DNA of 59,799 bases from a virus, in the IMG/VR virus record IMGVR_UViG_3300025694_000005, positions 1 to 59,799 of that record; one strand, given 5' to 3'. Positions 1 to 59,799 of this stretch are shown here, piece by piece (positions within the stretch are counted from its first letter, which is position 1; the number at the start of each line of letters is the position of its first letter). A program made the translations under genes and the position numbers. The notes beneath the pieces were generated by a model. It saw only the letters and a program-made list of their open reading frames with translations, had not been told where the DNA came from and made no database searches.

Positions 1-1
1 T

Positions 2-298
2 AAAGAGCAAGTAGATTTTATGCTAGAAACTTACAGCGGGGCCGAAGACAAGCAACTCGTCATAGACGATATCGCTATAGCTCTAAGCAAGAGCCGTCGT
101 TCGGTTATCGGAAAGTTATCAAGGCTTGGAGTCTATGAAAAGAAAGTGTATCTCACGAAACGAGGTGAAAACCCCGTAACGAAACAGGAGCTAGTACACT
201 TACTAAGTACGAAAATGAAGCTAGAATTAGAAAAGTTAGAAGGGCTTGACAAAGCCCCGAAAGAAGTTCTAAGGTATATGCTAGAATCTTCGTGCTAA
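2..298 (+). CDS. HTH-repeat DNA-binding protein, C-terminal part (5' partial)
   Basis: The frame is open back to the first base; upstream of the first ATG (20) it reads KEQVDF with no stop, so the gene enters from outside the window. The visible part matches the repeat unit of the proteins at 22342 and 25835: an acidic first helix (EQVDFMLETY), a second helix (IDDIAIAL) and a recognition-like helix (RRSVIGKLSRLGVY). The end of the unit, GVYEKK, resembles GVYVKK in the protein at 22342. Probable role: sequence-specific DNA binding or transcription control; the target is unknown. The partial state and repeat membership are seen in the sequence; the function is inferred. Confidence 0.7.
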   Translation, partial: KEQVDFMLETYSGAEDKQLVIDDIAIALSKSRRSVIGKLSRLGVYEKKVYLTKRGENPVTKQELVHLLSTKMKLELEKLEGLDKAPKEVLRYMLESSC

Positions 299-302
299 TA
301 AA

Positions 303-680
303 ATGTTAGAGATAATATGTGTTGCCCTAGCGGTTTACTTCGAAGCCCGAGGTGAATCGCTAGAAGGCCAACGTGCCGTAGCTTCTGTGGTGTGGAATCG
401 TCGCAATGACGAGAGATGGCCCAACCATACCTGTGAAGTAGTAGCTCAGAAAGGTCAGTTTGAAAGCTGGCCTCTCATTAAATCTGAATTTCCTAGACTC
501 TATGGAGCGGAATATTTAGACCTCCCACCAAACGAGAGTATGAAAATCGCTCTTGCCCATGCGTCATATACAGCAGAGACGCCAACCACACCAGCATTGT
601 TTTTCGCTACACCCAACCTATTAAACTACAAAGAGCTAGAAATAATAGGAAATCACGTTTTTTATACCACACACGACTAG
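303..680 (+). CDS. SleB-type cell wall hydrolase
   Basis: 125 aa, matching the Hydrolase_2/SleB family of peptidoglycan lytic enzymes. The hallmark block is near the N-terminus: YFEARGE with candidate catalytic Glu14 and Glu18, then GQRAVASVVWNR, later VVAQKGQFESW, and ALFFATP towards the C-terminus. There is no signal peptide, so it would need a holin or a place in the virion to reach the wall. Phage members are usually endolysins or virion-associated hydrolases. It starts 4 nt after the previous stop. The T4-type lysozyme at 14094 gives the phage a second peptidoglycan enzyme. Confidence 0.85.
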   Translation: MLEIICVALAVYFEARGESLEGQRAVASVVWNRRNDERWPNHTCEVVAQKGQFESWPLIKSEFPRLYGAEYLDLPPNESMKIALAHASYTAETPTTPALFFATPNLLNYKELEIIGNHVFYTTHD

Positions 681-844
681 AACAGGTTTTTCCACTCCAG
701 CGGGGCCGGGGCACATCTATCGACTAGAGGAAATCCTTCCTTGGACGTAAAAATCAGTACAAATCTTCCTTAAATTTACAGTAATCTCTTAGTTTTCCAG
801 TAAAAAGGGAGTGTAAATTTAATGAATATAACTCGACCCTTAAA

Positions 845-1127
845 CTTAAAAGACCGCATAGCCTACTTGGTTGAAGTAGAAACATGCGGTCTTCTTGTAT
901 ATTGATTTACAAAAATTGCTTACAAATGAAGCATAAGTGTTTACGTAATCTCTCGATAAACTCTTCTAAATATCTTTCGTAGTATTACTCTCCCGCCCCA
1001 GACTGCTTTCGCGCTAGGGGCGGAGGTAATAATCAAACGATATAAGAAGAACCTTCGAGATTACGTTTGGAGATGAAGAAGTTGTTGTATTGGCTTCTGC
1101 GCGGTCTCATCATGCTTCACATAATAT
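845..1127 (-). ncRNA. Candidate structured RNA with own promoter and terminator
   Basis: Minus-strand transcript inferred from the promoter at 1134-1162 to the hairpin at 850-893, in a 620-bp stretch with no convincing protein gene. Its core is a long interrupted stem: 943-952 pairs with 1057-1066 (10 bp), 962-967 with 1045-1050 (6 bp), 983-988 with 1026-1031 (6 bp) and 993-999 with 1017-1023 (7 G-C-rich bp). A 26-codon ORF (1033-1113, minus) lies in the 5' part with no good ribosome binding site. The alternative is an untranslated intergenic region with a two-way terminator. The pairing is seen; RNA function is inferred. Confidence 0.45.
850..893 (-). terminator. Hairpin terminator, probably two-way
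   Basis: Perfect 10-bp inverted repeat AAGACCGCAT (850-859) and ATGCGGTCTT (884-893), with a further 5-bp pair (CTACT/AGTAG) inside the loop. On the minus strand it is followed by TTTTAAG. It lies where plus-strand transcription from the SleB gene meets minus-strand transcription from the promoter at 1134-1162. Confidence 0.7.
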
Positions 1128-1133
1128 TTAATT

Positions 1134-1162
1134 ATAATAGCAGACAGATAACAAAATGTCAA
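1134..1162 (-). promoter_or_regulatory. Sigma70-like promoter
   Basis: Minus strand: TTGACA (1162-1157), 17-nt spacer, TATTAT (1139-1134). A TATAAT also sits 3 nt further down. The -35 overlaps the stop codon of the small ORF at 1159-1305. It points at the structured stretch 845-1127. Confidence 0.6.
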
Positions 1163-1305
1163 GATCTTTTTTTCTCATCTATAAGGGATTGCTGCACAGC
1201 CTTGAGAAATTCATCAAAGCCTTTTTCGTCCTCCAACATAAGTGCGATTGCTAAATCTTTTTCTTTGCGTGCTTCTTTAATTTTATCAGAAAAAGAAAGC
1301 CCCAC
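1159..1305 (-). CDS. Small protein coupled to the methyltransferase gene
   Basis: 48 aa if it starts at the GTG overlapping the upstream stop in a TAGTG arrangement; a GAGG lies about 9 nt upstream inside the methyltransferase gene. The sequence is a plausible charged helical protein (DKIKEARKEKDLAIALMLED... ending KKRS). I do not recognise it. The hairpin at 1299-1316 covers its start, so expression would depend on read-through and coupling. The alternative start at Met23 has no ribosome binding site. Confidence 0.45.
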   Translation of the reverse strand: MGLSFSDKIKEARKEKDLAIALMLEDEKGFDEFLKAVQQSLIDEKKRS

Positions 1306-1318
1306 TACTGCGGGGCCT
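1292..1318 (-). terminator. Terminator overlapping the methyltransferase stop codon
   Basis: On the minus strand GGCCCC and GGGGCT-type arms around an 8-nt loop are followed by TTTCTTTTTCTG. The 5' arm encodes the last codons, A-P-Q-stop, of the methyltransferase. The same sequence recurs at 2556-2573. Confidence 0.7.
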
Positions 1319-1874
1319 CATCGTACGTCTCTCTTGCTAACTCATTCGCTAAGTCACTCTGTTCCTTACTAGCGGGAGGAACGAAGAACACACCTTTCGG
1401 AAGCCTTCCAGTGTCGTCCCAAACATACCAAGCATAGTCAGTCGCATCAGTTCCTCGCCCCGTGAAGGACGGTCGCTTCGACAATACATGCAATGCCGTA
1501 GGAGTATTCTCCTTCCACCACTCATGACGCCCAATACTACCAAGAAAGTTAATTCTTAGTAGCATGAGGCAAGTATTACTATGTGCTAGTGAATGATCGA
1601 TAAACTCCTTAGCGATACTAAAGGGAGGATTTGTAAGAATCAGATCCGTACCTTCATTCCATTCGAAGAAATCTTTATCCTCAGTAATCTCACTATAGGT
1701 GCAGGTTAAACCGCACTCCTCTTCGAGAAAGTACTGAATGCGACCATCTCCTCGACAAGGCTCGTGAGCGTTCTCGAAGAGTGACCAATCTATTTCTAGA
1801 TTCTCATAACACCACGGCGGTGTTGCGTAAAAGTCAGTCGGGTTAAGCCGCAGCCCTGTTTTTTGTCTTGACAT
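1305..1874 (-). CDS. DNA adenine (N6) methyltransferase-like protein
   Basis: 189 aa. Amino-methyltransferase motif IV, TNPPFS, is at residues 81-86 (catalytic N/DPPY/F class) and a SAM-binding glycine motif, EPCRGDGRI, at 38-46. The N-terminal FYATPPW also resembles phage adenine methyltransferases. It would methylate adenine in DNA; the target sequence cannot be read off. It has a GAGAGGAAC ribosome binding site and lies 31 nt downstream of the MutH/Sau3AI-like nuclease, apparently in one operon. Together they could protect phage DNA and cut unmodified DNA, or act in mismatch-repair-like strand marking; that link is inferred. Confidence 0.8.
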   Translation of the reverse strand: MSRQKTGLRLNPTDFYATPPWCYENLEIDWSLFENAHEPCRGDGRIQYFLEEECGLTCTYSEITEDKDFFEWNEGTDLILTNPPFSIAKEFIDHSLAHSNTCLMLLRINFLGSIGRHEWWKENTPTALHVLSKRPSFTGRGTDATDYAWYVWDDTGRLPKGVFFVPPASKEQSDLANELARETYDEAPQ

Positions 1875-1905
1875 TATCTATAGTTCCTCTCTTTGTAGGT
1901 TTTCC

Positions 1906-2466
1906 TCATGCTAATATTGCTTTTGCTTTTTGTGCTCTAGGAGGATACACTCCAAAAAATAAATAATGAGAGGCAGGTCTAGAAATATATAAGGATCTAG
2001 TTTTTTTAGCTTCTCCACCTTTCCCTTGAGTTTTAGAAACCCATATTTCTGTGTCTTTTTGTGAACAATTCATTGGGCCTTTTGAAATGATCCAATCTAC
2101 TTCTTTGTCAAAATATTCTTTAAATATAGGATTTTCTTCTAGTATTCTAAGAATTTTACAATATACAATTTGACCTGCTAAATTTCGACCTACAACTAAT
2201 ATGTTTTCTAGTTTCTTTTTAATATAGTCCTTTTCCCATGTGCTACAAATCCTAAAGTCTTCTTTTACCTGACCTTTTTCATTAAGAGAAAAAGTTTTTA
2301 ATTCACCATCTTCAAAGTCTAACTGCTTAGTACCAGGCTTAATACCTAAAATCTTTTCTAAAGCCATACCGTTAGCTCCTTTGTTTTTCTGAGTACTTTC
2401 TGCTAAGACGCACTCTGCACTATGTACGTAGGGGGTTATCAAATTATATGCTTCTTCAGTTTTCAT
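1906..2466 (-). CDS. MutH/Sau3AI-like restriction endonuclease
   Basis: 186 aa. The block NKGANGMALEKILGI followed by LDFEDGELKT matches the MutH/Sau3AI nuclease core: Glu37, Asp50, Glu55 and Lys57 fit the E...D...ExK metal-binding set. Known family members cut at or next to GATC, MutH nicking unmethylated DNA and Sau3AI making double-strand breaks. Here the specificity is unknown. It is the first gene after the promoter at 2500-2528, whose spacer palindrome contains two GATC sites, and it is followed by an adenine methyltransferase. The nuclease fold is a strong call; its in vivo role is inferred. Confidence 0.82.
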   Translation of the reverse strand: MKTEEAYNLITPYVHSAECVLAESTQKNKGANGMALEKILGIKPGTKQLDFEDGELKTFSLNEKGQVKEDFRICSTWEKDYIKKKLENILVVGRNLAGQIVYCKILRILEENPIFKEYFDKEVDWIISKGPMNCSQKDTEIWVSKTQGKGGEAKKTRSLYISRPASHYLFFGVYPPRAQKAKAILA

Positions 2467-2499
2467 TATAAGTCACTTTTTTAGTAAGTTTGAACATAT

Positions 2500-2528
2500 A
2501 TTATACACGGATCGAGGATCCGTGTCAA
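2500..2528 (-). promoter_or_regulatory. Consensus sigma70 promoter with palindromic GATC operator
   Basis: Minus strand TTGACA (2528-2523), 17-nt spacer, TATAAT (2505-2500). The spacer is filled by a perfect inverted repeat with arms ACACGGATC (2505-2513) and GATCCGTGT (2517-2525) and a 3-nt centre, reaching into the -35 and -10. Each arm contains GATC. It drives the nuclease and methyltransferase genes. Confidence 0.85.
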
Positions 2529-2555
2529 GAATTATTTTTCTTCAGGTACAAAAAA

Positions 2556-2576
2556 CCCCACTACTGCGGGGCCTTT
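2556..2576 (-). terminator. Terminator overlapping stop of a 36-aa gene
   Basis: The hairpin has the same stem and loop as the one at 1299-1316. Minus-strand transcripts from the 2561-2671 gene run through GGCCCC, loop, GGGG, then TTTTTT. The 5' arm again encodes A-P-Q-stop. On the plus strand it is followed by TTTT, so it may work both ways. Confidence 0.75.
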
Positions 2577-2671
2577 TGGTTCTTGCGAGTATACTTAGTT
2601 TTATCTCGATACACTTTTGGCTTGTTAAACTTCCAAGCGTGTTTCGCCACGGGGTTTATGCGTCCATCCAT
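2561..2671 (-). CDS. Small basic phage protein (36 aa)
   Basis: 36 aa, strongly basic, with VAKHAWKFNKPKVYRDKTKY, a type of small protein I recognise from many marine phage genomes without known function. It starts at the ATG inside the end of the 55-aa gene (16-nt overlap) and stops within the terminator hairpin. It may bind nucleic acid because of its charge; this is only a guess. Confidence 0.6.
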   Translation of the reverse strand: MDGRINPVAKHAWKFNKPKVYRDKTKYTRKNQKAPQ

Positions 2672-2823
2672 AACTCTACTCCCCAGCTCCAAGTAAGCCA
2701 TGCGAAGATGAAACCATAGTCATTCGTCATCATGTCCTGGCTATGGTAGAGTGCGAAACTGGGAAGAACATGAAAGAGTCCTTCAGCTCGCCAAGTGTTT
2801 TGCACAGATTGTTGAATTTGCAT
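2656..2823 (-). CDS. Small hypothetical protein (55 aa)
   Basis: 55 aa with an aromatic hydrophobic C-terminal stretch (FIFAWLTWSWGVELW) that could lie in or on a membrane. It has a strong ribosome binding site (AGGGGGAACT before ATG) and sits 20-odd nt after the -10 of the promoter at 2846-2874. Small proteins of this style (N-terminal polar half, W-rich end) occur in marine T4-like phages. Function unknown. Confidence 0.65.
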   Translation of the reverse strand: MQIQQSVQNTWRAEGLFHVLPSFALYHSQDMMTNDYGFIFAWLTWSWGVELWMDA

Positions 2824-2845
2824 AGTTCCCCCTTAATTTCCATAT

Positions 2846-2874
2846 ATTATACGCCCTTGACATCTCCATGTCAA
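2846..2874 (-). promoter_or_regulatory. Consensus sigma70 promoter with palindrome at the -35
   Basis: Minus strand TTGACA (2874-2869), 17-nt spacer, TATAAT (2851-2846). A perfect 8-bp inverted repeat (CTTGACAT 2856-2863, ATGTCAAG 2868-2875, 4-nt centre) overlaps the -35 and half the spacer. It drives the 55-aa and 36-aa genes. Confidence 0.85.
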
Positions 2875-2883
2875 GAATTATTT

Positions 2884-2988
2884 TTAGCTAAACACATTTC
2901 TTCGAATGACGATAACAGGTACCGCCCTTATAGGCACTGGCGCTGCTTTTCGTATTGTTACTTGGATATGATTAGTTACATGACTCAT
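2884..2988 (-). CDS. Possible microprotein (34 aa)
   Basis: 34 aa, starting at an ATG that overlaps the stop of the EF-hand gene (ATGA), which favours coupled translation. Val/Ile-rich and basic with two Pro; no recognisable domain. It ends just before the promoter at 2846-2874. The overlap is the main support, so confidence is moderate. Confidence 0.4.
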   Translation of the reverse strand: MSHVTNHIQVTIRKAAPVPIRAVPVIVIRRNVFS

Positions 2989-3296
2989 GAGTTTTTACCC
3001 GAGTAAGCATTCGCTCCGAAGAAGGCCGCAACTAACGCACTAATTGCGATAAAGTATGTGGGTGCGATATCTCCAATGATACCCGCAGCTGTATCAAGCC
3101 CGAAGAGGCTAGTACAGAAGATACCGAAAGGATAGAGTAGCATTCCGAAGAGTGCAAACCATGTCATCTTTCTCATGGCATCACGCTGCGCATCTTCGTC
3201 TTCTAGTTTCTTTCGTTTAAATTCGAGGTGCATCATAAGCTCTTCGTCGCTTACATGACCGTCCCCATTTACGTCAGCTGGATGATGTTCACTCAT
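2985..3296 (-). CDS. EF-hand membrane protein
   Basis: 103 aa. One EF-hand calcium-binding loop, DVNGDGHVSDEE, at residues 8-19, then a charged helix (KRKKLEDEDAQRDAMRKM) and two hydrophobic segments at roughly 46-68 and 76-97. Small EF-hand membrane proteins of this type occur in marine phage genomes. Calcium binding is predicted from the loop; the role (virion, membrane or lysis timing) is unknown. It is in a run of small membrane proteins. Confidence 0.7.
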   Translation of the reverse strand: MSEHHPADVNGDGHVSDEELMMHLEFKRKKLEDEDAQRDAMRKMTWFALFGMLLYPFGIFCTSLFGLDTAAGIIGDIAPTYFIAISALVAAFFGANAYSGKNS

Positions 3297-3458
3297 TTAT
3301 TTCTCCGTTTTCAGAAGAGTGTATACTCCCCATGCTAGGCCGACATACGCGGCAATCTTGGCTAAGCCTCCAAACAGTATAAAAGCTCCACAAATTCCAA
3401 TTAACATCACACCATCTAAAGATGTGCGTTCTCCCATGAGTTTTCCAACGTATTTCAT
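3297..3458 (-). CDS. Small membrane protein (53 aa)
   Basis: 53 aa from the ATG preceded by GAGGAGAAG; the longer reading frame to 3521 has no better start. The N-terminus KYVGKLMGERTSLDGV is a block I recognise from small membrane proteins of marine T4-like phages; two hydrophobic segments follow and the protein ends KTEK. It overlaps the upstream gene by ATGA. Its size and topology make it one candidate for the missing holin, but that is speculation. Confidence 0.7.
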   Translation of the reverse strand: MKYVGKLMGERTSLDGVMLIGICGAFILFGGLAKIAAYVGLAWGVYTLLKTEK

Positions 3459-3661
3459 AGTTTCTTCTCCTCTAGCGGGCAGTTTGTAGATTTCATATCC
3501 GTGCCCATCATGCTGACCCAATGAAGTTCAGCGATAATTTTATTATACCACATTCTGTCGTATTGATCATGGCACTTCGCAGCCTCTTCCGTCAACTGAG
3601 AAATGCGAACGTCGATATACTTGAGCATTTTAGATGTGTGTGCCACGTTTCTTATGTCCAT
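3455..3661 (-). CDS. Hypothetical protein (68 aa)
   Basis: 68 aa from the ATG at 3661, overlapping the DUF1353 gene by 32 nt; a longer version would need a TTG at 3688. Mostly helical and charged (KMLKYIDVRISQLTEEAAK). No domain recognised. The stop overlaps the next start (ATGA), supporting translation in this frame. Confidence 0.55.
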   Translation of the reverse strand: MDIRNVAHTSKMLKYIDVRISQLTEEAAKCHDQYDRMWYNKIIAELHWVSMMGTDMKSTNCPLEEKKL

Positions 3662-4208
3662 TCCATGCGACGAAACCTGCAGCCGCAAGTGCCCAGTACG
3701 CCAAGTAGTTCAAAAACTTGAATCCGTTAACTTCGATACAAATGTCACGAAACAACTTATCCGCCTGTGATTGAGTCATCTTCTCCGTGTTATTTCCAGC
3801 TTTCGTCATTAGACAAGCATATTTGTAGATGTAATCATGTACAAGACCGCCCATCAACAATACACCCGTAGGTGAGAGCCACATTGCCAAAAACTTGGGC
3901 ACGCTGGCCCCATCAAATTCAAAACCTTTGGGAATCACGTACTCTACTCCGCCCAGTTTAAAATGAAAGTCGTCACAAATTTCCCACTGACGAACACCCA
4001 TTAACCAGTGCCAAATACCCTTAAAAAAGCCTTTGTCTTTCGTTGCAATCGGAAGAGGCTTCATGTGAGGCATTTCAGCATACTCAAAGCCTACACGATC
4101 TTCCCCTTGACCATCAAATTTACTAAAGATAAAACCAATTCCTACAAGCACTACAAATACTACCCACTGCCAAAATGTCATGGCAAGTTCCATCGCTGTC
4201 TCAATCAT
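3630..4208 (-). CDS. DUF1353 family protein
   Basis: 192 aa. N-terminal hydrophobic segment (about residues 11-29), a central DUF1353 region with FDGASVPKFL and GGLVHDYIY, then a second hydrophobic stretch near the C-terminus (YLAYWALAAAGFVAW). DUF1353 is common in tailed phages, with no established biochemical function. GGAGGATAATT precedes the ATG. The flanking membrane segments suggest an envelope or membrane location. Confidence 0.8.
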   Translation of the reverse strand: MIETAMELAMTFWQWVVFVVLVGIGFIFSKFDGQGEDRVGFEYAEMPHMKPLPIATKDKGFFKGIWHWLMGVRQWEICDDFHFKLGGVEYVIPKGFEFDGASVPKFLAMWLSPTGVLLMGGLVHDYIYKYACLMTKAGNNTEKMTQSQADKLFRDICIEVNGFKFLNYLAYWALAAAGFVAWNGHKKRGTHI

Positions 4209-4407
4209 AATTATCCTCCGCTATATTCATTATAGCGCTCTTGTTCAGTAACACTTCTTGACCGTTTGGCTGTAAGTATTTTATGAACTTATTTTCATTA
4301 TTCATTATCCAATGTAAGGCTTCTTTCGGTGGCATTGTTAGTGCTTCTTCACCGAGTAAAGACCCGTAGATAGTATTTCCACTTATAGTGACTATTCGTA
4401 CTTTCAT
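4201..4407 (-). CDS. Hypothetical protein (68 aa)
   Basis: 68 aa from the ATG that overlaps the stop of the 26-aa gene (TTATGA), with GGAGGT 11 nt upstream. It looks like a small beta-rich protein (MKVRIVTISGNTIYGSLLG...) with no family I recognise. It overlaps the DUF1353 start by 8 nt, so the three genes are probably co-translated. Confidence 0.6.
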   Translation of the reverse strand: MKVRIVTISGNTIYGSLLGEEALTMPPKEALHWIMNNENKFIKYLQPNGQEVLLNKSAIMNIAEDNYD

Positions 4408-4484
4408 AAGAAGATCATACCTCCTATCAGTCCGACAATTAAGCCGAACGTACAAAAAACTACTAATTTTTTAGTGTAGCTCAT
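4404..4484 (-). CDS. Single-pass membrane microprotein (26 aa)
   Basis: 26 aa: a short basic start (MSYTKK), then one hydrophobic helix (LVVFCTFGLIVGLIGGMIFL) to the end. AGGGGGAACT lies just before ATG, and the stop overlaps the next start by ATGA. Both support a real gene. Possible holin, lysis or membrane factor; nothing in the sequence settles this. Confidence 0.65.
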   Translation of the reverse strand: MSYTKKLVVFCTFGLIVGLIGGMIFL

Positions 4485-4511
4485 TCAGTTCCCCCTGCTG
4501 AGACTAGTTTT

Positions 4512-5042
4512 TTACTCCCTCCCTGAACCTCCTGACGCTGTAGGTTCTAGCTTATCAAAATCAAATGATGCTAGTGGATTATCTAGTACTGCTTGTATTT
4601 TCATGTTCAGTCTATCTTCCAGAGCATTGATTTTAATTTCCGTATCTGTTTGTAAACTCTCCCTTTTGTTATCAAAGCGCTCATCTGCTTTGTCAATCAT
4701 GTCTTTTACTTTGTCTTCTAGTTCTCTATTCTGATCTTCAACTCTATCAACATTTGCTTCCATACGATTGAAGTCATCTCGTAAATCATTCTTGATGCTT
4801 CGTGAGTAGTCTATTGCTTCATCAACAGATCCTTGAGCCGCAGCAATTTTTTGTTCTATAATTTTATTGCGGTTCTCTATCTGCGTGGTGTCAATGTTAG
4901 CCACAATTTCTTTCATGTCCATGTAGTCAGCATAGAATTCAAAGGCACCCCAACTTGCTCCACCTAACGTAGAGAGAGCAGTGAGAAGAACCATCATCTT
5001 ACCACCTTTAAATGTCATGCCCCCAAACTCTACTTCTGCCAT
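4512..5042 (-). CDS. Membrane-anchored coiled-coil protein
   Basis: 176 aa. The N-terminus (EVEFGGMTFKGGKMMVLLTALSTLGGASWGAFEFY) has a hydrophobic anchor and resembles a protein known in marine T4-like phages. Residues about 45-165 are a long charged coiled coil (heptads with Ile/Leu/Met and many Glu, Lys, Asp). The end is Ser/Gly-rich. Its stop region abuts the transglutaminase-like gene, whose last base it shares. Probably an inner-membrane tethered structural protein; function unknown. Confidence 0.65.
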   Translation of the reverse strand: MAEVEFGGMTFKGGKMMVLLTALSTLGGASWGAFEFYADYMDMKEIVANIDTTQIENRNKIIEQKIAAAQGSVDEAIDYSRSIKNDLRDDFNRMEANVDRVEDQNRELEDKVKDMIDKADERFDNKRESLQTDTEIKINALEDRLNMKIQAVLDNPLASFDFDKLEPTASGGSGRE

Positions 5043-5461
5043 TATTTTTTCCAGAACTTACCTTGAATGAGTTTCTTTACTACAACTAGAGGGTTATAGT
5101 AAAATTTATATTCCCACTTATACTGTGCGTAATCTTTTTCATATATGCTACGCGGAGTCCACTCTTTCTTCCAGTTGTCGACCAATAATCCTTCGTATTC
5201 TAGTACTGCATGACCACCATCCACATAACTAATAAAGCAAATCTTAATCTTTTTTGTGAGAATCATCCAAAGAAACTTCATACGACTCTGCCCTGCAAGC
5301 ATCCAGCCTACAGTAAGTGCATAATCTTCACAATCTCCTTGGTCTTTATCCTGACTCATATCAAGTACACGCCAATAGTCAGCAACTTGATACTGATCAC
5401 TATCGTACTGATATTCAAATACGTTGTTTACTTTAGCAACCGCTTCTACTTTATCCATCAT
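5042..5461 (-). CDS. Transglutaminase-like cysteine peptidase
   Basis: 139 aa. GDCEDYAL gives the catalytic Cys and adjoining acidic residues; GGHAVLEYEGLLVDNW gives His and Asp of a papain-like triad, as in the bacterial transglutaminase-like cysteine peptidase family (BTLCP). There is no signal peptide. The C-terminus is basic and hydrophobic (VVVKKLIQGKFWKK) and may touch a membrane. Target unknown; it lies between an anchored coiled-coil protein and exported proteins, so an envelope or virion substrate is plausible. Confidence 0.75.
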   Translation of the reverse strand: MMDKVEAVAKVNNVFEYQYDSDQYQVADYWRVLDMSQDKDQGDCEDYALTVGWMLAGQSRMKFLWMILTKKIKICFISYVDGGHAVLEYEGLLVDNWKKEWTPRSIYEKDYAQYKWEYKFYYNPLVVVKKLIQGKFWKK

Positions 5462-5879
5462 CGTCCTCGAATTTTAATGCTCTTAGGTTATTTACCTCTT
5501 GCTGTAATTTTTGTAGTTCTATTCTCTGTCTTGTCAGCTCCAATTTATAAAGCTGATTACAATCTAATCTCGTTTTCGGTGCATTGAGTGGTATGATAAT
5601 CTTCGCATACACTCCAACATCTTTTACTAAACCTTCCTCATCGTAGTCTTCTGAGTAGCTCCCTATATTGCTAGTGTAGGGCCCATTCTGATTTAGAACT
5701 CCGACTACACCAAACTCTAAATTCACGCTTCCGCCAATCGCCATGGAACACTCGACGTTGCCATTTGTTCTTATTCTATCACTCGCATAAGAACCCGGAG
5801 TGCTAGGTAAATTTAAATTCAAAGAACTAGAGTCCGCCATTGCGTAAGCTGACACTAGCATTAATAATATAAATCTCAT
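5451..5879 (-). CDS. Exported protein, unknown function
   Basis: 142 aa with a clear signal peptide (MRFILLMLVSAYAMA, predicted cut near residue 15). Mature part is Ser/Asn/Gly-rich with beta character, two or three Cys (CSM, LDCNQ) that could form a disulfide, and a C-terminal helix (LELTRQRIELQKLQQEVNNL). It overlaps both neighbours by a few bases. One of four successive exported proteins. Function not recognised. Confidence 0.65.
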   Translation of the reverse strand: MRFILLMLVSAYAMADSSSLNLNLPSTPGSYASDRIRTNGNVECSMAIGGSVNLEFGVVGVLNQNGPYTSNIGSYSEDYDEEGLVKDVGVYAKIIIPLNAPKTRLDCNQLYKLELTRQRIELQKLQQEVNNLRALKFEDDDG

Positions 5880-6247
5880 TTAACTTTTGAACAAATCCTA
5901 GAAGATACGGATGTTTTTGCTGTACCTGTTACAACCAATTTTGATTTTGAACAGATGAAAACCACTTCTTCCTTGTCCTTCTCCCTTATGTAAATGTCAA
6001 CCTTCTTTTTTTCAAGGTGTTTGAAACGCATAACTTTCTGCTGCATAGCAAAGGGTACTTTCTCCCACTCCGCATTAAAAACACCAAACTCATAATACTC
6101 TACATCTTTTCGCATATTGAAAAGGGTCATTGTAGTATATAATACACCCTCAACGTAAGAATTTTTCAACTTTGGATAAGTTGGGGTGAATTCATGGGCA
6201 CTTGCGTACCCACTCATCACCAGTAATAAAATTAGATAGCGATGCAT
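5876..6247 (-). CDS. Exported protein, unknown function
   Basis: 123 aa with a signal peptide (MHRYLILLLVMSGYASA). The mature protein is basic and beta-rich with FGVFNAEWEKVPF and two late Cys. It has a loose flavour of periplasmic chaperones for surface fibres, but without a diagnostic motif. It starts inside the end of the pilin-like gene (16-nt overlap). Confidence 0.6.
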   Translation of the reverse strand: MHRYLILLLVMSGYASAHEFTPTYPKLKNSYVEGVLYTTMTLFNMRKDVEYYEFGVFNAEWEKVPFAMQQKVMRFKHLEKKKVDIYIREKDKEEVVFICSKSKLVVTGTAKTSVSSRICSKVK

Positions 6248-6720
6248 TCAGCACTTACTATCGCACGATATACGCCGCCAGGAAATGCTTTGCCGTAGCC
6301 ATAATCTGCTTGTGATTCTGTTTTGAACCAGGTGCTACCAGCAACGGTCAAACTGAATTCAGTAACATTATCAAACTCAACCTTTGCTGCGTCATACCCA
6401 GACATGCCAGTATCTGATACTTGAGATGTAGCAACGTCGCCCGTCCATACTACAGTGTCATTCAATGTAGGTGATTCCGAAAAGGATGTAGGATACGAAA
6501 TCCTAGCTTTATAGCTGCTCGCTTCAATTACGTCAAATCGAACGACAGGATCAACTCCACCGTCCGTAGGATCAGTGCTTAACACATCTGATGTTGGGTT
6601 ACCAAATACACCTGCGGTATCAGGAGTTACTACACATTTCGAAGCAACATTCCCTACTACTTCCATTTCCTCCGCTTGCGCACTAAAGGCGCAAAATAGT
6701 AAAATAACTAATTTTTTCAT
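6232..6720 (-). CDS. Exported pilin-like/coat-like protein
   Basis: 162 aa with a signal peptide (MKKLVILLFCAFSAQA). The mature part starts EEMEVVGNVASKCVV and ends AIVSAECIAI, so two Cys could bond the first and last strands as in fimbrial-subunit and DUF4402-like immunoglobulin folds. Beta-rich throughout. Fold guess only; no clear family. It is next to another exported protein that could be its partner. Confidence 0.6.
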   Translation of the reverse strand: MKKLVILLFCAFSAQAEEMEVVGNVASKCVVTPDTAGVFGNPTSDVLSTDPTDGGVDPVVRFDVIEASSYKARISYPTSFSESPTLNDTVVWTGDVATSQVSDTGMSGYDAAKVEFDNVTEFSLTVAGSTWFKTESQADYGYGKAFPGGVYRAIVSAECIAI

Positions 6721-6745
6721 AATAGAGTTCCCCCTCTATACTCTG

Positions 6746-7618
6746 TCAATCATACTGCGATTGAACCATTTTTTGGTGCAAAAGTTGCTGCGCAAAGTTT
6801 ACACGGCGACCATTTGCATTGTCAGGTAGGTCAGAATCTTTCAGCATCTCTGCATCCGGATACTCTCCCCCTTTTATTTGCCCAAAGTAACCTCTAGGCA
6901 AATAATTCGTTGACACTAATGCGTTATGCAATAATGTATCTTGTGCTTCTTGTAGGCTTGCTCCGAGGGATAAACCTAACATCTTCTCTAAACTATCTCT
7001 TACTTTCTCTTCAGTGGCTTTAGCAAATTTCTCTCGTTCTTCCTTCTCTTCTTCCTCTTTCTGTGCTTTCATGTTCGTTTCACGATCTAACTCTGCCTGA
7101 ATATACTCTTCACTCGAGGTATCTATTTCAGGCTCTTGAATTAGCGTGAGCGGGTCAATATAACCTGGGCATTCTGGGTCCGACTGAGGATTATCACACG
7201 GAACATACTGATATGTGTAATAAACCTCTGGATCTAAAACTGTTCCGAAGCCTTCCACTTCGATAGAACCATCACCCCAAAAATCAATTCCTATACCCCC
7301 TACAGGAATTGTTTTGTTAATCGTATTGCCTGGCAAACCTGACCAGTCGTCTGTGCTTCTAAAGATATATCCGTTTCCTTGAGCATTCTCATTTTGAACG
7401 TGAACCAACATATCATCTTCTGGGTCTTTCTCAGTGGTATATCTATAGATTACATTGTTTACGGTCAATCCTGTCGCTTGTGGTAAGATATTAGACATGA
7501 CCCAATTCAACCCAATATTCGCGGCGTTGGTGGTTGTTCCGTATACCTCTTCGCTAGAGTACGAGTAAGAGCAGTAGGCTAACAACACCGGCACTACCCA
7601 TGAGTGTCTTAGTACCAT
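6746..7618 (-). CDS. Exported protein with coiled coil
   Basis: 290 aa from the ATG at 7618 (MVLRHSWVVPVLLAYCSYSYS signal peptide, AAGGACTCGGTG upstream); the longer frame upstream overlaps the previous gene and is a less likely start. A beta-rich N-terminal half with an acidic Cys-containing segment (CDNPQSDPEC) is followed by a highly charged helix (about 180-215, many Glu and Lys), then a Gly/Asn-rich end. Its start overlaps the 7554-8120 gene by 65 nt. Function not recognised; probably a virion or periplasmic protein. Confidence 0.65.
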   Translation of the reverse strand: MVLRHSWVVPVLLAYCSYSYSSEEVYGTTTNAANIGLNWVMSNILPQATGLTVNNVIYRYTTEKDPEDDMLVHVQNENAQGNGYIFRSTDDWSGLPGNTINKTIPVGGIGIDFWGDGSIEVEGFGTVLDPEVYYTYQYVPCDNPQSDPECPGYIDPLTLIQEPEIDTSSEEYIQAELDRETNMKAQKEEEEKEEREKFAKATEEKVRDSLEKMLGLSLGASLQEAQDTLLHNALVSTNYLPRGYFGQIKGGEYPDAEMLKDSDLPDNANGRRVNFAQQLLHQKMVQSQYD

Positions 7619-8120
7619 CACCGAGTCCTTTTTCCTTTTCTTCCGTCGTTTCATCCACGGACGGTTCCAGTTCCTCATTTGCTGCCCAAGCTGCTTTTGC
7701 TTCATTGCCAATCAAACCTTCGAAAGGACAAGGAGTTCCAGCCATTAGCATTGCGTCGAATACTCGTTCATCCTGACACAGTGTAGATACTGCTGCAACT
7801 TTCATTCCCATATCATACAGAGTTTTCGAAAGTTTTAACCGCTCACAGTTTGAATCAGTTATCTGAGAACCCATAGAGATACCCAGAATCTGCGTCTGAA
7901 CAGCCCCCGCAACTCCAAAAGTACACAAATCGCTGTTTGAAGTGTTGATAGTAGGCGTAATAGCAGACGCAGGAGGGGCTCTTAAAGTTGTTGATGTATC
8001 TGATCTTGTAGTAACCGTACTATTAGTAGTAGAGTCAGTACGAATAGTATTGTCCTCAATAATCGGGGCTTCTTCCGCAAATACGGGGAAGGCTAGTAGT
8101 AACAGTAAAATTCTTATCAT
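7554..8120 (-). CDS. Exported/anchored phage protein conserved in marine phages
   Basis: 188 aa. Signal peptide (MIRILLLLLAFPVFA), a Thr/Ser-rich stretch, then a conserved core (SNSDLCTFGVAGAVQTQILG, NCERLKLSKTLYDMGMKVAA, GTPCPFEG) that I recognise as typical of a protein family in marine tailed phages, and a C-terminal hydrophobic helix that could be an anchor. Paired Cys fit a periplasmic location. Function unknown. Confidence 0.65.
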   Translation of the reverse strand: MIRILLLLLAFPVFAEEAPIIEDNTIRTDSTTNSTVTTRSDTSTTLRAPPASAITPTINTSNSDLCTFGVAGAVQTQILGISMGSQITDSNCERLKLSKTLYDMGMKVAAVSTLCQDERVFDAMLMAGTPCPFEGLIGNEAKAAWAANEELEPSVDETTEEKEKGLGDGTKTLMGSAGVVSLLLLLVL

Positions 8121-8837
8121 TTATTGGTCTCTTAAATAGTTATGTAAAACTATATCAAAATTAATAGTACAAATACTGTTTCCGCTACTGCCTGTAGCAC
8201 GAAAATCAATATCAGTTCGTGGGGGTAATTCCAACGGTACACTAAATTCTTGTCTCTGAACGCTTTGATAGATATCCATCTCACTTTTTATACGAAAAGC
8301 CCCTGTAGCTTTTTCTCTTACATAAAGCTCTATAAGAGCATCATCTAGTTTACCTACGCCAGCCGTATACGAGACCAAATAGCCAATACACCCTTCAGGA
8401 ACTGTATAAACCCCTAACAATGTTTGAGCTTTACCCACTGGAATTTGTGCAACGACTGTTCCTGCGTGGCTTACCGTCTTCGCGGAAATAACCCCAGTAT
8501 TTGTCTCGCTATAAGTCATTCTATAAACCCTGCGAAAAGTGAGGGTAGTAGCAACTTCAGAAGGGCTTCCACCCAGATCCACAGTTTCTTTTTGTGTCTT
8601 CCAACTTGCTCCCAGACCTTCTATAGTAATATTTCCACCATCCGCTGCATCAGAACTAGAAACATAAATTATTTCGGGATTAGTTAAAGCGCTCCATGGA
8701 TATAGACCTCCGGCAGACCAAATACTTTCCGCAGATCCTCCTATTGCCGAATTCGATCCAAACTTATGAACATGAGTCCAAAATTTCCCATCAGTTCGTT
8801 TTTTAGTAGCAGAGAAACCGTTTATTCCTAGTATCAT
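8121..8837 (-). CDS. Probable virion structural protein
   Basis: 238 aa from the ATG in a TAATG overlap with the upstream stop; an ATG 6 nt earlier is too close to the ribosome binding site. Beta-rich, Gly/Ser-rich, no signal peptide: HVHKFGSNSAIGG at the start, VYTVPEGCIGYLVSYTAG in the middle, PLELPPRTDIDFRATG near the end. The style suits a surface or decoration protein of the virion. No family named with certainty. Confidence 0.55.
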   Translation of the reverse strand: MILGINGFSATKKRTDGKFWTHVHKFGSNSAIGGSAESIWSAGGLYPWSALTNPEIIYVSSSDAADGGNITIEGLGASWKTQKETVDLGGSPSEVATTLTFRRVYRMTYSETNTGVISAKTVSHAGTVVAQIPVGKAQTLLGVYTVPEGCIGYLVSYTAGVGKLDDALIELYVREKATGAFRIKSEMDIYQSVQRQEFSVPLELPPRTDIDFRATGSSGNSICTINFDIVLHNYLRDQ

Positions 8838-9145
8838 TACCATTTCACCTTATTGGCCCAGTACGCTGCGGACAACTTCCCTCTGGCGATGTTAGCTGCA
8901 TGACGGGCTTTAAATGAACGACGACGAGCAGCAGCTGCCTTGGACTCACCCGCTTTCTTGGGAGAACCTGAGACACCTTGCTGACCGAATCGAATTGTTT
9001 TTACCTTGCCGCCAGCTTTTGCTACGACAACATGGGATTTTTTGGGATGCTTGGGAGTTCTTTTTGGTTTATTGAAACCAGAAACTCCTGCTCTTTTAAG
9101 GCGGGGATCTTTCTTTCTAACGCTTCTTCGTTTTTTTGCTGCCAC
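8837..9145 (-). CDS. Small basic protein, DUF6321-like
   Basis: 102 aa, very rich in Lys and Arg. Core VVVAKAGGKVKTIRFGQQGV, then SKAAAARRRSFKARHAANIARGK and the end AAYWANKVKW match a small basic protein common in marine phages (DUF6321-like, from memory). The charge suggests DNA or RNA binding, perhaps in DNA packaging. It overlaps the 54-aa gene by 29 nt. Confidence 0.75.
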   Translation of the reverse strand: MAAKKRRSVRKKDPRLKRAGVSGFNKPKRTPKHPKKSHVVVAKAGGKVKTIRFGQQGVSGSPKKAGESKAAAARRRSFKARHAANIARGKLSAAYWANKVKW

Positions 9146-9281
9146 TTTTCTTTCTCTTCTTCTTAAACCCTGCTTTCATCAGGGAATAAGCTTTGGGCGA
9201 GATAGTAGACTTTTTCTTCGTTCTACTAGTACCCTTCTTTTTTCGGCGGTTTATATTTGCATACAATCCACGAGCAGCCAT
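9117..9281 (-). CDS. Small basic 'LYANI' protein (54 aa)
   Basis: 54 aa, MAARGLYANINRRKKKGTSR at the start and Lys-rich to the end. The GLYANI motif followed by a basic tail is a phage small-protein family I recognise; function unknown. Its ATG shares one base with the stop of the 42-aa gene (TAATG). Likely nucleic-acid-binding by charge. Confidence 0.75.
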   Translation of the reverse strand: MAARGLYANINRRKKKGTSRTKKKSTISPKAYSLMKAGFKKKRKKSGSKKTKKR

Positions 9282-9409
9282 TATTTACGTTTCTTCTTTG
9301 ATTTTTTCTTTTTCTTCATGTTCTTCATGAAAGACATTGGCAGCTTTTGCTTACCTTTTTTGGCGGGACGACCTCTTTTTTTACCGTAAGTACCTTTTCC
9401 TGCTGGCAT
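9281..9409 (-). CDS. Small basic 'GTYGKKRGRP' protein (42 aa)
   Basis: 42 aa: MPAGKGTYGKKRGRPAKKGK, then a Lys-rich tail. The opening motif is widespread in phage small basic proteins. GGAG lies 8 nt before ATG. Its first 85 nt overlap the end of the Bfd-like gene in another frame, so this stretch appears to code for two proteins. Confidence 0.75.
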   Translation of the reverse strand: MPAGKGTYGKKRGRPAKKGKQKLPMSFMKNMKKKKKSKKKRK

Positions 9410-9546
9410 GTATAAACTCCGTTTATAAAGCTCTGCGCAACCATTGGCGCAATACATTTACCACATTTTGAACCCACCTTATCAATAAGGGACGGGTCTC
9501 TTTCTAAGTCTTTAGTTGATATATTATTGCAAATACATACATACAT
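9325..9546 (-). CDS. Bacterioferritin-associated ferredoxin (Bfd)-like protein
   Basis: 73 aa. CIC (Cys4, Cys6) and CGKC (Cys28, Cys31) match the CxC...CxxC [2Fe-2S] ligand pattern of the BFD-like domain; length fits. Host Bfd helps release iron from bacterioferritin, and BFD-like domains also occur in other Fe-S proteins. The C-terminal ~28 residues overlap the 42-aa basic gene, and contain two further Cys (CQC). AGAGGTCTTT precedes the ATG. It lies just after the structured RNA candidate and near iscU, suggesting an iron or Fe-S role during infection. Confidence 0.75.
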   Translation of the reverse strand: MYVCICNNISTKDLERDPSLIDKVGSKCGKCIAPMVAQSFINGVYTCQQEKVLTVKKEVVPPKKVSKSCQCLS

Positions 9547-9564
9547 AAAGACCTCTAAAATAGG

Positions 9565-10066
9565 CGGGGGCGCGTTACGCTTTAAGGCTGATTGCTCACC
9601 CCCAGGTGTTCGATGAGGTGTAGTGCTTCTTCGGGGAAGTCTTATCTACTCCATGACAGTTTGCCTCATCTCAGAAATAGTGGCCTTTTATTATCAGGAA
9701 AAAAGCCTTAAAACCTACACCCGGATTAGATCCTTTTGATTAACGTGGCGTGCATACACGGAGATGGTCTACGAGTTCTCTTCTCGGCAGGGGTTTATGT
9801 TTTAACGTCGTCTCTAGCCTGAAAGACTCGACGTGCCCATAGGAATCGGTACCAGTTTATGGGGCAACGGGGTCATTAGCTCCCCAAGGGCAGTTTATAT
9901 CCGCATCGGACTGCCTGCCGAAGAGTCACTTATCGTAGCAACTACGCCGTCTAACTAGGAGGAAGTTAGAATCCTCCACTCATTTACGCCTGAGGGGTAT
10001 GGGCGATACTCCAAATAACTAGGGGGTATCTCTAGTGGATTTTTAAAGAGCTTCCTCTCTTTTATG
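9565..10066 (-). ncRNA. Large structured non-coding RNA candidate (~500 nt)
   Basis: About 500 bp without a credible ORF, downstream of its own consensus promoter (10073-10101). Helices seen on the minus strand include: 9572-9574/9578-9580 inside 9566-9570/9599-9603; 9612-9618/9664-9670 enclosing 9620-9623/9646-9649 and 9629-9632/9636-9639; long-range 8-bp 9784-9791/9914-9921; 9805-9810/9829-9834; 9834-9841/9858-9866 (one bulge); 9889-9893/9911-9915; 9934-9938/9942-9946. A hairpin 9958-9963/9972-9977 has a loop (9965-9970) that can pair with 9950-9955, a pseudoknot or switch. tmRNA, RNase P and tRNA features were not found. Size class resembles GOLLD/ROOL phage RNAs; identity unproven. It could also act as the leader of the bfd operon. 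Confidence 0.65.
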
Positions 10067-10072
10067 AATACA

Positions 10073-10101
10073 ATTATAACGGTAAATAGGTTAAGTGTCA
10101 A
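10073..10101 (-). promoter_or_regulatory. Consensus sigma70 promoter
   Basis: Minus strand TTGACA (10101-10096), 17-nt spacer, TATAAT (10078-10073), with an A/T-rich run upstream. Transcription would start near 10066 and enter the structured RNA candidate, then possibly bfd and the genes beyond. Confidence 0.85.
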
Positions 10102-10114
10102 GAACTATTTTTTA

Positions 10115-10300
10115 TTAACTGTCGAAAAAATCATCATAATTTGGGTAAGGTATCTCAAACTCAAACATTTCTCCAATATCATTTGTTACGGTATAAGTAA
10201 AAGTAGCAGTGTCAAAACTGTCATTTACTACTACAGAGATTGCTCTCTGTTTAGCTTTCTTATACTTTGCGAAATCAATAATATTAGAAGTAGTCTTCAT
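10115..10300 (-). CDS. Hypothetical protein (61 aa)
   Basis: 61 aa: a basic N-terminal helix (IIDFAKYKKAKQRA), then beta strands and an acidic end (PYPNYDDFFDS). No family recognised. Overlaps the preceding gene by 17 nt. The promoter at 10073-10101 lies just after its stop. Confidence 0.55.
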   Translation of the reverse strand: MKTTSNIIDFAKYKKAKQRAISVVVNDSFDTATFTYTVTNDIGEMFEFEIPYPNYDDFFDS

Positions 10301-10541
10301 CAGTTCCGAATCCTGCGGAGGCTAATGCGTCTCCGTCCCAATCAAATAAATCATTGTCTCCATCATTGTAACCTTCTTCAATACGAATTTCGTTTACAAT
10401 AACTTGTTGGACTAACTCCCACGCATAATCTGCGCTAATTGAAAGCTGAACAGAAATTTCTGCTGCCATCTCTTCAGGTTCTTCGTCCCACATTGCTAAA
10501 ACAATGCTTTCTGCTTCCTGATACAACCTATCCATCATCAT
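10284..10541 (-). CDS. Acidic hypothetical protein (85 aa)
   Basis: 85 aa, strongly acidic. Helical N-terminal two thirds (LYQEAESIVLAMWDEEPEEM, ISADYAWELVQQVIVNEIR), then an Asp-rich tail (DGDNDLFDWDGD). It overlaps iscU by 4 nt, so it is probably translated with it. Its low pI may mean DNA mimicry or protein binding; this is a guess. Confidence 0.6.
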   Translation of the reverse strand: MMMDRLYQEAESIVLAMWDEEPEEMAAEISVQLSISADYAWELVQQVIVNEIRIEEGYNDGDNDLFDWDGDALASAGFGTDEDYF

Positions 10542-10915
10542 ACTTGTTTCTCTTTGTAATCCTTTATCGCAGCTTTTATAGCATCTTCTGCTAATACGCT
10601 ACAATGAATCTTAACAGGTGGAAGTGCAAGTTCATTAGCTAAGTCCGTATTTTTTATATTACCCGCCTCTTCTAAGCTCTTACCCTTTACCCACTCACTT
10701 AATAGTGAGCTGGAAGCAATAGCGCTTCCACACCCATAAGTTTTAAATTTAGCGTCTAAGATAATATTATCTTCTACGTCTATCTGTAGAACCATTACGT
10801 CACCGCACGAAGGCGCACCCACTAAGCCCGTGCCAACAGTCTGGGAATCTTTGTCGAGTTTTCCCACATTCCGTGGGTTTTCATAATGATCCATAACCTG
10901 TTCGCTGTATGCCAC
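10538..10915 (-). CDS. iscU: Fe-S cluster scaffold protein IscU
   Basis: 125 aa, full length, very close to bacterial IscU. The three cluster-binding cysteines are present (Cys37 in GAPSCGD, Cys62 in YGCGSAIASSS, Cys105 in KIHCS), as are Asp39 and His104. The LPPVK motif (98-102), the HscA chaperone site in E. coli, is intact, so it could plug into a host Isc machinery. IscU builds [2Fe-2S] clusters from IscS sulfur and hands them to client proteins. It is an auxiliary metabolic gene here; Fe-S clients in the window include the Bfd-like protein. Strong family call; phage role inferred. Confidence 0.93.
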   Translation of the reverse strand: MAYSEQVMDHYENPRNVGKLDKDSQTVGTGLVGAPSCGDVMVLQIDVEDNIILDAKFKTYGCGSAIASSSLLSEWVKGKSLEEAGNIKNTDLANELALPPVKIHCSVLAEDAIKAAIKDYKEKQV

Positions 10916-11194
10916 TTAGTCCTCTCCTTCTCGAAGGTTTAACTCTTTCAAGTATTCGCCTCCCTCTACGGTGGTTTCGTGTGCTCTTTCCCACCTTTTA
11001 ATATTTTCTCGTATTCCATAGCACATTACAGAGTTAACATTACGAAAAGCAAAATCATCCAACTCTTTCATTTCCTCTCTACTGAGCTGTGCTAACTTTT
11101 TATCGTAGTTCAGCTCAATAAATTCAAGGCACACCATAACAAGCTTATCTTGTATATGTCTTTCCTTGGCTCTAAATAGCGGTGTATGAATCAC
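10916..11194 (-). CDS. Hypothetical helical protein (92 aa)
   Basis: 92 aa, mostly helical and charged (RAKERHIQDKLVMVCLEFIE, REEMKELDDFAFRNVNSVMC). Starts at a GTG overlapping the upstream stop (GTGA) and ends one base before iscU starts. Function unknown; its position makes it a possible partner of IscU or simply an operon neighbour. Confidence 0.6.
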   Translation of the reverse strand: MIHTPLFRAKERHIQDKLVMVCLEFIELNYDKKLAQLSREEMKELDDFAFRNVNSVMCYGIRENIKRWERAHETTVEGGEYLKELNLREGED

Positions 11195-11469
11195 TTACCA
11201 ATATCCTTAATGTTATCTTTGCCAATTACCATGTAACCACCTTTATTATAGGCGATTGCTACAGTATAATTCTTACTTTCCTCCCGCTTGTACGAAACAT
11301 CCGCTGGTGGCTTATACTTCGTCATAGGAGCAGAAGGATAGTATTTATCCTCTCGACCTACTAACAAAGGCTTGGAAGCGGGGCGAAACACTGGTTCGGT
11401 CTTCCGAGTCCTTTTCACACTACGCTTCCTACCTGAGTAAGAATAATCAATACTTCCTGAAATTATCAT
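11191..11469 (-). CDS. Hypothetical protein conserved in marine phages
   Basis: 92 aa. The start ISGSIDYSYSGRKRSVKRTR is familiar from marine phage hypothetical proteins. Basic first half, then a strand-rich C-terminal (YTVAIAYNKGGYMVIGKDNI). It is the first gene after the promoter at 11493-11521. No biochemical function known to me. Confidence 0.65.
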   Translation of the reverse strand: MIISGSIDYSYSGRKRSVKRTRKTEPVFRPASKPLLVGREDKYYPSAPMTKYKPPADVSYKREESKNYTVAIAYNKGGYMVIGKDNIKDIGK

Positions 11470-11492
11470 AGTTTTCCCTCTTTTGAAATATA

Positions 11493-11521
11493 ATTATACT
11501 GGCAAAGAGGATTCTTGTCAA
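11493..11521 (-). promoter_or_regulatory. Consensus sigma70 promoter
   Basis: Minus strand TTGACA (11521-11516), 17-nt spacer, TATAAT (11498-11493), preceded by an A/T-rich run. It drives the gene at 11191 and the iscU group. Confidence 0.85.
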
Positions 11522-11760
11522 GAATTATTTTCCTGATGTAGTGCTTTTAATACTTCTGCCCACTGTTCCTCTGTAACACCTGCGTGATGGCCCGGAGCTG
11601 TTACCTTTTTCCATACTGGAAGTTCGCCCGACGGGGCTGTATTCACATAGCCGTCAGACGTTATCTTGAGTTCTTCTCCTTCTCGCCCACGTTCTTCGTT
11701 ACCGTCTGCATTCAGTTCGGTTAACGCCTGCTGAAGTAGTCTATAGTTCGGATTCGACAT
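11518..11760 (-). CDS. Hypothetical protein (80 aa)
   Basis: 80 aa from the ATG at 11760 (GGTGAT 8 nt upstream); a TTG 6 nt earlier is possible. N-terminal helix (NYRLLQQALTELNAD), an acidic-basic stretch, then GELPVWKKVTAPGHHAG and a C-terminal helix. Not recognised. Its stop overlaps the -35 of the next promoter. Confidence 0.5.
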   Translation of the reverse strand: MSNPNYRLLQQALTELNADGNEERGREGEELKITSDGYVNTAPSGELPVWKKVTAPGHHAGVTEEQWAEVLKALHQENNS

Positions 11761-12037
11761 GTGCAATCACCAGATCAAAAGCTTCTTGTAAGTCGTAAAG
11801 CTCTTCTTCTGCGGAAGGGTCAGTACCCTCAGCGCAAACTGCTTCTAGTTTTATAGCGACCATTGTTCGACGTTCAAACAACTCATCTGTAAATTCATCA
11901 TTTACAGACATTTCACAAGCCTTGAAAAACTTACGCAGTTTATGTCGTACATCAGCGTCATTCTTACTATCAAAGTCAAAAGAGATAGACTCATCGTTAT
12001 GGTCTCGATCTCTCATACTAAAATTAAAATTTCTCAT
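11741..12037 (-). CDS. Hypothetical acidic protein (98 aa)
   Basis: 98 aa: strand-like start (NFNFSMRDRDHNDESISFDF), then helices (DADVRHKLRKFFKACEMS, EEELYDLQEAFDLVIAHVE). It overlaps the next gene by 20 nt and the previous by 4 nt. No family recognised. Confidence 0.55.
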   Translation of the reverse strand: MRNFNFSMRDRDHNDESISFDFDSKNDADVRHKLRKFFKACEMSVNDEFTDELFERRTMVAIKLEAVCAEGTDPSAEEELYDLQEAFDLVIAHVESEL

Positions 12038-12237
12038 AGCGCTACTCCTCGTTTTGCTAGTTCGTTTCGTGCCTTCGCACGGGTTTTCCTTTCACCCCGA
12101 CGTAAATCAGAGTCAGATTTTGTGCACAGTTCTACAAGCTCTGAAGTTTTCACTCCCGCAATTGGGAATACTTTCTTCGTCTTTACTTTCGTAGCTCGAT
12201 CCACAACAATTTCATTAGGCTTGAATTTTACTGACAT
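12034..12237 (-). CDS. Hypothetical basic protein (67 aa)
   Basis: 67 aa from the ATG after AAGGAAAAATATAAA; an earlier in-frame ATG at 12273 lies too close to the promoter start site. Basic, with VKTKKVFPIAGVKTSELVEL and RRGERKTRAKARNELAKRG, which could bind nucleic acid. First gene after the promoter at 12274-12302. Confidence 0.6.
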   Translation of the reverse strand: MSVKFKPNEIVVDRATKVKTKKVFPIAGVKTSELVELCTKSDSDLRRGERKTRAKARNELAKRGVAL

Positions 12238-12273
12238 TTTATATTTTTCCTTTGTTTCTTTTAAGATGTGCAT

Positions 12274-12302
12274 ATTATACGGGCTAAAGCTTCTTGTGTC
12301 AA
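12274..12302 (-). promoter_or_regulatory. Consensus sigma70 promoter
   Basis: Minus strand TTGACA (12302-12297), 17-nt spacer, TATAAT (12279-12274). It sits between the methyltransferase fusion gene (ends 12310) and the 67-aa gene. Confidence 0.85.
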
Positions 12303-12309
12303 ATACTAT

Positions 12310-13128
12310 TTACTTCTTTGAAACGTAGAATTTTCCAAGTTGATCTTCACCATCATAATCAAAAAACTCTATTGAAAAATAATTCTGAATTTTTTTATGC
12401 CACCATTCTACAGGTTTGATAATTAAATGAGCATTTCTTCCGTCGGGTAACTTTTTTATCGCAGGTCTACAGGAAATACAAAAATATCCTTTATCTAAAG
12501 TTACTCTTACCAAATCTTCTAGTACATTTTGTAGGTACAGAGGCTCTATATGTTCCAGAACATCTAAACATATAACAAACTCTTTAGGGATATTATTATT
12601 TTCTTTAGACAGAATCCCAGGGTCGTACTCAGTAATTTCAAAGGAAATGCTATCATCTCTTTCTAATAATTTTCTTTGGAAAGATCCTTTTCCAGAACCA
12701 TAATCTAGTATTTCTTTTACTGGTGTGTCTTTTAATAAAGACAAAACCTCATCAATTCTAGCATAAGGGCAGGAGCCCCAACCTTGATCAGTATTGTGTA
12801 AGGTTTTAAGTTGTTGTTCATACTCTGGAGAGTAAAGAGTTATAGAAGTATCTTGTACTTCTCTTTCTACAGAAGGTGCTATTGCAACTAACTTATCAGG
12901 AACTTTTTCAGTATTTCCCTTATAATTTATCTCTAGATCGATTAAGAGTTCGGCATAGTGAATAACTTTTCGCAAGTCATCAATACCACCCTTATCACGC
13001 CAGCGAGTAATATACTTTACTATACAACCTTCAGAGAAAGTAAGTCCATTTCTCTCCGCAAACTCCGTAGGTTGAATAGCATACTTCTTATAGTGGTCTC
13101 CACCAATCTGCCTGTCCCACGCGCTCAT
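12310..13128 (-). CDS. DUF3310 fused to a SAM-dependent methyltransferase
   Basis: 272 aa from the ATG overlapping the upstream stop (ATGA). Residues ~4-70 are a DUF3310 domain (IGGDHYKKYAIQPTEF, GCIVKYITRWRDKGGIDDL), normally a small stand-alone phage protein of unclear function. After a linker, residues ~105-272 are a class I methyltransferase: LDYGSGKGSF (SAM-binding), EYDPGI (acidic end of strand 2), VICLDVLEHIEP. The methyltransferase type resembles small-molecule or sugar methyltransferases rather than DNA ones, as no NPPY motif is seen. The fusion is unusual. Substrate unknown. Confidence 0.75.
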   Translation of the reverse strand: MSAWDRQIGGDHYKKYAIQPTEFAERNGLTFSEGCIVKYITRWRDKGGIDDLRKVIHYAELLIDLEINYKGNTEKVPDKLVAIAPSVEREVQDTSITLYSPEYEQQLKTLHNTDQGWGSCPYARIDEVLSLLKDTPVKEILDYGSGKGSFQRKLLERDDSISFEITEYDPGILSKENNNIPKEFVICLDVLEHIEPLYLQNVLEDLVRVTLDKGYFCISCRPAIKKLPDGRNAHLIIKPVEWWHKKIQNYFSIEFFDYDGEDQLGKFYVSKK

Positions 13129-13328
13129 ACATTCCACTCCTTTTGTTCTTCAATAGCCATTTGACACATTTGTATGTAGTCTTTATCCGCTTCATCTAAT
13201 ATAGACCAAAACCTACTTACTTCGAGAGTAAGATCGTAGGCCGCTTCTTCATTCTCCAGGTGTTGATTGCTTTCCATCATCTCCTGGAGCTTGTCCATTC
13301 TGTGATTGATTTTCTGTTTCAGTCTCAT
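13125..13328 (-). CDS. Hypothetical protein (67 aa)
   Basis: 67 aa, helical. The C-terminal half (SRFWSILDEADKDYIQMCQM, EEQKEW) is a pattern found in small proteins of T4-like marine phages. AAGG precedes the ATG, and it overlaps the lipoprotein gene by 80 nt. Function unknown. Confidence 0.6.
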   Translation of the reverse strand: MRLKQKINHRMDKLQEMMESNQHLENEEAAYDLTLEVSRFWSILDEADKDYIQMCQMAIEEQKEWNV

Positions 13329-13698
13329 AAGTAGTGGCCTTTTTATAGTATAGAATAATTTCTTTTGTTTCTTTAAAGTATCTGCGCAACTCTTGTAAAT
13401 TTTCGGACATCTTCTCGTACCCGTCTGGCGTCAGAGCAAATACTACAAACTGTCCATCAAGCATCTTTTCAATCTCTGCTCGTTTCTCCTGATAGTTTTC
13501 TTCAGTTATTATCCAGAAGTTAACATCGAGCATGTCTATTTCACGAGGCAGAGGCGGCTGATAAATACGAATAGGAACTGTCTCTATTTTAGTAATTACA
13601 ACAGGCTCCGGCATTACATATGGTGGTGGCATGTCTTTACCACCAAACCAAGAACATCCACTAACAAGTAGTAATGATGCTATACTAATCGTCCGCAT
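13249..13698 (-). CDS. Lipoprotein, probable outer-membrane spanin
   Basis: 149 aa from ATG 13698 with GGAGG 6 nt upstream. Signal peptide with lipobox LVSGC (Cys at about 15), then a Pro-rich stretch (PPPYVMPEPVV) and a helical C-terminus. Lipidation plus Pro-rich linker directly after a lysozyme and an anchored coiled-coil protein fits an o-spanin (Rz1 role) that disrupts the outer membrane during lysis. It is longer than most Rz1 proteins, so another envelope role is possible. Confidence 0.6.
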   Translation of the reverse strand: MRTISIASLLLVSGCSWFGGKDMPPPYVMPEPVVITKIETVPIRIYQPPLPREIDMLDVNFWIITEENYQEKRAEIEKMLDGQFVVFALTPDGYEKMSENLQELRRYFKETKEIILYYKKATTYETETENQSQNGQAPGDDGKQSTPGE

Positions 13699-14104
13699 TT
13701 TCAACCTCCTTTGACTCTTCCTCTATTGTTCTAAAGATACCTGCGGTGGCTTTATTTACTCTTTTTTCAATTAAGCCAGGCTTTGCTCTTGCGAGGCGAG
13801 TAAGATTGTGGTCTTTAAATACTTTCATAAACCTAGACTTCTCCGCTTGTAAAGAGGCTGTTACAGCAGTGAGTTCAGTTACCTGAGCCTGCTGTTCCTC
13901 TCTTCGAGCCTCTAGTTCCGCGACCTTCGTCGCATTGTTTTCGGCCGCTGCCTGTAATACATTGTTGTTCTCTTTTAGAGTACGATTATTAGCTTCTAAC
14001 TGAATGACCGCATTCTCTAACTTTGCAACAGTGACTTGGTGATACGCGTATGCACCACCAGCAGCTCCGACTATACCTAGAACAAGTATGAGTTTAAGAT
14101 ACAT
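13685..14104 (-). CDS. Probable inner-membrane spanin (Rz-like)
   Basis: 139 aa: an N-terminal membrane helix (LKLILVLGIVGAAGGAYAY), then a long coiled coil (about 25-95) with Glu/Asn/Gln-rich heptads, a basic patch (RLARAKPGLIEKRVNKA) and an acidic end. This is i-spanin architecture. It overlaps the lysozyme and lipoprotein genes on either side, completing a lysis cassette. Confidence 0.7.
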   Translation of the reverse strand: MYLKLILVLGIVGAAGGAYAYHQVTVAKLENAVIQLEANNRTLKENNNVLQAAAENNATKVAELEARREEQQAQVTELTAVTASLQAEKSRFMKVFKDHNLTRLARAKPGLIEKRVNKATAGIFRTIEEESKEVENADD

Positions 14105-14540
14105 TTTCTAGTCGTACCATGAGGCGTTCCGCACGATTCGTCACTTGCTTATGCCAGCGAGAGTCTCGTCCTTCGACAGCAGCCTTCGGCCAATCGCCTT
14201 CCTCTAGTGCAGCGCAGAAGTTCTTAAACTTTGACAAACGAGGACGCCCCATATTGAACATCATGTTTACCACAATTTCTTGAACTTCTCCAGGAAAGTC
14301 ATGCCATTTGGGGCCAAAAAGAACTTCGCACTCATCAATAGATGTGTCCAGATCTTTCTCAAACGCTTCCCAAACTCGCTCCTCTGATACCGACGTACCC
14401 AAGGGCGAACCAAATTCCGAATCGCTCTCAATAACAAGATGACCAACACCAAAAGTAGCCAGGCCAAGATGGTCATTATAGATTTCATACTTGACACCTT
14501 CGTCCTCCTTTAATTGCTCAAACACTTCTTCTCTATTCAT
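14094..14540 (-). CDS. T4-type lysozyme (GH24 endolysin)
   Basis: 148 aa. Glu14, Asp23 and Thr29 match the catalytic Glu11, Asp20, Thr26 of T4 lysozyme with identical spacing; LATFGVGH and NMMFNMGRPRLSKFKNF are family blocks. It hydrolyses the N-acetylmuramic acid-N-acetylglucosamine bond of peptidoglycan. No signal peptide, so it needs a holin, none of which is certain here. Followed by spanin-like genes. Confidence 0.92.
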   Translation of the reverse strand: MNREEVFEQLKEDEGVKYEIYNDHLGLATFGVGHLVIESDSEFGSPLGTSVSEERVWEAFEKDLDTSIDECEVLFGPKWHDFPGEVQEIVVNMMFNMGRPRLSKFKNFCAALEEGDWPKAAVEGRDSRWHKQVTNRAERLMVRLENVS

Positions 14541-14748
14541 TTATACTCCATTTTTTAATGGTAGACTTTTCAATGTCTTCCCATTCTCTTGCTTCTACAT
14601 CATAAGCAATAAGTTTGTTTGACAAGAGACTAAAATTTACTTTAAATATAGTTTTTAATGTATATGTTTTTGTAATCTCTTTTCCGCTGTTTAAACTTTC
14701 ATACGTTATATCGACATTGCCTTTTCTCAATGCCTCAACAAGTTTCAC
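14533..14748 (-). CDS. WYL_2/DUF2693-like SH3-fold protein
   Basis: 71 aa. VEALRKGNVDITYESLNSGK and the ending STIKKW fit the small SH3-barrel DUF2693/WYL_2 family of T4-like phages (family from memory). Function unknown, possibly nucleic-acid or ligand binding. It overlaps mazG and the lysozyme gene by a few bases. The gene at 22825 may be a distant relative. Confidence 0.6.
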   Translation of the reverse strand: MKLVEALRKGNVDITYESLNSGKEITKTYTLKTIFKVNFSLLSNKLIAYDVEAREWEDIEKSTIKKWSINE

Positions 14749-15077
14749 AAATCTGCTTCCTTTACAAAGATGCCATCAACCATCTTTCCTTTGCGGTCTT
14801 TAATGTCAATCCACGCAGTCTCTAGACAATCCATCATAGAGTATCCATTACGTTCCATAATATTAATAAGCACAACCATAATATCGCCAATGTCGTCTTT
14901 CATGTCTCTGCCCTTACACATATTGTCTGACAGTTCCCCACACTCTTGAATCAACTTACAGAACTGATCTTTATCGGTACTACCATCAATCAAATTGCGG
15001 TCTCTATGCCAGATTCGTATGCGCTCTTGCATAACATCACTGTTTCCTCTTGACTCTCCATTCCAAACATCATTCAT
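14745..15077 (-). CDS. mazG: MazG-like nucleotide pyrophosphohydrolase
   Basis: 110 aa. QECGELSDN followed by DDIGD gives the paired acidic metal-binding motifs of the all-alpha NTP pyrophosphatase superfamily; VLINIMERNGYSMMDCLETAWIDIKDRKG is typical of phage MazG. It would hydrolyse (d)NTPs or ppGpp-like alarmones to monophosphates, cleaning the nucleotide pool or delaying starvation responses. One of two MazG-like genes (see 20255). Overlaps its upstream neighbour by 4 nt. Confidence 0.82.
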   Translation of the reverse strand: MNDVWNGESRGNSDVMQERIRIWHRDRNLIDGSTDKDQFCKLIQECGELSDNMCKGRDMKDDIGDIMVVLINIMERNGYSMMDCLETAWIDIKDRKGKMVDGIFVKEADL

Positions 15078-15199
15078 AAGTAAGGATTTCCTTGATACAT
15101 TTCAGGGTGTTTGACAAGCATCATACTGCTTTGCCAGTTAGTATATAACAATCCAGCTAGAATTGCTATAGTTAAAATTGTATTTCTAATACGTTTCAT
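15074..15199 (-). CDS. Small membrane protein (41 aa)
   Basis: 41 aa from the ATG overlapping the thyX stop (ATGA). Basic start (MKRIRN), one hydrophobic helix (TILTIAILAGLLYTNW), and a short polar tail. Not recognised; a possible lysis or membrane factor given the lysozyme downstream. Confidence 0.6.
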   Translation of the reverse strand: MKRIRNTILTIAILAGLLYTNWQSSMMLVKHPEMYQGNPYL

Positions 15200-15825
15200 G
15201 AGTCTCCCCAGACGTCTCCACCGTTTTGGCAGAGAATCTCTTTGCAGGCTACTGCAATTTCTGAACACTCTTTTTGAGTGCCGTTCCCACCTCGTAGGTC
15301 GCAGAAGTGCATCCACGAACGAAGTGTACCAGTCATATATAATCGAGAATGAGTGTTACCCTCGGGCAATACTGCCCTCGCCTGTTCTTTTGCAATACCC
15401 ATACTTATAGCCCATTTGTAGGCTTCAGTAGAGACATCGATTACTTCTCTCTGTTTAGCGTGCCAAGCAATTTCCAGCCCATCATTATCCGCAGGAATAC
15501 TATTCTGTCGGTTACGCGGGTCTTGCAGCCTAGCCTCTCTAGTAGAGAAATCTAATGCTTGAGTAGGGTCTGCATAGCGTTGACTAAATTCCTGAAAACT
15601 AAAAGAGCGATGCCGCAGAATCTGGCGAGCAATGTCTCTCGTAGTCTCGATTTCAATGCAAGCACTTGCCATTTCGAATGGGCTGAAGTGTGCTTCTTTT
15701 TTAAGGTACTTCAACAACTTCGGTGCTGTTCTCTCGTTGTCTTGATTTGCAGGATTACTAACTCTCGCACAATAGGCGATGACTTTCATGGCTTCGGGGG
15801 TAATCCAAACTAGGTTTACTTTCAT
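15196..15825 (-). CDS. thyX: FAD-dependent thymidylate synthase
   Basis: 209 aa. The ThyX signature RHRxxSxxxxSxR is at residues 71-83 (RHRSFSFQEFSQR). It makes dTMP from dUMP using methylene-tetrahydrofolate, FAD and NADPH, feeding phage DNA synthesis with the NrdA/NrdB pair at 39.7-42.5 kb. It is the first gene of the leftward unit from the promoter at 15850-15878. Length and motif fit the family. Confidence 0.95.
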   Translation of the reverse strand: MKVNLVWITPEAMKVIAYCARVSNPANQDNERTAPKLLKYLKKEAHFSPFEMASACIEIETTRDIARQILRHRSFSFQEFSQRYADPTQALDFSTREARLQDPRNRQNSIPADNDGLEIAWHAKQREVIDVSTEAYKWAISMGIAKEQARAVLPEGNTHSRLYMTGTLRSWMHFCDLRGGNGTQKECSEIAVACKEILCQNGGDVWGDS

Positions 15826-15849
15826 ACAATCTCCTCTGATTAAGTGTAT

Positions 15850-15878
15850 ATTATACGATGTTAAGGCTTTTATGTCAA
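15850..15878 (-). promoter_or_regulatory. Consensus sigma70 promoter (leftward of a divergent pair)
   Basis: Minus strand TTGACA (15878-15873), 17-nt spacer, TATAAT (15855-15850). It drives thyX, mazG and perhaps the lysis genes. Confidence 0.85.
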
Positions 15879-15916
15879 GAATTATTTAGCCGATGGTAGT
15901 TGAGCAAAAAAGTTTC

Positions 15917-15945
15917 TTGACACAATTTGGTGTAGGTGATATAAT
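15917..15945 (+). promoter_or_regulatory. Consensus sigma70 promoter (rightward of a divergent pair)
   Basis: TTGACA (15917-15922), 17-nt spacer, TATAAT (15940-15945), preceded by an A-run. The two -35 boxes are 38 nt apart. A ~105-nt leader follows before hsp20. Confidence 0.85.
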
Positions 15946-16036
15946 ATACCCTGAAATTGATACCAGTCTAACTGTGTCTTTTTCAAAATCCGTAAATTAA
16001 AACGATTGTTACGCTTCCGAAAGGGGCAAGTTCATC

Positions 16037-16053
16037 TTTCTTAAAAGGAGAAA
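16037..16053 (+). promoter_or_regulatory. Possible SD-masking hairpin in the hsp20 leader
   Basis: TTTCTT (16037-16042) can pair with the Shine-Dalgarno GGAGAA and following A by about 6 weak, mostly A-U and G-U pairs around a 5-nt loop. Short U-rich helices over the ribosome binding site are typical of heat-shock RNA thermometers. Weak, so speculative. Confidence 0.3.
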
Positions 16054-16057
16054 ACTT

Positions 16058-16447
16058 ATGAATGCAGTAAATCTAGAAAAATTCTTTGTCGGTTTCGACA
16101 ATTTAGTTAACAGCCCATTGTATACTCAACAGGCGCCAGAATATCCTCGTTATAACATTGAAAAAGTAGAACACGGCTACGTAGTTCAAGTAGCTGTTCC
16201 GGGATGGAACAAAAACCAAATTTCAGTGAACGTTCACAAAAATATTCTTACCATTAAGGGTGAGAAAAAAGAAAATAACGATGGTAGAAGCTGGGTGCAC
16301 AAAGGTATATCAGGAAAAAGTTTCGAGAAACATCTAAAGCTTGACAACACCTTAGAGGTCTCTTCTGCTTCCATGGAAAATGGTATGTTAACAATAGAGT
16401 TATCGTATTCGCCCTCTAGTAAGCCCACGTCAATACCTATTGGGTAA
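16058..16447 (+). CDS. Small heat-shock protein (Hsp20/IbpA-like)
   Basis: 129 aa with an alpha-crystallin domain (about 28-120): YPRYNIEKVEHGYVVQVAVP, NILTIKGEKK, and ASMENGMLTIEL (the A-x-x-x-x-G-x-L block); the C-terminal SIPIG carries an I-x-I-like anchor. It would hold unfolding proteins during infection. Small heat-shock proteins are common in marine T4-like phages. Strong ribosome binding site AAGGAG. Confidence 0.9.
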   Translation: MNAVNLEKFFVGFDNLVNSPLYTQQAPEYPRYNIEKVEHGYVVQVAVPGWNKNQISVNVHKNILTIKGEKKENNDGRSWVHKGISGKSFEKHLKLDNTLEVSSASMENGMLTIELSYSPSSKPTSIPIG

Positions 16448-16459
16448 ATTGGAGATTCA

Positions 16460-16570
16460 ATGAAGAACTTCGTAAATGAAAAGTGGGATGTACTAGGGGC
16501 AGTAATGCAACTTGGTTTGGTACTATGTACCCCTGTTGTCTTTGCAGCTCTTAGCTATATCTCAGCTTAA
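16460..16570 (+). CDS. Membrane microprotein (36 aa)
   Basis: 36 aa with ribosome binding site GGAG: a charged start (MKNFVNEKWD) and one hydrophobic helix (LGLVLCTPVVFAALSYISA). It lies 12 nt after hsp20 and directly before a strong terminator, so it is the last gene of that transcript. Function unknown. Confidence 0.65.
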   Translation: MKNFVNEKWDVLGAVMQLGLVLCTPVVFAALSYISA

Positions 16571-16578
16571 AGCGGGAG

Positions 16579-16603
16579 GGGGTCTTTCGAGACCCCTTTT
16601 TTA
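16579..16603 (+). terminator. Strong rho-independent terminator
   Basis: 7-bp G-C-rich stem GGGGTCT/AGACCCC (16579-16585, 16590-16596) with a TTCG tetraloop, then TTTTTT. It ends the hsp20 transcript and sits only 3 nt before the start of the next gene. Confidence 0.93.
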
Positions 16604-16605
16604 TT

Positions 16606-17205
16606 ATGATTCAACAACAATACAAAAATAAGAAAGCCATTTTAATAGCTACAGGACCTTCTCTTACTGAAGAGGTTATTGAAACTATTCGTCCCTATAA
16701 AGATGATTTTGTTATTTTTGGCTGCAATGATAGCTACAAAGTAGTAGACTTTTTAGATTTTCATTATGCCTGCGATAATAAGTGGTGGGGGTTTCACTAT
16801 GATACTTTTAAAGAAAAGTACCCTCATCTACAGGCTTGGACTCAAGCAAAGGAATATCAAGATAAACTTACCATAATAAAAGGAAAGTCAGCTAAAGGAT
16901 TGAGTTTAGACCCTTCTTTAATTCATTGGGGAAGTAACTCTGGCTATCAACTATTAAATATAGCATTTCTAATGGGTTGTAGTAAGTTTATTTTAGTTGG
17001 GTATAATATGCGAGCAATAAAAGGTAAAAAACATTACTTTGGAGAACACCCCCCAGGATTAAGTAAAAATAGTCCCTACAATAAGTTTGTTACAGCCTTT
17101 AATACAATACAACCAGAAATAAAAGAATTAATAATAAATTGTACACCCAACAGTGCTCTAACAATGTTTAAACAGAAAGATTTAAGGGAAGTTCTGTGCG
17201 AGTAG
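16606..17205 (+). CDS. MptE-like/DUF115 putative glycosyltransferase, copy 1
   Basis: 199 aa. KKAILIATGPSL at the start and VIFGCNDSYKVVDFLDFHYACD match the DUF115/MptE-like Rossmann proteins, some of which transfer nonulosonic acids to surface structures. Closely resembles the gene at 18575 (IATGPSLT, GCNDAY, GLSLDP, IHWG, INCTPN blocks). It begins right after a terminator and has no Shine-Dalgarno sequence; the start is set by alignment with copy 2. First gene of a sugar cassette that looks richer in A+T than its surroundings. Function is inferred from fold and context. Confidence 0.65.
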   Translation: MIQQQYKNKKAILIATGPSLTEEVIETIRPYKDDFVIFGCNDSYKVVDFLDFHYACDNKWWGFHYDTFKEKYPHLQAWTQAKEYQDKLTIIKGKSAKGLSLDPSLIHWGSNSGYQLLNIAFLMGCSKFILVGYNMRAIKGKKHYFGEHPPGLSKNSPYNKFVTAFNTIQPEIKELIINCTPNSALTMFKQKDLREVLCE

Positions 17206-17903
17206 CTATTTATAATGATGCTTTTCTCCCTGCTAGCCCTCATTTTGGCTGCGAGCTTGTGATGAAAACATTCAAAGAACAGTTAGATAGAGTGGGTATA
17301 GAGCTAGTTGGTACGGTTAAAGTAAACGATAAAAATCCTCATAGCAAGACCCTAGAAAAAGCTGATTTGGTGATTGTAAATGGAGAGGGCTCCTTTCACC
17401 ACAATAGAAGAAATGACTTGGCTGAGGTATCTCATTACTTTCCTAGTATACTTATAAATACTGTTTTTGAAGATAACTCGGTCGATCTTACTAAATTCAA
17501 ATACATATCCGCTAGAGAAACTATTAGCGCAAAAAATTTAAACTGCGATATTATTCCGGATATAATAGTCACATCTAATATATTAGAAACTATAAAACAG
17601 AAACGAGTAATACAAGGAAAAGGAGTAGGAAATATTAGACATCATTCTGGAATAAAAACTCTACAGATATTGGATAAATTTCTTCCTGAATTATGCCAAT
17701 ACTCTTCAGTAACTTCGGAAAGCTTTCATGGAATACTAGTATCCTACATATTAGGAATACCTTGCACCAATATTTTGCCTGGGTCAGGAGTCTTGTGGAA
17801 GACAAGCTCTGTAGCTAAAGACATTGAAATGAACGAAAACTATTTAGAAACTGGCAGGCATAAAGTCAATGCTCTATTTGAAAATTTACACTCATTTACC
17901 TAA
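17196..17903 (+). CDS. Polysaccharide pyruvyl transferase-like protein
   Basis: 235 aa from a GTG overlapping the upstream gene by 10 nt. VIVNGEGSFHHN and TSESFHGILVSYILGIPC are the two signature blocks of the polysaccharide pyruvyl transferase family, which adds pyruvate ketals to sugars. The protein is somewhat short for the family. Suggests modification of a host or phage surface glycan. Its first ten codons recur at 19876. Confidence 0.75.
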   Translation: MRVAIYNDAFLPASPHFGCELVMKTFKEQLDRVGIELVGTVKVNDKNPHSKTLEKADLVIVNGEGSFHHNRRNDLAEVSHYFPSILINTVFEDNSVDLTKFKYISARETISAKNLNCDIIPDIIVTSNILETIKQKRVIQGKGVGNIRHHSGIKTLQILDKFLPELCQYSSVTSESFHGILVSYILGIPCTNILPGSGVLWKTSSVAKDIEMNENYLETGRHKVNALFENLHSFT

Positions 17904-17918
17904 AAAGGGACGTATTAA

Positions 17919-18578
17919 GTGGAAACAATAAATATATTTGTAGGTACCTCGGTGGACGACGAAGATAGGGAGGCAGAAATAACCTTAGAGTATTCTTTGC
18001 GTAAGTACTCCTCTTCCCCTATAAAAATACACTATCTTAAAAATAAGGAAGAGGGTATAATGGGAGAATTTGATTCTTCTCAGTGGGCTACTCCTTTTGC
18101 GGGTATGAGATGGGCTATACCAGAGTACTGTAATTTTAAAAGCAGAGCTATTTATATGGATGTTGATCAACTAAATCTGAGAGACATAACAGAATTGTAC
18201 ACTTTAGACCTGAATAATAAACCCTTTCTTTCTAGAAAAGCTAGAAGCTGTGTTATTTTATTTGATTGTGCCGCCTGCGAGAATATTTTTGCTCCTATAA
18301 GCGAGCAAAAACAACAACCTAGCTATCATAGAACTAACTATGATAAGTTCGATATACAAAGGGGGGACTTAGATACCCGATGGAATGCTCTTGACAACGT
18401 AGATTTTGTATACAGTAATAATATTTTGCTAGAAGATGCTTGGCACATTCATTTTACGGAAGTTAAGTGGCAGCCTTGGAAGCCCTCCTGGTTTGACGAA
18501 CCTTTTGAAGATCACCCTAGACAAGACTTAGTAGAGTTATGGAAAAAACATAGAGAAGAGGCTTTTTCAATATTATGA
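17919..18578 (+). CDS. Putative glycosyltransferase (GT8-like)
   Basis: 219 aa from a GTG with GGGACG upstream. NIFVGTSVDDEDREAEITLE and YMDVDQ (a DxD metal/sugar-nucleotide motif, residues about 84-88) with a late conserved HIHFTEVKWQPWKPSW fit a GT-A fold transferase found in marine phages. Donor and acceptor unknown. In a tight operon with MptE-like and pyruvyl transferase genes. Confidence 0.65.
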   Translation: METINIFVGTSVDDEDREAEITLEYSLRKYSSSPIKIHYLKNKEEGIMGEFDSSQWATPFAGMRWAIPEYCNFKSRAIYMDVDQLNLRDITELYTLDLNNKPFLSRKARSCVILFDCAACENIFAPISEQKQQPSYHRTNYDKFDIQRGDLDTRWNALDNVDFVYSNNILLEDAWHIHFTEVKWQPWKPSWFDEPFEDHPRQDLVELWKKHREEAFSIL

Positions 18579-19195
18579 TAGATATAAGGTATAGAAATAA
18601 ACCTGCGGTAATAATTGCTACAGGACCGTCACTAACAGATGAAACTGTAGAAATTATTTCAAAGTATAAGAACTCCCATGTTTTTTTCGGGTGTAACGAT
18701 GCTTATAGAAAAGTTAATTTTTTAAATGAACATTACGCGTTAGATCATGCTTGGTGGGACTACCACGGAAATTCCGTGAAGGATATTTATAAGGGAGTGT
18801 CCTGGTGTGGGTGGCGAGATATATGTGATGATTTAAACTTACAGTATATACACGGTAGAGATAGAGAAGGACTAAGTTTAGACCCTAGGAGCATACATTG
18901 GGGGGATAACTCCGGATTTCAAGTTTTAAATTTAGCTGTTTTAATGGGTTGTTCAGAGTTTATTATGGTTGGGTTTAATATGGGTGTAAAAGAAGGGGAG
19001 AAAAAACACTTTTTTGGGGACCACCCTGAGCAATGTTTGCAAGCGAGTCCTTGGGATAGTTTTAAGAAGAGTTTCCAATATGTAGCCGATGTACAGCCAG
19101 AAATAGCTGCTAGAATAGTTAATTGTACGCCCAATACTGCTTTAGAATGTTTCAGAATTGGAGACTTGGAGACAGAGATGATAAAAACAGCATGA
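18575..19195 (+). CDS. MptE-like/DUF115 putative glycosyltransferase, copy 2
   Basis: 206 aa, a paralogue of the gene at 16606: RNKPAVIIATGPSLTDETVE, VFFGCNDAYRKVNFLNEHYA, GREGLSLDPRSIHWG-like blocks and an INCTPN-like end (IVNCTPNTALE). Overlaps the upstream gene by 4 nt. The two copies suggest duplication followed by divergence, perhaps adding two different sugars. Function inferred. Confidence 0.65.
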   Translation: MIDIRYRNKPAVIIATGPSLTDETVEIISKYKNSHVFFGCNDAYRKVNFLNEHYALDHAWWDYHGNSVKDIYKGVSWCGWRDICDDLNLQYIHGRDREGLSLDPRSIHWGDNSGFQVLNLAVLMGCSEFIMVGFNMGVKEGEKKHFFGDHPEQCLQASPWDSFKKSFQYVADVQPEIAARIVNCTPNTALECFRIGDLETEMIKTA

Positions 19196-19860
19196 TAAAC
19201 CATAATTTTAAAATACTAAAAAAGTGCAAAGAGCCTTTTAACTACGTTATTATGGAAAATTTCTTAAGCATACCTATAGCTAAATTAATTTATAAACAGA
19301 TTAATTCTTTTTACTGTGGTAATAATTTTAGGGCCGTACCAGACACAACCCAGCAAGGAGTCCTTGCTTCTCCACAAAAATATTATGTAAGAAATTACTC
19401 AGAGTTACCTTATAATCCTTTGTTTAATACTTTAAACTATTTTTCAAGCCTAGAAAATTTGAATATTTTAAACTCTATAATTCCTTTAGGAAATATAGTA
19501 CCAGACCCTACCATGGAAGGAGGGGGGGTTCATATCACAAAGAAAGGAGGTTATTTAAACTTACACACAGATTTTAAACAATCTGCTTCCTTAAATAAAG
19601 GACTAACTAGAGTATCTAATTTATTGATTTATCTAACCCCTGATTGGAACGATCCAGGCGGAGATTTACTACTCAAAGAAGGTACAAAAACTATAGAGAG
19701 AATTTCTCCGGAGTTTAATAAGGCAGTATACTTTGAAACAAATAGTATTTCAATTCATGGACATCCCGAACCTATTGAAAATGACTTGGATAGAATCAGT
19801 TTGGCTTTCTATTATTATAAAATAGAGCCGAGCAAGCCACGTAGCGTAACTTGGTACTAA
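19192..19860 (+). CDS. 2-oxoglutarate/Fe(II)-dependent oxygenase
   Basis: 222 aa from the ATG in an ATGA overlap. LNLHTDF gives the iron-binding H-x-D; SIHGHPEP gives the distal His; RISLAFYYY gives the 2-oxoglutarate-binding Arg. This double-stranded beta-helix enzyme would hydroxylate a protein or sugar. In the surface-sugar cassette, the substrate may be a glycan or a virion protein. A second, unrelated-looking member is at 32385. Confidence 0.8.
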   Translation: MINHNFKILKKCKEPFNYVIMENFLSIPIAKLIYKQINSFYCGNNFRAVPDTTQQGVLASPQKYYVRNYSELPYNPLFNTLNYFSSLENLNILNSIIPLGNIVPDPTMEGGGVHITKKGGYLNLHTDFKQSASLNKGLTRVSNLLIYLTPDWNDPGGDLLLKEGTKTIERISPEFNKAVYFETNSISIHGHPEPIENDLDRISLAFYYYKIEPSKPRSVTWY

Positions 19861-19875
19861 TATAAAGAAACAAAT

Positions 19876-19926
19876 ATGCGAGTAGCTATTTATAACGATA
19901 AGGAAAAAGTAAATGAAACAAACTAA
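19876..19926 (+). pseudogene. Remnant of a second pyruvyl transferase start
   Basis: ATGCGAGTAGCTATTTATAA starts a 16-codon frame MRVAIYND... that then runs into a stop. The first 24 nt match the start of the pyruvyl transferase gene at 17196 at 22 positions. This looks like the leftover 5' end of a second copy, consistent with duplication of the MptE-like plus pyruvyl transferase unit. Confidence 0.6.
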
Positions 19927-20047
19927 CTTAAACTTCCCTAAAGACACTAACCAGCCACCCTATAATGGGCAGTTCTGGTGCCATATTCGGCAATCCTTTC
20001 AGGGTTGGACCGACCATATTAATTTTTATAAGGTTAAGAATCTGTGA
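19913..20047 (+). CDS. Small hypothetical protein (44 aa)
   Basis: 44 aa with AAGGAAAAAG upstream. PYNGQFWCHIRQSFQGWTDH is a distinctive aromatic core; I do not recognise a named family. Its TGA overlaps the GTG of the glutaredoxin gene (GTGA), supporting translation. Confidence 0.55.
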   Translation: MKQTNLNFPKDTNQPPYNGQFWCHIRQSFQGWTDHINFYKVKNL

Positions 20048-20268
20048 TAGAAATTTATGGAAAGATGGATTGCAACTATTGTGTAGAAGCACAGAACGTA
20101 TGTAAAAACCTTAAACTAGATTATAAATATTATCACTTGGACGATCATTATACTATTATGGAACTCTGGGCAAAGGTTAAATTTAAAACCTTTCCTCAGA
20201 TTTTTGTAGATGATGTATGTATCGGAGGGTTTGACGAACTAATGGAATACACGAATGGAATTGAATAA
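20044..20268 (+). CDS. Glutaredoxin
   Basis: 74 aa from a GTG overlapping the upstream stop. CNYC active site (Cys10, Cys13), TFPQIF with the cis-Pro, and GGFDEL, all in glutaredoxin order. It reduces disulfides using glutathione and could recycle the phage NrdA, although NrdA lies 20 kb away. Glutaredoxins also carry Fe-S clusters in some cases, which is relevant given phage IscU. Confidence 0.9.
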   Translation: MIEIYGKMDCNYCVEAQNVCKNLKLDYKYYHLDDHYTIMELWAKVKFKTFPQIFVDDVCIGGFDELMEYTNGIE

Positions 20269-20506
20269 GTTGAAACAATTAGTAATTACTATGGAAGAAT
20301 GTGGTGAATTAATTCGTGCCTGCTCCAAAGTGTTGAGACACGGAACTGAAGAGGACCCTAAGTATCTACAAAATCTTACTGAAGAAATAGCAGATGTCAT
20401 CGCTATGACACGCATCCTTAGAACATCTTACCATATAGATAGTAGTACCTTAGAAGATTTAGTTCAGAAAAGACTGACAAAAATGAAGCGGCAGGATTAT
20501 GCGTAA
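20255..20506 (+). CDS. MazG-like pyrophosphatase, second copy
   Basis: 83 aa. MEECGELIRACSKVLRHG and LTEEIADVIAM supply the two acidic motifs (EExxE, ExxD) of the MazG/phosphoribosyl-ATP pyrophosphatase fold. Differs clearly from the gene at 14745, so the two probably act on different nucleotides. Overlaps both neighbours by a few bases. Confidence 0.75.
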   Translation: MELNKLKQLVITMEECGELIRACSKVLRHGTEEDPKYLQNLTEEIADVIAMTRILRTSYHIDSSTLEDLVQKRLTKMKRQDYA

Positions 20507-20660
20507 GCTAATAACAATCTGGAAGTTTGCAATTGGTTCTTTTAGCGACGACAAAACAGAGGGCTACGACAACTACGTTATGGCGTTTCGTAGCATTCTC
20601 GTTCTAGTAAACTTTGTTACCTGCTTCTTCATAATTGCTAATACACTGCGTCATTGGTAG
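20499..20660 (+). CDS. Small membrane protein (53 aa)
   Basis: 53 aa: IWKFAIGSFSDDKTEGYDN followed by one membrane helix (SILVLVNFVTCFFIIANTL). This pattern is familiar from small membrane proteins of marine T4-like phages. ATG overlaps the end of the MazG-like gene. Function unknown. Confidence 0.7.
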   Translation: MRKLITIWKFAIGSFSDDKTEGYDNYVMAFRSILVLVNFVTCFFIIANTLRHW

Positions 20661-20679
20661 TTGAGGGCAAAAATAAATC

Positions 20680-20708
20680 TTGACATTTTTTTCTTCTGCT
20701 GTTATAAT
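20680..20708 (+). promoter_or_regulatory. Consensus sigma70 promoter
   Basis: TTGACA (20680-20685), 17-nt spacer, TATAAT (20703-20708), with an A-rich run upstream. GGTAGTTGAG just upstream also occurs before the promoter at 15917. It drives the gene at 20735. Confidence 0.85.
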
Positions 20709-20734
20709 AATGGAAATTGTGAAAAGAGTGTGTT

Positions 20735-21337
20735 ATGAATTTATTTTATCTTGACGACGACCTCGACCGTTGTGCCGAGTTTCATGTCGACAAACACATT
20801 GTTAAAATGCCTTTAGAAGTAGCTCAGATATTGTGTACCTCAGTCTGGATTGACGAGTACCTTGGCTTTGTGCCTCGCGCACTTGACAAGAATGAACGAG
20901 ACTATCTTAACGGTCTCAAGGCAGAAATCAAACATCTTCCACCAGAGGAAAGACCTTTGACCCCCTATCTACCAATGATGTATAATCATCCTTGTACGAT
21001 ATGGGCTCGCTCCTCTCTCGACAATCACGAATGGACTCACTGCTACGGTAATGCTCTTAATGAGGAGTATCGTTACCGTTACGGAAAAGATCATAAGTCT
21101 ATAGCCCAAGTAGTAAATAACCTACCAGAACCTCAAAGAATGGAGCGTGTAGGTTTTACTACTTTCGGGTTAGCCATGCCAGAAGAACTAAAAGATTATG
21201 ACGACCCAGTAGAATCTTATCGACGCTACTATCACCTTGACAAAGCTACTTTTGCAAGCTGGAAGTATAGAGACAAGCCTTACTGGTGGGATGAAGATTT
21301 TGCAGATTATCAACAACGAATTACGAGGGTAGCATGA
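20735..21337 (+). CDS. Conserved phage protein, Pyr_excise-like
   Basis: 200 aa. The start MNLFYLDDDLDRCAEFHVDK followed by HIVKMPLEVAQILC is a conserved phage family with resemblance to pyrimidine-dimer excision (T4 endonuclease V-like, Pyr_excise) proteins; the ending ASWKYRDKPYWW is also typical. Enzymatic activity is not established from sequence. It is the first gene after a strong promoter. Confidence 0.55.
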   Translation: MNLFYLDDDLDRCAEFHVDKHIVKMPLEVAQILCTSVWIDEYLGFVPRALDKNERDYLNGLKAEIKHLPPEERPLTPYLPMMYNHPCTIWARSSLDNHEWTHCYGNALNEEYRYRYGKDHKSIAQVVNNLPEPQRMERVGFTTFGLAMPEELKDYDDPVESYRRYYHLDKATFASWKYRDKPYWWDEDFADYQQRITRVA

Positions 21338-21981
21338 GAAGAGGTATTAAAAAACAAGAAGGAGAAAATCTAACTGATGCAAACATTAAAAAGGTTATAC
21401 GACTTTTGTCAGCGGAAAAGCCGATTACAAAAAAAGAAGCGTGTAGTATTCTTAATATTAGCTATAATACCAGTCGCCTTTCTAAAGTTATTGAAGATTA
21501 TGAGAGCGACCAAGAGTACCGAAGAACCCGAAAAGCACAGAAGCGTGGCAGACCCGCTGACAATGCTGAAATTGCAGAAATCGTAGAGTCTTACCTTACG
21601 GGAGAAAGCTTTACCGATATTGCTAGAAGAATATTTCGCTCTGTTGCTTTTGTCAAAACTATCGTTGAGAAACTGGGAGTCCCAGGAAGGGTCGCTGGTG
21701 ATGAACGATATGAAATGGAATACTTGCCCGATGAGTGTGTATCCGATAGCTTTGCTGTTGGAGAAGTTGCTTGGTCAGCCAAGTACCACACTTCGTGTGA
21801 AGTAATGGCAACTCTTGACGCCACACACGAACAAGGCTACGGCCCCTGTTATCGTGTGTGGATAAGAGAGGTTAGTAATGAGGACAATCTTGGGGGAGGC
21901 TATAATGCTTTTGTTCCCGCATATGACCTCGGTAAATTGGAGCATTTGAAAACTTATGGAATCAATACCGCTAGAGTTTAG
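21334..21981 (+). CDS. DNA-binding transcription regulator-like protein
   Basis: 215 aa. Residues ~17-60 form one helix-turn-helix candidate (ITKKEACSILNISYNTSRLS), then an AT-hook-like KRGRPAD, then a second HTH candidate (ESFTDIARRIFRSVAFVKTI). The C-terminal half (GEVAWSAKYHTSCEVMATLD to FVPAYDLGKLE) is beta-rich and may bind a ligand or polymerase. Conserved in marine phages in my recollection. Likely a middle-gene regulator; target unknown. Confidence 0.6.
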   Translation: MRRGIKKQEGENLTDANIKKVIRLLSAEKPITKKEACSILNISYNTSRLSKVIEDYESDQEYRRTRKAQKRGRPADNAEIAEIVESYLTGESFTDIARRIFRSVAFVKTIVEKLGVPGRVAGDERYEMEYLPDECVSDSFAVGEVAWSAKYHTSCEVMATLDATHEQGYGPCYRVWIREVSNEDNLGGGYNAFVPAYDLGKLEHLKTYGINTARV

Positions 21982-22228
21982 TTATTATGCCATATTTTGT
22001 TTAACAACTGTCATCTGTATAATCTACCTCAATGTAAAAGCATTTCGAGAAGTAGGTTTCAGATGGAATTTTACGGGTGGTCTCATTTATTATGGAACCA
22101 CAATACCTATAGTATTAGTGGGTGCTCCCGCATTTTTCATTGTTTTTATCTTTAGAAGCGATGTTTACTACGAAAGTTTAATTAACTATATCACCGAAAT
22201 ATATGTTGACTCAGATGACGAAAGCTAG
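21956..22228 (+). CDS. Membrane protein, two helices
   Basis: 90 aa. Two or three hydrophobic helices (YYAIFCLTTVICIIYL; GGLIYYGTTIPIVLVGAPAF; FIVFIF) and an acidic tail (YVDSDDES). Overlaps the regulator gene by 26 nt. Another holin-topology candidate, with no specific evidence. Confidence 0.55.
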   Translation: MESIPLEFSYYAIFCLTTVICIIYLNVKAFREVGFRWNFTGGLIYYGTTIPIVLVGAPAFFIVFIFRSDVYYESLINYITEIYVDSDDES

Positions 22229-22234
22229 TATAAT
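22206..22234 (+). promoter_or_regulatory. Sigma70-like promoter
   Basis: TTGACT (22206-22211), 17-nt spacer, TATAAT (22229-22234), overlapping the end of the membrane protein gene. It drives the HTH protein at 22342. Confidence 0.75.
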
Positions 22235-22341
22235 ATGTTTTTGAAATTGAGGAAAGTATGGGATATAATTTTTACATGCGACAACTTGAAGCGACTGGCA
22301 ATGCTGCCGGTCTACCTTTTAAACCAAACAGGAGAAAGAAA

Positions 22342-22704
22342 ATGGCGTGGACTGACGAATCCAAGCAACAGGCAATTGATGCCTACACAAGTGAAGAACC
22401 AACTCCAGAGAACTCTATGGAGATTGTAAAAGCTATCGCAGAAGACATGGGTGAGAGCCCTAATGGTGTGCGAATGATTCTAACCAAAGCTGGAGTATAT
22501 GTAAAGAAAACTCCTGCTGCTTCTAGTGGCGGTGCTAAAGCCGCTTCAACTGGCGGAACTCGAATCAGCAAAGCTGCCGCACAGGAAGCACTCACAGCAG
22601 CTCTTAATGATGCTGGTGTAGCTATTGATGAGGATATTGTTTCAAAGCTCACTGGTAAAGCTGCACAATACTTCGCAGATGCTATGAATAAAGTAGCTTC
22701 TTAA
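22342..22704 (+). CDS. HTH-repeat DNA-binding protein (single unit)
   Basis: 120 aa from the ATG after AGGAGAAAG; an in-frame ATG at 22258 with its own GAGGA could add 28 residues. Residues 3-56 are one copy of the HTH unit (WTDESKQQAIDAY, EIVKAIAEDM, PNGVRMILTKAGVYVKK). An Ala/Gly/Ser linker leads to a helical C-terminal domain (SKAAAQEALTAALNDAGVAI). Closely resembles a protein of T4-like cyanophages. Probably binds DNA; role unknown. Confidence 0.7.
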   Translation: MAWTDESKQQAIDAYTSEEPTPENSMEIVKAIAEDMGESPNGVRMILTKAGVYVKKTPAASSGGAKAASTGGTRISKAAAQEALTAALNDAGVAIDEDIVSKLTGKAAQYFADAMNKVAS

Positions 22705-22711
22705 AAGTCCA

Positions 22712-22752
22712 CACGGGGGTTGAGTATGCTTAGCCGCGTATTCACCCTCGTG
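22712..22752 (+). other. Long hairpin downstream of the HTH gene
   Basis: CACGGGGGT/ACCCTCGTG (9 bp with one G-U) followed by GAGTAT/GTATTC (6 bp) across a one-base bulge. No T-run follows, so it may be a processing or attenuation structure, not a simple terminator. The rest of 22705-22824 shows nothing else. Confidence 0.5.
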
Positions 22753-22824
22753 AGGCAACCACTAATAGTCCAAAAATTACAAAGACAAAAGAGGTTTTGC
22801 TCAATGTAATACTGGAGCTAATTA

Positions 22825-23088
22825 GTGAAAAAAGAAGAGCTAAAGAAGAAAGTAAATAGTGCTGGAGATGCAATTATAACTTACAGGAGTCCCAACTCCC
22901 GTAAGACAAAGTACAATGTATGTACGATTGACTTCAGCACGCCTTACATTCAAGACAAGAAAAATAGAGCGAAAGAAGATGACGATACTGTCCTAATGTT
23001 TTGTTGGGACACGGATTCTTTTCGCCTTATGAAAGCTGACAATGTTACCTCAGTCGTTCCCTTATCCAACGTGTTAAGGAATGAATGA
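22825..23088 (+). CDS. Small conserved protein, SH3-fold-like
   Basis: 87 aa from a GTG with GGAG 8 nt upstream. TYRSPNSRKTKYNVCTIDFS and TVLMFCWDTDSFRLMKADNV are blocks I associate with small T4-like phage proteins, possibly WYL_2-like SH3 barrels. Function unknown. Overlaps the next gene by 4 nt. Confidence 0.6.
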   Translation: MKKEELKKKVNSAGDAIITYRSPNSRKTKYNVCTIDFSTPYIQDKKNRAKEDDDTVLMFCWDTDSFRLMKADNVTSVVPLSNVLRNE

Positions 23089-23366
23089 TGGAAGCATACT
23101 CAAAAATTATCGTATCAGAACCTTATAGACAGGTTCGACTAACGGTGAATGAGTTCCGAGAAGAAGAATATCTTCATTTTCGGGAATACTATCTTGACTT
23201 TGAAGAAGAATGGAAGCCCTCTAATAAGGGTCTCTCTATTCCTCTTGAAGTTGAAACCTCAAAAGAATTGTTTATTGCTATGGCGGAGATACTATCTTTA
23301 GCCGAGAGTAAACAAGTATTGGAGGAACATTTCGGAGAAACTATTCGAGACCTATATCAAAAATAG
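23085..23366 (+). CDS. PC4/p15-like ssDNA-binding protein
   Basis: 93 aa. YSKIIVSEPYRQVRLTVNEF and EYLHFREYYLDFEEEWKPSNKGLSIPL fit the PC4 transcriptional-coactivator fold, which binds single-stranded DNA; the C-terminal helix (ELFIAMAEILSLAESK) would form the dimer. Family assignment from pattern only. Could assist phage transcription or replication. Confidence 0.6.
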   Translation: MMEAYSKIIVSEPYRQVRLTVNEFREEEYLHFREYYLDFEEEWKPSNKGLSIPLEVETSKELFIAMAEILSLAESKQVLEEHFGETIRDLYQK

Positions 23367-23369
23367 TTC

Positions 23370-23398
23370 TTGACATTTTAACGAAATGGCCTCATAAT
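23370..23398 (+). promoter_or_regulatory. Sigma70-like promoter
   Basis: TTGACA (23370-23375), 17-nt spacer, CATAAT (23393-23398). Drives the ligase adenylation subunit at 23423. Confidence 0.75.
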
Positions 23399-23422
23399 GT
23401 TCTTTTTAAATCAAAGGTATTT

Positions 23423-24373
23423 ATGACTAATATGTTTCTTGCCAAAGCAGCCAAGGCTTATTATGAGGGCAACCCCATAATTTCTGATGCTGAGTTTGAT
23501 GTTCTTGCCGCTGATGCTAACTATACTGACGTAGGATATTCTGACGAATTCTTCGAGTTCGATCACTTGTACCCTATGTACAGTTTACAGAAAGCATTTG
23601 TAGGTGAAGAACATCCTCCTTACGACCACGCTACTGGAGCAACAGTAATCACACCCAAGTTAGATGGAGCAGCGGTTTCGCTGGGCTACTACGATGGTGA
23701 ATTAGTGCTGGCTCTTACTCGGGGTAATGGTAAGAAGGGTAGAAATATTATGAATAAAGTTAAACATCTTGTTCCTACTAGCATTACTCGCAAGGGTGTT
23801 GTTCAGATTACAGGAGAAGTTGTTGCCCCCGAGACTATTCCTAACGCTAGAAACTATGCTTCTGGTGCGCTGAATCTCAAGTCCGAAGAAGAGTTTCTCA
23901 CTAGAGAAGTTCGATTCGTAGCTTATGATATTCAGCCTCGTGTGGAAAAGTTGTGGACGGAAGACATGTCGAATCTCTCTTCGGACAATTTCGACACTGT
24001 TCTTGCGTCTAACTGGGCAGGATACCCGCAGGATGGTCTAGTGTTCCGTGTTGATAACAATGCGAAATATGAAGAGATGGGTTACACCGCTCACCACCCT
24101 CGTGGTGCCTTTGCTTTGAAAGAAAGACCTCCAGGTGTCGTTACGCGACTACTTGATGTGATCTGGCAAGTGGGTAAATCCGGTGTGGTTTCCCCTGTTG
24201 CTATCCTAGAGCCTGTGCTCATTGGAGAAGCTACTGTTGGTCGTGCCACATTACATAATATGCGGTATATTAACGAGCTTAACCTTGAAATAGGTTGTAC
24301 TGTCGAAGTAATTCGATCCGGTGAAATTATACCAAGAGTCGTGAGACGCATAGAAGGGGAAGTAAATGTTTGA
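23423..24373 (+). CDS. ligA: NAD-dependent DNA ligase, adenylation/OB subunit
   Basis: 316 aa. ISDAEFDVL in the N-terminal NAD-binding region, nucleotidyl-lysine Lys79 in KLDG, then QDGLVFRVDN and ALKERPPG-type blocks, and an OB domain (WQVGKSGVVSPVAILEPVLI, RATLHNMRYI, GCTVEVIRSGEIIPRV). The zinc finger, helix-hairpin-helix and BRCT parts of normal LigA are absent and encoded at 25078. The two products would seal DNA nicks as a complex. Phage T5 has a similar two-gene ligase. AAGG precedes the ATG. Confidence 0.9.
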   Translation: MTNMFLAKAAKAYYEGNPIISDAEFDVLAADANYTDVGYSDEFFEFDHLYPMYSLQKAFVGEEHPPYDHATGATVITPKLDGAAVSLGYYDGELVLALTRGNGKKGRNIMNKVKHLVPTSITRKGVVQITGEVVAPETIPNARNYASGALNLKSEEEFLTREVRFVAYDIQPRVEKLWTEDMSNLSSDNFDTVLASNWAGYPQDGLVFRVDNNAKYEEMGYTAHHPRGAFALKERPPGVVTRLLDVIWQVGKSGVVSPVAILEPVLIGEATVGRATLHNMRYINELNLEIGCTVEVIRSGEIIPRVVRRIEGEVNV

Positions 24374-24662
24374 TGATAGTATAGAAGACGAAAACATCTT
24401 TGGGTGGATTGGTTTGAAAGACAATGGAAGTCATTATGTATCTGCCGCAGGCTTATATGATTATTTCTTTGCTATCAAAAAAGAAACTCGTGACAAGATT
24501 CTGGAAGGATGGATTACTGCTCTAGAAGCATATCTTGACCCAGGATTCGAGGAACGAATGGAAGAATCCGAAGACGGTATTATCTATATATCCGAGTCAG
24601 CAGATTCGGTAGAAGATAAACCAAGTGGTAATATCATCCCTTTTCCTAAAATTATAAGATGA
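24366..24662 (+). CDS. Acidic hypothetical protein (98 aa)
   Basis: 98 aa, acidic, with a helical middle (RDKILEGWITALEAYLDPGF) and an acidic linker before a C-terminal NIIPFPKIIR. The last block looks like a short interaction motif. It overlaps ligA by 8 nt and the next gene by 4 nt. Not recognised. Confidence 0.6.
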   Translation: MFDDSIEDENIFGWIGLKDNGSHYVSAAGLYDYFFAIKKETRDKILEGWITALEAYLDPGFEERMEESEDGIIYISESADSVEDKPSGNIIPFPKIIR

Positions 24663-25018
24663 GTGGAGTTTATAACCTTACTTATTTTGAAAATCATCCT
24701 GAAGAAGCTACCCGCGAAGGGGTACTCTACTGCGTAGTATTAGTTAATAAACTTACTATGAAACGAGAATGTCTCAAGATAGGCATCGCTTCAGGAAGAA
24801 ATTGGAAAGACGTTTTGAAAAGGAGTCGTGGGTTTAATGGCTACGAAATTCGTATACAGAGAACTTACCACGACTCACTTTTTAATGTGTGGACGCTAGA
24901 ACAAGCATTACACGAAGAATACAAACAATTCAAGTATATACCCCAACAAAAGTTCGGTGGATATACAGAGTGTTTCGAAATAAAGAAGGAGATTATTTTA
25001 GCTATTCCGAAAAAATAA
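24659..25018 (+). CDS. GIY-YIG/T5orf172-like nuclease
   Basis: 119 aa. VLYCVVLV and CLKIGIASGRNWKDVLKRSR, then YHDSLFNVWTLEQALHEEY and GGYTECFEI, fit the T5orf172 branch of the GIY-YIG fold (Y..., K-x-G-I, R, E). Such proteins are often mobile or homing-type nucleases. It lies between the two ligase genes, as an inserted element would. Activity inferred. Confidence 0.6.
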   Translation: MSGVYNLTYFENHPEEATREGVLYCVVLVNKLTMKRECLKIGIASGRNWKDVLKRSRGFNGYEIRIQRTYHDSLFNVWTLEQALHEEYKQFKYIPQQKFGGYTECFEIKKEIILAIPKK

Positions 25019-25021
25019 TTC

Positions 25022-25050
25022 TTGACTTTTCAACTCAAACCCCGTATAAT
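25022..25050 (+). promoter_or_regulatory. Sigma70-like promoter
   Basis: TTGACT (25022-25027), 17-nt spacer, TATAAT (25045-25050), preceded by an A-rich run. It gives the second ligase gene its own promoter. Confidence 0.8.
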
Positions 25051-25077
25051 ATCTATTCAAATGTAGGAGAAAGTCTT

Positions 25078-25830
25078 TTGAGAGAAATTGTAGCACCAAC
25101 ACACTGCCCGAGTTGTTCTTCACCTTTGGTGTGGGAAAACGATCAGTTGTTCTGCTATAATACTTCTTGTGAGTCTAAGACTTATAAGTTAATCGAACAC
25201 TTTTCCTCTACTTTGAAAATTAAGGGACTAGGGCCATCATCTATTCAGAAACTCAGAATAACTTCAATACCTCAAATCTATGAACTGAGTTTGGGTGAGA
25301 TGGTAGAGGCTCTTAATTCTGAAAAACTTGCAGCAAAACTCTTTGAAGAGATTCAAGATTCCAAGAAAGTTAGTCTTTCTGAAATCCTACCCGCTTTCTC
25401 TATTCCACTAATAGGTAAATCGGCATCATCAAAGTTATGTTCTGTAGTAAGTAGTATTTATGACCTGAACGAGGAGGCTTGTACTAAGGCGGGGCTTGGC
25501 CCTAAGGCGAGCAATAATTTGCTAACCTGGTACAATACCATGTTTCTCCGCGAGTACAAGTGGCTACCTTTTTCATTTGAGTCAAATGAAGTTGTTTCTG
25601 TTATTGAGCCTAAGGGTGTTGTCTGCATTAGTGGAAAACTGACATCCTTTAAAACTAAAGCAGAAGCAGAGAAAGTTCTCATTAGCAAGGGATATATTGT
25701 GAAATCCTCCTTAACAAGAGAAGTAACAATCCTAGTGAATGAGAGTGGACTAGAATCTTCAAAAACCAAGAAAGCTAGAGATAGTGGGGTCTCTATCACA
25801 ACTAACCTTAACCAATTATTAGGAAATTAA
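25078..25830 (+). CDS. ligB: NAD-dependent DNA ligase, zinc/HhH/BRCT subunit
   Basis: 250 aa from a TTG with AGGAG 7 nt upstream; the frame stays open further 5', but that part lies upstream of the promoter and in the previous gene. Cys10, Cys13, Cys26 and Cys31 form the LigA zinc finger; helix-hairpin-helix motifs follow (LKIKGLGPSSIQKL; AFSIPLIGKSASSKL; AGLGPKASNNLL); a BRCT domain ends the protein (GVVCISGKLTSF to the C-terminus). It would complement the subunit at 23423 to give an active ligase. The symbol follows the T5 style of naming and should not be confused with E. coli LigB. Confidence 0.88.
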   Translation: MREIVAPTHCPSCSSPLVWENDQLFCYNTSCESKTYKLIEHFSSTLKIKGLGPSSIQKLRITSIPQIYELSLGEMVEALNSEKLAAKLFEEIQDSKKVSLSEILPAFSIPLIGKSASSKLCSVVSSIYDLNEEACTKAGLGPKASNNLLTWYNTMFLREYKWLPFSFESNEVVSVIEPKGVVCISGKLTSFKTKAEAEKVLISKGYIVKSSLTREVTILVNESGLESSKTKKARDSGVSITTNLNQLLGN

Positions 25831-25834
25831 TTTT

Positions 25835-26557
25835 ATGGCAATTCCAAAGTGGACTGACGAGCGAACTTCCGCTCTTACCAATTTCGTAGGTTCTGAATCC
25901 CCAGTAACTTACGCAACTGTTGTCGAAGCTGCTGACCAGCTCGAAACATCACCCCGTTCTGTAGCCTCTAAGCTGCGTAAAATGGGTCACGAAGTAGAAT
26001 CTTCTGCTTCTGTAACTACTCGTGCGTTCTCCGATGCACAAGAAACTACTCTGAATAGTTTCGTAACTGATAACTCTGGCCAGTATACTTACGGCCAAAT
26101 CGCTGAAGCCTTTGAAGGTGGCGAGTTTTCTTCCAAGCAAATCCAAGGTAAATTGCTGTCTATGCAATTGACCGAGCACGTCAAACCTACTCCTAAAGTA
26201 GAAAGTGTTCGTACCTTTAGCGATGCTGAAGAAGCAGAGTTTGTTAAGCACGCCTCTAACGGCGCATACCTCGAAGATATCGCAGAGGCTCTTGGCCGAA
26301 CCGTTAATCAAATTCGTGGTAAAGCTTTATCTTTGTTACGTCAAGGCTCTATTGCTTCTATTCCTGCACAAAAGGAAAGCAAGGCTGCGGCTAAAGCTGA
26401 TCCTCTCGAAGGTGTAGATGTAGCTTCTTTGTCTGTCGAAGAAATCGCAGAGCAAATTGGCAAAACTGCCCGAGGTGTCAAGACTATGTTGACTCGTCGT
26501 GGTCTTACTGCCTCTAACTATGATGGTGCAGCAAAAGCAGCTAAAGCTGCGGGCTAA
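25835..26557 (+). CDS. HTH-repeat DNA-binding protein (four tandem units)
   Basis: 240 aa. Four repeats of the unit seen at 2 and 22342: unit 1 about 5-57 (WTDERTSALTNFV, RSVASKLRKMG), unit 2 about 66-115 (FSDAQETTLNSFV, KQIQGKLLSMQ), unit 3 about 126-170 (FSDAEEAEFVKHA, NQIRGKALSLL), unit 4 about 190-230 (SVEEIAEQIGKTARGVKTML, RRGLTASNY). Linkers are Ala/Lys/Pro-rich. Tandem HTH units could bridge or coat DNA, or recognise a long site. Followed by a terminator. Function unknown. Confidence 0.75.
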   Translation: MAIPKWTDERTSALTNFVGSESPVTYATVVEAADQLETSPRSVASKLRKMGHEVESSASVTTRAFSDAQETTLNSFVTDNSGQYTYGQIAEAFEGGEFSSKQIQGKLLSMQLTEHVKPTPKVESVRTFSDAEEAEFVKHASNGAYLEDIAEALGRTVNQIRGKALSLLRQGSIASIPAQKESKAAAKADPLEGVDVASLSVEEIAEQIGKTARGVKTMLTRRGLTASNYDGAAKAAKAAG

Positions 26558-26578
26558 TCCCTAGTTCCCCCTGCTGGG

Positions 26579-26609
26579 GTGGGGTGTAGTGCCCCACTCT
26601 GGCTTTTTA
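26579..26609 (+). terminator. Rho-independent terminator
   Basis: GTGGGG (26579-26584) pairs with CCCCAC (26592-26597); TCTGGCTTTTTA follows. It separates the ligase/HTH unit from the replication genes. Confidence 0.75.
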
Positions 26610-26641
26610 TCGCTTAATACTTATTACGGAGATGACCAATA

Positions 26642-27976
26642 GTGAACCTGGCAAGCGTTCTTTTCAAGACTATTATCGCGCAAAGCGATATAGAAACTTG
26701 GTCGAACTGCCAAAAGCACTACTTTCCAACTGAGTTTGCCTCTATATGGTCTTACATAAATAAGTATGTAGAAACTCATAGTATCATTCCTACTTTTGAT
26801 GACTTACGACTTTCCGTAAGAGACGCGACCCTTCGTGACCGTTTCTTCGCCTTGGAGAAAGTAGATGAAGTAGATATAGACGGTGCTACTCTACTAGAGT
26901 ATCTCAAGAATGAATACACTCAAATTGAAATCATGAATCAGTTAGAAACCTATCTTGCTGACTCGATTGCAATGGAATCCGCACAGGAAAATATTGAGAG
27001 CCTACAGAATATTGTATTATCCGTAGAGGAAAAAGTTGACCTCAAAGATACAAGTACAAACATGAGAAAAATGGAACTGTTTGACCCGATTGAAGAGTTG
27101 GAGAAGAATGTTCCTTTAGGATTGAATCACGATTTCGACCGTATTCAAACCTTTGGCCCGTCCGATCTTGTACTTATTGGTGGTAAGCGTGGTGCTGGTA
27201 AGTCTATTGCTTGCGCTAATATTGCTTCTAGCACTTATGAAGCCGGTCATTCCGTAATGTATTTTACGATAGAAATGTCATCACGAGCAACTATGCAGAG
27301 GATATGTAGTATATCTACTGGCGTTCCTGCGGCTGCAATACGTAACCGTAACCTATCTATAGGTGAGTGGGAACAGGTTGCTCGTTGGTGGTCTCAACGA
27401 TTTGAAGACGGCGAGAGAGCACTTTCTCGCTATCTTTCACATCGTGATTTTGATGTTTATCACAATGAGCTTACAGCGAAGCCTTTGCGAGAGAAGCAGA
27501 TTGACGTTGTATATTCACCGTCTCTTACTCTAGCAAATATTCGTACAGAGCTAGATAAGAAGATAGCAAGACTACAGCCACGAGTTGTAATCGTTGACTA
27601 TATCAACCAAGTAAAGCGTTCTATGGTTTCCAATGGGCGTATGGGTCAGTATGACTGGACAGAACAGATAGAAGTAAGTAAGGCGTTGAAAACTTATGCA
27701 CAAGACTATGGTTTTATTATGGTGTCTCCTTATCAGATTGATGCTTCCGGCGAAGCTCGATTTGCTAAGGGTATATTAGATGCTGCGGATGCAGCCTTTA
27801 CTCTTGACGCACATGCTAAAGAAGATAATATCATTAGCTTTAATTGTGCAAAAATGAGAAACTCTGATGAAGTAAGTTTTACTTCTACTATGGACTGGGC
27901 GTCTTTAGCTATTGGCCCTGAGACGGGTTATATTAAAGACAAAGACGGTCCCGATGAAGAGGTATACGAACTATGA
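26642..27976 (+). CDS. DnaB-type replicative helicase
   Basis: 444 aa from a GTG. N-terminal helical region, then the RecA-like motor: Walker A GGKRGAGKS, H1a YFTIEMSS, Walker B VVIVDYINQVKR, and an H3/H4 region ending near FNCAKMRNS. It would unwind DNA 5'-3' ahead of the polymerase as a hexamer, like T4 gp41. It overlaps the primase gene by 4 nt. Confidence 0.92.
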   Translation: MNLASVLFKTIIAQSDIETWSNCQKHYFPTEFASIWSYINKYVETHSIIPTFDDLRLSVRDATLRDRFFALEKVDEVDIDGATLLEYLKNEYTQIEIMNQLETYLADSIAMESAQENIESLQNIVLSVEEKVDLKDTSTNMRKMELFDPIEELEKNVPLGLNHDFDRIQTFGPSDLVLIGGKRGAGKSIACANIASSTYEAGHSVMYFTIEMSSRATMQRICSISTGVPAAAIRNRNLSIGEWEQVARWWSQRFEDGERALSRYLSHRDFDVYHNELTAKPLREKQIDVVYSPSLTLANIRTELDKKIARLQPRVVIVDYINQVKRSMVSNGRMGQYDWTEQIEVSKALKTYAQDYGFIMVSPYQIDASGEARFAKGILDAADAAFTLDAHAKEDNIISFNCAKMRNSDEVSFTSTMDWASLAIGPETGYIKDKDGPDEEVYEL

Positions 27977-28800
27977 GTGCAGTAATTGAACTACTTGAAG
28001 AGAGAGGTATTTATTACAAACTCTCTGGCAGAGATGTTTTAATTCGCTGCCTCAATCCAGAACATGACGATGGCAATCCTAGTATGAGGATTGACAAAGT
28101 TCTTGGGGTGTTCAATTGTTTCTCTTGCGGCTACAAAGGTAGTTTATTCCGCCACTATAATGTAGATTATAGTGAAACAGAAATGCGTAGGGAAAAACTA
28201 AAAAGACTTATCAATAACTTACGAGCTGCTGGTGTAGGTCTCTCGATGCCCGAAGGATTTATGTCTTATATCGGAAACTGGAGAGACATAAAGCCAGAAA
28301 CTTATAGAAAATTTGAAGCGTTTCGTCATCATGATAAGCAGTTTATAGGGAGGATTAACTTTCCTATTAAGGACGCCAGTGGAAGAATAGTCGCTTTCCA
28401 AGGTCGTGATGAAACAGGAACCTTAGACAATAAGTATATGTTCTACCCTAGTGGGGTAAAGCTACCTCTGTTTCCACAAGTTCGCCCACTACAGGGGCGT
28501 GTTATTCTCGTAGAAGGTATCTTTGATATGATAAATCTTCACGACAAAGGACTAGAGAATGCAGTATGTTGTTTCGGTGTTAAGAATTTTAACGAAACAA
28601 AGTTTAATTATTTAAAGATTTCAGGCGTTACGGGCCTTGACTTGATTTTCGATGCTGACCAAGCAGGAGTTCAAGCAGCAGAACACGTAAAGAAATTAGC
28701 GAGAGACTTTCCCGTTCGAGTAATTAGTTTAAAGTCTGGAGATCCAGGCTCACTCGGACAAAACCAAGTAACTGGACTGCGGAGAAAACTATATGGCTAG
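27973..28800 (+). CDS. DNA primase (DnaG-type)
   Basis: 275 aa. CLNPEHDDGNPSM then CFSC gives the N-terminal zinc-binding motif; the Toprim domain has VEGIFDMIN (catalytic Glu) and DADQAG (Asp pair). Short for the family but complete in its catalytic core. Lays RNA primers on the lagging strand with the helicase encoded just before. Confidence 0.9.
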   Translation: MSAVIELLEERGIYYKLSGRDVLIRCLNPEHDDGNPSMRIDKVLGVFNCFSCGYKGSLFRHYNVDYSETEMRREKLKRLINNLRAAGVGLSMPEGFMSYIGNWRDIKPETYRKFEAFRHHDKQFIGRINFPIKDASGRIVAFQGRDETGTLDNKYMFYPSGVKLPLFPQVRPLQGRVILVEGIFDMINLHDKGLENAVCCFGVKNFNETKFNYLKISGVTGLDLIFDADQAGVQAAEHVKKLARDFPVRVISLKSGDPGSLGQNQVTGLRRKLYG

Positions 28801-31075
28801 TATAGCCTTGATTGAATCAAAACCAAGTAGAAACGATTACGTTCGCTTATTCGAGAATGAGTTTGAATTTGACCGATTCTCTCTTGCTTCAGACCCTACG
28901 CTATCCAAAGTTTTAATGAAGGACGTAGATCTGGAGTTTGACCCTGATGCCTATGAATGGATAATTCTAATTGGCTCAGAACCACTAAAATATTACACGA
29001 AAGTAACTCAAGTTATGCAATATGCCGGAACTATAGTAGACGATAAATTTCTTCCTACTATTAATCCTGCAATGCTATCTTTTAAGCCAGAGGCTAAGAA
29101 GACTTGGGAAGATGCTAGAAACAATATCATCGGGTATATTTCTGGCGACAAGAAGAAGGCCGAAATAAATGACGAAAAATTTGTCGGTATTACAACAACT
29201 GAAGGGACTTTGGATTACATTCAAAGATGTATTGACTCGCCCTACGACTTTATCGGAATCGACTCAGAGACTACTGGTCTGTATCCTCGGAATGGGTATA
29301 TTCTTGGTATTAGCTTATGCTATAAACCTGATTCAGGTGCTTATATTAATGCCGATACTATTGATGAGTCTGTAGAAGAGAAACTTCAGGAGTTATTTGA
29401 TAAGAAGCGAATGGTATTCCATAACGCTAAGTTCGATATTCCAATGTTTGAGTATCATTTCAATGTGAAACTCTCACAGTTTGAAGATACAATGCTCATG
29501 CATTATATGCTTGACGAGAACCCAGGCACTCACGGCCTGAAGATGCTCGCTATGAAGTATACAGACTACGGCGATTATGAAAAACCTATGTATACTTGGA
29601 TGGACGAGTATCGTAAGCAGAATGGTGTGCTAAAAGATGATTTCAAATGGGAGTGGATTCCTTTTGAAGTTATGCAGACTTATGCTGCTATCGATGCCTG
29701 TGCTACTTTCACAATCTTTGAGAAGTTTGAAAGAGCACTGAAGAAGGGTAATCCTAACTTGATGCGTGTGTACAAGACTATCTTGTTGCCCGCTTGTAGG
29801 TTCCTTATGGCTGTTCAAGATAACGGAGTTCCTTTTGATAAGGAAAGGCTCATAGCGAGTCAAGATCTTATGCTAGAGGAAATTACTGATGCTGTTGGTA
29901 AATTGCAAAGCCATCCTGGTGTGGCCGCTTTCCAAGCAGCAGAAGGTAAAGACTTTAATCCAAACAGTGTTCTACAATTGCGTAAGTTATTGTTCGACTA
30001 TGTTGGGCTAGAGCCTACTGGAATTAAGACGGAGAAGGGAGAAAACTCAACTAATGCTGAAGTATTAGAGAAGCTCGCTCTTCAACATGAGATTCCACAG
30101 TTAATTTTAGATGTTCGTAAGAAAACTAAGATTAAGAATACTTATCTCGATAAGATTATTCCACAGCTTGATAGGGACGGTCACTTACGGACCAACTTCA
30201 ATATTCATGGAACTACATCTGGAAGACTATCTTCTAGTGGTAAATTGAATATGCAGCAACTTCCTAGAGACAATCCGATTGTGAAAGGGTGTATTCGTGC
30301 TCCCGAAGGCCATCAGATTGTTGCAATGGATTTAACAACTGCCGAAGTATATGTCGCTGCCGTATTGGCAGATGACTTGGAGCTTCAGGACGTATTTCGT
30401 TCTGGAGGAAACTTTCACTCTACGATTGCACACAAAGTATTTAAACTAGACTGTGAAGTCGAAGATGTGGCAGAGAAGTATACGACCTATCGTCAAGCAG
30501 CAAAAGCAGTAACCTTTGGTATTATGTACGGAGCCGGTGCAAATAAAATCAGTGAGCAGGTTACTAAAGATGGAGGCAAGCTTTCAGTTGTCCAGGCTAG
30601 ACAAATCATCAAAGAATACTTTGGTGCTTTCTGGAAGCTAGAGGAGTGGATTGAGGTTCAGAAAGAGCTTATCAGAAAGAATGGAAGTATCTATTCTCAT
30701 TTCGGTAGAAAGAGAAGATTACCTGATGTTAAGTCTGATAACAAAGGAGTTCAAGGACATGCCATTAGATCTGGACTTAACTTCCTAGTTCAATCTGCTG
30801 CTTCCGACATAAACTTAATCGGGGCTATAGAAGCTCACGGAATACTAAACCAGAAGAAGATGAAGAGTAAAATCTTCGCACTGGTTCACGATTCCGTGCT
30901 TGCAGAAGTTCCGAACGATGAAGTAGAAGAATATTGTTCGATATTACAAACCGAAATACAAAGAGACAGAGGTATTTATATCTCCGGCGCTCCTGTAGGT
31001 TGTGACTTTGAGATTGGCGAGGATTACTCAATGGGTAAGTTCAGTAAAAAGTATGGTAATATCGTTAACATATAA
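28793..31075 (+). CDS. DNA polymerase I family (family A) replicative polymerase
   Basis: 760 aa. Residues ~125-320 are a 3'-5' exonuclease (FIGIDSETTGLY; IDACATFTIFEK). The polymerase part has TTSGRLSSSGKLNMQQLPRD, motif A IVAMDLTTAEVYVAAVLA, motif B RQAAKAVTFGIMYG and motif C VHDSVLAEV. The residue equal to E. coli Phe762 is Phe. Motif A is unusual (usual form DYSQIELR). No 5'-3' exonuclease is fused; that activity is at 38913. Confidence 0.93.
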   Translation: MASIALIESKPSRNDYVRLFENEFEFDRFSLASDPTLSKVLMKDVDLEFDPDAYEWIILIGSEPLKYYTKVTQVMQYAGTIVDDKFLPTINPAMLSFKPEAKKTWEDARNNIIGYISGDKKKAEINDEKFVGITTTEGTLDYIQRCIDSPYDFIGIDSETTGLYPRNGYILGISLCYKPDSGAYINADTIDESVEEKLQELFDKKRMVFHNAKFDIPMFEYHFNVKLSQFEDTMLMHYMLDENPGTHGLKMLAMKYTDYGDYEKPMYTWMDEYRKQNGVLKDDFKWEWIPFEVMQTYAAIDACATFTIFEKFERALKKGNPNLMRVYKTILLPACRFLMAVQDNGVPFDKERLIASQDLMLEEITDAVGKLQSHPGVAAFQAAEGKDFNPNSVLQLRKLLFDYVGLEPTGIKTEKGENSTNAEVLEKLALQHEIPQLILDVRKKTKIKNTYLDKIIPQLDRDGHLRTNFNIHGTTSGRLSSSGKLNMQQLPRDNPIVKGCIRAPEGHQIVAMDLTTAEVYVAAVLADDLELQDVFRSGGNFHSTIAHKVFKLDCEVEDVAEKYTTYRQAAKAVTFGIMYGAGANKISEQVTKDGGKLSVVQARQIIKEYFGAFWKLEEWIEVQKELIRKNGSIYSHFGRKRRLPDVKSDNKGVQGHAIRSGLNFLVQSAASDINLIGAIEAHGILNQKKMKSKIFALVHDSVLAEVPNDEVEEYCSILQTEIQRDRGIYISGAPVGCDFEIGEDYSMGKFSKKYGNIVNI

Positions 31076-31550
31076 ACAGATACTTCGATCTATAAAGTTT
31101 CCTGTGTATTCTCTAGGCACTGAGGATTTCTATCTTCGAGATGGCTTGCTACTTGTCAATGACCTAGTAGTAGATGATAGAAACCAGCCTGGAGATACTC
31201 TTGGAAAAAGGAGACTACAGACACCACATAAAAAGAGAAGACTGATTGTCGTATATGAAGAGTTTCTAGACATTGTAAAAAATAAAACTACAGTGTTGAT
31301 AGACAATAACGGAGTTATATTCTCATACGAAAAGACAAAGTTTCAGAAAATAAAATCAATAAAAATTGTAAGAAAAGACTTACAAAATACTCATTCAAGA
31401 ATTTGGCTAAAAGGAGTAAACTTCGCTTTTATAGTAAAAGAACCTCCATTAGCTATGGACTGGGCTCAAGTTTTACATTTAAACTCTCGCCCGTGGCTAT
31501 TATATAGTTTATCAGAGGATAAGCTAGAAGATAGCAGGAGGAAAATTTAA
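31053..31550 (+). CDS. Conserved phage protein of unknown function
   Basis: 165 aa from ATG 31053, overlapping the polymerase end by 23 nt. The opening TYKQILRSIKFPVYSLGTED then VNDLVVDDRNQPGDTLGKRR is a block I recognise from marine T4-like phage proteins. A Lys-rich middle and DWAQVLHLNSRPWLLYSLSE follow. No biochemical function known. Confidence 0.65.
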   Translation: MVISLTYKQILRSIKFPVYSLGTEDFYLRDGLLLVNDLVVDDRNQPGDTLGKRRLQTPHKKRRLIVVYEEFLDIVKNKTTVLIDNNGVIFSYEKTKFQKIKSIKIVRKDLQNTHSRIWLKGVNFAFIVKEPPLAMDWAQVLHLNSRPWLLYSLSEDKLEDSRRKI

Positions 31551-32224
31551 TGGGAAGAAGGAATCAAAAAAGAGATGCTCTATCAGCGCTTAACTTTTAT
31601 TTAAAAGAGATAGAGCCTTTAACAAAGTCTCAAGTTGCAGTCTTTGATTCTGACAAGCACCTAATGTTACATGGATGTGCAGGAACGGGTAAAACCTTTA
31701 TCTCACTATATCTAGCATTAGATGACCTACAAAAAGAAGAGTACAGTAGAATAGTTCTAGTTAGAAGTGCCGTCCCCACAAGGGAAATGGGGTTTCTTCC
31801 TGGAACAGAAGATGAAAAATCTAAAGTCTATGAGGCTCCTTATGTAAGTATTATGCAAGAGCTGTTTAGTCGTGGAGATAATCCCTATGGACAGCTAAAG
31901 CAAAAAGGAGTTATCAATTTTTTAACTACTTCTTACATAAGAGGAACAACTTTTAATGATAGTGTGATCATTGTGGATGAATGTCAAAATATGACTTTCC
32001 ATGAGCTAGATAGCATTATCACTAGGGTAGGCAAGAATTGTAGGATTATTTTCTGTGGTGATTTCTTCCAGTCTGACCTTAAAAATAGTGGATTGAAAGA
32101 TTTTATTAAGATAATCAATGGTATGTACGAGTTTGATTTTATTGAGTTTGGCATACCTGATATTGTAAGAAGTGATTTTGTAAGAAGTTACCTTACTGAG
32201 AAATATACAAAAGGTATCATATGA
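31550..32224 (+). CDS. phoH: PhoH-like ATPase
   Basis: 224 aa. Walker A GCAGTGKT (about 43-50), PTREMGFLPG, Walker B VIIVDECQN and FCGDFFQSD are the PhoH family set. Common in marine phages regardless of phosphate status; the molecular role (RNA or DNA helicase-like) is uncertain. The start shares one base with the upstream stop. Confidence 0.9.
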   Translation: MGRRNQKRDALSALNFYLKEIEPLTKSQVAVFDSDKHLMLHGCAGTGKTFISLYLALDDLQKEEYSRIVLVRSAVPTREMGFLPGTEDEKSKVYEAPYVSIMQELFSRGDNPYGQLKQKGVINFLTTSYIRGTTFNDSVIIVDECQNMTFHELDSIITRVGKNCRIIFCGDFFQSDLKNSGLKDFIKIINGMYEFDFIEFGIPDIVRSDFVRSYLTEKYTKGII

Positions 32225-32388
32225 AACAAGACGTAGTTATTGATGAGCTAACTCGAAAGTTGGACCAAACGCTAAGTAGATTAGACACTTTGACTGATAG
32301 ATTAGCCTGGGTAGAAAACTTCGTAGTTCATAAAAGAAAAGAAGAGTATCAAAAAAGAAAGCTAGAAGAAGAGATGTGGTCTAAATGA
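32221..32388 (+). CDS. Small coiled-coil protein (55 aa)
   Basis: 55 aa, a single charged amphipathic helix (VVIDELTRKLDQTLSRLDTL, ... KRKEEYQKRKLEEEM). Overlaps PhoH by 4 nt and the next gene by ATGA, strong support for translation. Probably a dimerising adaptor; function unknown. Confidence 0.65.
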   Translation: MKQDVVIDELTRKLDQTLSRLDTLTDRLAWVENFVVHKRKEEYQKRKLEEEMWSK

Positions 32389-32939
32389 TCTTAAAATATA
32401 TAGGAACTCATAAAATTTACGAAGTATCGAATGAAATAATACTAGTAAAAAACTTTATGCGCAAAGAGCTTTGTTCCGAAATAATTAAAGAGTGTGAAAA
32501 ACTATCTAGCTGGAGAAGTGTAGATAATGATTCGTACCCTGGGCAAGAAATAAGATTAAATAAATTACCTGAGCTATACAAACAGTTTGAAGATATGTAC
32601 AATGATGTTATAGTTTATATTTCTGAAAAATATTGGAAAAAACTAACTTTGTGGGGTATACGAGACTGTTTTATAATAAAATATACTACAGAGACTCAGA
32701 CCTCGCTGGATTTACACCATGACCACTCCTTGGTTACTGGCAGTATAAAGCTTAGCGATTCTTATGTAGGAGGAGATTTATTTTTCCCTAGACAAAACTA
32801 TAGTAATAGGAAGACAGAAATAGGGGATCTTCTTTTATGGCCAGGACAAGTTACGCACCCGCACGAATCTCTACCGTTAATAGAGGGAGTAAAACATAGT
32901 TTTGTTCTCTGGACAAAAAGGTCTAATTGGGATGAATAA
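32385..32939 (+). CDS. 2-oxoglutarate/Fe(II)-dependent oxygenase (prolyl hydroxylase-like)
   Basis: 184 aa. LDLHHDHS supplies H-x-D, VTHPHESLP the distal His, and KHSFVLWT the 2-oxoglutarate Lys/Arg region; GGDLFFPRQNYS is typical of prolyl-4-hydroxylase-like members common in marine phages. Likely hydroxylates a protein, target unknown. One speculative target is the collagen-like tail fibre at 43854. Confidence 0.8.
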   Translation: MILKYIGTHKIYEVSNEIILVKNFMRKELCSEIIKECEKLSSWRSVDNDSYPGQEIRLNKLPELYKQFEDMYNDVIVYISEKYWKKLTLWGIRDCFIIKYTTETQTSLDLHHDHSLVTGSIKLSDSYVGGDLFFPRQNYSNRKTEIGDLLLWPGQVTHPHESLPLIEGVKHSFVLWTKRSNWDE

Positions 32940-32942
32940 AAG

Positions 32943-34232
32943 TTGAAAGCGGTAGTATCCAACAGAATTTATATGGACATTGATCCCCAGGCTTTTAATG
33001 CCTTGGATAAAGCTTTGACCTATAAAATAGATTCATATAGATCAGACGTAGCTCCTACCATGATTAAAAATGTTAGGAAGATACGAAATGGGTTAGTATC
33101 TATACCTGTTGGACGCTTCGACTTAATTCCTGAAGGGTATGAAATAAAAGATAAGCGAGTACTACTGCCCGTAGATTTTCCAAAGTTCGGATTTGACCTT
33201 CGGGAAAGTCAGCAGGATGTATATGACGCTATAGAAGATAATGCTATTATCAATGCTTTTGTATCTTGGGGGAAGACTTTTACTGCATTAGCCGTTGCTG
33301 CAAAGCTTGGGCAAAAAACTCTAGTAGTTACGCATACAGTGTCTCTACGAACCCAGTGGGAGAAGGAGATAAGGAAGGTATTTGGTATAGAGCCAGGGAT
33401 TATAGGGTCTGGGAAGTACGACATTTCTCCTCCTATAGTCGTTGGCAATATACAAACACTTTACAAGTTGCGTGGAAAAATAGAAAAAGAATTCGGAACC
33501 ATTATTATTGATGAGTGTCATCATATACCCGCTAACACTTTCAGTAAGCTAGTAGATGCTAGTTATGCTAGATATAAAATAGGGTTGTCTGGTACGGTTC
33601 AAAGAAAGGATGGAAAACATGTTATTATGCCTGATTATTTTGGGCATACTAAGTTTACTCCACCCAAAGAAAACTATATGGAACCAACTATAGAGGTTAT
33701 CCAAACAAAGATAAGATTTATGGATGGGGCTAAAATACCTTGGGCGAACCGTATTAATGATTTGGTTAGGCAAGAAGAGTATGGAAAGTTAATTTGTTTT
33801 CTTGCTGCGGCGTATAGAAAGCAAGGACATAAAGTTCTCTTGTTGTCTGACCGAGTTTACTTTCTAAAGAGAGTAAAAGAAACCCTAGGCGAACATTGTG
33901 AGTTGATTACTGGAGAAGTACCTCTAGCAGAGAGGGAAAAGAAAATAGAACGAGTTCAAAGTGGAAAAGTAGACATACTCCTAGGGACTCAAAGTATTTT
34001 CTCGGAAGGCATTAGTGTTAATCCTTTAAGTTGTTTAATACTTGCCACTCCAGTAAGCAACACACCTCTACTAACCCAGCTTGTAGGGAGAGTTATTAGA
34101 GAGTATCCAGGAAAGATAGATCCTGTAGTAGTAGATATTAATCTTAAAGGAAAGACGGCTGAGAAGCAAGCCAAACTTCGGTTAGGTCATTACCTTCAGC
34201 AAGGGTATAATGTTTTCTTTAAGGACATGTGA
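32943..34232 (+). CDS. Superfamily 2 DNA helicase (UvsW-like)
   Basis: 429 aa from a TTG. RESQQDVYDAIEDNAIINAF leads to a motif I that reads SWGKT, not GSGKT; DECHH is motif II; SGTVQRKDG motif III; QLVGRVIRE motif VI. N-terminal ~75 residues fit the UvsW-type beta-rich domain. Likely reverses forks or unwinds R-loops for recombination-dependent replication. Confidence 0.85.
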   Translation: MKAVVSNRIYMDIDPQAFNALDKALTYKIDSYRSDVAPTMIKNVRKIRNGLVSIPVGRFDLIPEGYEIKDKRVLLPVDFPKFGFDLRESQQDVYDAIEDNAIINAFVSWGKTFTALAVAAKLGQKTLVVTHTVSLRTQWEKEIRKVFGIEPGIIGSGKYDISPPIVVGNIQTLYKLRGKIEKEFGTIIIDECHHIPANTFSKLVDASYARYKIGLSGTVQRKDGKHVIMPDYFGHTKFTPPKENYMEPTIEVIQTKIRFMDGAKIPWANRINDLVRQEEYGKLICFLAAAYRKQGHKVLLLSDRVYFLKRVKETLGEHCELITGEVPLAEREKKIERVQSGKVDILLGTQSIFSEGISVNPLSCLILATPVSNTPLLTQLVGRVIREYPGKIDPVVVDINLKGKTAEKQAKLRLGHYLQQGYNVFFKDM

Positions 34233-34242
34233 AAAAAATTTC

Positions 34243-34271
34243 TTGACACGGGAGCTATTTCCCCGTATAAT
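34243..34271 (+). promoter_or_regulatory. Consensus sigma70 promoter with inverted repeat in the spacer
   Basis: TTGACA (34243-34248), 17-nt spacer, TATAAT (34266-34271). ACGGG and CCCGT arms lie in the spacer. Drives the SSB and recombination gene block. Confidence 0.85.
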
Positions 34272-34297
34272 ATACACTTGACTTCGAGAACATAGCA

Positions 34298-34687
34298 GTG
34301 ATTCTTTTTAACTGGGCAAAAATGTATGCGGCAACGCGTGGAGATTCTTCTTCCATAGTTACGCTGATTGCCTATTTAACATATCCTACTCTACCTAGAA
34401 ATAGGTACGACTCTATCTATCGCTTGTCACAACAAGACTGGTCAGGCAATAGTTTTATACTGCACCCAGAAAAAATAATATCAAACCGAAGCAAGTTCGG
34501 TGATAATGAGTTGGCCCAGTATGTGGCACTGGCCAGCTTTCGCAGCTATGCTGAATATGAAGCCACAACTAAACGCAGTTTGAATCTGTTCTTAGCACCG
34601 ATTCCTACTGAACTTATTGACAACAACAGGCTACTATCTAGAATAGAAGAGGAAGTATTCTTCTGCTGGGAAGAAGTCACACACTAA
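34298..34687 (+). CDS. Conserved phage protein of unknown function
   Basis: 129 aa from a GTG. LFNWAKMYAATRGDSSSIVT and LSQQDWSGNSFILHPE then ALASFRSYAEY are blocks I recognise from marine T4-like phage proteins lying next to the ssDNA-binding protein gene. No function known. Confidence 0.65.
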   Translation: MILFNWAKMYAATRGDSSSIVTLIAYLTYPTLPRNRYDSIYRLSQQDWSGNSFILHPEKIISNRSKFGDNELAQYVALASFRSYAEYEATTKRSLNLFLAPIPTELIDNNRLLSRIEEEVFFCWEEVTH

Positions 34688-34698
34688 AGGAAAAAACT

Positions 34699-35343
34699 AT
34701 GGGTATTAAATTTACATCATCTGCTGGTGGGGCTAAGAAGTCCTCACTAGAACAATTCACTTACAAGAACGGCGATAACTGCGTTCGTATTTTTGGAGAT
34801 CTTCTTCCTCGGTATATCTACTGGGTGAAAGGCGAAAACGAAAAGAACATTCCTATGGAGTGTTTATCTTTTGATCGACAGAAAGAAGCATTTGTAAACG
34901 TAGAAAAAGATTGGGTTAGAGACTTCTACCCTGATTTAAAATGCGGTTGGTCTTACTCTGTACAGTGTATTGATCCTTCAGACGGTAAAACCAAAGTATT
35001 TAATCTAAAGAAAAAATTAATGGATCAGATTCTAGTTGCTGCTGAAGACTTGGGCGACCCTACCGACTTAGATGCTGGTTGGGACATTCACTTTAAGCGT
35101 ACCAAGACTGGACCAAACGTATATAATGTTGAATATACTCTTCAAACTCTCAAATGTCAGAAAGGTATTCGTCCTTTAAATGATGACGAGAGAGCTGCTG
35201 TAGCTGGTGCTACTTCTATTGATGAGTTACTTCCTAGACCAACTCCAGACGCTCAGAAAGAGTTACTGGAACGAATTGCTACTGGCGGTTCTGGGAAGGA
35301 TGAAGTCGATTCCTCAATTGAAGACGAGTTTGACATTAGCTAA
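34699..35343 (+). CDS. Single-stranded DNA-binding protein (gp32-like)
   Basis: 214 aa. A beta-rich core (NCVRIFGDLLPRYIYWVKGE, KVFNLKKKLMDQILVAAEDL, DIHFKRTKTGPNVYNVEYTL) and an acidic C-terminal tail (KDEVDSSIEDEFDIS) that fits the gp32 type partner-binding tip. Placed in front of the SbcCD genes. Family call rests on domain style and context. Confidence 0.7.
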   Translation: MGIKFTSSAGGAKKSSLEQFTYKNGDNCVRIFGDLLPRYIYWVKGENEKNIPMECLSFDRQKEAFVNVEKDWVRDFYPDLKCGWSYSVQCIDPSDGKTKVFNLKKKLMDQILVAAEDLGDPTDLDAGWDIHFKRTKTGPNVYNVEYTLQTLKCQKGIRPLNDDERAAVAGATSIDELLPRPTPDAQKELLERIATGGSGKDEVDSSIEDEFDIS

Positions 35344-35741
35344 TGGATACTTCTAGTATTTGTAGCCAAAAATGTCAAGGTTTTGAGGGAAACTACGGAG
35401 GCTGCTGTACGGTAGGTTCTAGAAACTATATAATAGGACCTATTGTAGATTCTTATCAGTTTATAGAACATTTAAAACATTTCTATAATAATAGAAACAT
35501 AAAATTTGAAGATGTTTTATACTCCTACGAAGAAGGTTCACGACTATTTCCAGATAAAAATACTTATCAAGATTCGGGGTCTTATCCAGCTATAAAATTG
35601 GATAGAACTAAAGAATCTCTTCCTTGTATTTTTTATTCTGAAGAAATTAGAAGCTGTACTATATATGACGTTAGGCCTTTATCCTGCAGACAATATGTCT
35701 GTAGTTATTTAAAAGAATTAGAGTTAATACATAAAGAATGA
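35343..35741 (+). CDS. YkgJ-type Cys-rich metal-binding protein
   Basis: 132 aa. Cys7, Cys11, Cys21, Cys22 at the start and CTIYDVRPLSCRQYVC near the end match the YkgJ zinc/iron chelating Cys cluster. The metal and role are unknown; it could bind Fe-S or zinc. It sits between SSB and SbcD with 1- and 4-nt overlaps, so it may act in DNA metabolism. Confidence 0.7.
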   Translation: MDTSSICSQKCQGFEGNYGGCCTVGSRNYIIGPIVDSYQFIEHLKHFYNNRNIKFEDVLYSYEEGSRLFPDKNTYQDSGSYPAIKLDRTKESLPCIFYSEEIRSCTIYDVRPLSCRQYVCSYLKELELIHKE

Positions 35742-36694
35742 AAATACTATTCTCCGCCGATTGGCACATAAAATTAGGTCAGAAGAACGTACCCGTCAAT
35801 TGGGCACGTGCTCGCTATGACAGCTTCTTTCATCAGATTTATCTGTTGGAAGATGATGCCGACTTGCATATTATTGGCGGCGATATCTTTGATAGAGTTC
35901 CAACTATTGAAGAACTAGAATTATACTTCACTTTTGTAAAAGGTTGTCAGATTGAAACTCTCATTTATGACGGTAATCATGAGGCGACTAGAAAGAATAA
36001 AACATTCTTTACGGCGTTAAAAGAAGTAACCCATTCCTTAAATGATAAGGTTACTATTATTGACGAAGCATACGAAGATGAAAGAGGTTTTAGTATTCTT
36101 CCTTACTGTGATTTACACAAGAAGAATTCTATTGAGATGCTGAATAAGAACTTTCCGGTCTTTACTCATGTGAGGGGTGAAATACCCCCTCATGTTCAGC
36201 CGGAAGTAGACTTAGAAAGATTTGCAAGGTTTCCAAAAGTATTTGCGGGAGACTTGCATTCCCATTCTAATTGCCAGAAAAATATAGTATACCCAGGAAG
36301 TCCGATGACTACTAGCTTTCATAGATCGAAAGTAGAAACCGGAGTTCTAGTTATACTTGAAGACTGGGACTGGTATTGGGAGAAGATGGAACTTCCACAG
36401 CTTATTCGTAAAACAGTCAGTGACCCTGCTGAAATGACCACGGGGCTATATGACCATGTTATTTACGAACTAGAGGGAGATCTCGGAGACCTAGCAAAAG
36501 TAGGCTCCAGCGACCTTCTTGATAAGAAAGTTGTAAAACGAAGTTCTGAAGCGACACTTGTTTTGGATAAAGAGTTCTCCGTTGGAGAAGAGTTAGTAGA
36601 ATACTTAACTTACGTGCTAGAAATAGCTGAAGATAAAATACCCGAAATATTAGGACTATATAATGATTACGCTAAAAATATTGAAATGGAGTAA
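35738..36694 (+). CDS. SbcD/Mre11-like nuclease (gp47-like)
   Basis: 318 aa. Metallophosphoesterase motifs in order: FSADWHIKLG, GGDIFDR, YDGNHEA, and a late GDLHSHSN. With the neighbouring SbcC-like ATPase it forms a nuclease that processes DNA ends for recombination-dependent replication. It overlaps the sbcC-like gene by 32 nt. Confidence 0.9.
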   Translation: MKILFSADWHIKLGQKNVPVNWARARYDSFFHQIYLLEDDADLHIIGGDIFDRVPTIEELELYFTFVKGCQIETLIYDGNHEATRKNKTFFTALKEVTHSLNDKVTIIDEAYEDERGFSILPYCDLHKKNSIEMLNKNFPVFTHVRGEIPPHVQPEVDLERFARFPKVFAGDLHSHSNCQKNIVYPGSPMTTSFHRSKVETGVLVILEDWDWYWEKMELPQLIRKTVSDPAEMTTGLYDHVIYELEGDLGDLAKVGSSDLLDKKVVKRSSEATLVLDKEFSVGEELVEYLTYVLEIAEDKIPEILGLYNDYAKNIEME

Positions 36695-38459
36695 TTGTTT
36701 CTCTTATGGAGAAGGCAATGAACTCGATTTAGCTTCCACCAGACTTACCCAAATCTTGGGTTACAATGGCGCTGGAAAATCTTCTATTCCTCTCATTTTG
36801 GAAGAAGTTCTATTTAATAAAAACTCCAAAGGTATTAAGAAAGCTGATATTCCAAATAGAGAGTTGCAGAATGGATACTCTATTAGCCTTACGTTCAGTA
36901 AAGAAGCTGATGAGTATGAGATCGACCTTCAAAGAAAGTCTAACTTAAAAGTAAAGTTCATTAAGAATGGTGAAGATATTGGTAGTCATACGGCTACCAA
37001 TACTTATAAAACTATTCAAGAAGTGCTTGGCGTAGACTTTAAAACTTTTACACAAGTAGTATATCAACATCCTAACGCTAGTTTGAATTTTCTTACTGCT
37101 ACCGATGCGAACCGTAAAAAGTTCCTGATAGACTTGCTTGGTCTAGAAAAGTATGTAAATCTCTTTGAAGTTTTTAAAGAAGCTTCGCGAGGGGTTGAAC
37201 AAGAATATGCCCAGCTTGAAGGTCGTATTTCCACTGTTGAGAAATGGTTGGAAAATAATAAACTGACGGATACTACCCCACGAGAACTTGTAAATCTTCC
37301 GAAAATCTCAGATGAGGATGAGGAAGCATTGAGTTCTCTTATGGCTGAAATTAAAAATATTTCATCAACAAATCGTCAAATTTCTCAAAATAATCAATAT
37401 AAAAGTATGTTGAAAGAAATTAATATACAGGAAATTCAAGCAATTGAAGCTTCCGAGCATATTTCATACGATGAGTTGCAGTCACAGCTAGGCGCTATAG
37501 CGGGGTCTATCGGTTCAGGACAGAAAATCATCAAAAAGATGGAGAACTTGGAAAATGTATGCCCTACCTGTGAACAATCCGTTACAGAAGATTTTAAGAA
37601 AAAACACATCTCTGAAGAAGAAGAGAAAGTTAAAATCGAGCAAGACAAGCACACAAATATCCAGAAGAAAATTAAAGAGATTCAAGAGAACAATGAAAAC
37701 TTCGCACTAAAGTCAAAGAAACAGAAAGAGTGGGAGGAGTTATATCGCTCGGTTGATAGTACACTTCCTACTGTATTAGTTGACGAAGAAGTTCTCAAAG
37801 TTCGCATTACTAATATCCGGAATACTATTGCAACACAGAAAAATGAAATAGATGTATTGCAAAGAGAGAACGAAGCTCGTTCAGCTTATAACGCTAAAAT
37901 AGAAGTTATAACTGAACAAACGGCTGAGTTTGAAAAACAACTCGAAGAAGTAGTATCTCGGTATAATGTTCTAGGAATTAAGAAAGGTAATCTTGAAATA
38001 TTGAAAAAAGCTTTTAGTACAAACGGACTCATTGCATACAAGATCGAAAATCTTGTTAAAGAACTGGAAGAATTAACGAGCGAATATCTCGCAGAACTTT
38101 CAGACGGTCGTTTTACATTGAACTTTGCCGTGAATAACGATAAACTCAATGTAGAAATCACAGATAATGGAAACGTAGTAGATATTCTAGCACTTTCGAG
38201 TGGAGAATTGGCAAGAGTAAACACGGCTACTCTTCTTGCTATTCGCAAGTTGATGAGCAGTTTATCCTCTAGTCGTATTAATGTTCTATTTCTAGACGAA
38301 GTTATGACAGTACTGGATGAGGTAGGAAAAGAAAAGCTGGTAGAAGTTCTATTAGAGGAAGAGCTTAATACTTATTTAGTAAATCATGGGTGGTCTCATC
38401 CATTACTAGAGAAAGTAGAAGTAATTAAAAGCTCAAGTATAAGTAGGTTGGTAACATAA
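36663..38459 (+). CDS. SbcC/Rad50-like ATPase (gp46-like)
   Basis: 598 aa. Walker A GYNGAGKSS (about 35-43), two long coiled coils meeting at a zinc hook CPTC (about residue 300), ABC signature ALSSGELARV and Walker B NVLFLDEV near the C-terminus. Functions with the SbcD-like nuclease. Length fits gp46. Confidence 0.92.
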   Translation: MITLKILKWSNCFSYGEGNELDLASTRLTQILGYNGAGKSSIPLILEEVLFNKNSKGIKKADIPNRELQNGYSISLTFSKEADEYEIDLQRKSNLKVKFIKNGEDIGSHTATNTYKTIQEVLGVDFKTFTQVVYQHPNASLNFLTATDANRKKFLIDLLGLEKYVNLFEVFKEASRGVEQEYAQLEGRISTVEKWLENNKLTDTTPRELVNLPKISDEDEEALSSLMAEIKNISSTNRQISQNNQYKSMLKEINIQEIQAIEASEHISYDELQSQLGAIAGSIGSGQKIIKKMENLENVCPTCEQSVTEDFKKKHISEEEEKVKIEQDKHTNIQKKIKEIQENNENFALKSKKQKEWEELYRSVDSTLPTVLVDEEVLKVRITNIRNTIATQKNEIDVLQRENEARSAYNAKIEVITEQTAEFEKQLEEVVSRYNVLGIKKGNLEILKKAFSTNGLIAYKIENLVKELEELTSEYLAELSDGRFTLNFAVNNDKLNVEITDNGNVVDILALSSGELARVNTATLLAIRKLMSSLSSSRINVLFLDEVMTVLDEVGKEKLVEVLLEEELNTYLVNHGWSHPLLEKVEVIKSSSISRLVT

Positions 38460-38902
38460 TGGTAGATTCGAGAGCGAAAGGACAGCGAGGAGAGTATCTT
38501 GTAAGAGATATGCTTCGTGATGCCTCTGGCCTACAGTTTGAGAGAGTCCCCAGTTCGGGGGCTCTCGCTTATTTGAAAGGCGATTTATATATACCAGACG
38601 CTAATAATGCGTTTTGTATAGAAGTAAAGAATTATGAAAAATCCCCCCTAAGTGATAAGGTATTTACAAATAAAACTAATTACCTTTTATTGTGGTGGGA
38701 AAAGATAGTAAAACAAGCGGAACTTAAACTACAACAACCATTGTTATTCTTTAAGTACTCACGCTCAAAAGTATTCGTAGTAACTAGTATTAAACCGGAA
38801 AGTACAAAACATATGTATATTTCTTGGTTAGATTGCTATGTAATGTTAGCTGAAGAATGGCTAGAAAATGAAACTATGGAGTGGACTCGTGGCCAACTTT
38901 AA
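38459..38902 (+). CDS. PD-(D/E)XK nuclease, Holliday-junction-resolvase-like
   Basis: 147 aa. RAKGQRGEYLVRDML (Glu of the first helix), KGDLYIPDA (Asp) and FCIEVKNYEK (E-x-K) are the restriction-endonuclease-like nuclease residues in order as in archaeal-type resolvases. TAATG joins it to sbcC. Likely resolves branched DNA before packaging. Confidence 0.75.
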   Translation: MVDSRAKGQRGEYLVRDMLRDASGLQFERVPSSGALAYLKGDLYIPDANNAFCIEVKNYEKSPLSDKVFTNKTNYLLLWWEKIVKQAELKLQQPLLFFKYSRSKVFVVTSIKPESTKHMYISWLDCYVMLAEEWLENETMEWTRGQL

Positions 38903-38912
38903 AGAAAGAATA

Positions 38913-39740
38913 ATGGAACCAAATAAGAATGCTCTTATTGTTGACGGAATGAATTTAGCATTTCGTTGGAAGCATCAAGGAAAACTAGATTTTGAACTAG
39001 ACTATGTGCGAACAGTGGAAAGTCTAGCTCAATCATACGAATGTAGTAAGATTATTATTGCAGGCGACTGGGGAAGTAGCGCATATAGAAAGCATATAGA
39101 CCCACAGTATAAAGAAAACAGAAAGGAAAGATATAAAGATCAAACGGAGCAAGAGAAGGAAGACATTAAACTTTTCTTCGAAGAGTACGAAAGAACACTA
39201 GAAACTTTAAACGATAAGTTTTTGGTTCTTCGATACTTCCAAGTAGAAGCGGACGATTTAGCGTCTTATGTTGCAGTTCATAGAGAAAAGTTCGGTATCA
39301 ATGATATCTGGCTAATTTCTAGTGACCGAGATTGGGATTTATTAGTAAATGAAAATGTGTCTAGGTTCTCTACTGTAACTCGTAAAGAGACTACAGTATT
39401 TAACTGGGATGAGTTTTTCGACTTTCCTCAAGAAGATTATATCTCTTTTAAAGTCTTGACAGGAGATAAAGGAGATAATATTGATGGAGTTCCAGGGATT
39501 GGCCCTAAAAGAGCTACTGAACTTCTTCAACAGTATGGTACAGCATTTGATATTTATGATGCTTTACCGATAGATAGTAGGTATAAATATATTCAGTCTC
39601 TTAATGCGAGCAAGGATCTAATACTAAAAAATTATAGGATGATGGATTTGATAAGCTATTGTGCTGAAGCAATTGAACATCCTGGGCATAGTCTACTAGA
39701 AATAGACGAACGAGTAAAGGAATATATAAATGTTAATTGA
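38913..39740 (+). CDS. 5'-3' exonuclease / flap endonuclease (RNase H-like)
   Basis: 275 aa from ATG 38913; a GTG at 38889 could add 8 residues. LIVDGMNLAFRW, IIAGDWGSSAYRK, EADDLASYVA, SSDRDWDLLV and TGDKGDNIDGVPGIGPKRA (metal-binding Asp set and helix-3-turn) match the T4 RNase H/T5 exonuclease family. Removes RNA primers and flaps, replacing the missing domain of the polymerase. Confidence 0.9.
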   Translation: MEPNKNALIVDGMNLAFRWKHQGKLDFELDYVRTVESLAQSYECSKIIIAGDWGSSAYRKHIDPQYKENRKERYKDQTEQEKEDIKLFFEEYERTLETLNDKFLVLRYFQVEADDLASYVAVHREKFGINDIWLISSDRDWDLLVNENVSRFSTVTRKETTVFNWDEFFDFPQEDYISFKVLTGDKGDNIDGVPGIGPKRATELLQQYGTAFDIYDALPIDSRYKYIQSLNASKDLILKNYRMMDLISYCAEAIEHPGHSLLEIDERVKEYINVN

Positions 39741-41493
39741 TTATGGAAGAGATCGTCTTCTATCTAAGTTTGGTATTCAAACGCTAGAAGATAGATATTT
39801 TATTGAAGGTGAATCGTCGCCTCAAGACGCTTTCGCACGTGCGGCGAGAGCCTTTGCAGATGACGAAGCTCACGCACAGCGATTGTATGATTACGCAAGC
39901 AATCTGTGGTTTATGTTTTCTACTCCAATTCTTTCGAATGGAGGGACTACTCGTGGACTACCTATTTCTTGTTTTCTCAACTACGTTGAAGATAGCAGAG
40001 AAGGGCTAACAGGGCACTATACGGAGAATGCATTCTTGTCTTCCGTAGGTGGTGGCGTGGGCGGAAGCTGGAGCAGCATTCGCTCTGTAGGTTCACGCAC
40101 AAGTAACGGAAGCGAAAGCACCGGCGTTATCCCTTTTATGAAAGTGGTTGACGCAGAGATGCTGGCTTTCTCACAAGGAGTAACTAGGAGAGGTTCATAT
40201 GCAGCTTATTTACACATTTCTCATCCCGAGATTGAGGAGTTTCTCGATGTACGCAAGCCTACTGGCGGCGATATCAATAGAAAGTCTACCAATCTTCATC
40301 ATGCTGTGGTCATTCCTGATAGCTTTATGAAGCTAATCGCGCAAGCGACACAAGAGCCCGGATTTGATGATAGCTGGGATTTGGTTGACCCTCATAGTGG
40401 GGAAGTAACGAATACTGTTGCTGCAAAAGCACTCTGGGTGAAGCTCATTCAGAACCGTGTAGAAACTGGCGAACCTTACATTATGTTTGAAGACGCAGTA
40501 AATAATGACTTGCCCGAGTTTCAAAGAAACTTAGGCTTGCGTGTTCACCACTCTAACCTGTGTTCAGAGATTACTCTGCCTACAAACGAAGAAAGAACGG
40601 CAGTATGTTGTCTTTCTAGTGTGAATTTGGAAGAGTATGAAAGCTGGAAGAATATTCCCGAGTTCATTCCCGACTTAGTTCGTATGCTAGATAATGTACT
40701 AGAATTCTTCATTCAGCACGCACCTTCTTCTCTTGAAAAAGCGAAGTTTAGTGCAATGAGAGAGCGTTCAATTGGTCTTGGAGCGATGGGTTTTCATGCC
40801 TATCTTCAGCGACACAATATTGCTTTTGAAAGTGCGATGGCAAAGAGTGCTAATATGAGAATGTTTTCTCAAATCAAGACGGAAGCTGTAGCGGCTACAG
40901 AACAGCTTGCAAAGGAAAGGGGCCCTTGCCCCGATGATGCAAGCGGTCGAGTGCGTAACGCTCATCTTCTTGCTATCGCCCCAAATGCTAGTAGTAGTAT
41001 TATTTGTGGAAACACGAGTCCGAGCATCGAGCCTTATCGTGCGAATGCTTTCACTCAGAAAACAAAGTCTGGTACAAGTCTTCTGAAAAACGAATACTTG
41101 GAGCATGTTCTTGACGAGCTAGGAATGGATACAGACGAAGTGTGGAAAGATATTATGACACATGGAGGCAGCGTTCAGCATCTTGACTTTCTCGATACTT
41201 GGACGAAAGATGTATTCAAAACAGCCGTTGAACTTGACCAGCGCTGGGTTGTAGAGTTTGCAGCAGACCGACAGCAGCATATTTGCCAGTCACAATCTGT
41301 AAACTTATTCTTTCCCGCAGATGTAAGTAAGCAGGAACTACACAATGTTCATATGCTTGCTTGGCGACGTGGTATGAAAACATTGTACTATGCAAGAAGT
41401 GAAGCATACAAACGTGCAGAAGTTGTGTCTGACGAGAAACTAAGAGATTTTATATTTGACGACGAAGATTCGTGTCTAGCTTGTGAGGGGTAG
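39730..41493 (+). CDS. nrdA: Ribonucleoside-diphosphate reductase, alpha subunit
   Basis: 587 aa. Catalytic features: SCFLNYVEDS (redox Cys region), HHSNLCSEI (active-site Cys with Asn/Glu), LAIAPNASSSIICGNTSPSI and a C-terminal CLAC redox pair. The ATP-cone regulatory domain is missing, so the overall control by dATP is probably lost. Converts ribonucleotides to deoxyribonucleotides with NrdB. Overlaps the exonuclease by 11 nt. Confidence 0.93.
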   Translation: MLIDYGRDRLLSKFGIQTLEDRYFIEGESSPQDAFARAARAFADDEAHAQRLYDYASNLWFMFSTPILSNGGTTRGLPISCFLNYVEDSREGLTGHYTENAFLSSVGGGVGGSWSSIRSVGSRTSNGSESTGVIPFMKVVDAEMLAFSQGVTRRGSYAAYLHISHPEIEEFLDVRKPTGGDINRKSTNLHHAVVIPDSFMKLIAQATQEPGFDDSWDLVDPHSGEVTNTVAAKALWVKLIQNRVETGEPYIMFEDAVNNDLPEFQRNLGLRVHHSNLCSEITLPTNEERTAVCCLSSVNLEEYESWKNIPEFIPDLVRMLDNVLEFFIQHAPSSLEKAKFSAMRERSIGLGAMGFHAYLQRHNIAFESAMAKSANMRMFSQIKTEAVAATEQLAKERGPCPDDASGRVRNAHLLAIAPNASSSIICGNTSPSIEPYRANAFTQKTKSGTSLLKNEYLEHVLDELGMDTDEVWKDIMTHGGSVQHLDFLDTWTKDVFKTAVELDQRWVVEFAADRQQHICQSQSVNLFFPADVSKQELHNVHMLAWRRGMKTLYYARSEAYKRAEVVSDEKLRDFIFDDEDSCLACEG

Positions 41494-41496
41494 TTT

Positions 41497-42450
41497 ATGG
41501 TTACAGATGAAAGAAATTATTACAAACCGTTTCAGTATAACTGGGCGTATGAAGCGTATAAGACGCAACAGCATCTTCATTGGATGCCAGAAGAAGTCCC
41601 GATGGCAGACGACCTTAAAGATTATCGTTCTTTGGATGATAGTAGTAAGCGTTTGCTTGGACATATCTTTCGTTTTTTCACGCAAAGTGATGTAGACGTT
41701 TGCTGTGGATATGCGAAGCATTATCTGCCTACGTTTAAAGCTCCTGAAGTACGAATGATGTTGTCTGCATTTGCAGCAATGGAAGCCGTTCATCAGGACG
41801 CATATTCTACTCTTCTAGAAACTCTTGGGTTTCCTGAAGAAGAGTATCAAATGTTTATGGAAGTCCAAGAGATGTCCGATAAACATGAATACTTGACTAA
41901 CTTTAATATGAACACTAAAAAAGATATTGCTAAAACACTAGCAGTATACAGTGGCTTTACGGAAGGAGTACAATTGTTTAGTAGTTTTGCTATTCTATTG
42001 AACTTTCCGCGTCACAATCTTATGAAGAATATGGGCCAGATTGTTACTTGGTCAATTCGAGATGAGAGCTTACACGTTGAAGGAATGTCAAAACTTTTCA
42101 GAACTTATATTCAAGAGAACCCTGAAATATGGAACGATGAATTAAAGTATGAAATTTACTGTGCCGCCGAGAGAGTGGTAGAGTTAGAGGACGCATTTAT
42201 TGATGTTGCTTTTGGAAGTGCTGAAGTGAAAGACTTAAAGGCTCCCGAAGTAAAAGCATACATTCGGTATATTGCCGACAAAAGACTTATGGGTCTAGGA
42301 ATGAAGAAGATTTTCAATTCTGAAAGTAATCCACTTCCTTGGTTAGACTATATGATAAACGCAGTAGAACATACGAACTTTTTCGAAAATCGTTCTACAG
42401 AATACGCTAGAGCCAGTACTACTGGTAACTGGCAAGACATTTTTAAATAG
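41497..42450 (+). CDS. nrdB: Ribonucleoside-diphosphate reductase, beta subunit
   Basis: 317 aa. Asp65, Glu96, His99 and Tyr103 match E. coli Asp84, Glu115, His118 and radical-bearing Tyr122 with the same spacing, so it is a class Ia protein with a diiron-tyrosyl radical. Needs iron, which links to the phage Fe-S genes. Starts 3 nt after nrdA. Confidence 0.93.
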   Translation: MVTDERNYYKPFQYNWAYEAYKTQQHLHWMPEEVPMADDLKDYRSLDDSSKRLLGHIFRFFTQSDVDVCCGYAKHYLPTFKAPEVRMMLSAFAAMEAVHQDAYSTLLETLGFPEEEYQMFMEVQEMSDKHEYLTNFNMNTKKDIAKTLAVYSGFTEGVQLFSSFAILLNFPRHNLMKNMGQIVTWSIRDESLHVEGMSKLFRTYIQENPEIWNDELKYEIYCAAERVVELEDAFIDVAFGSAEVKDLKAPEVKAYIRYIADKRLMGLGMKKIFNSESNPLPWLDYMINAVEHTNFFENRSTEYARASTTGNWQDIFK

Positions 42451-42458
42451 GAAATATA

Positions 42459-42680
42459 ATGACTGATATTCAAGAAAAACCCACTCTGGTATTTAATGAA
42501 CAGACTTACGTTATTGAAGATTTATCAGATAATGCAAAATATTTGGTAGGACAAATTCAGGACTTAATGCAGCAGAAAACAGCTACTCAAGCACGACTTG
42601 ATCAAGTTGAAGTTGCTCGCAGAGGTTTCGAAGGACTACTTCAGACAGAACTAGAAAAAACTCCAGAAGTGGGAGAGTAA
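42459..42680 (+). CDS. Small coiled-coil phage protein (DUF6447-like)
   Basis: 73 aa. TLVFNEQTYVIEDLSDNAKY then a charged coiled coil (VGQIQDLMQQKTATQARLDQ...). Small phage protein I associate with DUF6447 from memory. Last gene of the rightward block; followed at once by a terminator. Confidence 0.6.
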   Translation: MTDIQEKPTLVFNEQTYVIEDLSDNAKYLVGQIQDLMQQKTATQARLDQVEVARRGFEGLLQTELEKTPEVGE

Positions 42681-42681
42681 T

Positions 42682-42707
42682 AAAAAGGGGCTATATGCCC
42701 CTTTTTT
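42682..42707. terminator. Two-way terminator between converging blocks
   Basis: AAAAAGGGGC (42682-42691) pairs perfectly with GCCCCTTTTT (42697-42706) around a 5-nt loop. Runs of A and T flank it, so it works in both directions. It ends the replication block and the tail block. Confidence 0.95.
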
Positions 42708-43026
42708 ATGACCCCCAGGGAAATACTTCGTGAGTGGTATAATTAGGGAAAAGTCTATCATTAGCTTGTTGCATGGCTACAGCCTTTGTACTAGCCAGCT
42801 CTTCGTCAGATATCCAGCCCCAAACAGTTTCTTCTGTAAGCTCCTCCCAAAGAATATAGTTATCTGTATTATCAGTGTTTAGTTCCGCTGTAAATGCGCT
42901 ACTAACTTTTTTTCCTTCGTGCTCAAAGTTATAAACATATTGAACCGCATACGCAAAGTTATCTGGGTATGTCTCATGGTTAGTATATGTTAAAATATGT
43001 AAAATTTTTGTTTCTGTCGGTTCCAT
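42706..43026 (-). CDS. Tail-associated protein, DUF7936-like
   Basis: 106 aa. YAVQYVYNFEHEGKKVSSAF and WEELTEETVWGWISDEE, then a helical end (AVAMQQANDRLF). Resembles small phage proteins near tail fibre genes (DUF7936-like, from memory). Could be a fibre chaperone or attachment protein. Its stop overlaps the terminator. Confidence 0.55.
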   Translation of the reverse strand: MEPTETKILHILTYTNHETYPDNFAYAVQYVYNFEHEGKKVSSAFTAELNTDNTDNYILWEELTEETVWGWISDEELASTKAVAMQQANDRLFPNYTTHEVFPWGS

Positions 43027-43038
43027 AAAATTATCCTA

Positions 43039-43857
43039 TTAAACAAACCCGTAATAAATACCAATTTCTCGATAAATATCTGGTTGACTTGTTGCAGTTT
43101 CTCTAGTCCTAAAAATTAAGGGTGAAGATGCACTCGTATTTGAAATTACAGCTTCTTCCATTAAAATTCTAAAAGAGAGTTGAAAATTTCTTCCTCCGAA
43201 TACACTATCCATAGGATTAGTCATGAGGGAGTTCAAAAGGTTTCTTTCAACATTATCATTGTAAAAACGTATATTGCCAACACTCCAGTAGTTGGTAAAA
43301 TTCGCTCCAGAGCCCCCATTAGTATTAAATCTGTTCAAGGTCCTTGGATTGACTAAAGATCCATTAATCCAGCCCGAGCCAGGAGGTTGGACTGACATTG
43401 TAATCTTCCCGCCTGTATACGCACTTTTATACTGAATAGTAAATATTGCAAATCTACCCTGGAGGACACTTAGATTGCTTGGACCTAAGTTATTTCCATC
43501 ATAACCATACCCCAGGGTAGGAATAGTACCTCCAGTAGCCGAACTAGAAACTGTAGCAGTAACAAAACCAAAATCACTTAGTAACTCAACAGCCATATCT
43601 CCATTACTAAAAGTTGTTATAAATCGATTACTAAAAGAATCTTCATCGTAGCCATACCGTGTTTTACTATAAAAATCACTCATACTAAGATTAGTATCTT
43701 GAGGCATTCCAGGAGTAGAGTCACTGTCTAATGGATGTCCTATCCACCATCTCATACTTACATTACTTTGAGTCTTAACTCCTTCATAAACCGGACCATT
43801 CATCTCGGTAAAAATTTCACTAAAAGATAACGAAGACCCTGAAGCTTTTATTGTCAT
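43039..43857 (-). CDS. Tail fibre/receptor-binding protein
   Basis: 272 aa. Opens with TIKASGSSLSFSEIFTEMNG and PQDTNLSMSDFYSKT, a repeatable opening of phage distal tail proteins, then a long Ser/Gly/Asn-rich beta region. Overlaps the collagen-like gene by 4 nt. Probably a fibre tip or adhesion protein. Confidence 0.6.
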   Translation of the reverse strand: MTIKASGSSLSFSEIFTEMNGPVYEGVKTQSNVSMRWWIGHPLDSDSTPGMPQDTNLSMSDFYSKTRYGYDEDSFSNRFITTFSNGDMAVELLSDFGFVTATVSSSATGGTIPTLGYGYDGNNLGPSNLSVLQGRFAIFTIQYKSAYTGGKITMSVQPPGSGWINGSLVNPRTLNRFNTNGGSGANFTNYWSVGNIRFYNDNVERNLLNSLMTNPMDSVFGGRNFQLSFRILMEEAVISNTSASSPLIFRTRETATSQPDIYREIGIYYGFV

Positions 43858-45326
43858 TGTTTTTTCTCCACAATCTCATTCAAGTCTTTGATCGCTTCAA
43901 TAAGTAGAGCACTAATTCTGTCATATTTAACGGCTAAAGTTCCATCAGGTCTCTCTACCACTAGTTCGGGCAAAACTTTTTTAAGTTCTTGTGCTATAAC
44001 CCCTACATCTTTTTTCCTCATAAAATAAGGATCTTCTCCCCCATGCTCAACCATGTACTCATCCGTCCAATCAAACGTTATTCCAGAGAGTGATTTTACT
44101 TTTTCTATGCTGTTGGTTATAGGAAGGATATTTTCTTTAAATCTTGAGTCTGAAGAGTAGAAAGCAGTAATATCCCCTGTTGCTCTAATAGACCCAGCTC
44201 CTCCGGTCGCGATGACCCCAACACCCAAAGAATTAACTTGTGCGTTAGAATTAGTTGAAAAGCCTCCTGTAGCTCCTTGAGCACCTTGAGCACCTTGAGC
44301 ACCTTGAGGTCCAGCACCACCTCCAGCACCTTGAGTACCTTGAGCACCTTTAGTACCTGTAGCACCTTGAGTACCTTGAGCACCTTGAGTACCTTGAGCA
44401 CCTTGAGTACCTTGAGCACCTTTAGTACCTGTAGCACCTTTAGAACCTTGAGTACCTTGAGCACCTTTAGAACCTGTAGCACCTTTAGAACCTGTAGCAC
44501 CTTTAGAACCTGTAGCACCTTTAGAACCTGTAGCACCTTTAGAACCTGTAGCACCTTGAGAACCTGTAGCACCTTTAGAACCTGTAGCACCTTTAGAACC
44601 TGTAGCACCTTTAGAACCTGTAGCACCTTTAGAACCTGTAGCACCTTGAGAACCTGTAGCACCTTGAGAACCTGTAGCACCTTTAGAACCTGTAGCACCT
44701 TTAGAACCTGTAGCACCTTTAGAACCTGTAGCACCTTGAGTACCTTGAGCACCTCCAGCACCTTGAGCACCTTTAGAACCTGTAGCACCTTGAGCACCTT
44801 TAGCACCTTGAGTACCTTGAGCACCTTGAGGACCTGGTTGAGAAGCTGCATAGGCTTCTGTAGCTAGAGCACTCCCCGCAACTTCTAGCTTACCTGACCC
44901 TATACTTAAAGTAGTACCGCCCATAACTAAACTAGTACCGCTTAAATATAAGTCTCTGAACTGAAAGGTAGGGCTACCTAGGTCAAAACCAGTGGTTCCG
45001 TCTGAGTTTACGTTCGGAATAATACTAGCCCCTACATTAATAGAACCACCGAACTCTGCTATTCGAACCTCGCCACCGGCATCCACTTCAATGCTAGGTA
45101 TTCCAGATCCATCCGCAACAGAGAAGATTGTTCCTGTTAAATCATTTGAAATTGAAAAGAGCTGACCTGCGCTGCCTTCGAAACTTAAAGTAGACGTTGT
45201 ACCATCGTCGACTGTGGATAACGTAATAGGATCGCCACTCGTTGCCCCGCTTGAGAATACTATCTTAGGGTCGGCAGCAGCGCTCGTATTTGGGGTAATA
45301 AGTATGTCTTTATCTGAATCTGCCAT
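43854..45326 (-). CDS. Collagen-like tail fibre with S74 chaperone domain
   Basis: 490 aa. An N-terminal beta-rich head domain, about 180 residues of Gly-X-Y collagen repeats (mostly GATGSK, GAQGTQ units), a short beta segment, and a C-terminal peptidase S74 domain beginning DSRFKENI with the Ser/Lys pair of the self-cleaving chaperone. The S74 domain helps trimer folding and is then released. First gene after the promoter at 45368-45396. Confidence 0.9.
   Translation of the reverse strand: MADSDKDILITPNTSAAADPKIVFSSGATSGDPITLSTVDDGTTSTLSFEGSAGQLFSISNDLTGTIFSVADGSGIPSIEVDAGGEVRIAEFGGSINVGASIIPNVNSDGTTGFDLGSPTFQFRDLYLSGTSLVMGGTTLSIGSGKLEVAGSALATEAYAASQPGPQGAQGTQGAKGAQGATGSKGAQGAGGAQGTQGATGSKGATGSKGATGSKGATGSQGATGSQGATGSKGATGSKGATGSKGATGSKGATGSQGATGSKGATGSKGATGSKGATGSKGATGSKGAQGTQGSKGATGTKGAQGTQGAQGTQGAQGTQGATGTKGAQGTQGAGGGAGPQGAQGAQGAQGATGGFSTNSNAQVNSLGVGVIATGGAGSIRATGDITAFYSSDSRFKENILPITNSIEKVKSLSGITFDWTDEYMVEHGGEDPYFMRKKDVGVIAQELKKVLPELVVERPDGTLAVKYDRISALLIEAIKDLNEIVEKKQ
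44270..44840 (-). repeat. Tandem DNA repeat coding for collagen Gly-X-Y
   Basis: Many copies of an 18-nt unit close to GCTACAGGTTCTAAAGGT (minus strand), mixed with 9-nt ACTCAAGGT-type units. This tract can expand or contract by slippage and is a hot spot for length change. It also makes long false reading frames in the other frames. Confidence 0.95.
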
Positions 45327-45367
45327 TATTTTTCTCTGGTGCTAGGAAACAAGTTTCCAAAGATTGT

Positions 45368-45396
45368 ATTATAAATTAAAAAGACCAAACTGTCAA
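45368..45396 (-). promoter_or_regulatory. Consensus sigma70 promoter
   Basis: Minus strand TTGACA (45396-45391), 17-nt spacer, TATAAT (45373-45368), A/T-rich around. It gives the collagen-like fibre and the distal tail genes an extra promoter inside the tail block. Confidence 0.8.
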
Positions 45397-45415
45397 GAGT
45401 TAAATTTTTCATGTT

Positions 45416-45631
45416 TTATCCTGGATTGACCGTATCAATATTGCAATCTATAAAGTATATTTCATTATTTACAACTTCGTATTCGCAATCAGCAACTTCT
45501 GGCCAGACTTCTTTTACTTTTGCGATTACATCTTCTGGATTCGTATAGTTAAAACCTTGACTATGATGTATACACCACACAATATCCCAATATGCATCAT
45601 CACTTGCTTTTAATGCTACTAATTCTCTCAT
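45416..45631 (-). CDS. Small hypothetical protein in the tail block (71 aa)
   Basis: 71 aa from the ATG in an ATGA overlap with the fibrinogen-like gene. RELVALKASDDAYWDIVWCI and VWPEVADCEYEVVNNEIYFI, acidic, with three Cys. Not recognised; possibly a chaperone for the neighbouring adhesin. Confidence 0.55.
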   Translation of the reverse strand: MRELVALKASDDAYWDIVWCIHHSQGFNYTNPEDVIAKVKEVWPEVADCEYEVVNNEIYFIDCNIDTVNPG

Positions 45632-46329
45632 GCTGCCCAAATCCTTAATTCTTCCGCACGATCTTGAACAGATCCAGCACATTTATGATTGATTGCAGGA
45701 CCGCCTTCGCAGCTGGCATACCAACTCTGCACACAACTTTGTTCATAGTAATTACTCCAGCCACCAACAGCACCAGAACAACCTAAGCCGCTTGTACTAG
45801 TAATCCAGCCTGTCCAAGCTCCGTCAGGTCCCCACTTTCTTTTAAATCGTTGTCCCGCTGACCTATCCCCAGATTGCCAGTTATCTGGAAACTCAAATTC
45901 ATTGTACTGAGCGCTACGACCTGTTCCTGAAATCACACCAGTTGCCCAAACTGTACCGGGGAATTCAACACTAGAATGAAACCATTGAGTTCGTGTTTGT
46001 TTAATTCCATTATTTAAAACTGTACGAATATCATCATCAGCAAATTTATGTTGAGATGTGTCGGTTTCCAAAGGCACTGTTCCTCCGGGTGTGCGATTTG
46101 AAGTATTTACTGCAGCATTCACATAAGGAGACGTGGCTCTCGGAAAAGCTGTGAATACGAGATGCCAACCTACATCCGTATCTGTAGTAATATCACAGTA
46201 CACAAGAAAGCGTTCAGATGAGTCATTTTTTCCTTTCGGATGAATCATCACAGTTCGATTTCCTGCCGCTGGCGATACTCTTTTTAGTTCAGTAGCATTT
46301 TTTACTCTTGTTCCTGTAAAACATCCCAT
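45628..46329 (-). CDS. Fibrinogen/collagen-C-domain-like tail adhesin
   Basis: 233 aa. FLVYCDITTDTDVGWHLVF resembles the conserved YCDM..DGGGWT region of fibrinogen-related and fibrillar-collagen C domains, with Trp-rich repeats and several Cys pairs after it (CSGAVGGW, SCVQSWYASCEGG, CAGSV) and an ending EELRIWA. These domains bind carbohydrate or protein. Next to a collagen-like fibre and LamG-like proteins. Fold assignment is from pattern alone. Confidence 0.6.
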   Translation of the reverse strand: MGCFTGTRVKNATELKRVSPAAGNRTVMIHPKGKNDSSERFLVYCDITTDTDVGWHLVFTAFPRATSPYVNAAVNTSNRTPGGTVPLETDTSQHKFADDDIRTVLNNGIKQTRTQWFHSSVEFPGTVWATGVISGTGRSAQYNEFEFPDNWQSGDRSAGQRFKRKWGPDGAWTGWITSTSGLGCSGAVGGWSNYYEQSCVQSWYASCEGGPAINHKCAGSVQDRAEELRIWAA

Positions 46330-46341
46330 TATAAGTACCTC

Positions 46342-47733
46342 CTAAACGTACTTGCTTTTCGAAGCATTATAATTCTGTTTGACTTCGCCTGCTGTTAGTG
46401 CTCGCTCGTAAACTCTGGCTGTGGCGATTTTGCCGTCCCAAGCTGTGGTACTACCGCCTCGCCTTCCTATTTCTCTGGGTGTCGCTCCTGCGGATAAAGT
46501 ATCAACAGAGCCTGTACTAACGGAACTCGTTTCTACTCCATTAAGATATACTTTAGCAGTAGATCCTGTCCAAGTATACGCTACGTGATACCAACTACCT
46601 GCAGTAATATCACCAGCGGATAGTGTAGTTGCTCCAGTGGTACTGCCTCCGCTACCATCGAACCAGCCCACACCCGATTTTTGTAAGTCTAATCCAAAAA
46701 ATATGCCTCCATTAAAATTATATAACGCCATCCATTGACTACTTTCTTGAACATATAGTTGATGATACTGGCCGGAAGGAGGAATAGTGTCCGGATAACA
46801 CCAAAACTCCCAGCTACCAGAAGTCTTTCCCGACATAAAATTCGAAGCCAATCCTAAATAACTACTGCTTCCATCAAACTCAAAAGTATTTAGATCGGTT
46901 GCATCGTAGGTTAAACTATTCGCTGTAATAGTATGACCACCAGCTATGTCAATAATAGCTTGACTGGTTGAACGACTGTCCGTTACGCCGGTGCTCGTAG
47001 AGTAGAGAAACTTGCTGGGAGTATTCCCTACTTCAAGTTGAAAGTTTGCAACTTTAGTGACTCCTCTGGTGGTATAGTGTCCATAATTGTATTGACTCCA
47101 TGTAGCATTTAATCCTCTATTTGCGCTAACGGTAAAAATTGCATATAGTCTTTGCCAAGTATGGGTTTTAGTATTAAATGCGGTAGTGGTTGCTGTGTTT
47201 GACAAACCATCATGAAAACCGTTTCCTGTGTTTGTTGCATTTTGTCCGTATAATCCACAGCGTGCAGACTTGCCTGTGTTGGTAGTCCACTGGTCCCACG
47301 AGATAACATAATTACTTCCAGTAGTTAGTCCCAGCTTCGTAGGTGTATTGATAGTAGCATCAAAACCAAATCCCGCATACATCCATGATCCATTGCCAAT
47401 ATCTCTCATTGTAGAAACTGGATATCCAAGCTCTTCATCAAAGGTCCAGATGCCGTGATATGTGTTTGTCCAATCAGTCACGCCAGTATTGATATGACTA
47501 GTAAGTTCAGTCCCACTGTGACTAAACACTCTTATAGCATCTTGGTGTCTCAAGTCCCAAGTGCCGAGAGCGGTGGCTGAATAAGTATTTCCTTGAAGTG
47601 GATTTGCTCCAAATCTTTCTGGATTAGCATTATGTGCATAGTTTGTCGTGGGCTTGCCCTTAAAACTTCTGTCACTGGACATATCATACATGAAAGTGAG
47701 TCCGGAAGTAACAATACTATTTTTAATAGCCAT
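46342..47733 (-). CDS. LamG-like receptor-binding tail protein
   Basis: 463 aa. The C-terminal ~180 residues have a concanavalin/LamG-like signature: FEFDGSSSYLGL, SGSWEFWCYP, AGSWYHVAYTW, KVYLNGVE, GKIATARVYERALTAGEV. The N-terminal part is another beta domain with a Trp-rich sequence. Likely binds a host surface sugar. Confidence 0.8.
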   Translation of the reverse strand: MAIKNSIVTSGLTFMYDMSSDRSFKGKPTTNYAHNANPERFGANPLQGNTYSATALGTWDLRHQDAIRVFSHSGTELTSHINTGVTDWTNTYHGIWTFDEELGYPVSTMRDIGNGSWMYAGFGFDATINTPTKLGLTTGSNYVISWDQWTTNTGKSARCGLYGQNATNTGNGFHDGLSNTATTTAFNTKTHTWQRLYAIFTVSANRGLNATWSQYNYGHYTTRGVTKVANFQLEVGNTPSKFLYSTSTGVTDSRSTSQAIIDIAGGHTITANSLTYDATDLNTFEFDGSSSYLGLASNFMSGKTSGSWEFWCYPDTIPPSGQYHQLYVQESSQWMALYNFNGGIFFGLDLQKSGVGWFDGSGGSTTGATTLSAGDITAGSWYHVAYTWTGSTAKVYLNGVETSSVSTGSVDTLSAGATPREIGRRGGSTTAWDGKIATARVYERALTAGEVKQNYNASKSKYV

Positions 47734-48437
47734 TATGCTCTACCTCTGAGTACATTATATACTTTCATAATATCAGCATCATTGAGAGCTGTTTGCCAGA
47801 TAGCAACAAATCCTATGTCTCCCGTAAAGTAAGCTGTTCCTCCACCTGCTAGATCTCTGCCTATACTTAGAGGCCAATCATTTAACCCATTACCCACAGT
47901 AGTTGCAGTATCACTACCAGACAATTTTCCATTAATATATTGTCTGACTCGGTATACGCCTGTTGACCCACTGCCAGCATCGCCTGTGCGAGCCGCATAA
48001 GGAACAACCATTGTCACATTTACCCAATCATTCACTGCTGTAGCACCCACTGAATTAGTTGCTGCGTATACATAAGACCTTACGTTTGTTCCATCGTACC
48101 AAATGCCATATTCGGGTCCGGCATTATCGGTAATAATAGCTTTGTTTACTCCACCTTGATTTGAAGTTGGGCGAAACCAAACACTAACCGTAGACGCATC
48201 ATTGTCAGCTGTAAAACTATTAGGTGTCGATGGATTTGATTGAGCAAAACTTGTTGAGCCATTAAAAGAAAACCAACCTCCGGTATCATAAGCCACGCTA
48301 TTTAATGTAAAGTTATTGCCATATCCTGAAAGATCTGTCCAAGTGGTTCCAGAGCCTGAATAACTACTAGGATTTTTAGCGTCTACTAAACACCGAAGAA
48401 AGTGTGTAGGAATTTTTGAAGGGTATCCTATACTCAT
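47733..48437 (-). CDS. LamG-like tail protein
   Basis: 234 aa, mostly one LamG/concanavalin-like domain: WTDLSGYGNNFTL, FNGSTSFAQS, VSVWFRP, DWVNVTMVV, QYINGKLSGS, GDIGFVAIWQTALNDADI. It starts with an ATGA overlap with the 33-aa gene and its last base is shared with the start of the next. Probably a second carbohydrate-binding tail component. Confidence 0.8.
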   Translation of the reverse strand: MSIGYPSKIPTHFLRCLVDAKNPSSYSGSGTTWTDLSGYGNNFTLNSVAYDTGGWFSFNGSTSFAQSNPSTPNSFTADNDASTVSVWFRPTSNQGGVNKAIITDNAGPEYGIWYDGTNVRSYVYAATNSVGATAVNDWVNVTMVVPYAARTGDAGSGSTGVYRVRQYINGKLSGSDTATTVGNGLNDWPLSIGRDLAGGGTAYFTGDIGFVAIWQTALNDADIMKVYNVLRGRA

Positions 48438-48535
48438 TCTTCTAATACTCCGGAGTTCAGGCGATCAAATTCCTCTTCGCATTCGGTAGAGCAGAAATTT
48501 TCTTCACATTCTTGATGACAATTTAAGCAGCTCAT
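48434..48535 (-). CDS. Cys-rich zinc-ribbon-like microprotein (33 aa)
   Basis: 33 aa: MSCLNCHQECEENFCSTECE with five Cys in CxxC/CxxxC spacing, then EEEFDRLNSGVLEE. It overlaps its upstream and downstream genes by 4 nt each (ATGA type), which strongly supports a real gene. Likely binds zinc. Confidence 0.75.
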   Translation of the reverse strand: MSCLNCHQECEENFCSTECEEEFDRLNSGVLEE

Positions 48536-51500
48536 ACATCATACTCTACAGTTAATTTCTCAATATCCTTACGTTCTGCAAACACATGATAGAAGAACTT
48601 TTCACTTCCGCCTACGGTGATAGTATTATTTTCGATACTTTCTACCCATACAGAACCTGGTCCAATCGCTGTAAGACTTACTGTAATTGTATCTTCATGT
48701 ACAAGACCGAGCCAATAATCCGGAAGTTCGATGACTTGCTCTCCATCCATTCTTCCACGAACGTATACGCCGTTTTCCGGTCCTTCCAAAGATCCATAAC
48801 GTAGTCTCATACCTTCTTTAGTGGGATGTTCAATATCGAAGGACTTTGAGGTTGCAGTTAATGTACCAGTAACATCAACATTACTATCAATAGTAACAGC
48901 GCCTTCAGTATTTCTAATTGTAAAATCGGGATTGCCAGAAGAACCATAACCAATCCACGCCTTCTCTGCACTTCCCCTTTGAAAAGAAATATATCCAACC
49001 TGATTTGTAGCATTGGAAGCATCTGAGTCGTTAATTATAAATGCTGGAGATGAATCTGATATACCTAAACCACCACTAAACGTTTTATTACCCGTGAATG
49101 TCTGAGTACCGGAAAGATGTGCTGTATCAGTATCGAGATAAGCGGAAGCAATTGCAGTACCGTTCCAAGTACCAGTAGCAATTGTACCTAAAGTTGTTAC
49201 ATTCGTTGAGCCTTGATAGCCGTCTTTAAGTCCATCAGGAGTGACAGCTCTTGTCGCATCTGTTCCAGTTGTTGTTTCGGCTGTAGTTGCTAACTCAACG
49301 ATACCTTTTACCGTTGTTGATGCATTTGGTTCATCTCCTGTGTTAGTGCCACTGAGATTGCTGGCTGAAATAGCTCCTGCAAAGGTTGTGTTGTTTGAAT
49401 TTCCTTCAAACGTGACTTGAGTTGTCCAAGCCGCATTATTATTTCTTCTTTGAAGAATTAAAGGAGTATCTCCGTTTGAATTATCGAAGGAAACTAGTCG
49501 ATGTCCATAACCATCATTCACATCGGCAGTAAGAAATTCTATTCCTCTTCCATCAGTGCTTGGAGAAGCTTCACTGCCTCCCTTTGCAAGAATAATTGCT
49601 CCTGGTTGAGTGGCGTCAGGAGTAAGAGAGGTGGCTCCTCGTGTATAGATTGTGCCAGCAAATTTAGCCTGGTTTTCGTCTAAAGTAAGAACTGTAGTTG
49701 TTGGACTTGTTACTTCGTTTCCACTGACTTTAAAAACGTAAGAACCATAAGCACCCGTTCCTTCCGAATCAGTGTCTTCAATATAGTTAAACTCTGCGGT
49801 CGTATCCGTAACACCTATAGATAAAACTTGATTTGCATTTGATCCAGACCTTGATATATTTAAAGGAATAGTGCCACCGCTAGAATTAAAATTCTTTTGA
49901 CCCGTAAACGTTTGCGTGGTTGTTAGATGAGCAGTGTCAGCATCAAGATAAGCAGAAGTAATAACACTACCATTCCAAATACCAGACGTAATAGTACCTA
50001 CTTCTGTAATGTCTAATGCATTAATACTAGATTGTGTTTCGTCTCCAGTATTCGTGCCACTGAGATTGCTACCTGTAATGGGTCCAGCTGATATAATGCC
50101 GTGACTAAATTCAAATTTATCGCTGGTTGTGTTCCAAAGAATAGTAGCGTCTGTACTAGCATCTACAGCATCTTGAATTCGAATACCAGCTCCATTCGCT
50201 GCGGCTGAAGTATCTCCAGCTCCAAAGTTTAGAGTGATTTCTCCCTGTTCCACGTTTAGGTCTTCTACATTTACAGAAGTAGTTGCCCCCGTAACAAACA
50301 GATCTCCAGTGACTGTAACGTCTCCTGAGAAGGTTGCGTCGCCGGCGGAATCGATGCGCATGCGTTCTTCTGCTGATGTCCAGAACACCATTGAGCTGTC
50401 ACTATGGTCGTAGCGAATCAATCCTTGGTTTGCTTCGGTCCCTGAAGTGCCATCGCCAAAGCGAATTGCGCCTGTGCCCGATGTAGAAGTTGCCAAAGCA
50501 AGAGTGGAATCAGCACTCGTTCCGTAAGCTCCAATTTGAAAGTCGTAGATTGGCGAACTCGTACCAATCCCCACGTTGCCGCCATATGGGTTTAACAATA
50601 GTGAATATGGAGTTGTGCCCGGCCCATTACTACGCTGAATATACGCGTGGCCACCAGACACCCCACCGAAGGTAGTAATTGTACTATCTGCCGCGTGGGT
50701 TTTTAGCTGTAATGTTGATTTTGTTGTTGTTTCGGCTAAACTTGTAGTATATTCTGATAAAGGATGCACTACATGAAGCCTGCTATTTGGAGAATTCGTG
50801 CCTATTCCAACGTTGCCACTCCCAGTAATAACCATTCTGTCAAAAGTTTCACCTTTTGCGACATTACCAGAAGTCTCCGTAGCAAATGCGTCATACCCAG
50901 TTGCTGCGATTGTGAATGTAGTGGAGTTAGTCACCCCAGTAACTATGAAACTACCATTAAAATTTGTAGTGCCTTGAATAGCAACCTTATCACCGACTTC
51001 TACACCAAGACCCAAAGATGCGACGTGAACAACTGTAATGTCAGTTGTGTTCGCTGAAATGCTGGTGATAGCACTGTTTGACCGATCAGATACGGAAAAT
51101 ATTAAATCAGTTTCAAATTCTTCGCCCGGATCAACCGTATATGTTCTAATTCTGGCTTTATTAGAAGAATTACTGTCGGTATTAAAGAATAAAAGTGAAC
51201 TTCCCCCAGAGCCAAAATCTCCTCTGTAGGTTTGAAGTGTTAACATATCTTTTGTCACCCCGCCACCCACAGAAGAATAGATGTGTAGGGGTGTTACTGG
51301 AGCATTTGTGCCGATACCCACGATTCCGCTCGGAAATATTGCAACGCCATCTGATCGAAAAGTGGCAATCGTGGTGTCATAGATATTATCCGCAGTCCAG
51401 TCTCCTCCACCGGAGACGAAATCAATACTATCTGATCCGTCATTATCTCTAGTTGCTAATACTAATTTTCCGTTAAGTCCACCTTGAATCAAAGTCCCAA

Positions 51501-52896
51501 ATTGTGATCCGCTGGTAATGGTTTGTAGACCGTTAGTGGCACCAGCAGTGAAAGGACTTATAAGAAGTGTACTATTTTCGTTAGCTGAAATGCCTACTCT
51601 TAATAACTCTGTATTCGCAGCACCTTCTACGTCTAACAATGTCTGCGGTGCGTTTGTGCCGATACCGACATTGCCGTCAGAGGCTATAGTCAACTTAGTA
51701 GATAAAGCATTACTTTCATAGACACTGAAATCCATGTAAGAGTCGATATTAGCATCGTCAGCATCCCAAGTATTTCCCTCACGACCAACACGAATTCTGC
51801 CGGCTTGTGGCTTATGTGTACCACTATCTCTACTCAAACCGAAGTTTATAGCAACACTTTGAGTAGTACCAACACTAAAATTTTTATTAGAAATTAACAG
51901 CGGTTTAGAGTCGCCATTATTATCGTCTCTTACTTGGAGTTTGTAGTCTGCAAACATCGAGGATGTTTCGCCGATACCGACATTTTGAGCACTGTTGATC
52001 CTCATCACTTCGGTGCCGGTCAATGTTGTATTATTTGAGGTTGTCCAGAATCCAATACGAGTCGCTGCATTTTCTACACCGGACGAACCACCCAAATTAA
52101 TAACATTGTCCGATAATTCAGATCTAGTTTGGACAAACGTAAACGGCTCTTCCGCATTTGTATAATGTGCGTTTTTTATTCTTCCTATTTTATTACTAGT
52201 ATCTGTTTCAGTACTGGTTAAAGTAATCCCACCAGTGGCATCATTAGGCCCCAGAACTGTTAGTGTGGAAGGTGGCGAATCCGTACCAATACCCACGTTA
52301 TTAGTACCACCGTCAATGAACAGCGTATTCGCGCTGCCAGTGGTCGCCACTCTAAAATTAGCCGTGGTTTGTCCGCTATTAAATACAGACTCAGAACCCG
52401 CTGAACCTGCGTCGCCAATGCCATCGCTAGTGATTAGACGAGTTGCCGTGACGCTGCCCGTGACATCAATGCCTGTGGCTGTGGTTTCAAACTTTCTAGA
52501 GCCAGAGTGATAAAGATTGACCGCTCCGCTTTCTACAGCGTAGATATAATTTTGAGTATTAGCGGTATTTGCAACCAGAAAGTCTGATGCGCTTTGAATG
52601 GTTAATCTTCCAGTTCCACTGTCTTTAATGTAGCTACTAATCCCATCATGATAAATCTGTAGGTCACTGTCAGTGCCGAAGATGGCTTTTTCATTATCAA
52701 GAAAGTTAAGGTCGCCACTAGCTAATCCGCCAGCTCCGGTTACTTCTATAATAGTATCCGGGGAAGTTCCATCATCTTTTTTAATATAAACTTTGCCATC
52801 ATTTGTATTGATAGCAATTTCACCAAGTTCTAAAGATTCAAGAGAAGGGATAGCGCCCGGAGTGGCCGAGCGCTTTAATTTGATAGTTTGTGCCAT
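48532..52896 (-). CDS. Large tail fibre / virion structural protein
   Basis: 1454 aa. The start AQTIKLKRSATPGAIPSLES is typical of marine phage structural proteins. The middle is a beta-helix-like array with repeated GNVGIGT-N-SP blocks (many copies), NLSGTNTGDE and AYLDADTAHLTTTQTFTGQK repeats. The C-terminal part (SKSFDIEHPTKEGMRLRYGS, LEGPENGVYVRGRM) is a conserved fibre end of T4-like marine phages and may be a folding domain. Probably a long tail fibre. Confidence 0.85.
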   Translation of the reverse strand: MAQTIKLKRSATPGAIPSLESLELGEIAINTNDGKVYIKKDDGTSPDTIIEVTGAGGLASGDLNFLDNEKAIFGTDSDLQIYHDGISSYIKDSGTGRLTIQSASDFLVANTANTQNYIYAVESGAVNLYHSGSRKFETTATGIDVTGSVTATRLITSDGIGDAGSAGSESVFNSGQTTANFRVATTGSANTLFIDGGTNNVGIGTDSPPSTLTVLGPNDATGGITLTSTETDTSNKIGRIKNAHYTNAEEPFTFVQTRSELSDNVINLGGSSGVENAATRIGFWTTSNNTTLTGTEVMRINSAQNVGIGETSSMFADYKLQVRDDNNGDSKPLLISNKNFSVGTTQSVAINFGLSRDSGTHKPQAGRIRVGREGNTWDADDANIDSYMDFSVYESNALSTKLTIASDGNVGIGTNAPQTLLDVEGAANTELLRVGISANENSTLLISPFTAGATNGLQTITSGSQFGTLIQGGLNGKLVLATRDNDGSDSIDFVSGGGDWTADNIYDTTIATFRSDGVAIFPSGIVGIGTNAPVTPLHIYSSVGGGVTKDMLTLQTYRGDFGSGGSSLLFFNTDSNSSNKARIRTYTVDPGEEFETDLIFSVSDRSNSAITSISANTTDITVVHVASLGLGVEVGDKVAIQGTTNFNGSFIVTGVTNSTTFTIAATGYDAFATETSGNVAKGETFDRMVITGSGNVGIGTNSPNSRLHVVHPLSEYTTSLAETTTKSTLQLKTHAADSTITTFGGVSGGHAYIQRSNGPGTTPYSLLLNPYGGNVGIGTSSPIYDFQIGAYGTSADSTLALATSTSGTGAIRFGDGTSGTEANQGLIRYDHSDSSMVFWTSAEERMRIDSAGDATFSGDVTVTGDLFVTGATTSVNVEDLNVEQGEITLNFGAGDTSAAANGAGIRIQDAVDASTDATILWNTTSDKFEFSHGIISAGPITGSNLSGTNTGDETQSSINALDITEVGTITSGIWNGSVITSAYLDADTAHLTTTQTFTGQKNFNSSGGTIPLNISRSGSNANQVLSIGVTDTTAEFNYIEDTDSEGTGAYGSYVFKVSGNEVTSPTTTVLTLDENQAKFAGTIYTRGATSLTPDATQPGAIILAKGGSEASPSTDGRGIEFLTADVNDGYGHRLVSFDNSNGDTPLILQRRNNNAAWTTQVTFEGNSNNTTFAGAISASNLSGTNTGDEPNASTTVKGIVELATTAETTTGTDATRAVTPDGLKDGYQGSTNVTTLGTIATGTWNGTAIASAYLDTDTAHLSGTQTFTGNKTFSGGLGISDSSPAFIINDSDASNATNQVGYISFQRGSAEKAWIGYGSSGNPDFTIRNTEGAVTIDSNVDVTGTLTATSKSFDIEHPTKEGMRLRYGSLEGPENGVYVRGRMDGEQVIELPDYWLGLVHEDTITVSLTAIGPGSVWVESIENNTITVGGSEKFFYHVFAERKDIEKLTVEYDV

Positions 52897-52939
52897 GTGG
52901 CCTCCGATTGCCTGCGTATATACGCGAGGAGATTAAATT

Positions 52940-54010
52940 TTAGTAGGTTCCGCCGTCTATGGAGTTTGTCCATGTTGGAGTTCCTGAGCTATTTACACTC
53001 AGAATTTGTCCTACAAGATTTGTTCCGTCCCAAGTACCTGCTGGAGTAACCTGCAGAGCATTAGCAGCATTTCCATATACAATACCATTAGAAGTAAAAG
53101 TAGAAACTCCAGTACCACCATATTGAACAGCTAAATCAGTTGATAACTCTAAAGAGCCAAAAATAGCTTTACCTGTGGCACCTGACATAAGATTGCCAGT
53201 GTTGGTAGAGTTAGGAATAAAAGTAAAAGCTTCCTCACTATCATCAAATCCGAAAAAGCCTGTTTTAGCTGTACCGTCATGCCACTTAAACTCAATACCT
53301 CTATCTAAGTTATCTTCGGAGGCTTGGTCTCCGTCTCCGCCTACAGTAAAAATAGGATCGTCAATTGTTACAGTAGTAGAGTTAACGGTAGTAGTAGTTC
53401 CATTAACCGTGAGGTTGCCTGTAATAGTAACATTTTCCGCCAAACCTACACGAATAGTATTGTCTGCCGAGACTTCTGTAACTACTTCATTCGTAGTACC
53501 TACAACACTAAGACTTTCTGATAGAAGAGCAATAGCAGCGTCAAAGGTTCCAGCATTACTATCGGCTAAAAAGTTAAGAGTAGTGGCAATAGTTGTTTCG
53601 CTGGCAGCACTAATCCTTCCTTTCGCATCTACAGTAAAACTCGGGATAGCGGTGCTGGACCCATAAGTTGCTGCCGATACTCCGGTATCTGTAAGAGAAA
53701 ATTCTAAATTAATATCACTTTGTGTGAGTAGTATAGAAGATGCTAATCCATCTGCTCCTGCAGCATAAGTAGACACACCTCCAGCACCAGTAATCTCTAC
53801 AGAAGCTGCTTCGATTAAGTTAGTATAATATTCACCACCTACTATTTTAGGGTTATTTGTTGGAGAGTTAGGATCACCGATAAATAGCTTTTTGCCGTAG
53901 CCTCCTGTGTTAGACCCAGCAGTATCATAGGCATAAACTAGCTCGCCTTGTCCAACACTCGCAGGTTTTGTACTACCTGTAGTACGTTTAATTTGTATAG
54001 TATTTGCCAT
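52940..54010 (-). CDS. Virion structural protein, tail fibre family
   Basis: 356 aa. Starts ANTIQIKRTTGSTKPASVGQ like the large fibre protein, then LTVNGTTTTVNSTTVTIDDP and VQYGGTGVSTFTSNGIVYGN blocks common in marine phage tail proteins. Likely a shorter fibre or an adaptor between baseplate and fibres. Confidence 0.75.
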   Translation of the reverse strand: MANTIQIKRTTGSTKPASVGQGELVYAYDTAGSNTGGYGKKLFIGDPNSPTNNPKIVGGEYYTNLIEAASVEITGAGGVSTYAAGADGLASSILLTQSDINLEFSLTDTGVSAATYGSSTAIPSFTVDAKGRISAASETTIATTLNFLADSNAGTFDAAIALLSESLSVVGTTNEVVTEVSADNTIRVGLAENVTITGNLTVNGTTTTVNSTTVTIDDPIFTVGGDGDQASEDNLDRGIEFKWHDGTAKTGFFGFDDSEEAFTFIPNSTNTGNLMSGATGKAIFGSLELSTDLAVQYGGTGVSTFTSNGIVYGNAANALQVTPAGTWDGTNLVGQILSVNSSGTPTWTNSIDGGTY

Positions 54011-54022
54011 TTTTACTTACTC

Positions 54023-54364
54023 CTAGTAAGAGCCTGCGTCTAAGTTATCTGAAGTTTCTGATTCGTTACTCACAATTATGGGCACCCAATCGAATACTCC
54101 GACGCTAGTTTCTCGATAAACTTTAAGCTGATCGTCATTTGTATCATACCAAAGATCACCTTCTTGAACATTAGGTCCAGTAGGCTCTTCGTCCGTTCGA
54201 TAGCTTTGGTCTGCTAATTGTTCCAAAGCTGTCTGTAAATCTGTTGCTGTTAATGGACCATATGGAGTTACTTGCACAACACCACCGACTAAACCACTTG
54301 AGTTTGCTATTTCCAAACTATCCATAAGAATTTTATTATTTTGATTGTCTAAAGTAATAGCCAT
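54023..54364 (-). CDS. Tail/baseplate-associated protein (113 aa)
   Basis: 113 aa from the ATG in a TAATG overlap with the upstream stop, preceded by GAGGTGAAC. Contains a short conserved block (GDLWYDTNDDQLKVYRET) found in phage tail proteins. Function unknown. Confidence 0.6.
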   Translation of the reverse strand: MAITLDNQNNKILMDSLEIANSSGLVGGVVQVTPYGPLTATDLQTALEQLADQSYRTDEEPTGPNVQEGDLWYDTNDDQLKVYRETSVGVFDWVPIIVSNESETSDNLDAGSY

Positions 54365-55134
54365 TAGAAGTTCACCTCTGTATATTGTACTTCGGCAGCC
54401 CACTTCGTTGGATTAGTAGTTGCTGCGGTTACTTCTAACTTTAAAGAATCATTCACATCGTCTGCAGTAATACTAACATCAAAGGCTGCGTTATCTTTGC
54501 CCAGTATAGTTTTTCCTACACTCCCGATAATTTGTGTAGTTGTTAAATCTTTCTTTAACGCTCCATATAATTGAAAGGCACAAGCTTCGCCCGTGGTATT
54601 ATCTCTTCCTATAATTAAGGCATCGAAGGATAGTACTCCTTCGTCAACTATAAAATATCTAGAATTAAGTATTCCACCTTCGAATATTTCAGTAGGAGAT
54701 GTGGAAGTAGTTTCTCCTGAGTATAAGATCTTGCCTGCGGCGGAAACAACTATAGCAGAACTTCCAGCATAATTCGCAGTTCTAGTAACATCGGCCTTTA
54801 CTCTTAATTTACCTATTAATAGAGTACTAATAACTCCAGTACTCGATACTTCCTGTAAATCGTAATTATAAGTGGCTGGAACTAAAGAGTCAGTCATACC
54901 AGAAGGAATCGACATTACTACCTTACCAAGAGGGGCATTAACTCCTGAAACCGCTATAGGGCCATACTGTAGTTCTGCACCGGGGTCTGTTAAGTCCACA
55001 GAGGACTTGAGCGTAAACCAGTACTGGTTTCCGGTAATATCTATAATCGCCCCAGTTGAATCTTGCATAAGAAACTCAAGATTCCAAGTATCACCACGAG
55101 CTTGAGCAGTTAAATCTTGTTGAATATATGACAT
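54364..55134 (-). CDS. Probable baseplate/tail protein
   Basis: 256 aa. QARGDTWNLEFLMQDSTGAI and NQYWFTLKSSVDLTDPGAEL resemble the upper baseplate (BppU-like) beta domain; the second half is another beta domain. Overlaps both neighbours by one base. Structural role inferred. Confidence 0.65.
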   Translation of the reverse strand: MSYIQQDLTAQARGDTWNLEFLMQDSTGAIIDITGNQYWFTLKSSVDLTDPGAELQYGPIAVSGVNAPLGKVVMSIPSGMTDSLVPATYNYDLQEVSSTGVISTLLIGKLRVKADVTRTANYAGSSAIVVSAAGKILYSGETTSTSPTEIFEGGILNSRYFIVDEGVLSFDALIIGRDNTTGEACAFQLYGALKKDLTTTQIIGSVGKTILGKDNAAFDVSITADDVNDSLKLEVTAATTNPTKWAAEVQYTEVNF

Positions 55135-55328
55135 TAAAATGCTCCTTCTACGTCTAGCGACGAAACTTCTACTGATACTACTTCTATGGTTGCTACGGGC
55201 ACTGTTTCTATAATATCTACATTTAGCTGTCCTTCATCAAGAGTTAGTGTCTCATTAATATAATTATTAATTCCGAAAGTTCCTCTAAACCCTCTTGTTG
55301 CTATAGATAACCTTCTCTGTGCTGTCAT
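55134..55328 (-). CDS. Small tail protein (64 aa)
   Basis: 64 aa, basic N-terminus (TAQRRLSIATRGFRGTFG) then acidic beta C-terminus. Shares one base with each neighbour. Not recognised; position suggests a virion part. Confidence 0.5.
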   Translation of the reverse strand: MTAQRRLSIATRGFRGTFGINNYINETLTLDEGQLNVDIIETVPVATIEVVSVEVSSLDVEGAF

Positions 55329-56995
55329 TATGGATTCACAAAAGGCGTAGCACCTTCATCATAGTTTCGGTCTGCAATCTGAAAGAGTGATATAGAAGTA
55401 TCCAGACTTGAAGATAAAGTTATATCAGTTTTAAAATAATTATATTCTACATTTACGGCAATTATTCTTACTCCCCCTGCCTGCGTAGTAGTATTATAAT
55501 TAAAAACTGCTTGATATTTTGTATTTCCTCCTGCATCTGTATAACTTGTAACAGTATCAAAAGTACTTGATGTGGGAGGAGACCCAGATAACTCTACGCC
55601 TGCTAATTCTGTGTATGTTGTTGGATCATTTATATCTGTATATGAGTATACCCGAACTTCAGAATCTACTACTATATTATCAATAGTAAGTGTTTTAGAA
55701 CTAACAATAGTCGTGGAAGCTCCTGTCCCATTACGAATAGTATAATTGGCTGAATTTCCTCCAGAAACAGTAAGCGTAAGAGACCCTCCAGTATTATTAT
55801 AAATTGCAGCAGAATTACTTGCATTTGCTCCATAACCTGAAAATTCTATATTAGTTAAGGTTGCGGCAGAACCAGAAGTAAATTCAATTGCATGACCGCT
55901 ACCCTCTTGTTTAAAAGTAACATCATGAATTCCGCTAGTAATTCCGAAAGTAGCGTCATCTATCACTGCTACCTGAGTGGCTGTTCGGGTTCTAATCTCA
56001 CAGTTTTTAATTTCACTTCCGCCTTGAGTAATATTTGCTGTATCTAAAACTCCCCCATCGAATGTGCAGGTTGACGTAAAATCTACTGTTCTCATACCTA
56101 GTAACGTGCAGTTGGTTATAGTAGCGGAGCCACTGGTTCCTGTAAAAATTAAGTCGGGTCTTGTAACTGCTCCGGTAGGATTACCTGCCCCTACTGTAGA
56201 ACCTGTTAGAGAATAAGTAGTAGAGGCGTTACCTAAATTAATCGTTTGTCCCATAAAATCAGTTGTAACCAAAGGTTGATTTGGGAAAATTACAGTGATA
56301 TTTGAATCACTATACGTAGTGGCTACTGGAGTTGCTGCCGCGGCATCTGAAGCGCCAATTATCAACCTAGCTTGACAGAAATAAATACCAGACTTTTCTT
56401 GAAGAACTCCTTTCAGCCCCGTTGAAGTATTTTGTTCGGCAGTAAGAACTTGACCAATGTTAGAAGTACCTGTCAGAGAATATCCAGCAGTACCGTAAAA
56501 AGATGCATCTGCTTGTACGTTCTTCAAGTTACCTGCAGTATTTCCCATAACAGCATAAATACCCACACCATTTACTGCTGTTAAGGTTGGGGTATTTGTT
56601 ACTGCACCATCAGCTGTTCTCGTTACATCAACCCATACAGGTATAAAACCCCCTTGAGTTAAAGGAAATTGAGCGGAAGGTACATCATGATATGCGTCTT
56701 GATTATTGCCGCTTGTAATAACAACTTGATAATTAGTAACAAGAGACCAAGTAATGGATCCCATCCATAAAACTAAGTGAGTACCTGTAGCACTTAAATT
56801 TGCCGACCCGCCAGCTCCTGTACTTACTGTCCATCCTAGAGAATTATTATCGATACGTCGCGATACAGCTTGGTCTCCTTGAAGAAATAGATCCTCATCA
56901 GTACCTGCACCCTGACCACCACCAATATTGGAAATGGAAACTGTATCAGTAGTGTCAACAGTATTATAAGTAGCTAAAAGATTTGTAGCGGTCAT
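55328..56995 (-). CDS. Virion structural protein, beta-helix-like
   Basis: 555 aa, Ser/Thr/Gly/Asn-rich with short beta repeats throughout (GSATITNCTLLGM, GGSEIKNCEIRTRT), typical of a right-handed beta helix in tail proteins. Start ATATNLLATYNTVDT-like. No enzyme motif seen. Confidence 0.65.
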   Translation of the reverse strand: MTATNLLATYNTVDTTDTVSISNIGGGQGAGTDEDLFLQGDQAVSRRIDNNSLGWTVSTGAGGSANLSATGTHLVLWMGSITWSLVTNYQVVITSGNNQDAYHDVPSAQFPLTQGGFIPVWVDVTRTADGAVTNTPTLTAVNGVGIYAVMGNTAGNLKNVQADASFYGTAGYSLTGTSNIGQVLTAEQNTSTGLKGVLQEKSGIYFCQARLIIGASDAAAATPVATTYSDSNITVIFPNQPLVTTDFMGQTINLGNASTTYSLTGSTVGAGNPTGAVTRPDLIFTGTSGSATITNCTLLGMRTVDFTSTCTFDGGVLDTANITQGGSEIKNCEIRTRTATQVAVIDDATFGITSGIHDVTFKQEGSGHAIEFTSGSAATLTNIEFSGYGANASNSAAIYNNTGGSLTLTVSGGNSANYTIRNGTGASTTIVSSKTLTIDNIVVDSEVRVYSYTDINDPTTYTELAGVELSGSPPTSSTFDTVTSYTDAGGNTKYQAVFNYNTTTQAGGVRIIAVNVEYNYFKTDITLSSSLDTSISLFQIADRNYDEGATPFVNP

Positions 56996-56996
56996 T

Positions 56997-57608
56997 TTAC
57001 TCTCTAGTTATCGAAGTGCTTCCTGCACCAACTTCGCTCTGGGTAATAGTTAATGTAATACCCCCTGCGGTAATGGAAGTATCCGTAATAACTTGGTCTC
57101 CTGACAACCCTAAAATTTTCCAAATCTCTTCTAGTCTAGTTGTGGTGGTTGTGCCCCCAACAATAGCGGTTTCCGTAATGTTCGATCGTGTAAGTGTAAC
57201 AGAAACACTAGGTATTGGATTTACTGGGTTTTGTCCAGGTTCACGAGTGTATAAATTTCCTACAATATCTAAAATATAACCAGAGCTACCATTAGGCCCT
57301 GGCACCCATGGCTGTAATCTCCACCCATTTTCTAAAAAATAAGTGTCTCCAATAAAAGTTTCAGAAGTAATAGGGTCACCTCCTATAACAGAAATTGCTA
57401 TAGGCCACGAAGAATTGTCTCTAGTTCGCGCCCATTCTTTCCAGTTAGAGTATATATCTCGTTTAACATTTATAGATATTTCTTGTGGGTTAACAAGAAT
57501 TAACCTATTTGGGGCGTCAAAAGTAACTTTTTGAGGTCCATAGTAACCTAAAGCCTGGTTTCTATCCCAAAAATCATAGTGACCATAGTTGAAATGAATA
57601 GATGGCAT
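56997..57608 (-). CDS. Tail/baseplate structural protein
   Basis: 203 aa. NPQEISINVKRDIYSNWKEW, SVIGGDPITSETFIGDTYFL and ENGWRLQPW form a pattern I recognise from tail proteins of marine phages. TAATG joins it to the previous gene. Role unknown. Confidence 0.65.
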   Translation of the reverse strand: MPSIHFNYGHYDFWDRNQALGYYGPQKVTFDAPNRLILVNPQEISINVKRDIYSNWKEWARTRDNSSWPIAISVIGGDPITSETFIGDTYFLENGWRLQPWVPGPNGSSGYILDIVGNLYTREPGQNPVNPIPSVSVTLTRSNITETAIVGGTTTTTRLEEIWKILGLSGDQVITDTSITAGGITLTITQSEVGAGSTSITRE

Positions 57609-59799
57609 TACTGTTGTTTAATCTCTTTCCACTCGACAACAAACATCGCTCGTGGATCTTGATACGCAGGTATCTGTTCGTGTGCGTAGAAACTTACGAT
57701 GTAATCAGGTCCAATATATCCATAGAGTTCTGCATCAGTGCCTGTGTAAGTACCTGTACTCGTTACAGGAGTAGTCCAAGTGGAATCTGCATACAACACA
57801 CCAGTATTTCTACCTGTAATAAACAAGTAAACGTCATTTGTAGAAAGTGTCATACCCTCAAAACCATCAGACTTAGTAGTGCCGTCATTGTTTCTTGCTT
57901 TGTATAGACCACCGCCGGGATTTGGATTAAACGTTTTTGTGTATCGTTCTGGCAATGTGTGACGATCCGCCGTCAAAGTAATCGCCACGGGATTGGTCAC
58001 AGTGATTGCTTCTCCGCCCGAGAAACTTCCTGAAGTAGAAAAGGGTCTGATTTCTACAGTAGTTGCATCTGTAATTGCATGGACATGATTTCCCGCAGGA
58101 ATGTTTGTGCCTGTAATAGAAGCACCTAATAGAAACCCAGCGGTAGATGCCACTTTAACTGTCTGACTATTACCAGCGTCTGCTAATGCAGTTGTGTTTA
58201 TTACTGTTGAAGGTGTAATAGTTGTTAACGGTTCTCCAATGGTTCCACCGTCATCTGATGCTTGTTTCCACGTACCATTCTGCAATCCGGTAACAGTATC
58301 CGTAAGTAATTTTTCACTTCTACCAATAGACATATCTTCAAAAAGTCGTGTCGCATCAGAGCCAACTGATGATTCGTAGTTAATTCCAGCAGTCGAAATT
58401 CGCATATTAGTGCCTGGAATATCTGACCAAACATGATTATGGTGAACCGTATTAAGAGATGCTCTCCAGTGAACGATTGCTTCTCTGTTTAGACCTCTAT
58501 CGGCATTGGTACCTGCGCCATCGATGTTAGCATCATAAGAGATGTTCGTAATCTTGGTAGGAACAATAATAGAATGGTTGGTGGATATTCCGTTATCTGC
58601 GAGAGGTTGAATGCCTATAGAGAACAAGTATTGAAAATCAGATCCATCTACTGCTTGGTGCCCTGTCGAGTAAGTTTTTGGACTTCCTAATTGTTGTATA
58701 TTAATATCCGTTTCTGTCCAAACTGCTTGACTGAACTCACGAACGAATACTTCGGTATCATTGATTGCTGTTGGTATAGGTGTCAATGCACTCCAATATG
58801 GGTTTGCGTCTAACTCCGCTTGCTGATATCCGTAAACTGCGGTACAACAAGGTAAAGAAATCGTCTGGTTCATAGGAAGAACATTACGGTTATCGTGATA
58901 GTATTCGTGCATAACTACACGTTCACCATTGTGGAAAGTTCCAAAACGAACCCTTCCAGCACCATGCCATTGATGATCAATCCAATATTGATTGTTCTTT
59001 GCAAGATCTAATAACATGCCGCTTGGATTCAATGCGCCTTTACCACCATTAACTAAATCTTTGTTGAACGTTTCAATGCCCAGAGCAGTTGCAGTTGTGG
59101 CATCAGAACATGCGACGAACGTATCTACCTTTGATCCACTATTAGAGTTTCTTCGTTCTAGATAGAGTACTCCATCAGGACCAACATGAAACATAAATCC
59201 GTTCTTCGAATCAAAAACACCAAAGCGTCTACTTGCTCCATTACCAACGGGAGCATTAACTGTTCCAGCACCGCTGAATAAACAAGTACCCATGAATAGG
59301 TGAGAAGATCCTGCCACATATGGGTGATATGTTGTTGCTGTTGCCGTAGCGATATCAGAGGGATTTTTAACTTTTACGTCTACATAACGCCCAGTTTCAT
59401 TAAAGGTTACAGAGGATGTCTCACTACCGTAAACTCCACTAGCACCTGCTTGATCCGCTACTCTAGAAAAATTATTATCAAGAACTTCCTGAGCAGAAAA
59501 TACATAGTCACCTAAGAGGGTTGCACCAGATGTTCGCAACTTACCCCATGCGTCTAACTGTGGTTGCCCTTCTGCGAATCGTACATTAGCAGATCCCAGA
59601 ACGTCAATATCAAGACCATATTCTGGGTTATCAAAACCCATAATGTTTTGAGTAGGAATGTAAACATCATATGCGGTAACAACTTGCCCAACAGTAACAC
59701 CATCTATTGAAATAAGAGCATCGGCAGCAGGCACAGTATTTTCAAACTTAGCAGTTTTGTTGTAGTGAACTGCCAGAATACCTGTTCCGTTTTTTCTAT
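57608..59799 (-). CDS. Virion structural protein, 5' partial
   Basis: The frame is open to the window edge: upstream of a possible GTG at 59734 it reads KNGTGILAVHYNKTAKFENT with no stop, so the gene continues outside. At least 730 aa. Beta-rich with long Ser/Thr/Gly stretches, a His-rich middle (VVMHEYYHDNRNVLPMN, RASLNTVHHNHVWSDIPG) and a YGYIGPDYIVSFYAHEQIPA end. Probably a large tail or baseplate protein. Confidence 0.75.
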   Translation of the reverse strand, partial: RKNGTGILAVHYNKTAKFENTVPAADALISIDGVTVGQVVTAYDVYIPTQNIMGFDNPEYGLDIDVLGSANVRFAEGQPQLDAWGKLRTSGATLLGDYVFSAQEVLDNNFSRVADQAGASGVYGSETSSVTFNETGRYVDVKVKNPSDIATATATTYHPYVAGSSHLFMGTCLFSGAGTVNAPVGNGASRRFGVFDSKNGFMFHVGPDGVLYLERRNSNSGSKVDTFVACSDATTATALGIETFNKDLVNGGKGALNPSGMLLDLAKNNQYWIDHQWHGAGRVRFGTFHNGERVVMHEYYHDNRNVLPMNQTISLPCCTAVYGYQQAELDANPYWSALTPIPTAINDTEVFVREFSQAVWTETDINIQQLGSPKTYSTGHQAVDGSDFQYLFSIGIQPLADNGISTNHSIIVPTKITNISYDANIDGAGTNADRGLNREAIVHWRASLNTVHHNHVWSDIPGTNMRISTAGINYESSVGSDATRLFEDMSIGRSEKLLTDTVTGLQNGTWKQASDDGGTIGEPLTTITPSTVINTTALADAGNSQTVKVASTAGFLLGASITGTNIPAGNHVHAITDATTVEIRPFSTSGSFSGGEAITVTNPVAITLTADRHTLPERYTKTFNPNPGGGLYKARNNDGTTKSDGFEGMTLSTNDVYLFITGRNTGVLYADSTWTTPVTSTGTYTGTDAELYGYIGPDYIVSFYAHEQIPAYQDPRAMFVVEWKEIKQQ

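Follow-up and report, generated by a model that had tools for sequence, protein, structure and literature searches.

Restriction is normally a weapon of bacteria against phages, and our search of the open-access literature found nothing close to restriction encoded by phages themselves. Among the described systems, Sau3AI/MutH-fold enzymes of GATC systems resemble the locus reported here in fold, in the Glu-Asp-Glu-Lys residue set and in their adjacency to a methyltransferase. While Sau3AI contains two MutH-like domains, the nuclease of our locus is one short domain of 186 aa in which the QIRxK motif is replaced by VSKTQ, and its partner is a phrog_799 methyltransferase, neither D12 Dam nor DpnA. 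Cyanophages (S-RIM8, S-IOM18, WH25-B and, as a fusion, S-8S29) also carry a phage-borne pair of Dam and a MutH-like nuclease (phrog_15364), the latter belonging to the same wider family at 24-31% identity. These pairs differ in that the methyltransferase is a D12 Dam and usually comes first, the nuclease keeps LQIRTKA, and the phages are of another type. Orphan phrog_799 enzymes of the Vequintavirinae are approximately 40-44% identical to our methyltransferase. No annotated nuclease adjoins them in the records inspected, and PVP-SE1 gp152 follows a gene for a ClpP-like protease.

Virus-encoded nucleases adjoining a protective methyltransferase are likewise known from chloroviruses and marseilleviruses (CviAI-like systems, mel_015/mel_016), which, unlike our phage, are viruses of eukaryotes; the marseillevirus system targets GATC. 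To our knowledge, neither an exchangeable nuclease slot nor a shared GATC promoter is known in these systems. In chloroviruses, host DNA is thought to be degraded by the restriction-modification enzymes (PMC7019647), whereas host DNA is not degraded by the marseillevirus GATC system, for which exclusion of rivals was proposed (PMC7253447). The marseillevirus nuclease gene is transcribed before that of the methyltransferase (PMC7253447), a precedence in time that is mirrored here by gene order. In CfrBI, the restriction genes are controlled by promoter methylation (PMC12707154). A methylatable site would sit in the promoter of our system too, but CfrBI has divergent overlapping promoters, whereas here one promoter serves both genes and its methylation is hypothetical.

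The locus lies on a stretch of viral DNA of 59,799 nucleotides (IMG/VR record IMGVR_UViG_3300025694_000005), referred to below as the window, and we consider it probable that it is a mobile restriction-modification cassette borne by a marine phage. Its features are listed in Table 1. Both open reading frames were found where a preliminary description had put them (1305-2466, minus strand), with the nuclease first, the methyltransferase downstream and a gap of 31 bp between them. The nuclease start lies 33 bp beyond the promoter. Because a perfect TTGACA-17-TATAAT promoter (2528-2500) stands before the nuclease and an intrinsic terminator (1319-1296) at the methyltransferase stop, the pair looks like a closed two-gene transcription unit, in line with the earlier designation as one operon. 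The 48-aa open reading frame beyond the terminator is probably no real gene and would fall outside the unit.

Table 1. Features of the nuclease-methyltransferase unit in the window.
Feature	Position	Strand	Basis
MutH/Sau3AI-fold endonuclease, 186 aa	1906..2466	-	open reading frame; fold; catalytic E37, D50, E55, K57
N6-adenine-type DNA methyltransferase, 189 aa	1305..1874	-	phrog_799; motif I EPCRGDG, motif IV NPPF
Sigma-70 promoter TTGACA-CGGATCCTCGATCCGTG-TATAAT, two GATC in spacer	2500..2528	-	perfect consensus
Intrinsic terminator over methyltransferase stop codon	1296..1319	-	10-pair stem, then T-rich tail
48-aa open reading frame 3' of terminator	1159..1305	-	no meaningful family match

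The lytic lifestyle of which the preliminary description also spoke is no more than putative: the window has no match to the PF00589 integrase, yet the record, which lacks end repeats, is possibly a fragment. Its DNA polymerase (28793-31075) is approximately 43% identical to those of T5-like phages, and the record may therefore be one section of a larger genome related to T5. An apparent NAD-dependent DNA ligase (23423-25830) is split between two frames, 23423-24373 and 24889-25830, and the 119-aa open reading frame in between is a possible intervening gene. A probable tail protein contains long collagen-like GAT/GSK/GAQ repeats (43854-45326).

Structure prediction confirmed that the nuclease is MutH/Sau3AI-like, as had been proposed. 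Only MutH and Sau3AI matched the AlphaFold model (pLDDT 86.9) below E 0.001 in Foldseek. With VIA-align, MutH was the best PDB match (Z 14.5, 173 residues, 3.5 A), followed by Sau3AI (Z 13.3, 162 residues), and the next families, MvaI/BcnI, reached Z 7.5, so that MutH and Sau3AI rank above all other families. In family scans, the protein matched NCBIfam MutH at E 2e-6 and MvaI/BcnI at E 0.05; its score of 25-27 bits lies far below the MutH equivalog cut-offs of 230-243 bits. Among named phages, tblastn recovered the cyanophage proteins of phrog_15364 (approximately 33% over the core, E about 0.05). A wider profile and the fold were required, because a single-sequence search of the PDB returned no match and a profile of window-type proteins alone matched only MutH, at E 0.23; once the cyanophage relatives were included in the profile, the match to MutH structures improved to E 3.7e-6 and covered most of the chain. 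The catalytic residues Glu37, Asp50, Glu55 and Lys57 are exactly those named earlier, and they are unchanged in all 19 aligned sequences. The dN/dS values of 0.24-0.57 indicate purifying selection. The protein is likely to be catalytically active.

The assignment of the second gene as an adenine methyltransferase likewise stands. It matches phrog_799 at E 9e-47 and carries TNPPFS at residues 81-86, with NPPF as motif IV invariant in 18/18 sequences. AdoMet motif I, EPxxGDG (EPCRGDG in the window), is invariant too, as expected of an amino (N6-adenine-type) methyltransferase, whose motif IV follows the pattern [DNS]PP[YFW]. PF02086 (D12 Dam) matched neither this protein nor the methyltransferase of L002, one of the related contigs, while a cyanophage Dam scores 208 bits. 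Since a sequence search of the PDB gave no match and the predicted structure is of low confidence (pLDDT 68, best Z 6.3), the specificity of the enzyme is not readable from either.

On genome contigs, the bacterial relatives of the nuclease are MutH-like and mostly measure about 190-240 aa; many are encoded within 3.5 kb of Dam-like and DpnA-like DPPY proteins (a classification by motif alone). The MutH-like gene of cyanophages comes after the D12 Dam, and on other contigs Dam is downstream of the MutH-like gene or none is found within 2.5 kb. In Synechococcus phage S-8S29 (L004:3038-4516), D12 Dam and nuclease form one 492-aa frame, a fusion that is either natural or an artefact of sequencing; in its sister phages the two are separate neighbours.

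In IMG/VR, every one of the five nuclease copies (window, L002, L076, L077, L079) lies upstream of the same methyltransferase, the adjacency and conserved pairing that characterize type II restriction-modification. The partner, on the other hand, is exchangeable. A set of 41 loci centred on the methyltransferase was retrieved from marine environmental contigs, some of them duplicates or truncated and thus not all independent. At 17 of the 41 (L054, L055, L057, L059, L060, L063-L068, L071-L074, L084, L092), the upstream position is occupied by a PDDEXK_11 protein (family match E 4e-15; 8/8 members tested match), whose gene mostly abuts or overlaps the methyltransferase start. A P-loop protein precedes the methyltransferase in L056, L058, L061, L062, L078 and L094, and an HNH-looking protein does so in L090 (motifs by eye in both cases). 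On the methyltransferase tree, the type of partner changes at least 12 times. Several contigs (L069/70, L075, L080-83, L095, L096, L098) have the methyltransferase but no nuclease; the enzyme therefore has a use of its own, which counts against the restriction-modification reading. A search of plasmids found no relatives, and tblastn for the PDDEXK partner in named phages gave no match.

Inspection of the genomic context shows exchange and movement. At the genome position of the window cassette, between homologues of 2985-3296 and 303-680, L056 has the order PDDEXK - P-loop - methyltransferase behind the same GATC promoter, and in L002/L058 the order MutH - P-loop - methyltransferase is found near the homologue of 303-680. 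Between the window and L002, dS is 0.26 for the nucleases but saturated for the methyltransferases, which means that the nuclease gene moved independently of its partner. At least 8 distinct gene junctions in related phages hold the methyltransferase, with or without a nuclease. The P-loop-like protein of 513-528 aa either separates the nuclease from the methyltransferase or immediately precedes the latter. It is not present in the window and gave no usable family match (P0003); it may serve the cassette as a motor subunit.

The promoter of the window cassette reads TTGACACGGATCCTCGATCCGTGTATAAT. It is one of ten perfect TTGACA-17-TATAAT promoters in the window, where 0.09 would be expected, and none of the other nine contains the GATC pair. 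With these ten promoters, the phage seems dependent on host sigma-70 consensus promoters. PDDEXK cassettes are preceded by a near letter-for-letter match of the window promoter. In total, 14 distinct versions of the cassette promoter were found, all with GATC.TCGATC in the spacer, and the conserved letters extend beyond GATC (GATC.TCGATCCGT). We found the exact core GATCCTCGATCCGTGTATAAT in 15 IMG/VR contigs, each of them with this cassette: 14 were already known as cassette contigs, and the fifteenth, L167, has the core promoter followed by PDDEXK and the start of a P-loop gene, where the contig ends. The cassettes of L076, L077 and L079 have perfect promoters without GATC. In L060, L062, L063, L064, L065, L074 and L167, but not in the window, a strong hairpin with a T-run lies between promoter and nuclease start, possibly an attenuator.

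We posit that host RNA polymerase would read the strong cassette promoter early in infection. The MutH/Sau3AI-fold nuclease would then cut DNA without the methyl mark of the cassette, and the downstream methyltransferase, sharing the same target, would mark the phage genome so that phage DNA is spared. The attack would fall on the host chromosome (for nucleotide supply and shut-down), on phages that co-infect the cell, or on both. Constant parts of the cassette are the methyltransferase and, within one clade, the GATC promoter, whereas the nuclease is interchangeable. The preliminary description had left the choice between a restriction-modification and a repair pair. The former is supported by the fold, the 5/5 pairing and the exchange of nucleases before the same methyltransferase; methylation-directed repair is disfavoured by a slot that accepts PDDEXK_11 and by the changed MutH recognition strand. 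More tentative, and rather improbable in its entirety, is the fuller picture of a mobile module in which methyltransferase and promoter stay fixed and nucleases (MutH-like, PDDEXK_11, HNH) plug into a slot, the whole being self-timed by methylation of the two promoter GATC sites and directed against the DNA of host or rivals.

Within the restriction-modification reading, the main role of the cassette might be destruction of the host chromosome, as proposed for the chlorovirus enzymes (PMC7019647), rather than exclusion of rivals. A strong consensus promoter of its own with the nuclease gene first in the unit would suit this role, as would the nucleotide genes of the phage (open reading frames read as ribonucleotide reductase and ThyX). 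However, none of our results separates host destruction from exclusion, the marseillevirus precedent of undegraded host DNA points the other way (PMC7253447), and a host with methylation at that site would have its DNA spared. We regard this role as plausible but lean against it.

A specific form of the same reading is a GATC-specific pair whose methyltransferase may tune its own expression via the GATC pair that lies in the spacer separating -35 and -10. These sites are invariant in the 14 distinct cassette promoters, and the nine other perfect promoters of the window lack them. GATC is also suggested by MutH and Sau3AI and by the relatives adjoining Dam/DpnA-like genes, and CfrBI offers a precedent for promoter methylation (PMC12707154). 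The PDDEXK partners bear a faint likeness to DpnII/MboI, which is not significant (E 0.03-0.11). The recognition strand of the nuclease, on the other hand, argues against GATC. In a joint alignment, LQIRPKA of MutH corresponds to WVSKTQG in the window, with K145 in the column of Arg184, a DNA contact of MutH, and QIRxK, kept in MutH and in the bacterial and cyanophage relatives, is VSKTQ. In addition, conserved letters beyond GATC (GATC.TCGATCCGT) would equally fit a repressor operator, and the cassettes of L076, L077 and L079 lack the GATC element. We therefore put forward GATC self-tuning as possible but doubtful.

GATC is moderately rare in the window (111 versus 177 expected). It is scarcest in some related phages without the nuclease, and since depletion is equal or stronger in some nuclease-less relatives, we rejected it as evidence of the target. 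GATC, GGCC and CCGG are almost missing in some of L082/L083 and L075-L081, with or without nuclease (in L082/83, 1 GATC versus 30 expected), which suggests restriction pressure from hosts.

The main rival to a restriction-modification cassette holds that an anti-restriction methyltransferase shields phage DNA from restriction enzymes of the host, while the upstream nucleases are free-standing mobile passengers of homing type that exploit the neighbouring spot and spread by themselves. Such passengers would account for the methyltransferase standing alone in several contigs, for the varied nuclease types and for the separate movement of the nuclease gene. The PDDEXK_11 partners weakly resemble the homing-endonuclease PHROGs phrog_559 and phrog_9084, and the cassette lies at replication-gene junctions, which homing genes favour. 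Against this, all five MutH/Sau3AI-fold copies stay with this methyltransferase, and their fold belongs to enzymes of restriction and repair; we know of no homing enzymes with it. Moreover, the promoter is common to the nuclease types and exclusive to the cassette, and at many divergent loci the PDDEXK gene runs up to or into the start of the methyltransferase. Taken together, we judge the passenger scenario unlikely.

Phage mismatch repair, in which the nuclease, together with host MutS/MutL, would nick hemimethylated sites and the methyltransferase would act as Dam, has MutH as the closest fold in its favour, but is highly improbable because a non-MutH nuclease, PDDEXK_11, fills the same slot at the same genome position (L056), the recognition strand is unlike that of MutH, the equivalog score is far too low and the methyltransferase is not a D12 Dam.

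If the locus is indeed a restriction-modification cassette with constant methyltransferase and promoter and an exchangeable nuclease, it would show that phages use restriction themselves and evolve it by swapping parts. The shared promoter offers a direct, testable handle on both target site and timing, and the Dam-MutH pairs of cyanophages suggest that the principle is wider.

What the first reader, a model, noticed from the sequence alone, without database searches (positions are those of the whole stretch)
2500..2528. Perfect palindrome with two GATC sites fills the promoter spacer of the nuclease gene
Arms ACACGGATC and GATCCGTGT, 3 nt apart, lie between and over the -35 and -10. If the neighbouring methyltransferase modifies GATC, its own operon could be switched by methylation or by a repressor bound to this site. 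This would let the nuclease be made only after protection is in place, or turn itself off.
Basis: partly seen in the sequence, partly recalled or inferred. Interest (0 to 1): 0.7.

Follow-up and report, generated by a model that had tools for sequence, protein, structure and literature searches.

The report
Conserved GATC-pair operator in phage promoters
A short sequence with two GATC sites sits inside the promoter of a virus's DNA-methylating-enzyme genes and is kept almost letter for letter in related viruses whose genes have drifted far apart, which suggests the virus uses it as a dedicated on/off switch for making the enzyme.

Summary
On the minus strand, 2528-2500 is a perfect TTGACA-N17-TATAAT promoter in front of a nuclease-methyltransferase operon, and its spacer holds ACACGGATC-CTC-GATCCGTGT. 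Relatives correct the picture. The conserved unit is not the 9-bp palindrome but a 15-nt element, GATCCTCGATCCGTG, next to the -10. It occurs in 15 distinct promoters (window included), while the two spacer bases before it vary freely. Orthologous promoters in the same phages share about 5.6 of these 15 positions; element promoters share about 14.7. The element follows the methyltransferase, not the nuclease: it stands before a MutH/Sau3AI-like nuclease, before an unrelated PD-(D/E)XK nuclease, and before the methyltransferase alone. It is the only GATC-bearing consensus promoter in each of 18 records. One 29.7-kb relative keeps 4 GATCs of 69 expected, and two of the 4 are these. The window nuclease folds like MutH and Sau3AI, both GATC enzymes. 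Best explanation: a dedicated operator through which the methyltransferase limits its own operon, most likely by GATC methylation, as in CfrBI or LlaDII. Specificity and read-out were not tested. A repressor blind to methylation stays possible. 'Nuclease only after protection' fits the gene order poorly.

The parts
2523..2528 (-). -35 hexamer TTGACA
   Evidence: exact consensus
2500..2505 (-). -10 hexamer TATAAT, 17-nt spacer
   Evidence: exact consensus
2506..2520 (-). conserved operator-like element GATCCTCGATCCGTG filling spacer positions 3-17
   Evidence: present in 15 distinct promoters of the family, 12 of 17 spacer columns invariant
2517..2520 (.). first GATC site
   Evidence: sequence; invariant in 15 of 15 distinct promoters
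2510..2513 (.). second GATC site
   Evidence: sequence; invariant in 15 of 15 distinct promoters
2505..2525 (.).
2529..2539 (-). A-rich upstream block AAAAATAATTC shared with most promoters of this phage
1906..2466 (-). MutH/Sau3AI-like PD-(D/E)XK nuclease, 186 aa
   Evidence: NCBIfam MutH models E 2e-6 and 9e-6, below cut-off; AlphaFold model nearest to MutH (Z 14.1) and Sau3AI (Z 12.9)
1305..1874 (-). DNA (probably N6-adenine) methyltransferase, 189 aa, phrog_799, NPPF motif
   Evidence: phrog_799 E 8.6e-47; 574 phage records with relatives
1296..1319 (-). intrinsic-terminator-like hairpin ending the operon
2550..2573 (-). near-copy of that hairpin upstream of the promoter; with the first it brackets the operon
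   Evidence: direct repeat D14, 82% identity; not listed by the terminator scan

Best explanation
The two-GATC element in the promoter spacer is a dedicated cis-regulatory site of the phage's methyltransferase transcription unit. Most likely the methyltransferase recognises GATC. As it accumulates, it methylates (or sits on) the two sites between the -35 and -10, which lowers initiation at an otherwise consensus-strength promoter and so limits the operon's own products. Shown here: the promoter, the element, its extreme and specific conservation, its near-single copy per record, and its link to the methyltransferase rather than to the nuclease.
For: Conservation: element-promoter pairs whose first genes are 50-70% identical share on average 14.66 of the last 15 spacer bases (61 pairs); other orthologous promoters in the same contigs at the same divergence share 5.60 of 15 (206 pairs). 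Link to the methyltransferase: of 22 loci fetched by the methyltransferase alone at 74% identity or more, 17 have the element, 3 are cut before the promoter, 2 lack it. It precedes a MutH-like nuclease (window), an unrelated PD-(D/E)XK nuclease (13 distinct, 8 of them scanned as PDDEXK_11), or the methyltransferase alone (L046). Uniqueness: GATCN3GATC occurs once per record in 16 of 17 element records, twice in the other. In each of 18 element records (window included) exactly one near-consensus promoter holds a GATC, this one. Retention against avoidance: G001 has 4 GATCs in 29,672 b (69 expected), 2 of them in the element; GATC is the most depleted of 256 tetramers in 6 of 18 element records. 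Nuclease: all 8 Foldseek PDB matches at E<=1e-3 are MutH or Sau3AI. Control: the same pattern with CATG gives 0 hits in IMG/VR and with GTAC one distinct sequence, against 13 distinct family promoters with GATC. Precedent: promoter methylation regulates CfrBI, AhdI and LlaDII methyltransferase genes (review PMC12707154, section 10 read).
Against: The methyltransferase's specificity is unknown: no characterised relative was found, and its model is poor (pLDDT 60.5). Bases outside the GATCs are also invariant (column 8 and CGT at columns 14-16), which a pure methylation read-out does not need and a sequence-specific binding protein would explain. A second clade of the methyltransferase (71-72% identity, 7 loci) and L039/L040 have no element, though L033, L034 and L036 carry a MutH-like nuclease with the methyltransferase. 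L026 and L027, at 77-78%, also lack it. Several element records hardly avoid GATC (G016 0.82, G017 0.78, G009 0.77). The nuclease and methyltransferase cannot be assumed to share a site.
Confidence: 0.5

Rival explanations
1. The element is the operator of a phage-encoded DNA-binding protein that is not the methyltransferase, for example the HTH protein encoded next to it in many relatives or the GcrA-like protein encoded downstream; GATC methylation may or may not modulate binding.
For: Invariant bases extend beyond GATC to CGT next to the -10. An HTH protein gene (HTH_58, E 1e-4) ends 9-10 nt before the -35 in G001-G005, G009, G010, G014 and G017 (G015 partial), and a homologue lies in the window at 21346-21978. 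A GcrA-like or phrog_1725 'DNA binding protein' occurs in the window and in 15 of the 17 other element records.
Against: Both proteins also occur where the element is absent (HTH protein in G018 and L027, GcrA-like in G018), and the element has essentially one copy per record, so a general regulator would have a single target. The HTH gene is not adjacent in the window, G007, G008 or G013.
Confidence: 0.3
2. The GATC pair is a replication-coupled or host-coupled methylation sensor: a Dam-type host enzyme or SeqA-like reader acts on it, as for IS10, IS50 or Mu mom promoters, and the phage methyltransferase has another specificity.
For: Two closely spaced GATCs in a promoter are a classic arrangement for such control (recalled, from no call). 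The phages avoid GATC strongly in several records, so GATC status matters in their hosts.
Against: The element follows the phage methyltransferase gene across divergent contexts, and GATC is absent from the other near-consensus promoters, 117 of 117 in 18 records. The host and its methylation are unknown.
Confidence: 0.12
3. Safety lock: the GATC-cutting nuclease cleaves its own promoter unless the methyltransferase has protected it, so nuclease synthesis without protection shuts itself off.
For: The window nuclease belongs by fold to GATC enzymes. In G001 the promoter holds 2 of only 4 GATCs.
Against: The element is kept in L046, where no nuclease precedes the methyltransferase. The window has 109 other GATC sites to be cut.
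Confidence: 0.05
4. No regulatory meaning: the spacer is conserved by recent transfer of whole cassettes.
For: Nuclease and methyltransferase do occur in varying combinations, as if moved as cassettes.
Against: Genes behind the element are 43-84% identical and leaders have diverged, while 12 of 17 spacer columns are invariant and columns 1-2 are free.
Confidence: 0.03

Closest known systems
CfrBI restriction-modification system (promoter methylation)
   Same: A methyltransferase site inside an inverted repeat in the methyltransferase promoter; methylation by the enzyme lowers transcription of its own gene (review PMC12707154 section 10)
   Different: CfrBI has divergent R and M genes with overlapping promoters; here one promoter drives nuclease then methyltransferase, in a phage, with two sites in the spacer; a methylation effect is not shown here
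LlaDII and AhdI systems
   Same: Only the methyltransferase gene's own promoter is affected by methylation (review)
   Different: Bacterial systems; here the nuclease is co-transcribed and exchangeable
MutH / Sau3AI nuclease family
   Same: Fold (VIA Z 14.1 and 12.9) and residues E37, D50, E55, K57, invariant in 5 of 5 relatives and aligned to the MutH catalytic motif
   Different: Far below the MutH curated cut-off (27 of 243 bits); 186 aa; phage operon with a methyltransferase; specificity untested
GATC-controlled promoters of mobile elements and phages (IS10, IS50, Mu mom, P1 cre; recalled)
   Same: GATC methylation state inside or beside a promoter gates transcription
   Different: There the host Dam enzyme writes the mark; here the controlled gene is itself a methyltransferase and the sites are a conserved pair in the spacer
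Regulatory methyltransferases M.SsoII and M.Ecl18kI
   Same: The methyltransferase regulates its own promoter (abstract starts; review)
   Different: They use an N-terminal HTH region; this enzyme is 189 aa and no such domain was detected

Membership tests
R-M systems autoregulated by promoter methylation (CfrBI, LlaDII, AhdI) | the regulated promoter drives the methyltransferase gene | tested here: met
   promoter 2528-2500 precedes the nuclease and methyltransferase ORFs on one strand; 16 of 17 family hits of the promoter pattern show the methyltransferase downstream, the 17th (L048) ends before it. That transcription runs through both genes is inferred
R-M systems autoregulated by promoter methylation (CfrBI, LlaDII, AhdI) | the promoter contains the methyltransferase's own recognition site | tested here: inconclusive
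   two invariant GATCs present; the enzyme's specificity is not known
R-M systems autoregulated by promoter methylation (CfrBI, LlaDII, AhdI) | methylation changes promoter activity | not testable with these tools
   needs reporter or in vitro transcription
MutH/Sau3AI nucleases | MutH-type PD-(D/E)XK fold | tested here: met
MutH/Sau3AI nucleases | catalytic E, D, ExK | tested here: met
   E37, D50, E55, K57 invariant in 5 sequences and aligned with MutH; their role in MutH is recalled
MutH/Sau3AI nucleases | cleaves at GATC | not testable with these tools
   needs the enzyme
MutH mismatch-repair equivalog (NCBIfam) | score over the curated cut-off | tested here: not met
   27 of 243 bits, 25 of 229.9 bits
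Type II R-M system | adjacent nuclease and methyltransferase of one specificity | tested here: inconclusive
   adjacent genes; specificities unknown
Methyltransferase-repressor with N-terminal HTH (SsoII type) | N-terminal HTH domain | tested here: not met
   only an EcoRI_methylase match, no HTH family; invariant columns begin at residues 1-3 and 10-30, leaving no room for an added domain
C-protein controlled R-M | small HTH controller gene co-transcribed ahead of the nuclease | tested here: not met
   only 33 nt lie between the promoter and the nuclease start

The most novel reading that the evidence does not exclude
A one-locus epigenetic switch in a phage: genomes under strong GATC avoidance keep a GATC pair almost only in the promoter of their own GATC methyltransferase, so the methylation state of that single promoter reports replication or modification of the phage DNA and times the operon, whatever nuclease is plugged into it.
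Probability: 0.25. Interest if true: 0.82.

Novelty: new variant of a known kind. Interest (0 to 1): 0.62.

Why it matters
If true, phage-encoded methyltransferases, usually seen as anti-restriction shields, would carry a built-in self-limiting switch, and the same regulatory cassette would accept different nucleases. It gives a concrete predicted specificity (GATC) for a widespread phage methyltransferase family (phrog_799; relatives in 574 deposited phage records), and a 15-nt motif that can be mutated and assayed directly. It also turns the question of how a phage balances a nuclease with its own protection into a reporter experiment.

Tried and rejected
Exact 21-nt palindrome in IMG/VR: no other copy; this first looked like lack of conservation and was explained by the variable outer arms once relatives were aligned. 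Relatives by the nuclease alone: only one further contig, cut off before the promoter. Deposited phages: no match to the nuclease by tblastn, no near match to 16.6 kb of the replication region, and no convincing match to the 81-nt promoter region (28 records, best E 0.7, partial). Bacterial and archaeal genomes: the 21-nt element plus -10 gave 0 hits; the methyltransferase profile gave one distant hit, 32% identity.

Considered and rejected: direct-repeat reading (GATCC-TC-GATCC), because base 7 changes to T in L023 and L046 while both GATCs stay; extended -10, because the bases before the -10 are GTG, not TGN (sequence; rule recalled); the element as the nuclease's own site only, because L046 has no nuclease; L051/L052 as members, because the match there has another spacer and unrelated genes (one distinct sequence).

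The methyltransferase model (pLDDT 60.5) gave only weak Foldseek matches, best E 4.6e-3 (TrmM, M1.HpyAVI), and was not used for specificity. Profile search of the second nuclease in the PDB gave nothing useful. Its weak Pfam matches to DpnII-MboI, DpnII and BglII (E 0.03-0.11) are noted but not relied on. hhalign of the nuclease profile with E. coli MutH gave probability 20%, E 1e-3, over 76 columns of the N-terminal half only, so the MutH DNA-recognition loop could not be aligned. Papers on CfrBI (PMC110769) and LlaDII (PMC305755) were not held. Literature: nine searches listed no paper that, by title and start of abstract, describes a phage methyltransferase promoter with a conserved GATC pair; this is not proof of absence.

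Full report
What is there. The window is one IMG/VR virus record of 59,799 b, a phage with T5-like replication genes (DNA polymerase about 43% identical to that of T5-like phages, the label T5-like recalled; D5-like regulator). The minus strand carries a compact unit: promoter 2528-2500, nuclease 2466-1906, methyltransferase 1874-1305, terminator 1319-1296, with a near-copy of the terminator hairpin just upstream of the promoter. The promoter is a perfect TTGACA-N17-TATAAT, one of ten in the window; the reversed pattern has none. The palindrome is as described.

Chance. Perfect inverted repeats of this size occur 8 times in the window against 2.6 +/- 2.2 in a Markov model, so the palindrome by itself would be weak evidence. 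The decisive evidence is comparative.

Relatives. The nuclease alone finds one further contig, cut off before the promoter. The methyltransferase finds 34 loci; three at 26-32% identity (L042-L044) were dropped. Of 22 loci at 74% identity or more, 17 (13 distinct promoter sequences) have upstream of the operon a consensus promoter whose spacer ends in GATCCTCGATCCGTG or a 1-base variant. L015, L018 and L029 are truncated before the promoter, and L026 and L027 lack it. None of the 9 loci at 72% or less (L032-L040) has it. A scan of all IMG/VR for TTGACA-NN-GATC-NNN-GATC-NNNN-TATAAT gave 19 stretches. Seventeen belong to this family (16 with the methyltransferase visible downstream; L048 ends too soon), and two (L051, L052, one distinct sequence) are unrelated. 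That scan added L046, in which the methyltransferase alone follows the promoter. Controls with the same letters rearranged gave 0 (CATG) and 4 stretches of one single sequence (GTAC).

What is conserved. In the 15 distinct promoters (window included) spacer columns 3-6, 8 and 10-16 are invariant; column 7 is C in 13, column 9 C in 14, column 17 G in 14. Columns 1-2 vary. GATC itself was required in this collection of 15, but the methyltransferase-first search was not made on it, and the seven non-GATC columns are free in any case. Across the same contigs, orthologous promoters of other genes share 5.60 of the last 15 spacer bases at 50-70% identity of the first protein (206 pairs), against 14.66 for element promoters (61 pairs); pairs are not independent. 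So the spacer is a selected site, not inherited inertia.

What it goes with. The first gene behind the element is a MutH-like nuclease in the window, an unrelated PD-(D/E)XK nuclease in 13 distinct cases (one similarity cluster; Pfam PDDEXK_11 in 8 of 8 scanned, best E 7.7e-14), two of which (L013, L019) have an additional ATPase-like gene before the methyltransferase, and nothing in L046. The constant partner is the methyltransferase. In a 27-row tree of the enzyme the element-bearing rows need 3 changes against a shuffled mean of 8.1. A MutH-like nuclease with the methyltransferase also exists in L033, L034 and L036 in another clade, with an ordinary promoter spacer and no GATC.

GATC in these genomes. 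GATC is the most depleted of 256 tetramers in G001-G005 and G014, second in the window (111 against 177 expected), and only mildly depleted in G006, G007, G009, G016 and G017. G001 keeps 4 GATCs in 29,672 b where 69 are expected, and 2 of the 4 are the element; a simple binomial gives 1.3e-6 for two of four falling in that one spacer. In 18 element records (three pairs are near-duplicates) 135 near-consensus promoters were counted; 18 hold a GATC, one per record, always this one. The GATCN3GATC spacing occurs once per record in 16 of 17 records, twice in G010.

The proteins. The nuclease model (pLDDT 79.7, 5-row alignment) matches MutH and Sau3AI above everything else: 8 of 8 Foldseek matches at E<=1e-3, VIA Z 14.1 (MutH) and 12.9 (Sau3AI), then MvaI/BcnI at 7.4. 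MutH and Sau3AI act at GATC (recalled). E37, D50, E55 and K57 align with the MutH catalytic motif and are invariant. The methyltransferase has the NPPF motif and belongs to phrog_799, with relatives in 574 phage records, all below 60% identity; its specificity is not known from any call.

Mechanism. Three lines point to GATC: the nuclease's fold family, the avoidance in many of these genomes, and the conserved pair. Near-single copy per record, constant linkage to the methyltransferase and position between -35 and -10 point to feedback on that enzyme's own unit. I therefore favour self-limitation by methylation of, or binding to, the pair (0.5). The invariant CGT beside the -10 and T at column 8 are not explained by GATC methylation alone and leave room for a separate DNA-binding protein (0.3), for which an HTH protein gene ending 9-10 nt before the -35 in many relatives is a candidate. 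'Nuclease only after protection' fits badly: one promoter, nuclease first.

Known precedents. The review PMC12707154 (section 10 read in full; passages) describes promoter methylation in CfrBI and, for the methyltransferase gene only, in AhdI and LlaDII. The present case would be a phage version with a paired site inside a consensus spacer and an exchangeable nuclease. Membership is not claimed, because the enzyme's site was not determined.

Noticed in passing
L017, L019, L020, L021, L022, L031, just after the element promoter (e.g. L019:3029-3066): In 6 of 15 element promoters an intrinsic-terminator-like hairpin (13 pairs in L019) with 7-10 T follows the -10 at once, before the nuclease gene, with paired changes between loci; a possible leader attenuator. 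Absent in the window.
   Followed up: partly
L013, L015, L018, L019 (L001:547-2130, P0001): An about 510-aa ATPase-like protein (GxxKGGKT) with no Pfam family over its cut-off and no PHROG match sits between nuclease and methyltransferase in some relatives.
   Followed up: partly
window 2874-2846 (-): The neighbouring perfect promoter also carries an inverted repeat, TTGACAT-GGAG-ATGTCAA, overlapping its -35.
   Followed up: no
window 34243-34271 (+): Another perfect promoter has ACGGG...CCCGT in its spacer; not conserved in its orthologues.
   Followed up: partly
window, ten sites listed: The phage uses a family of perfect sigma-70 consensus promoters with an upstream AAAAATAATTC block, shared with its relatives.
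   Followed up: partly
window 21346-21978 and 22258-22704: HTH protein and GcrA-like/phrog_1725 DNA-binding protein that lie near the methyltransferase operon in many relatives but elsewhere in the window.
   Followed up: partly
window 10538-10915, 15196-15825, 39730-41493: NifU-like iron-sulphur scaffold, Thy1 (ThyX-type thymidylate synthase) and ribonucleotide reductase genes.
   Followed up: no
window 43854-45326: Tail-fibre-like protein region with 9-nt-periodic (collagen-like) repeats from about 44149 on.
   Followed up: no
records G012, G013, G018, G019: CCGG is strongly avoided (o/e 0.00-0.12), and GGCC too in some; other restriction pressures in relatives.
   Followed up: no
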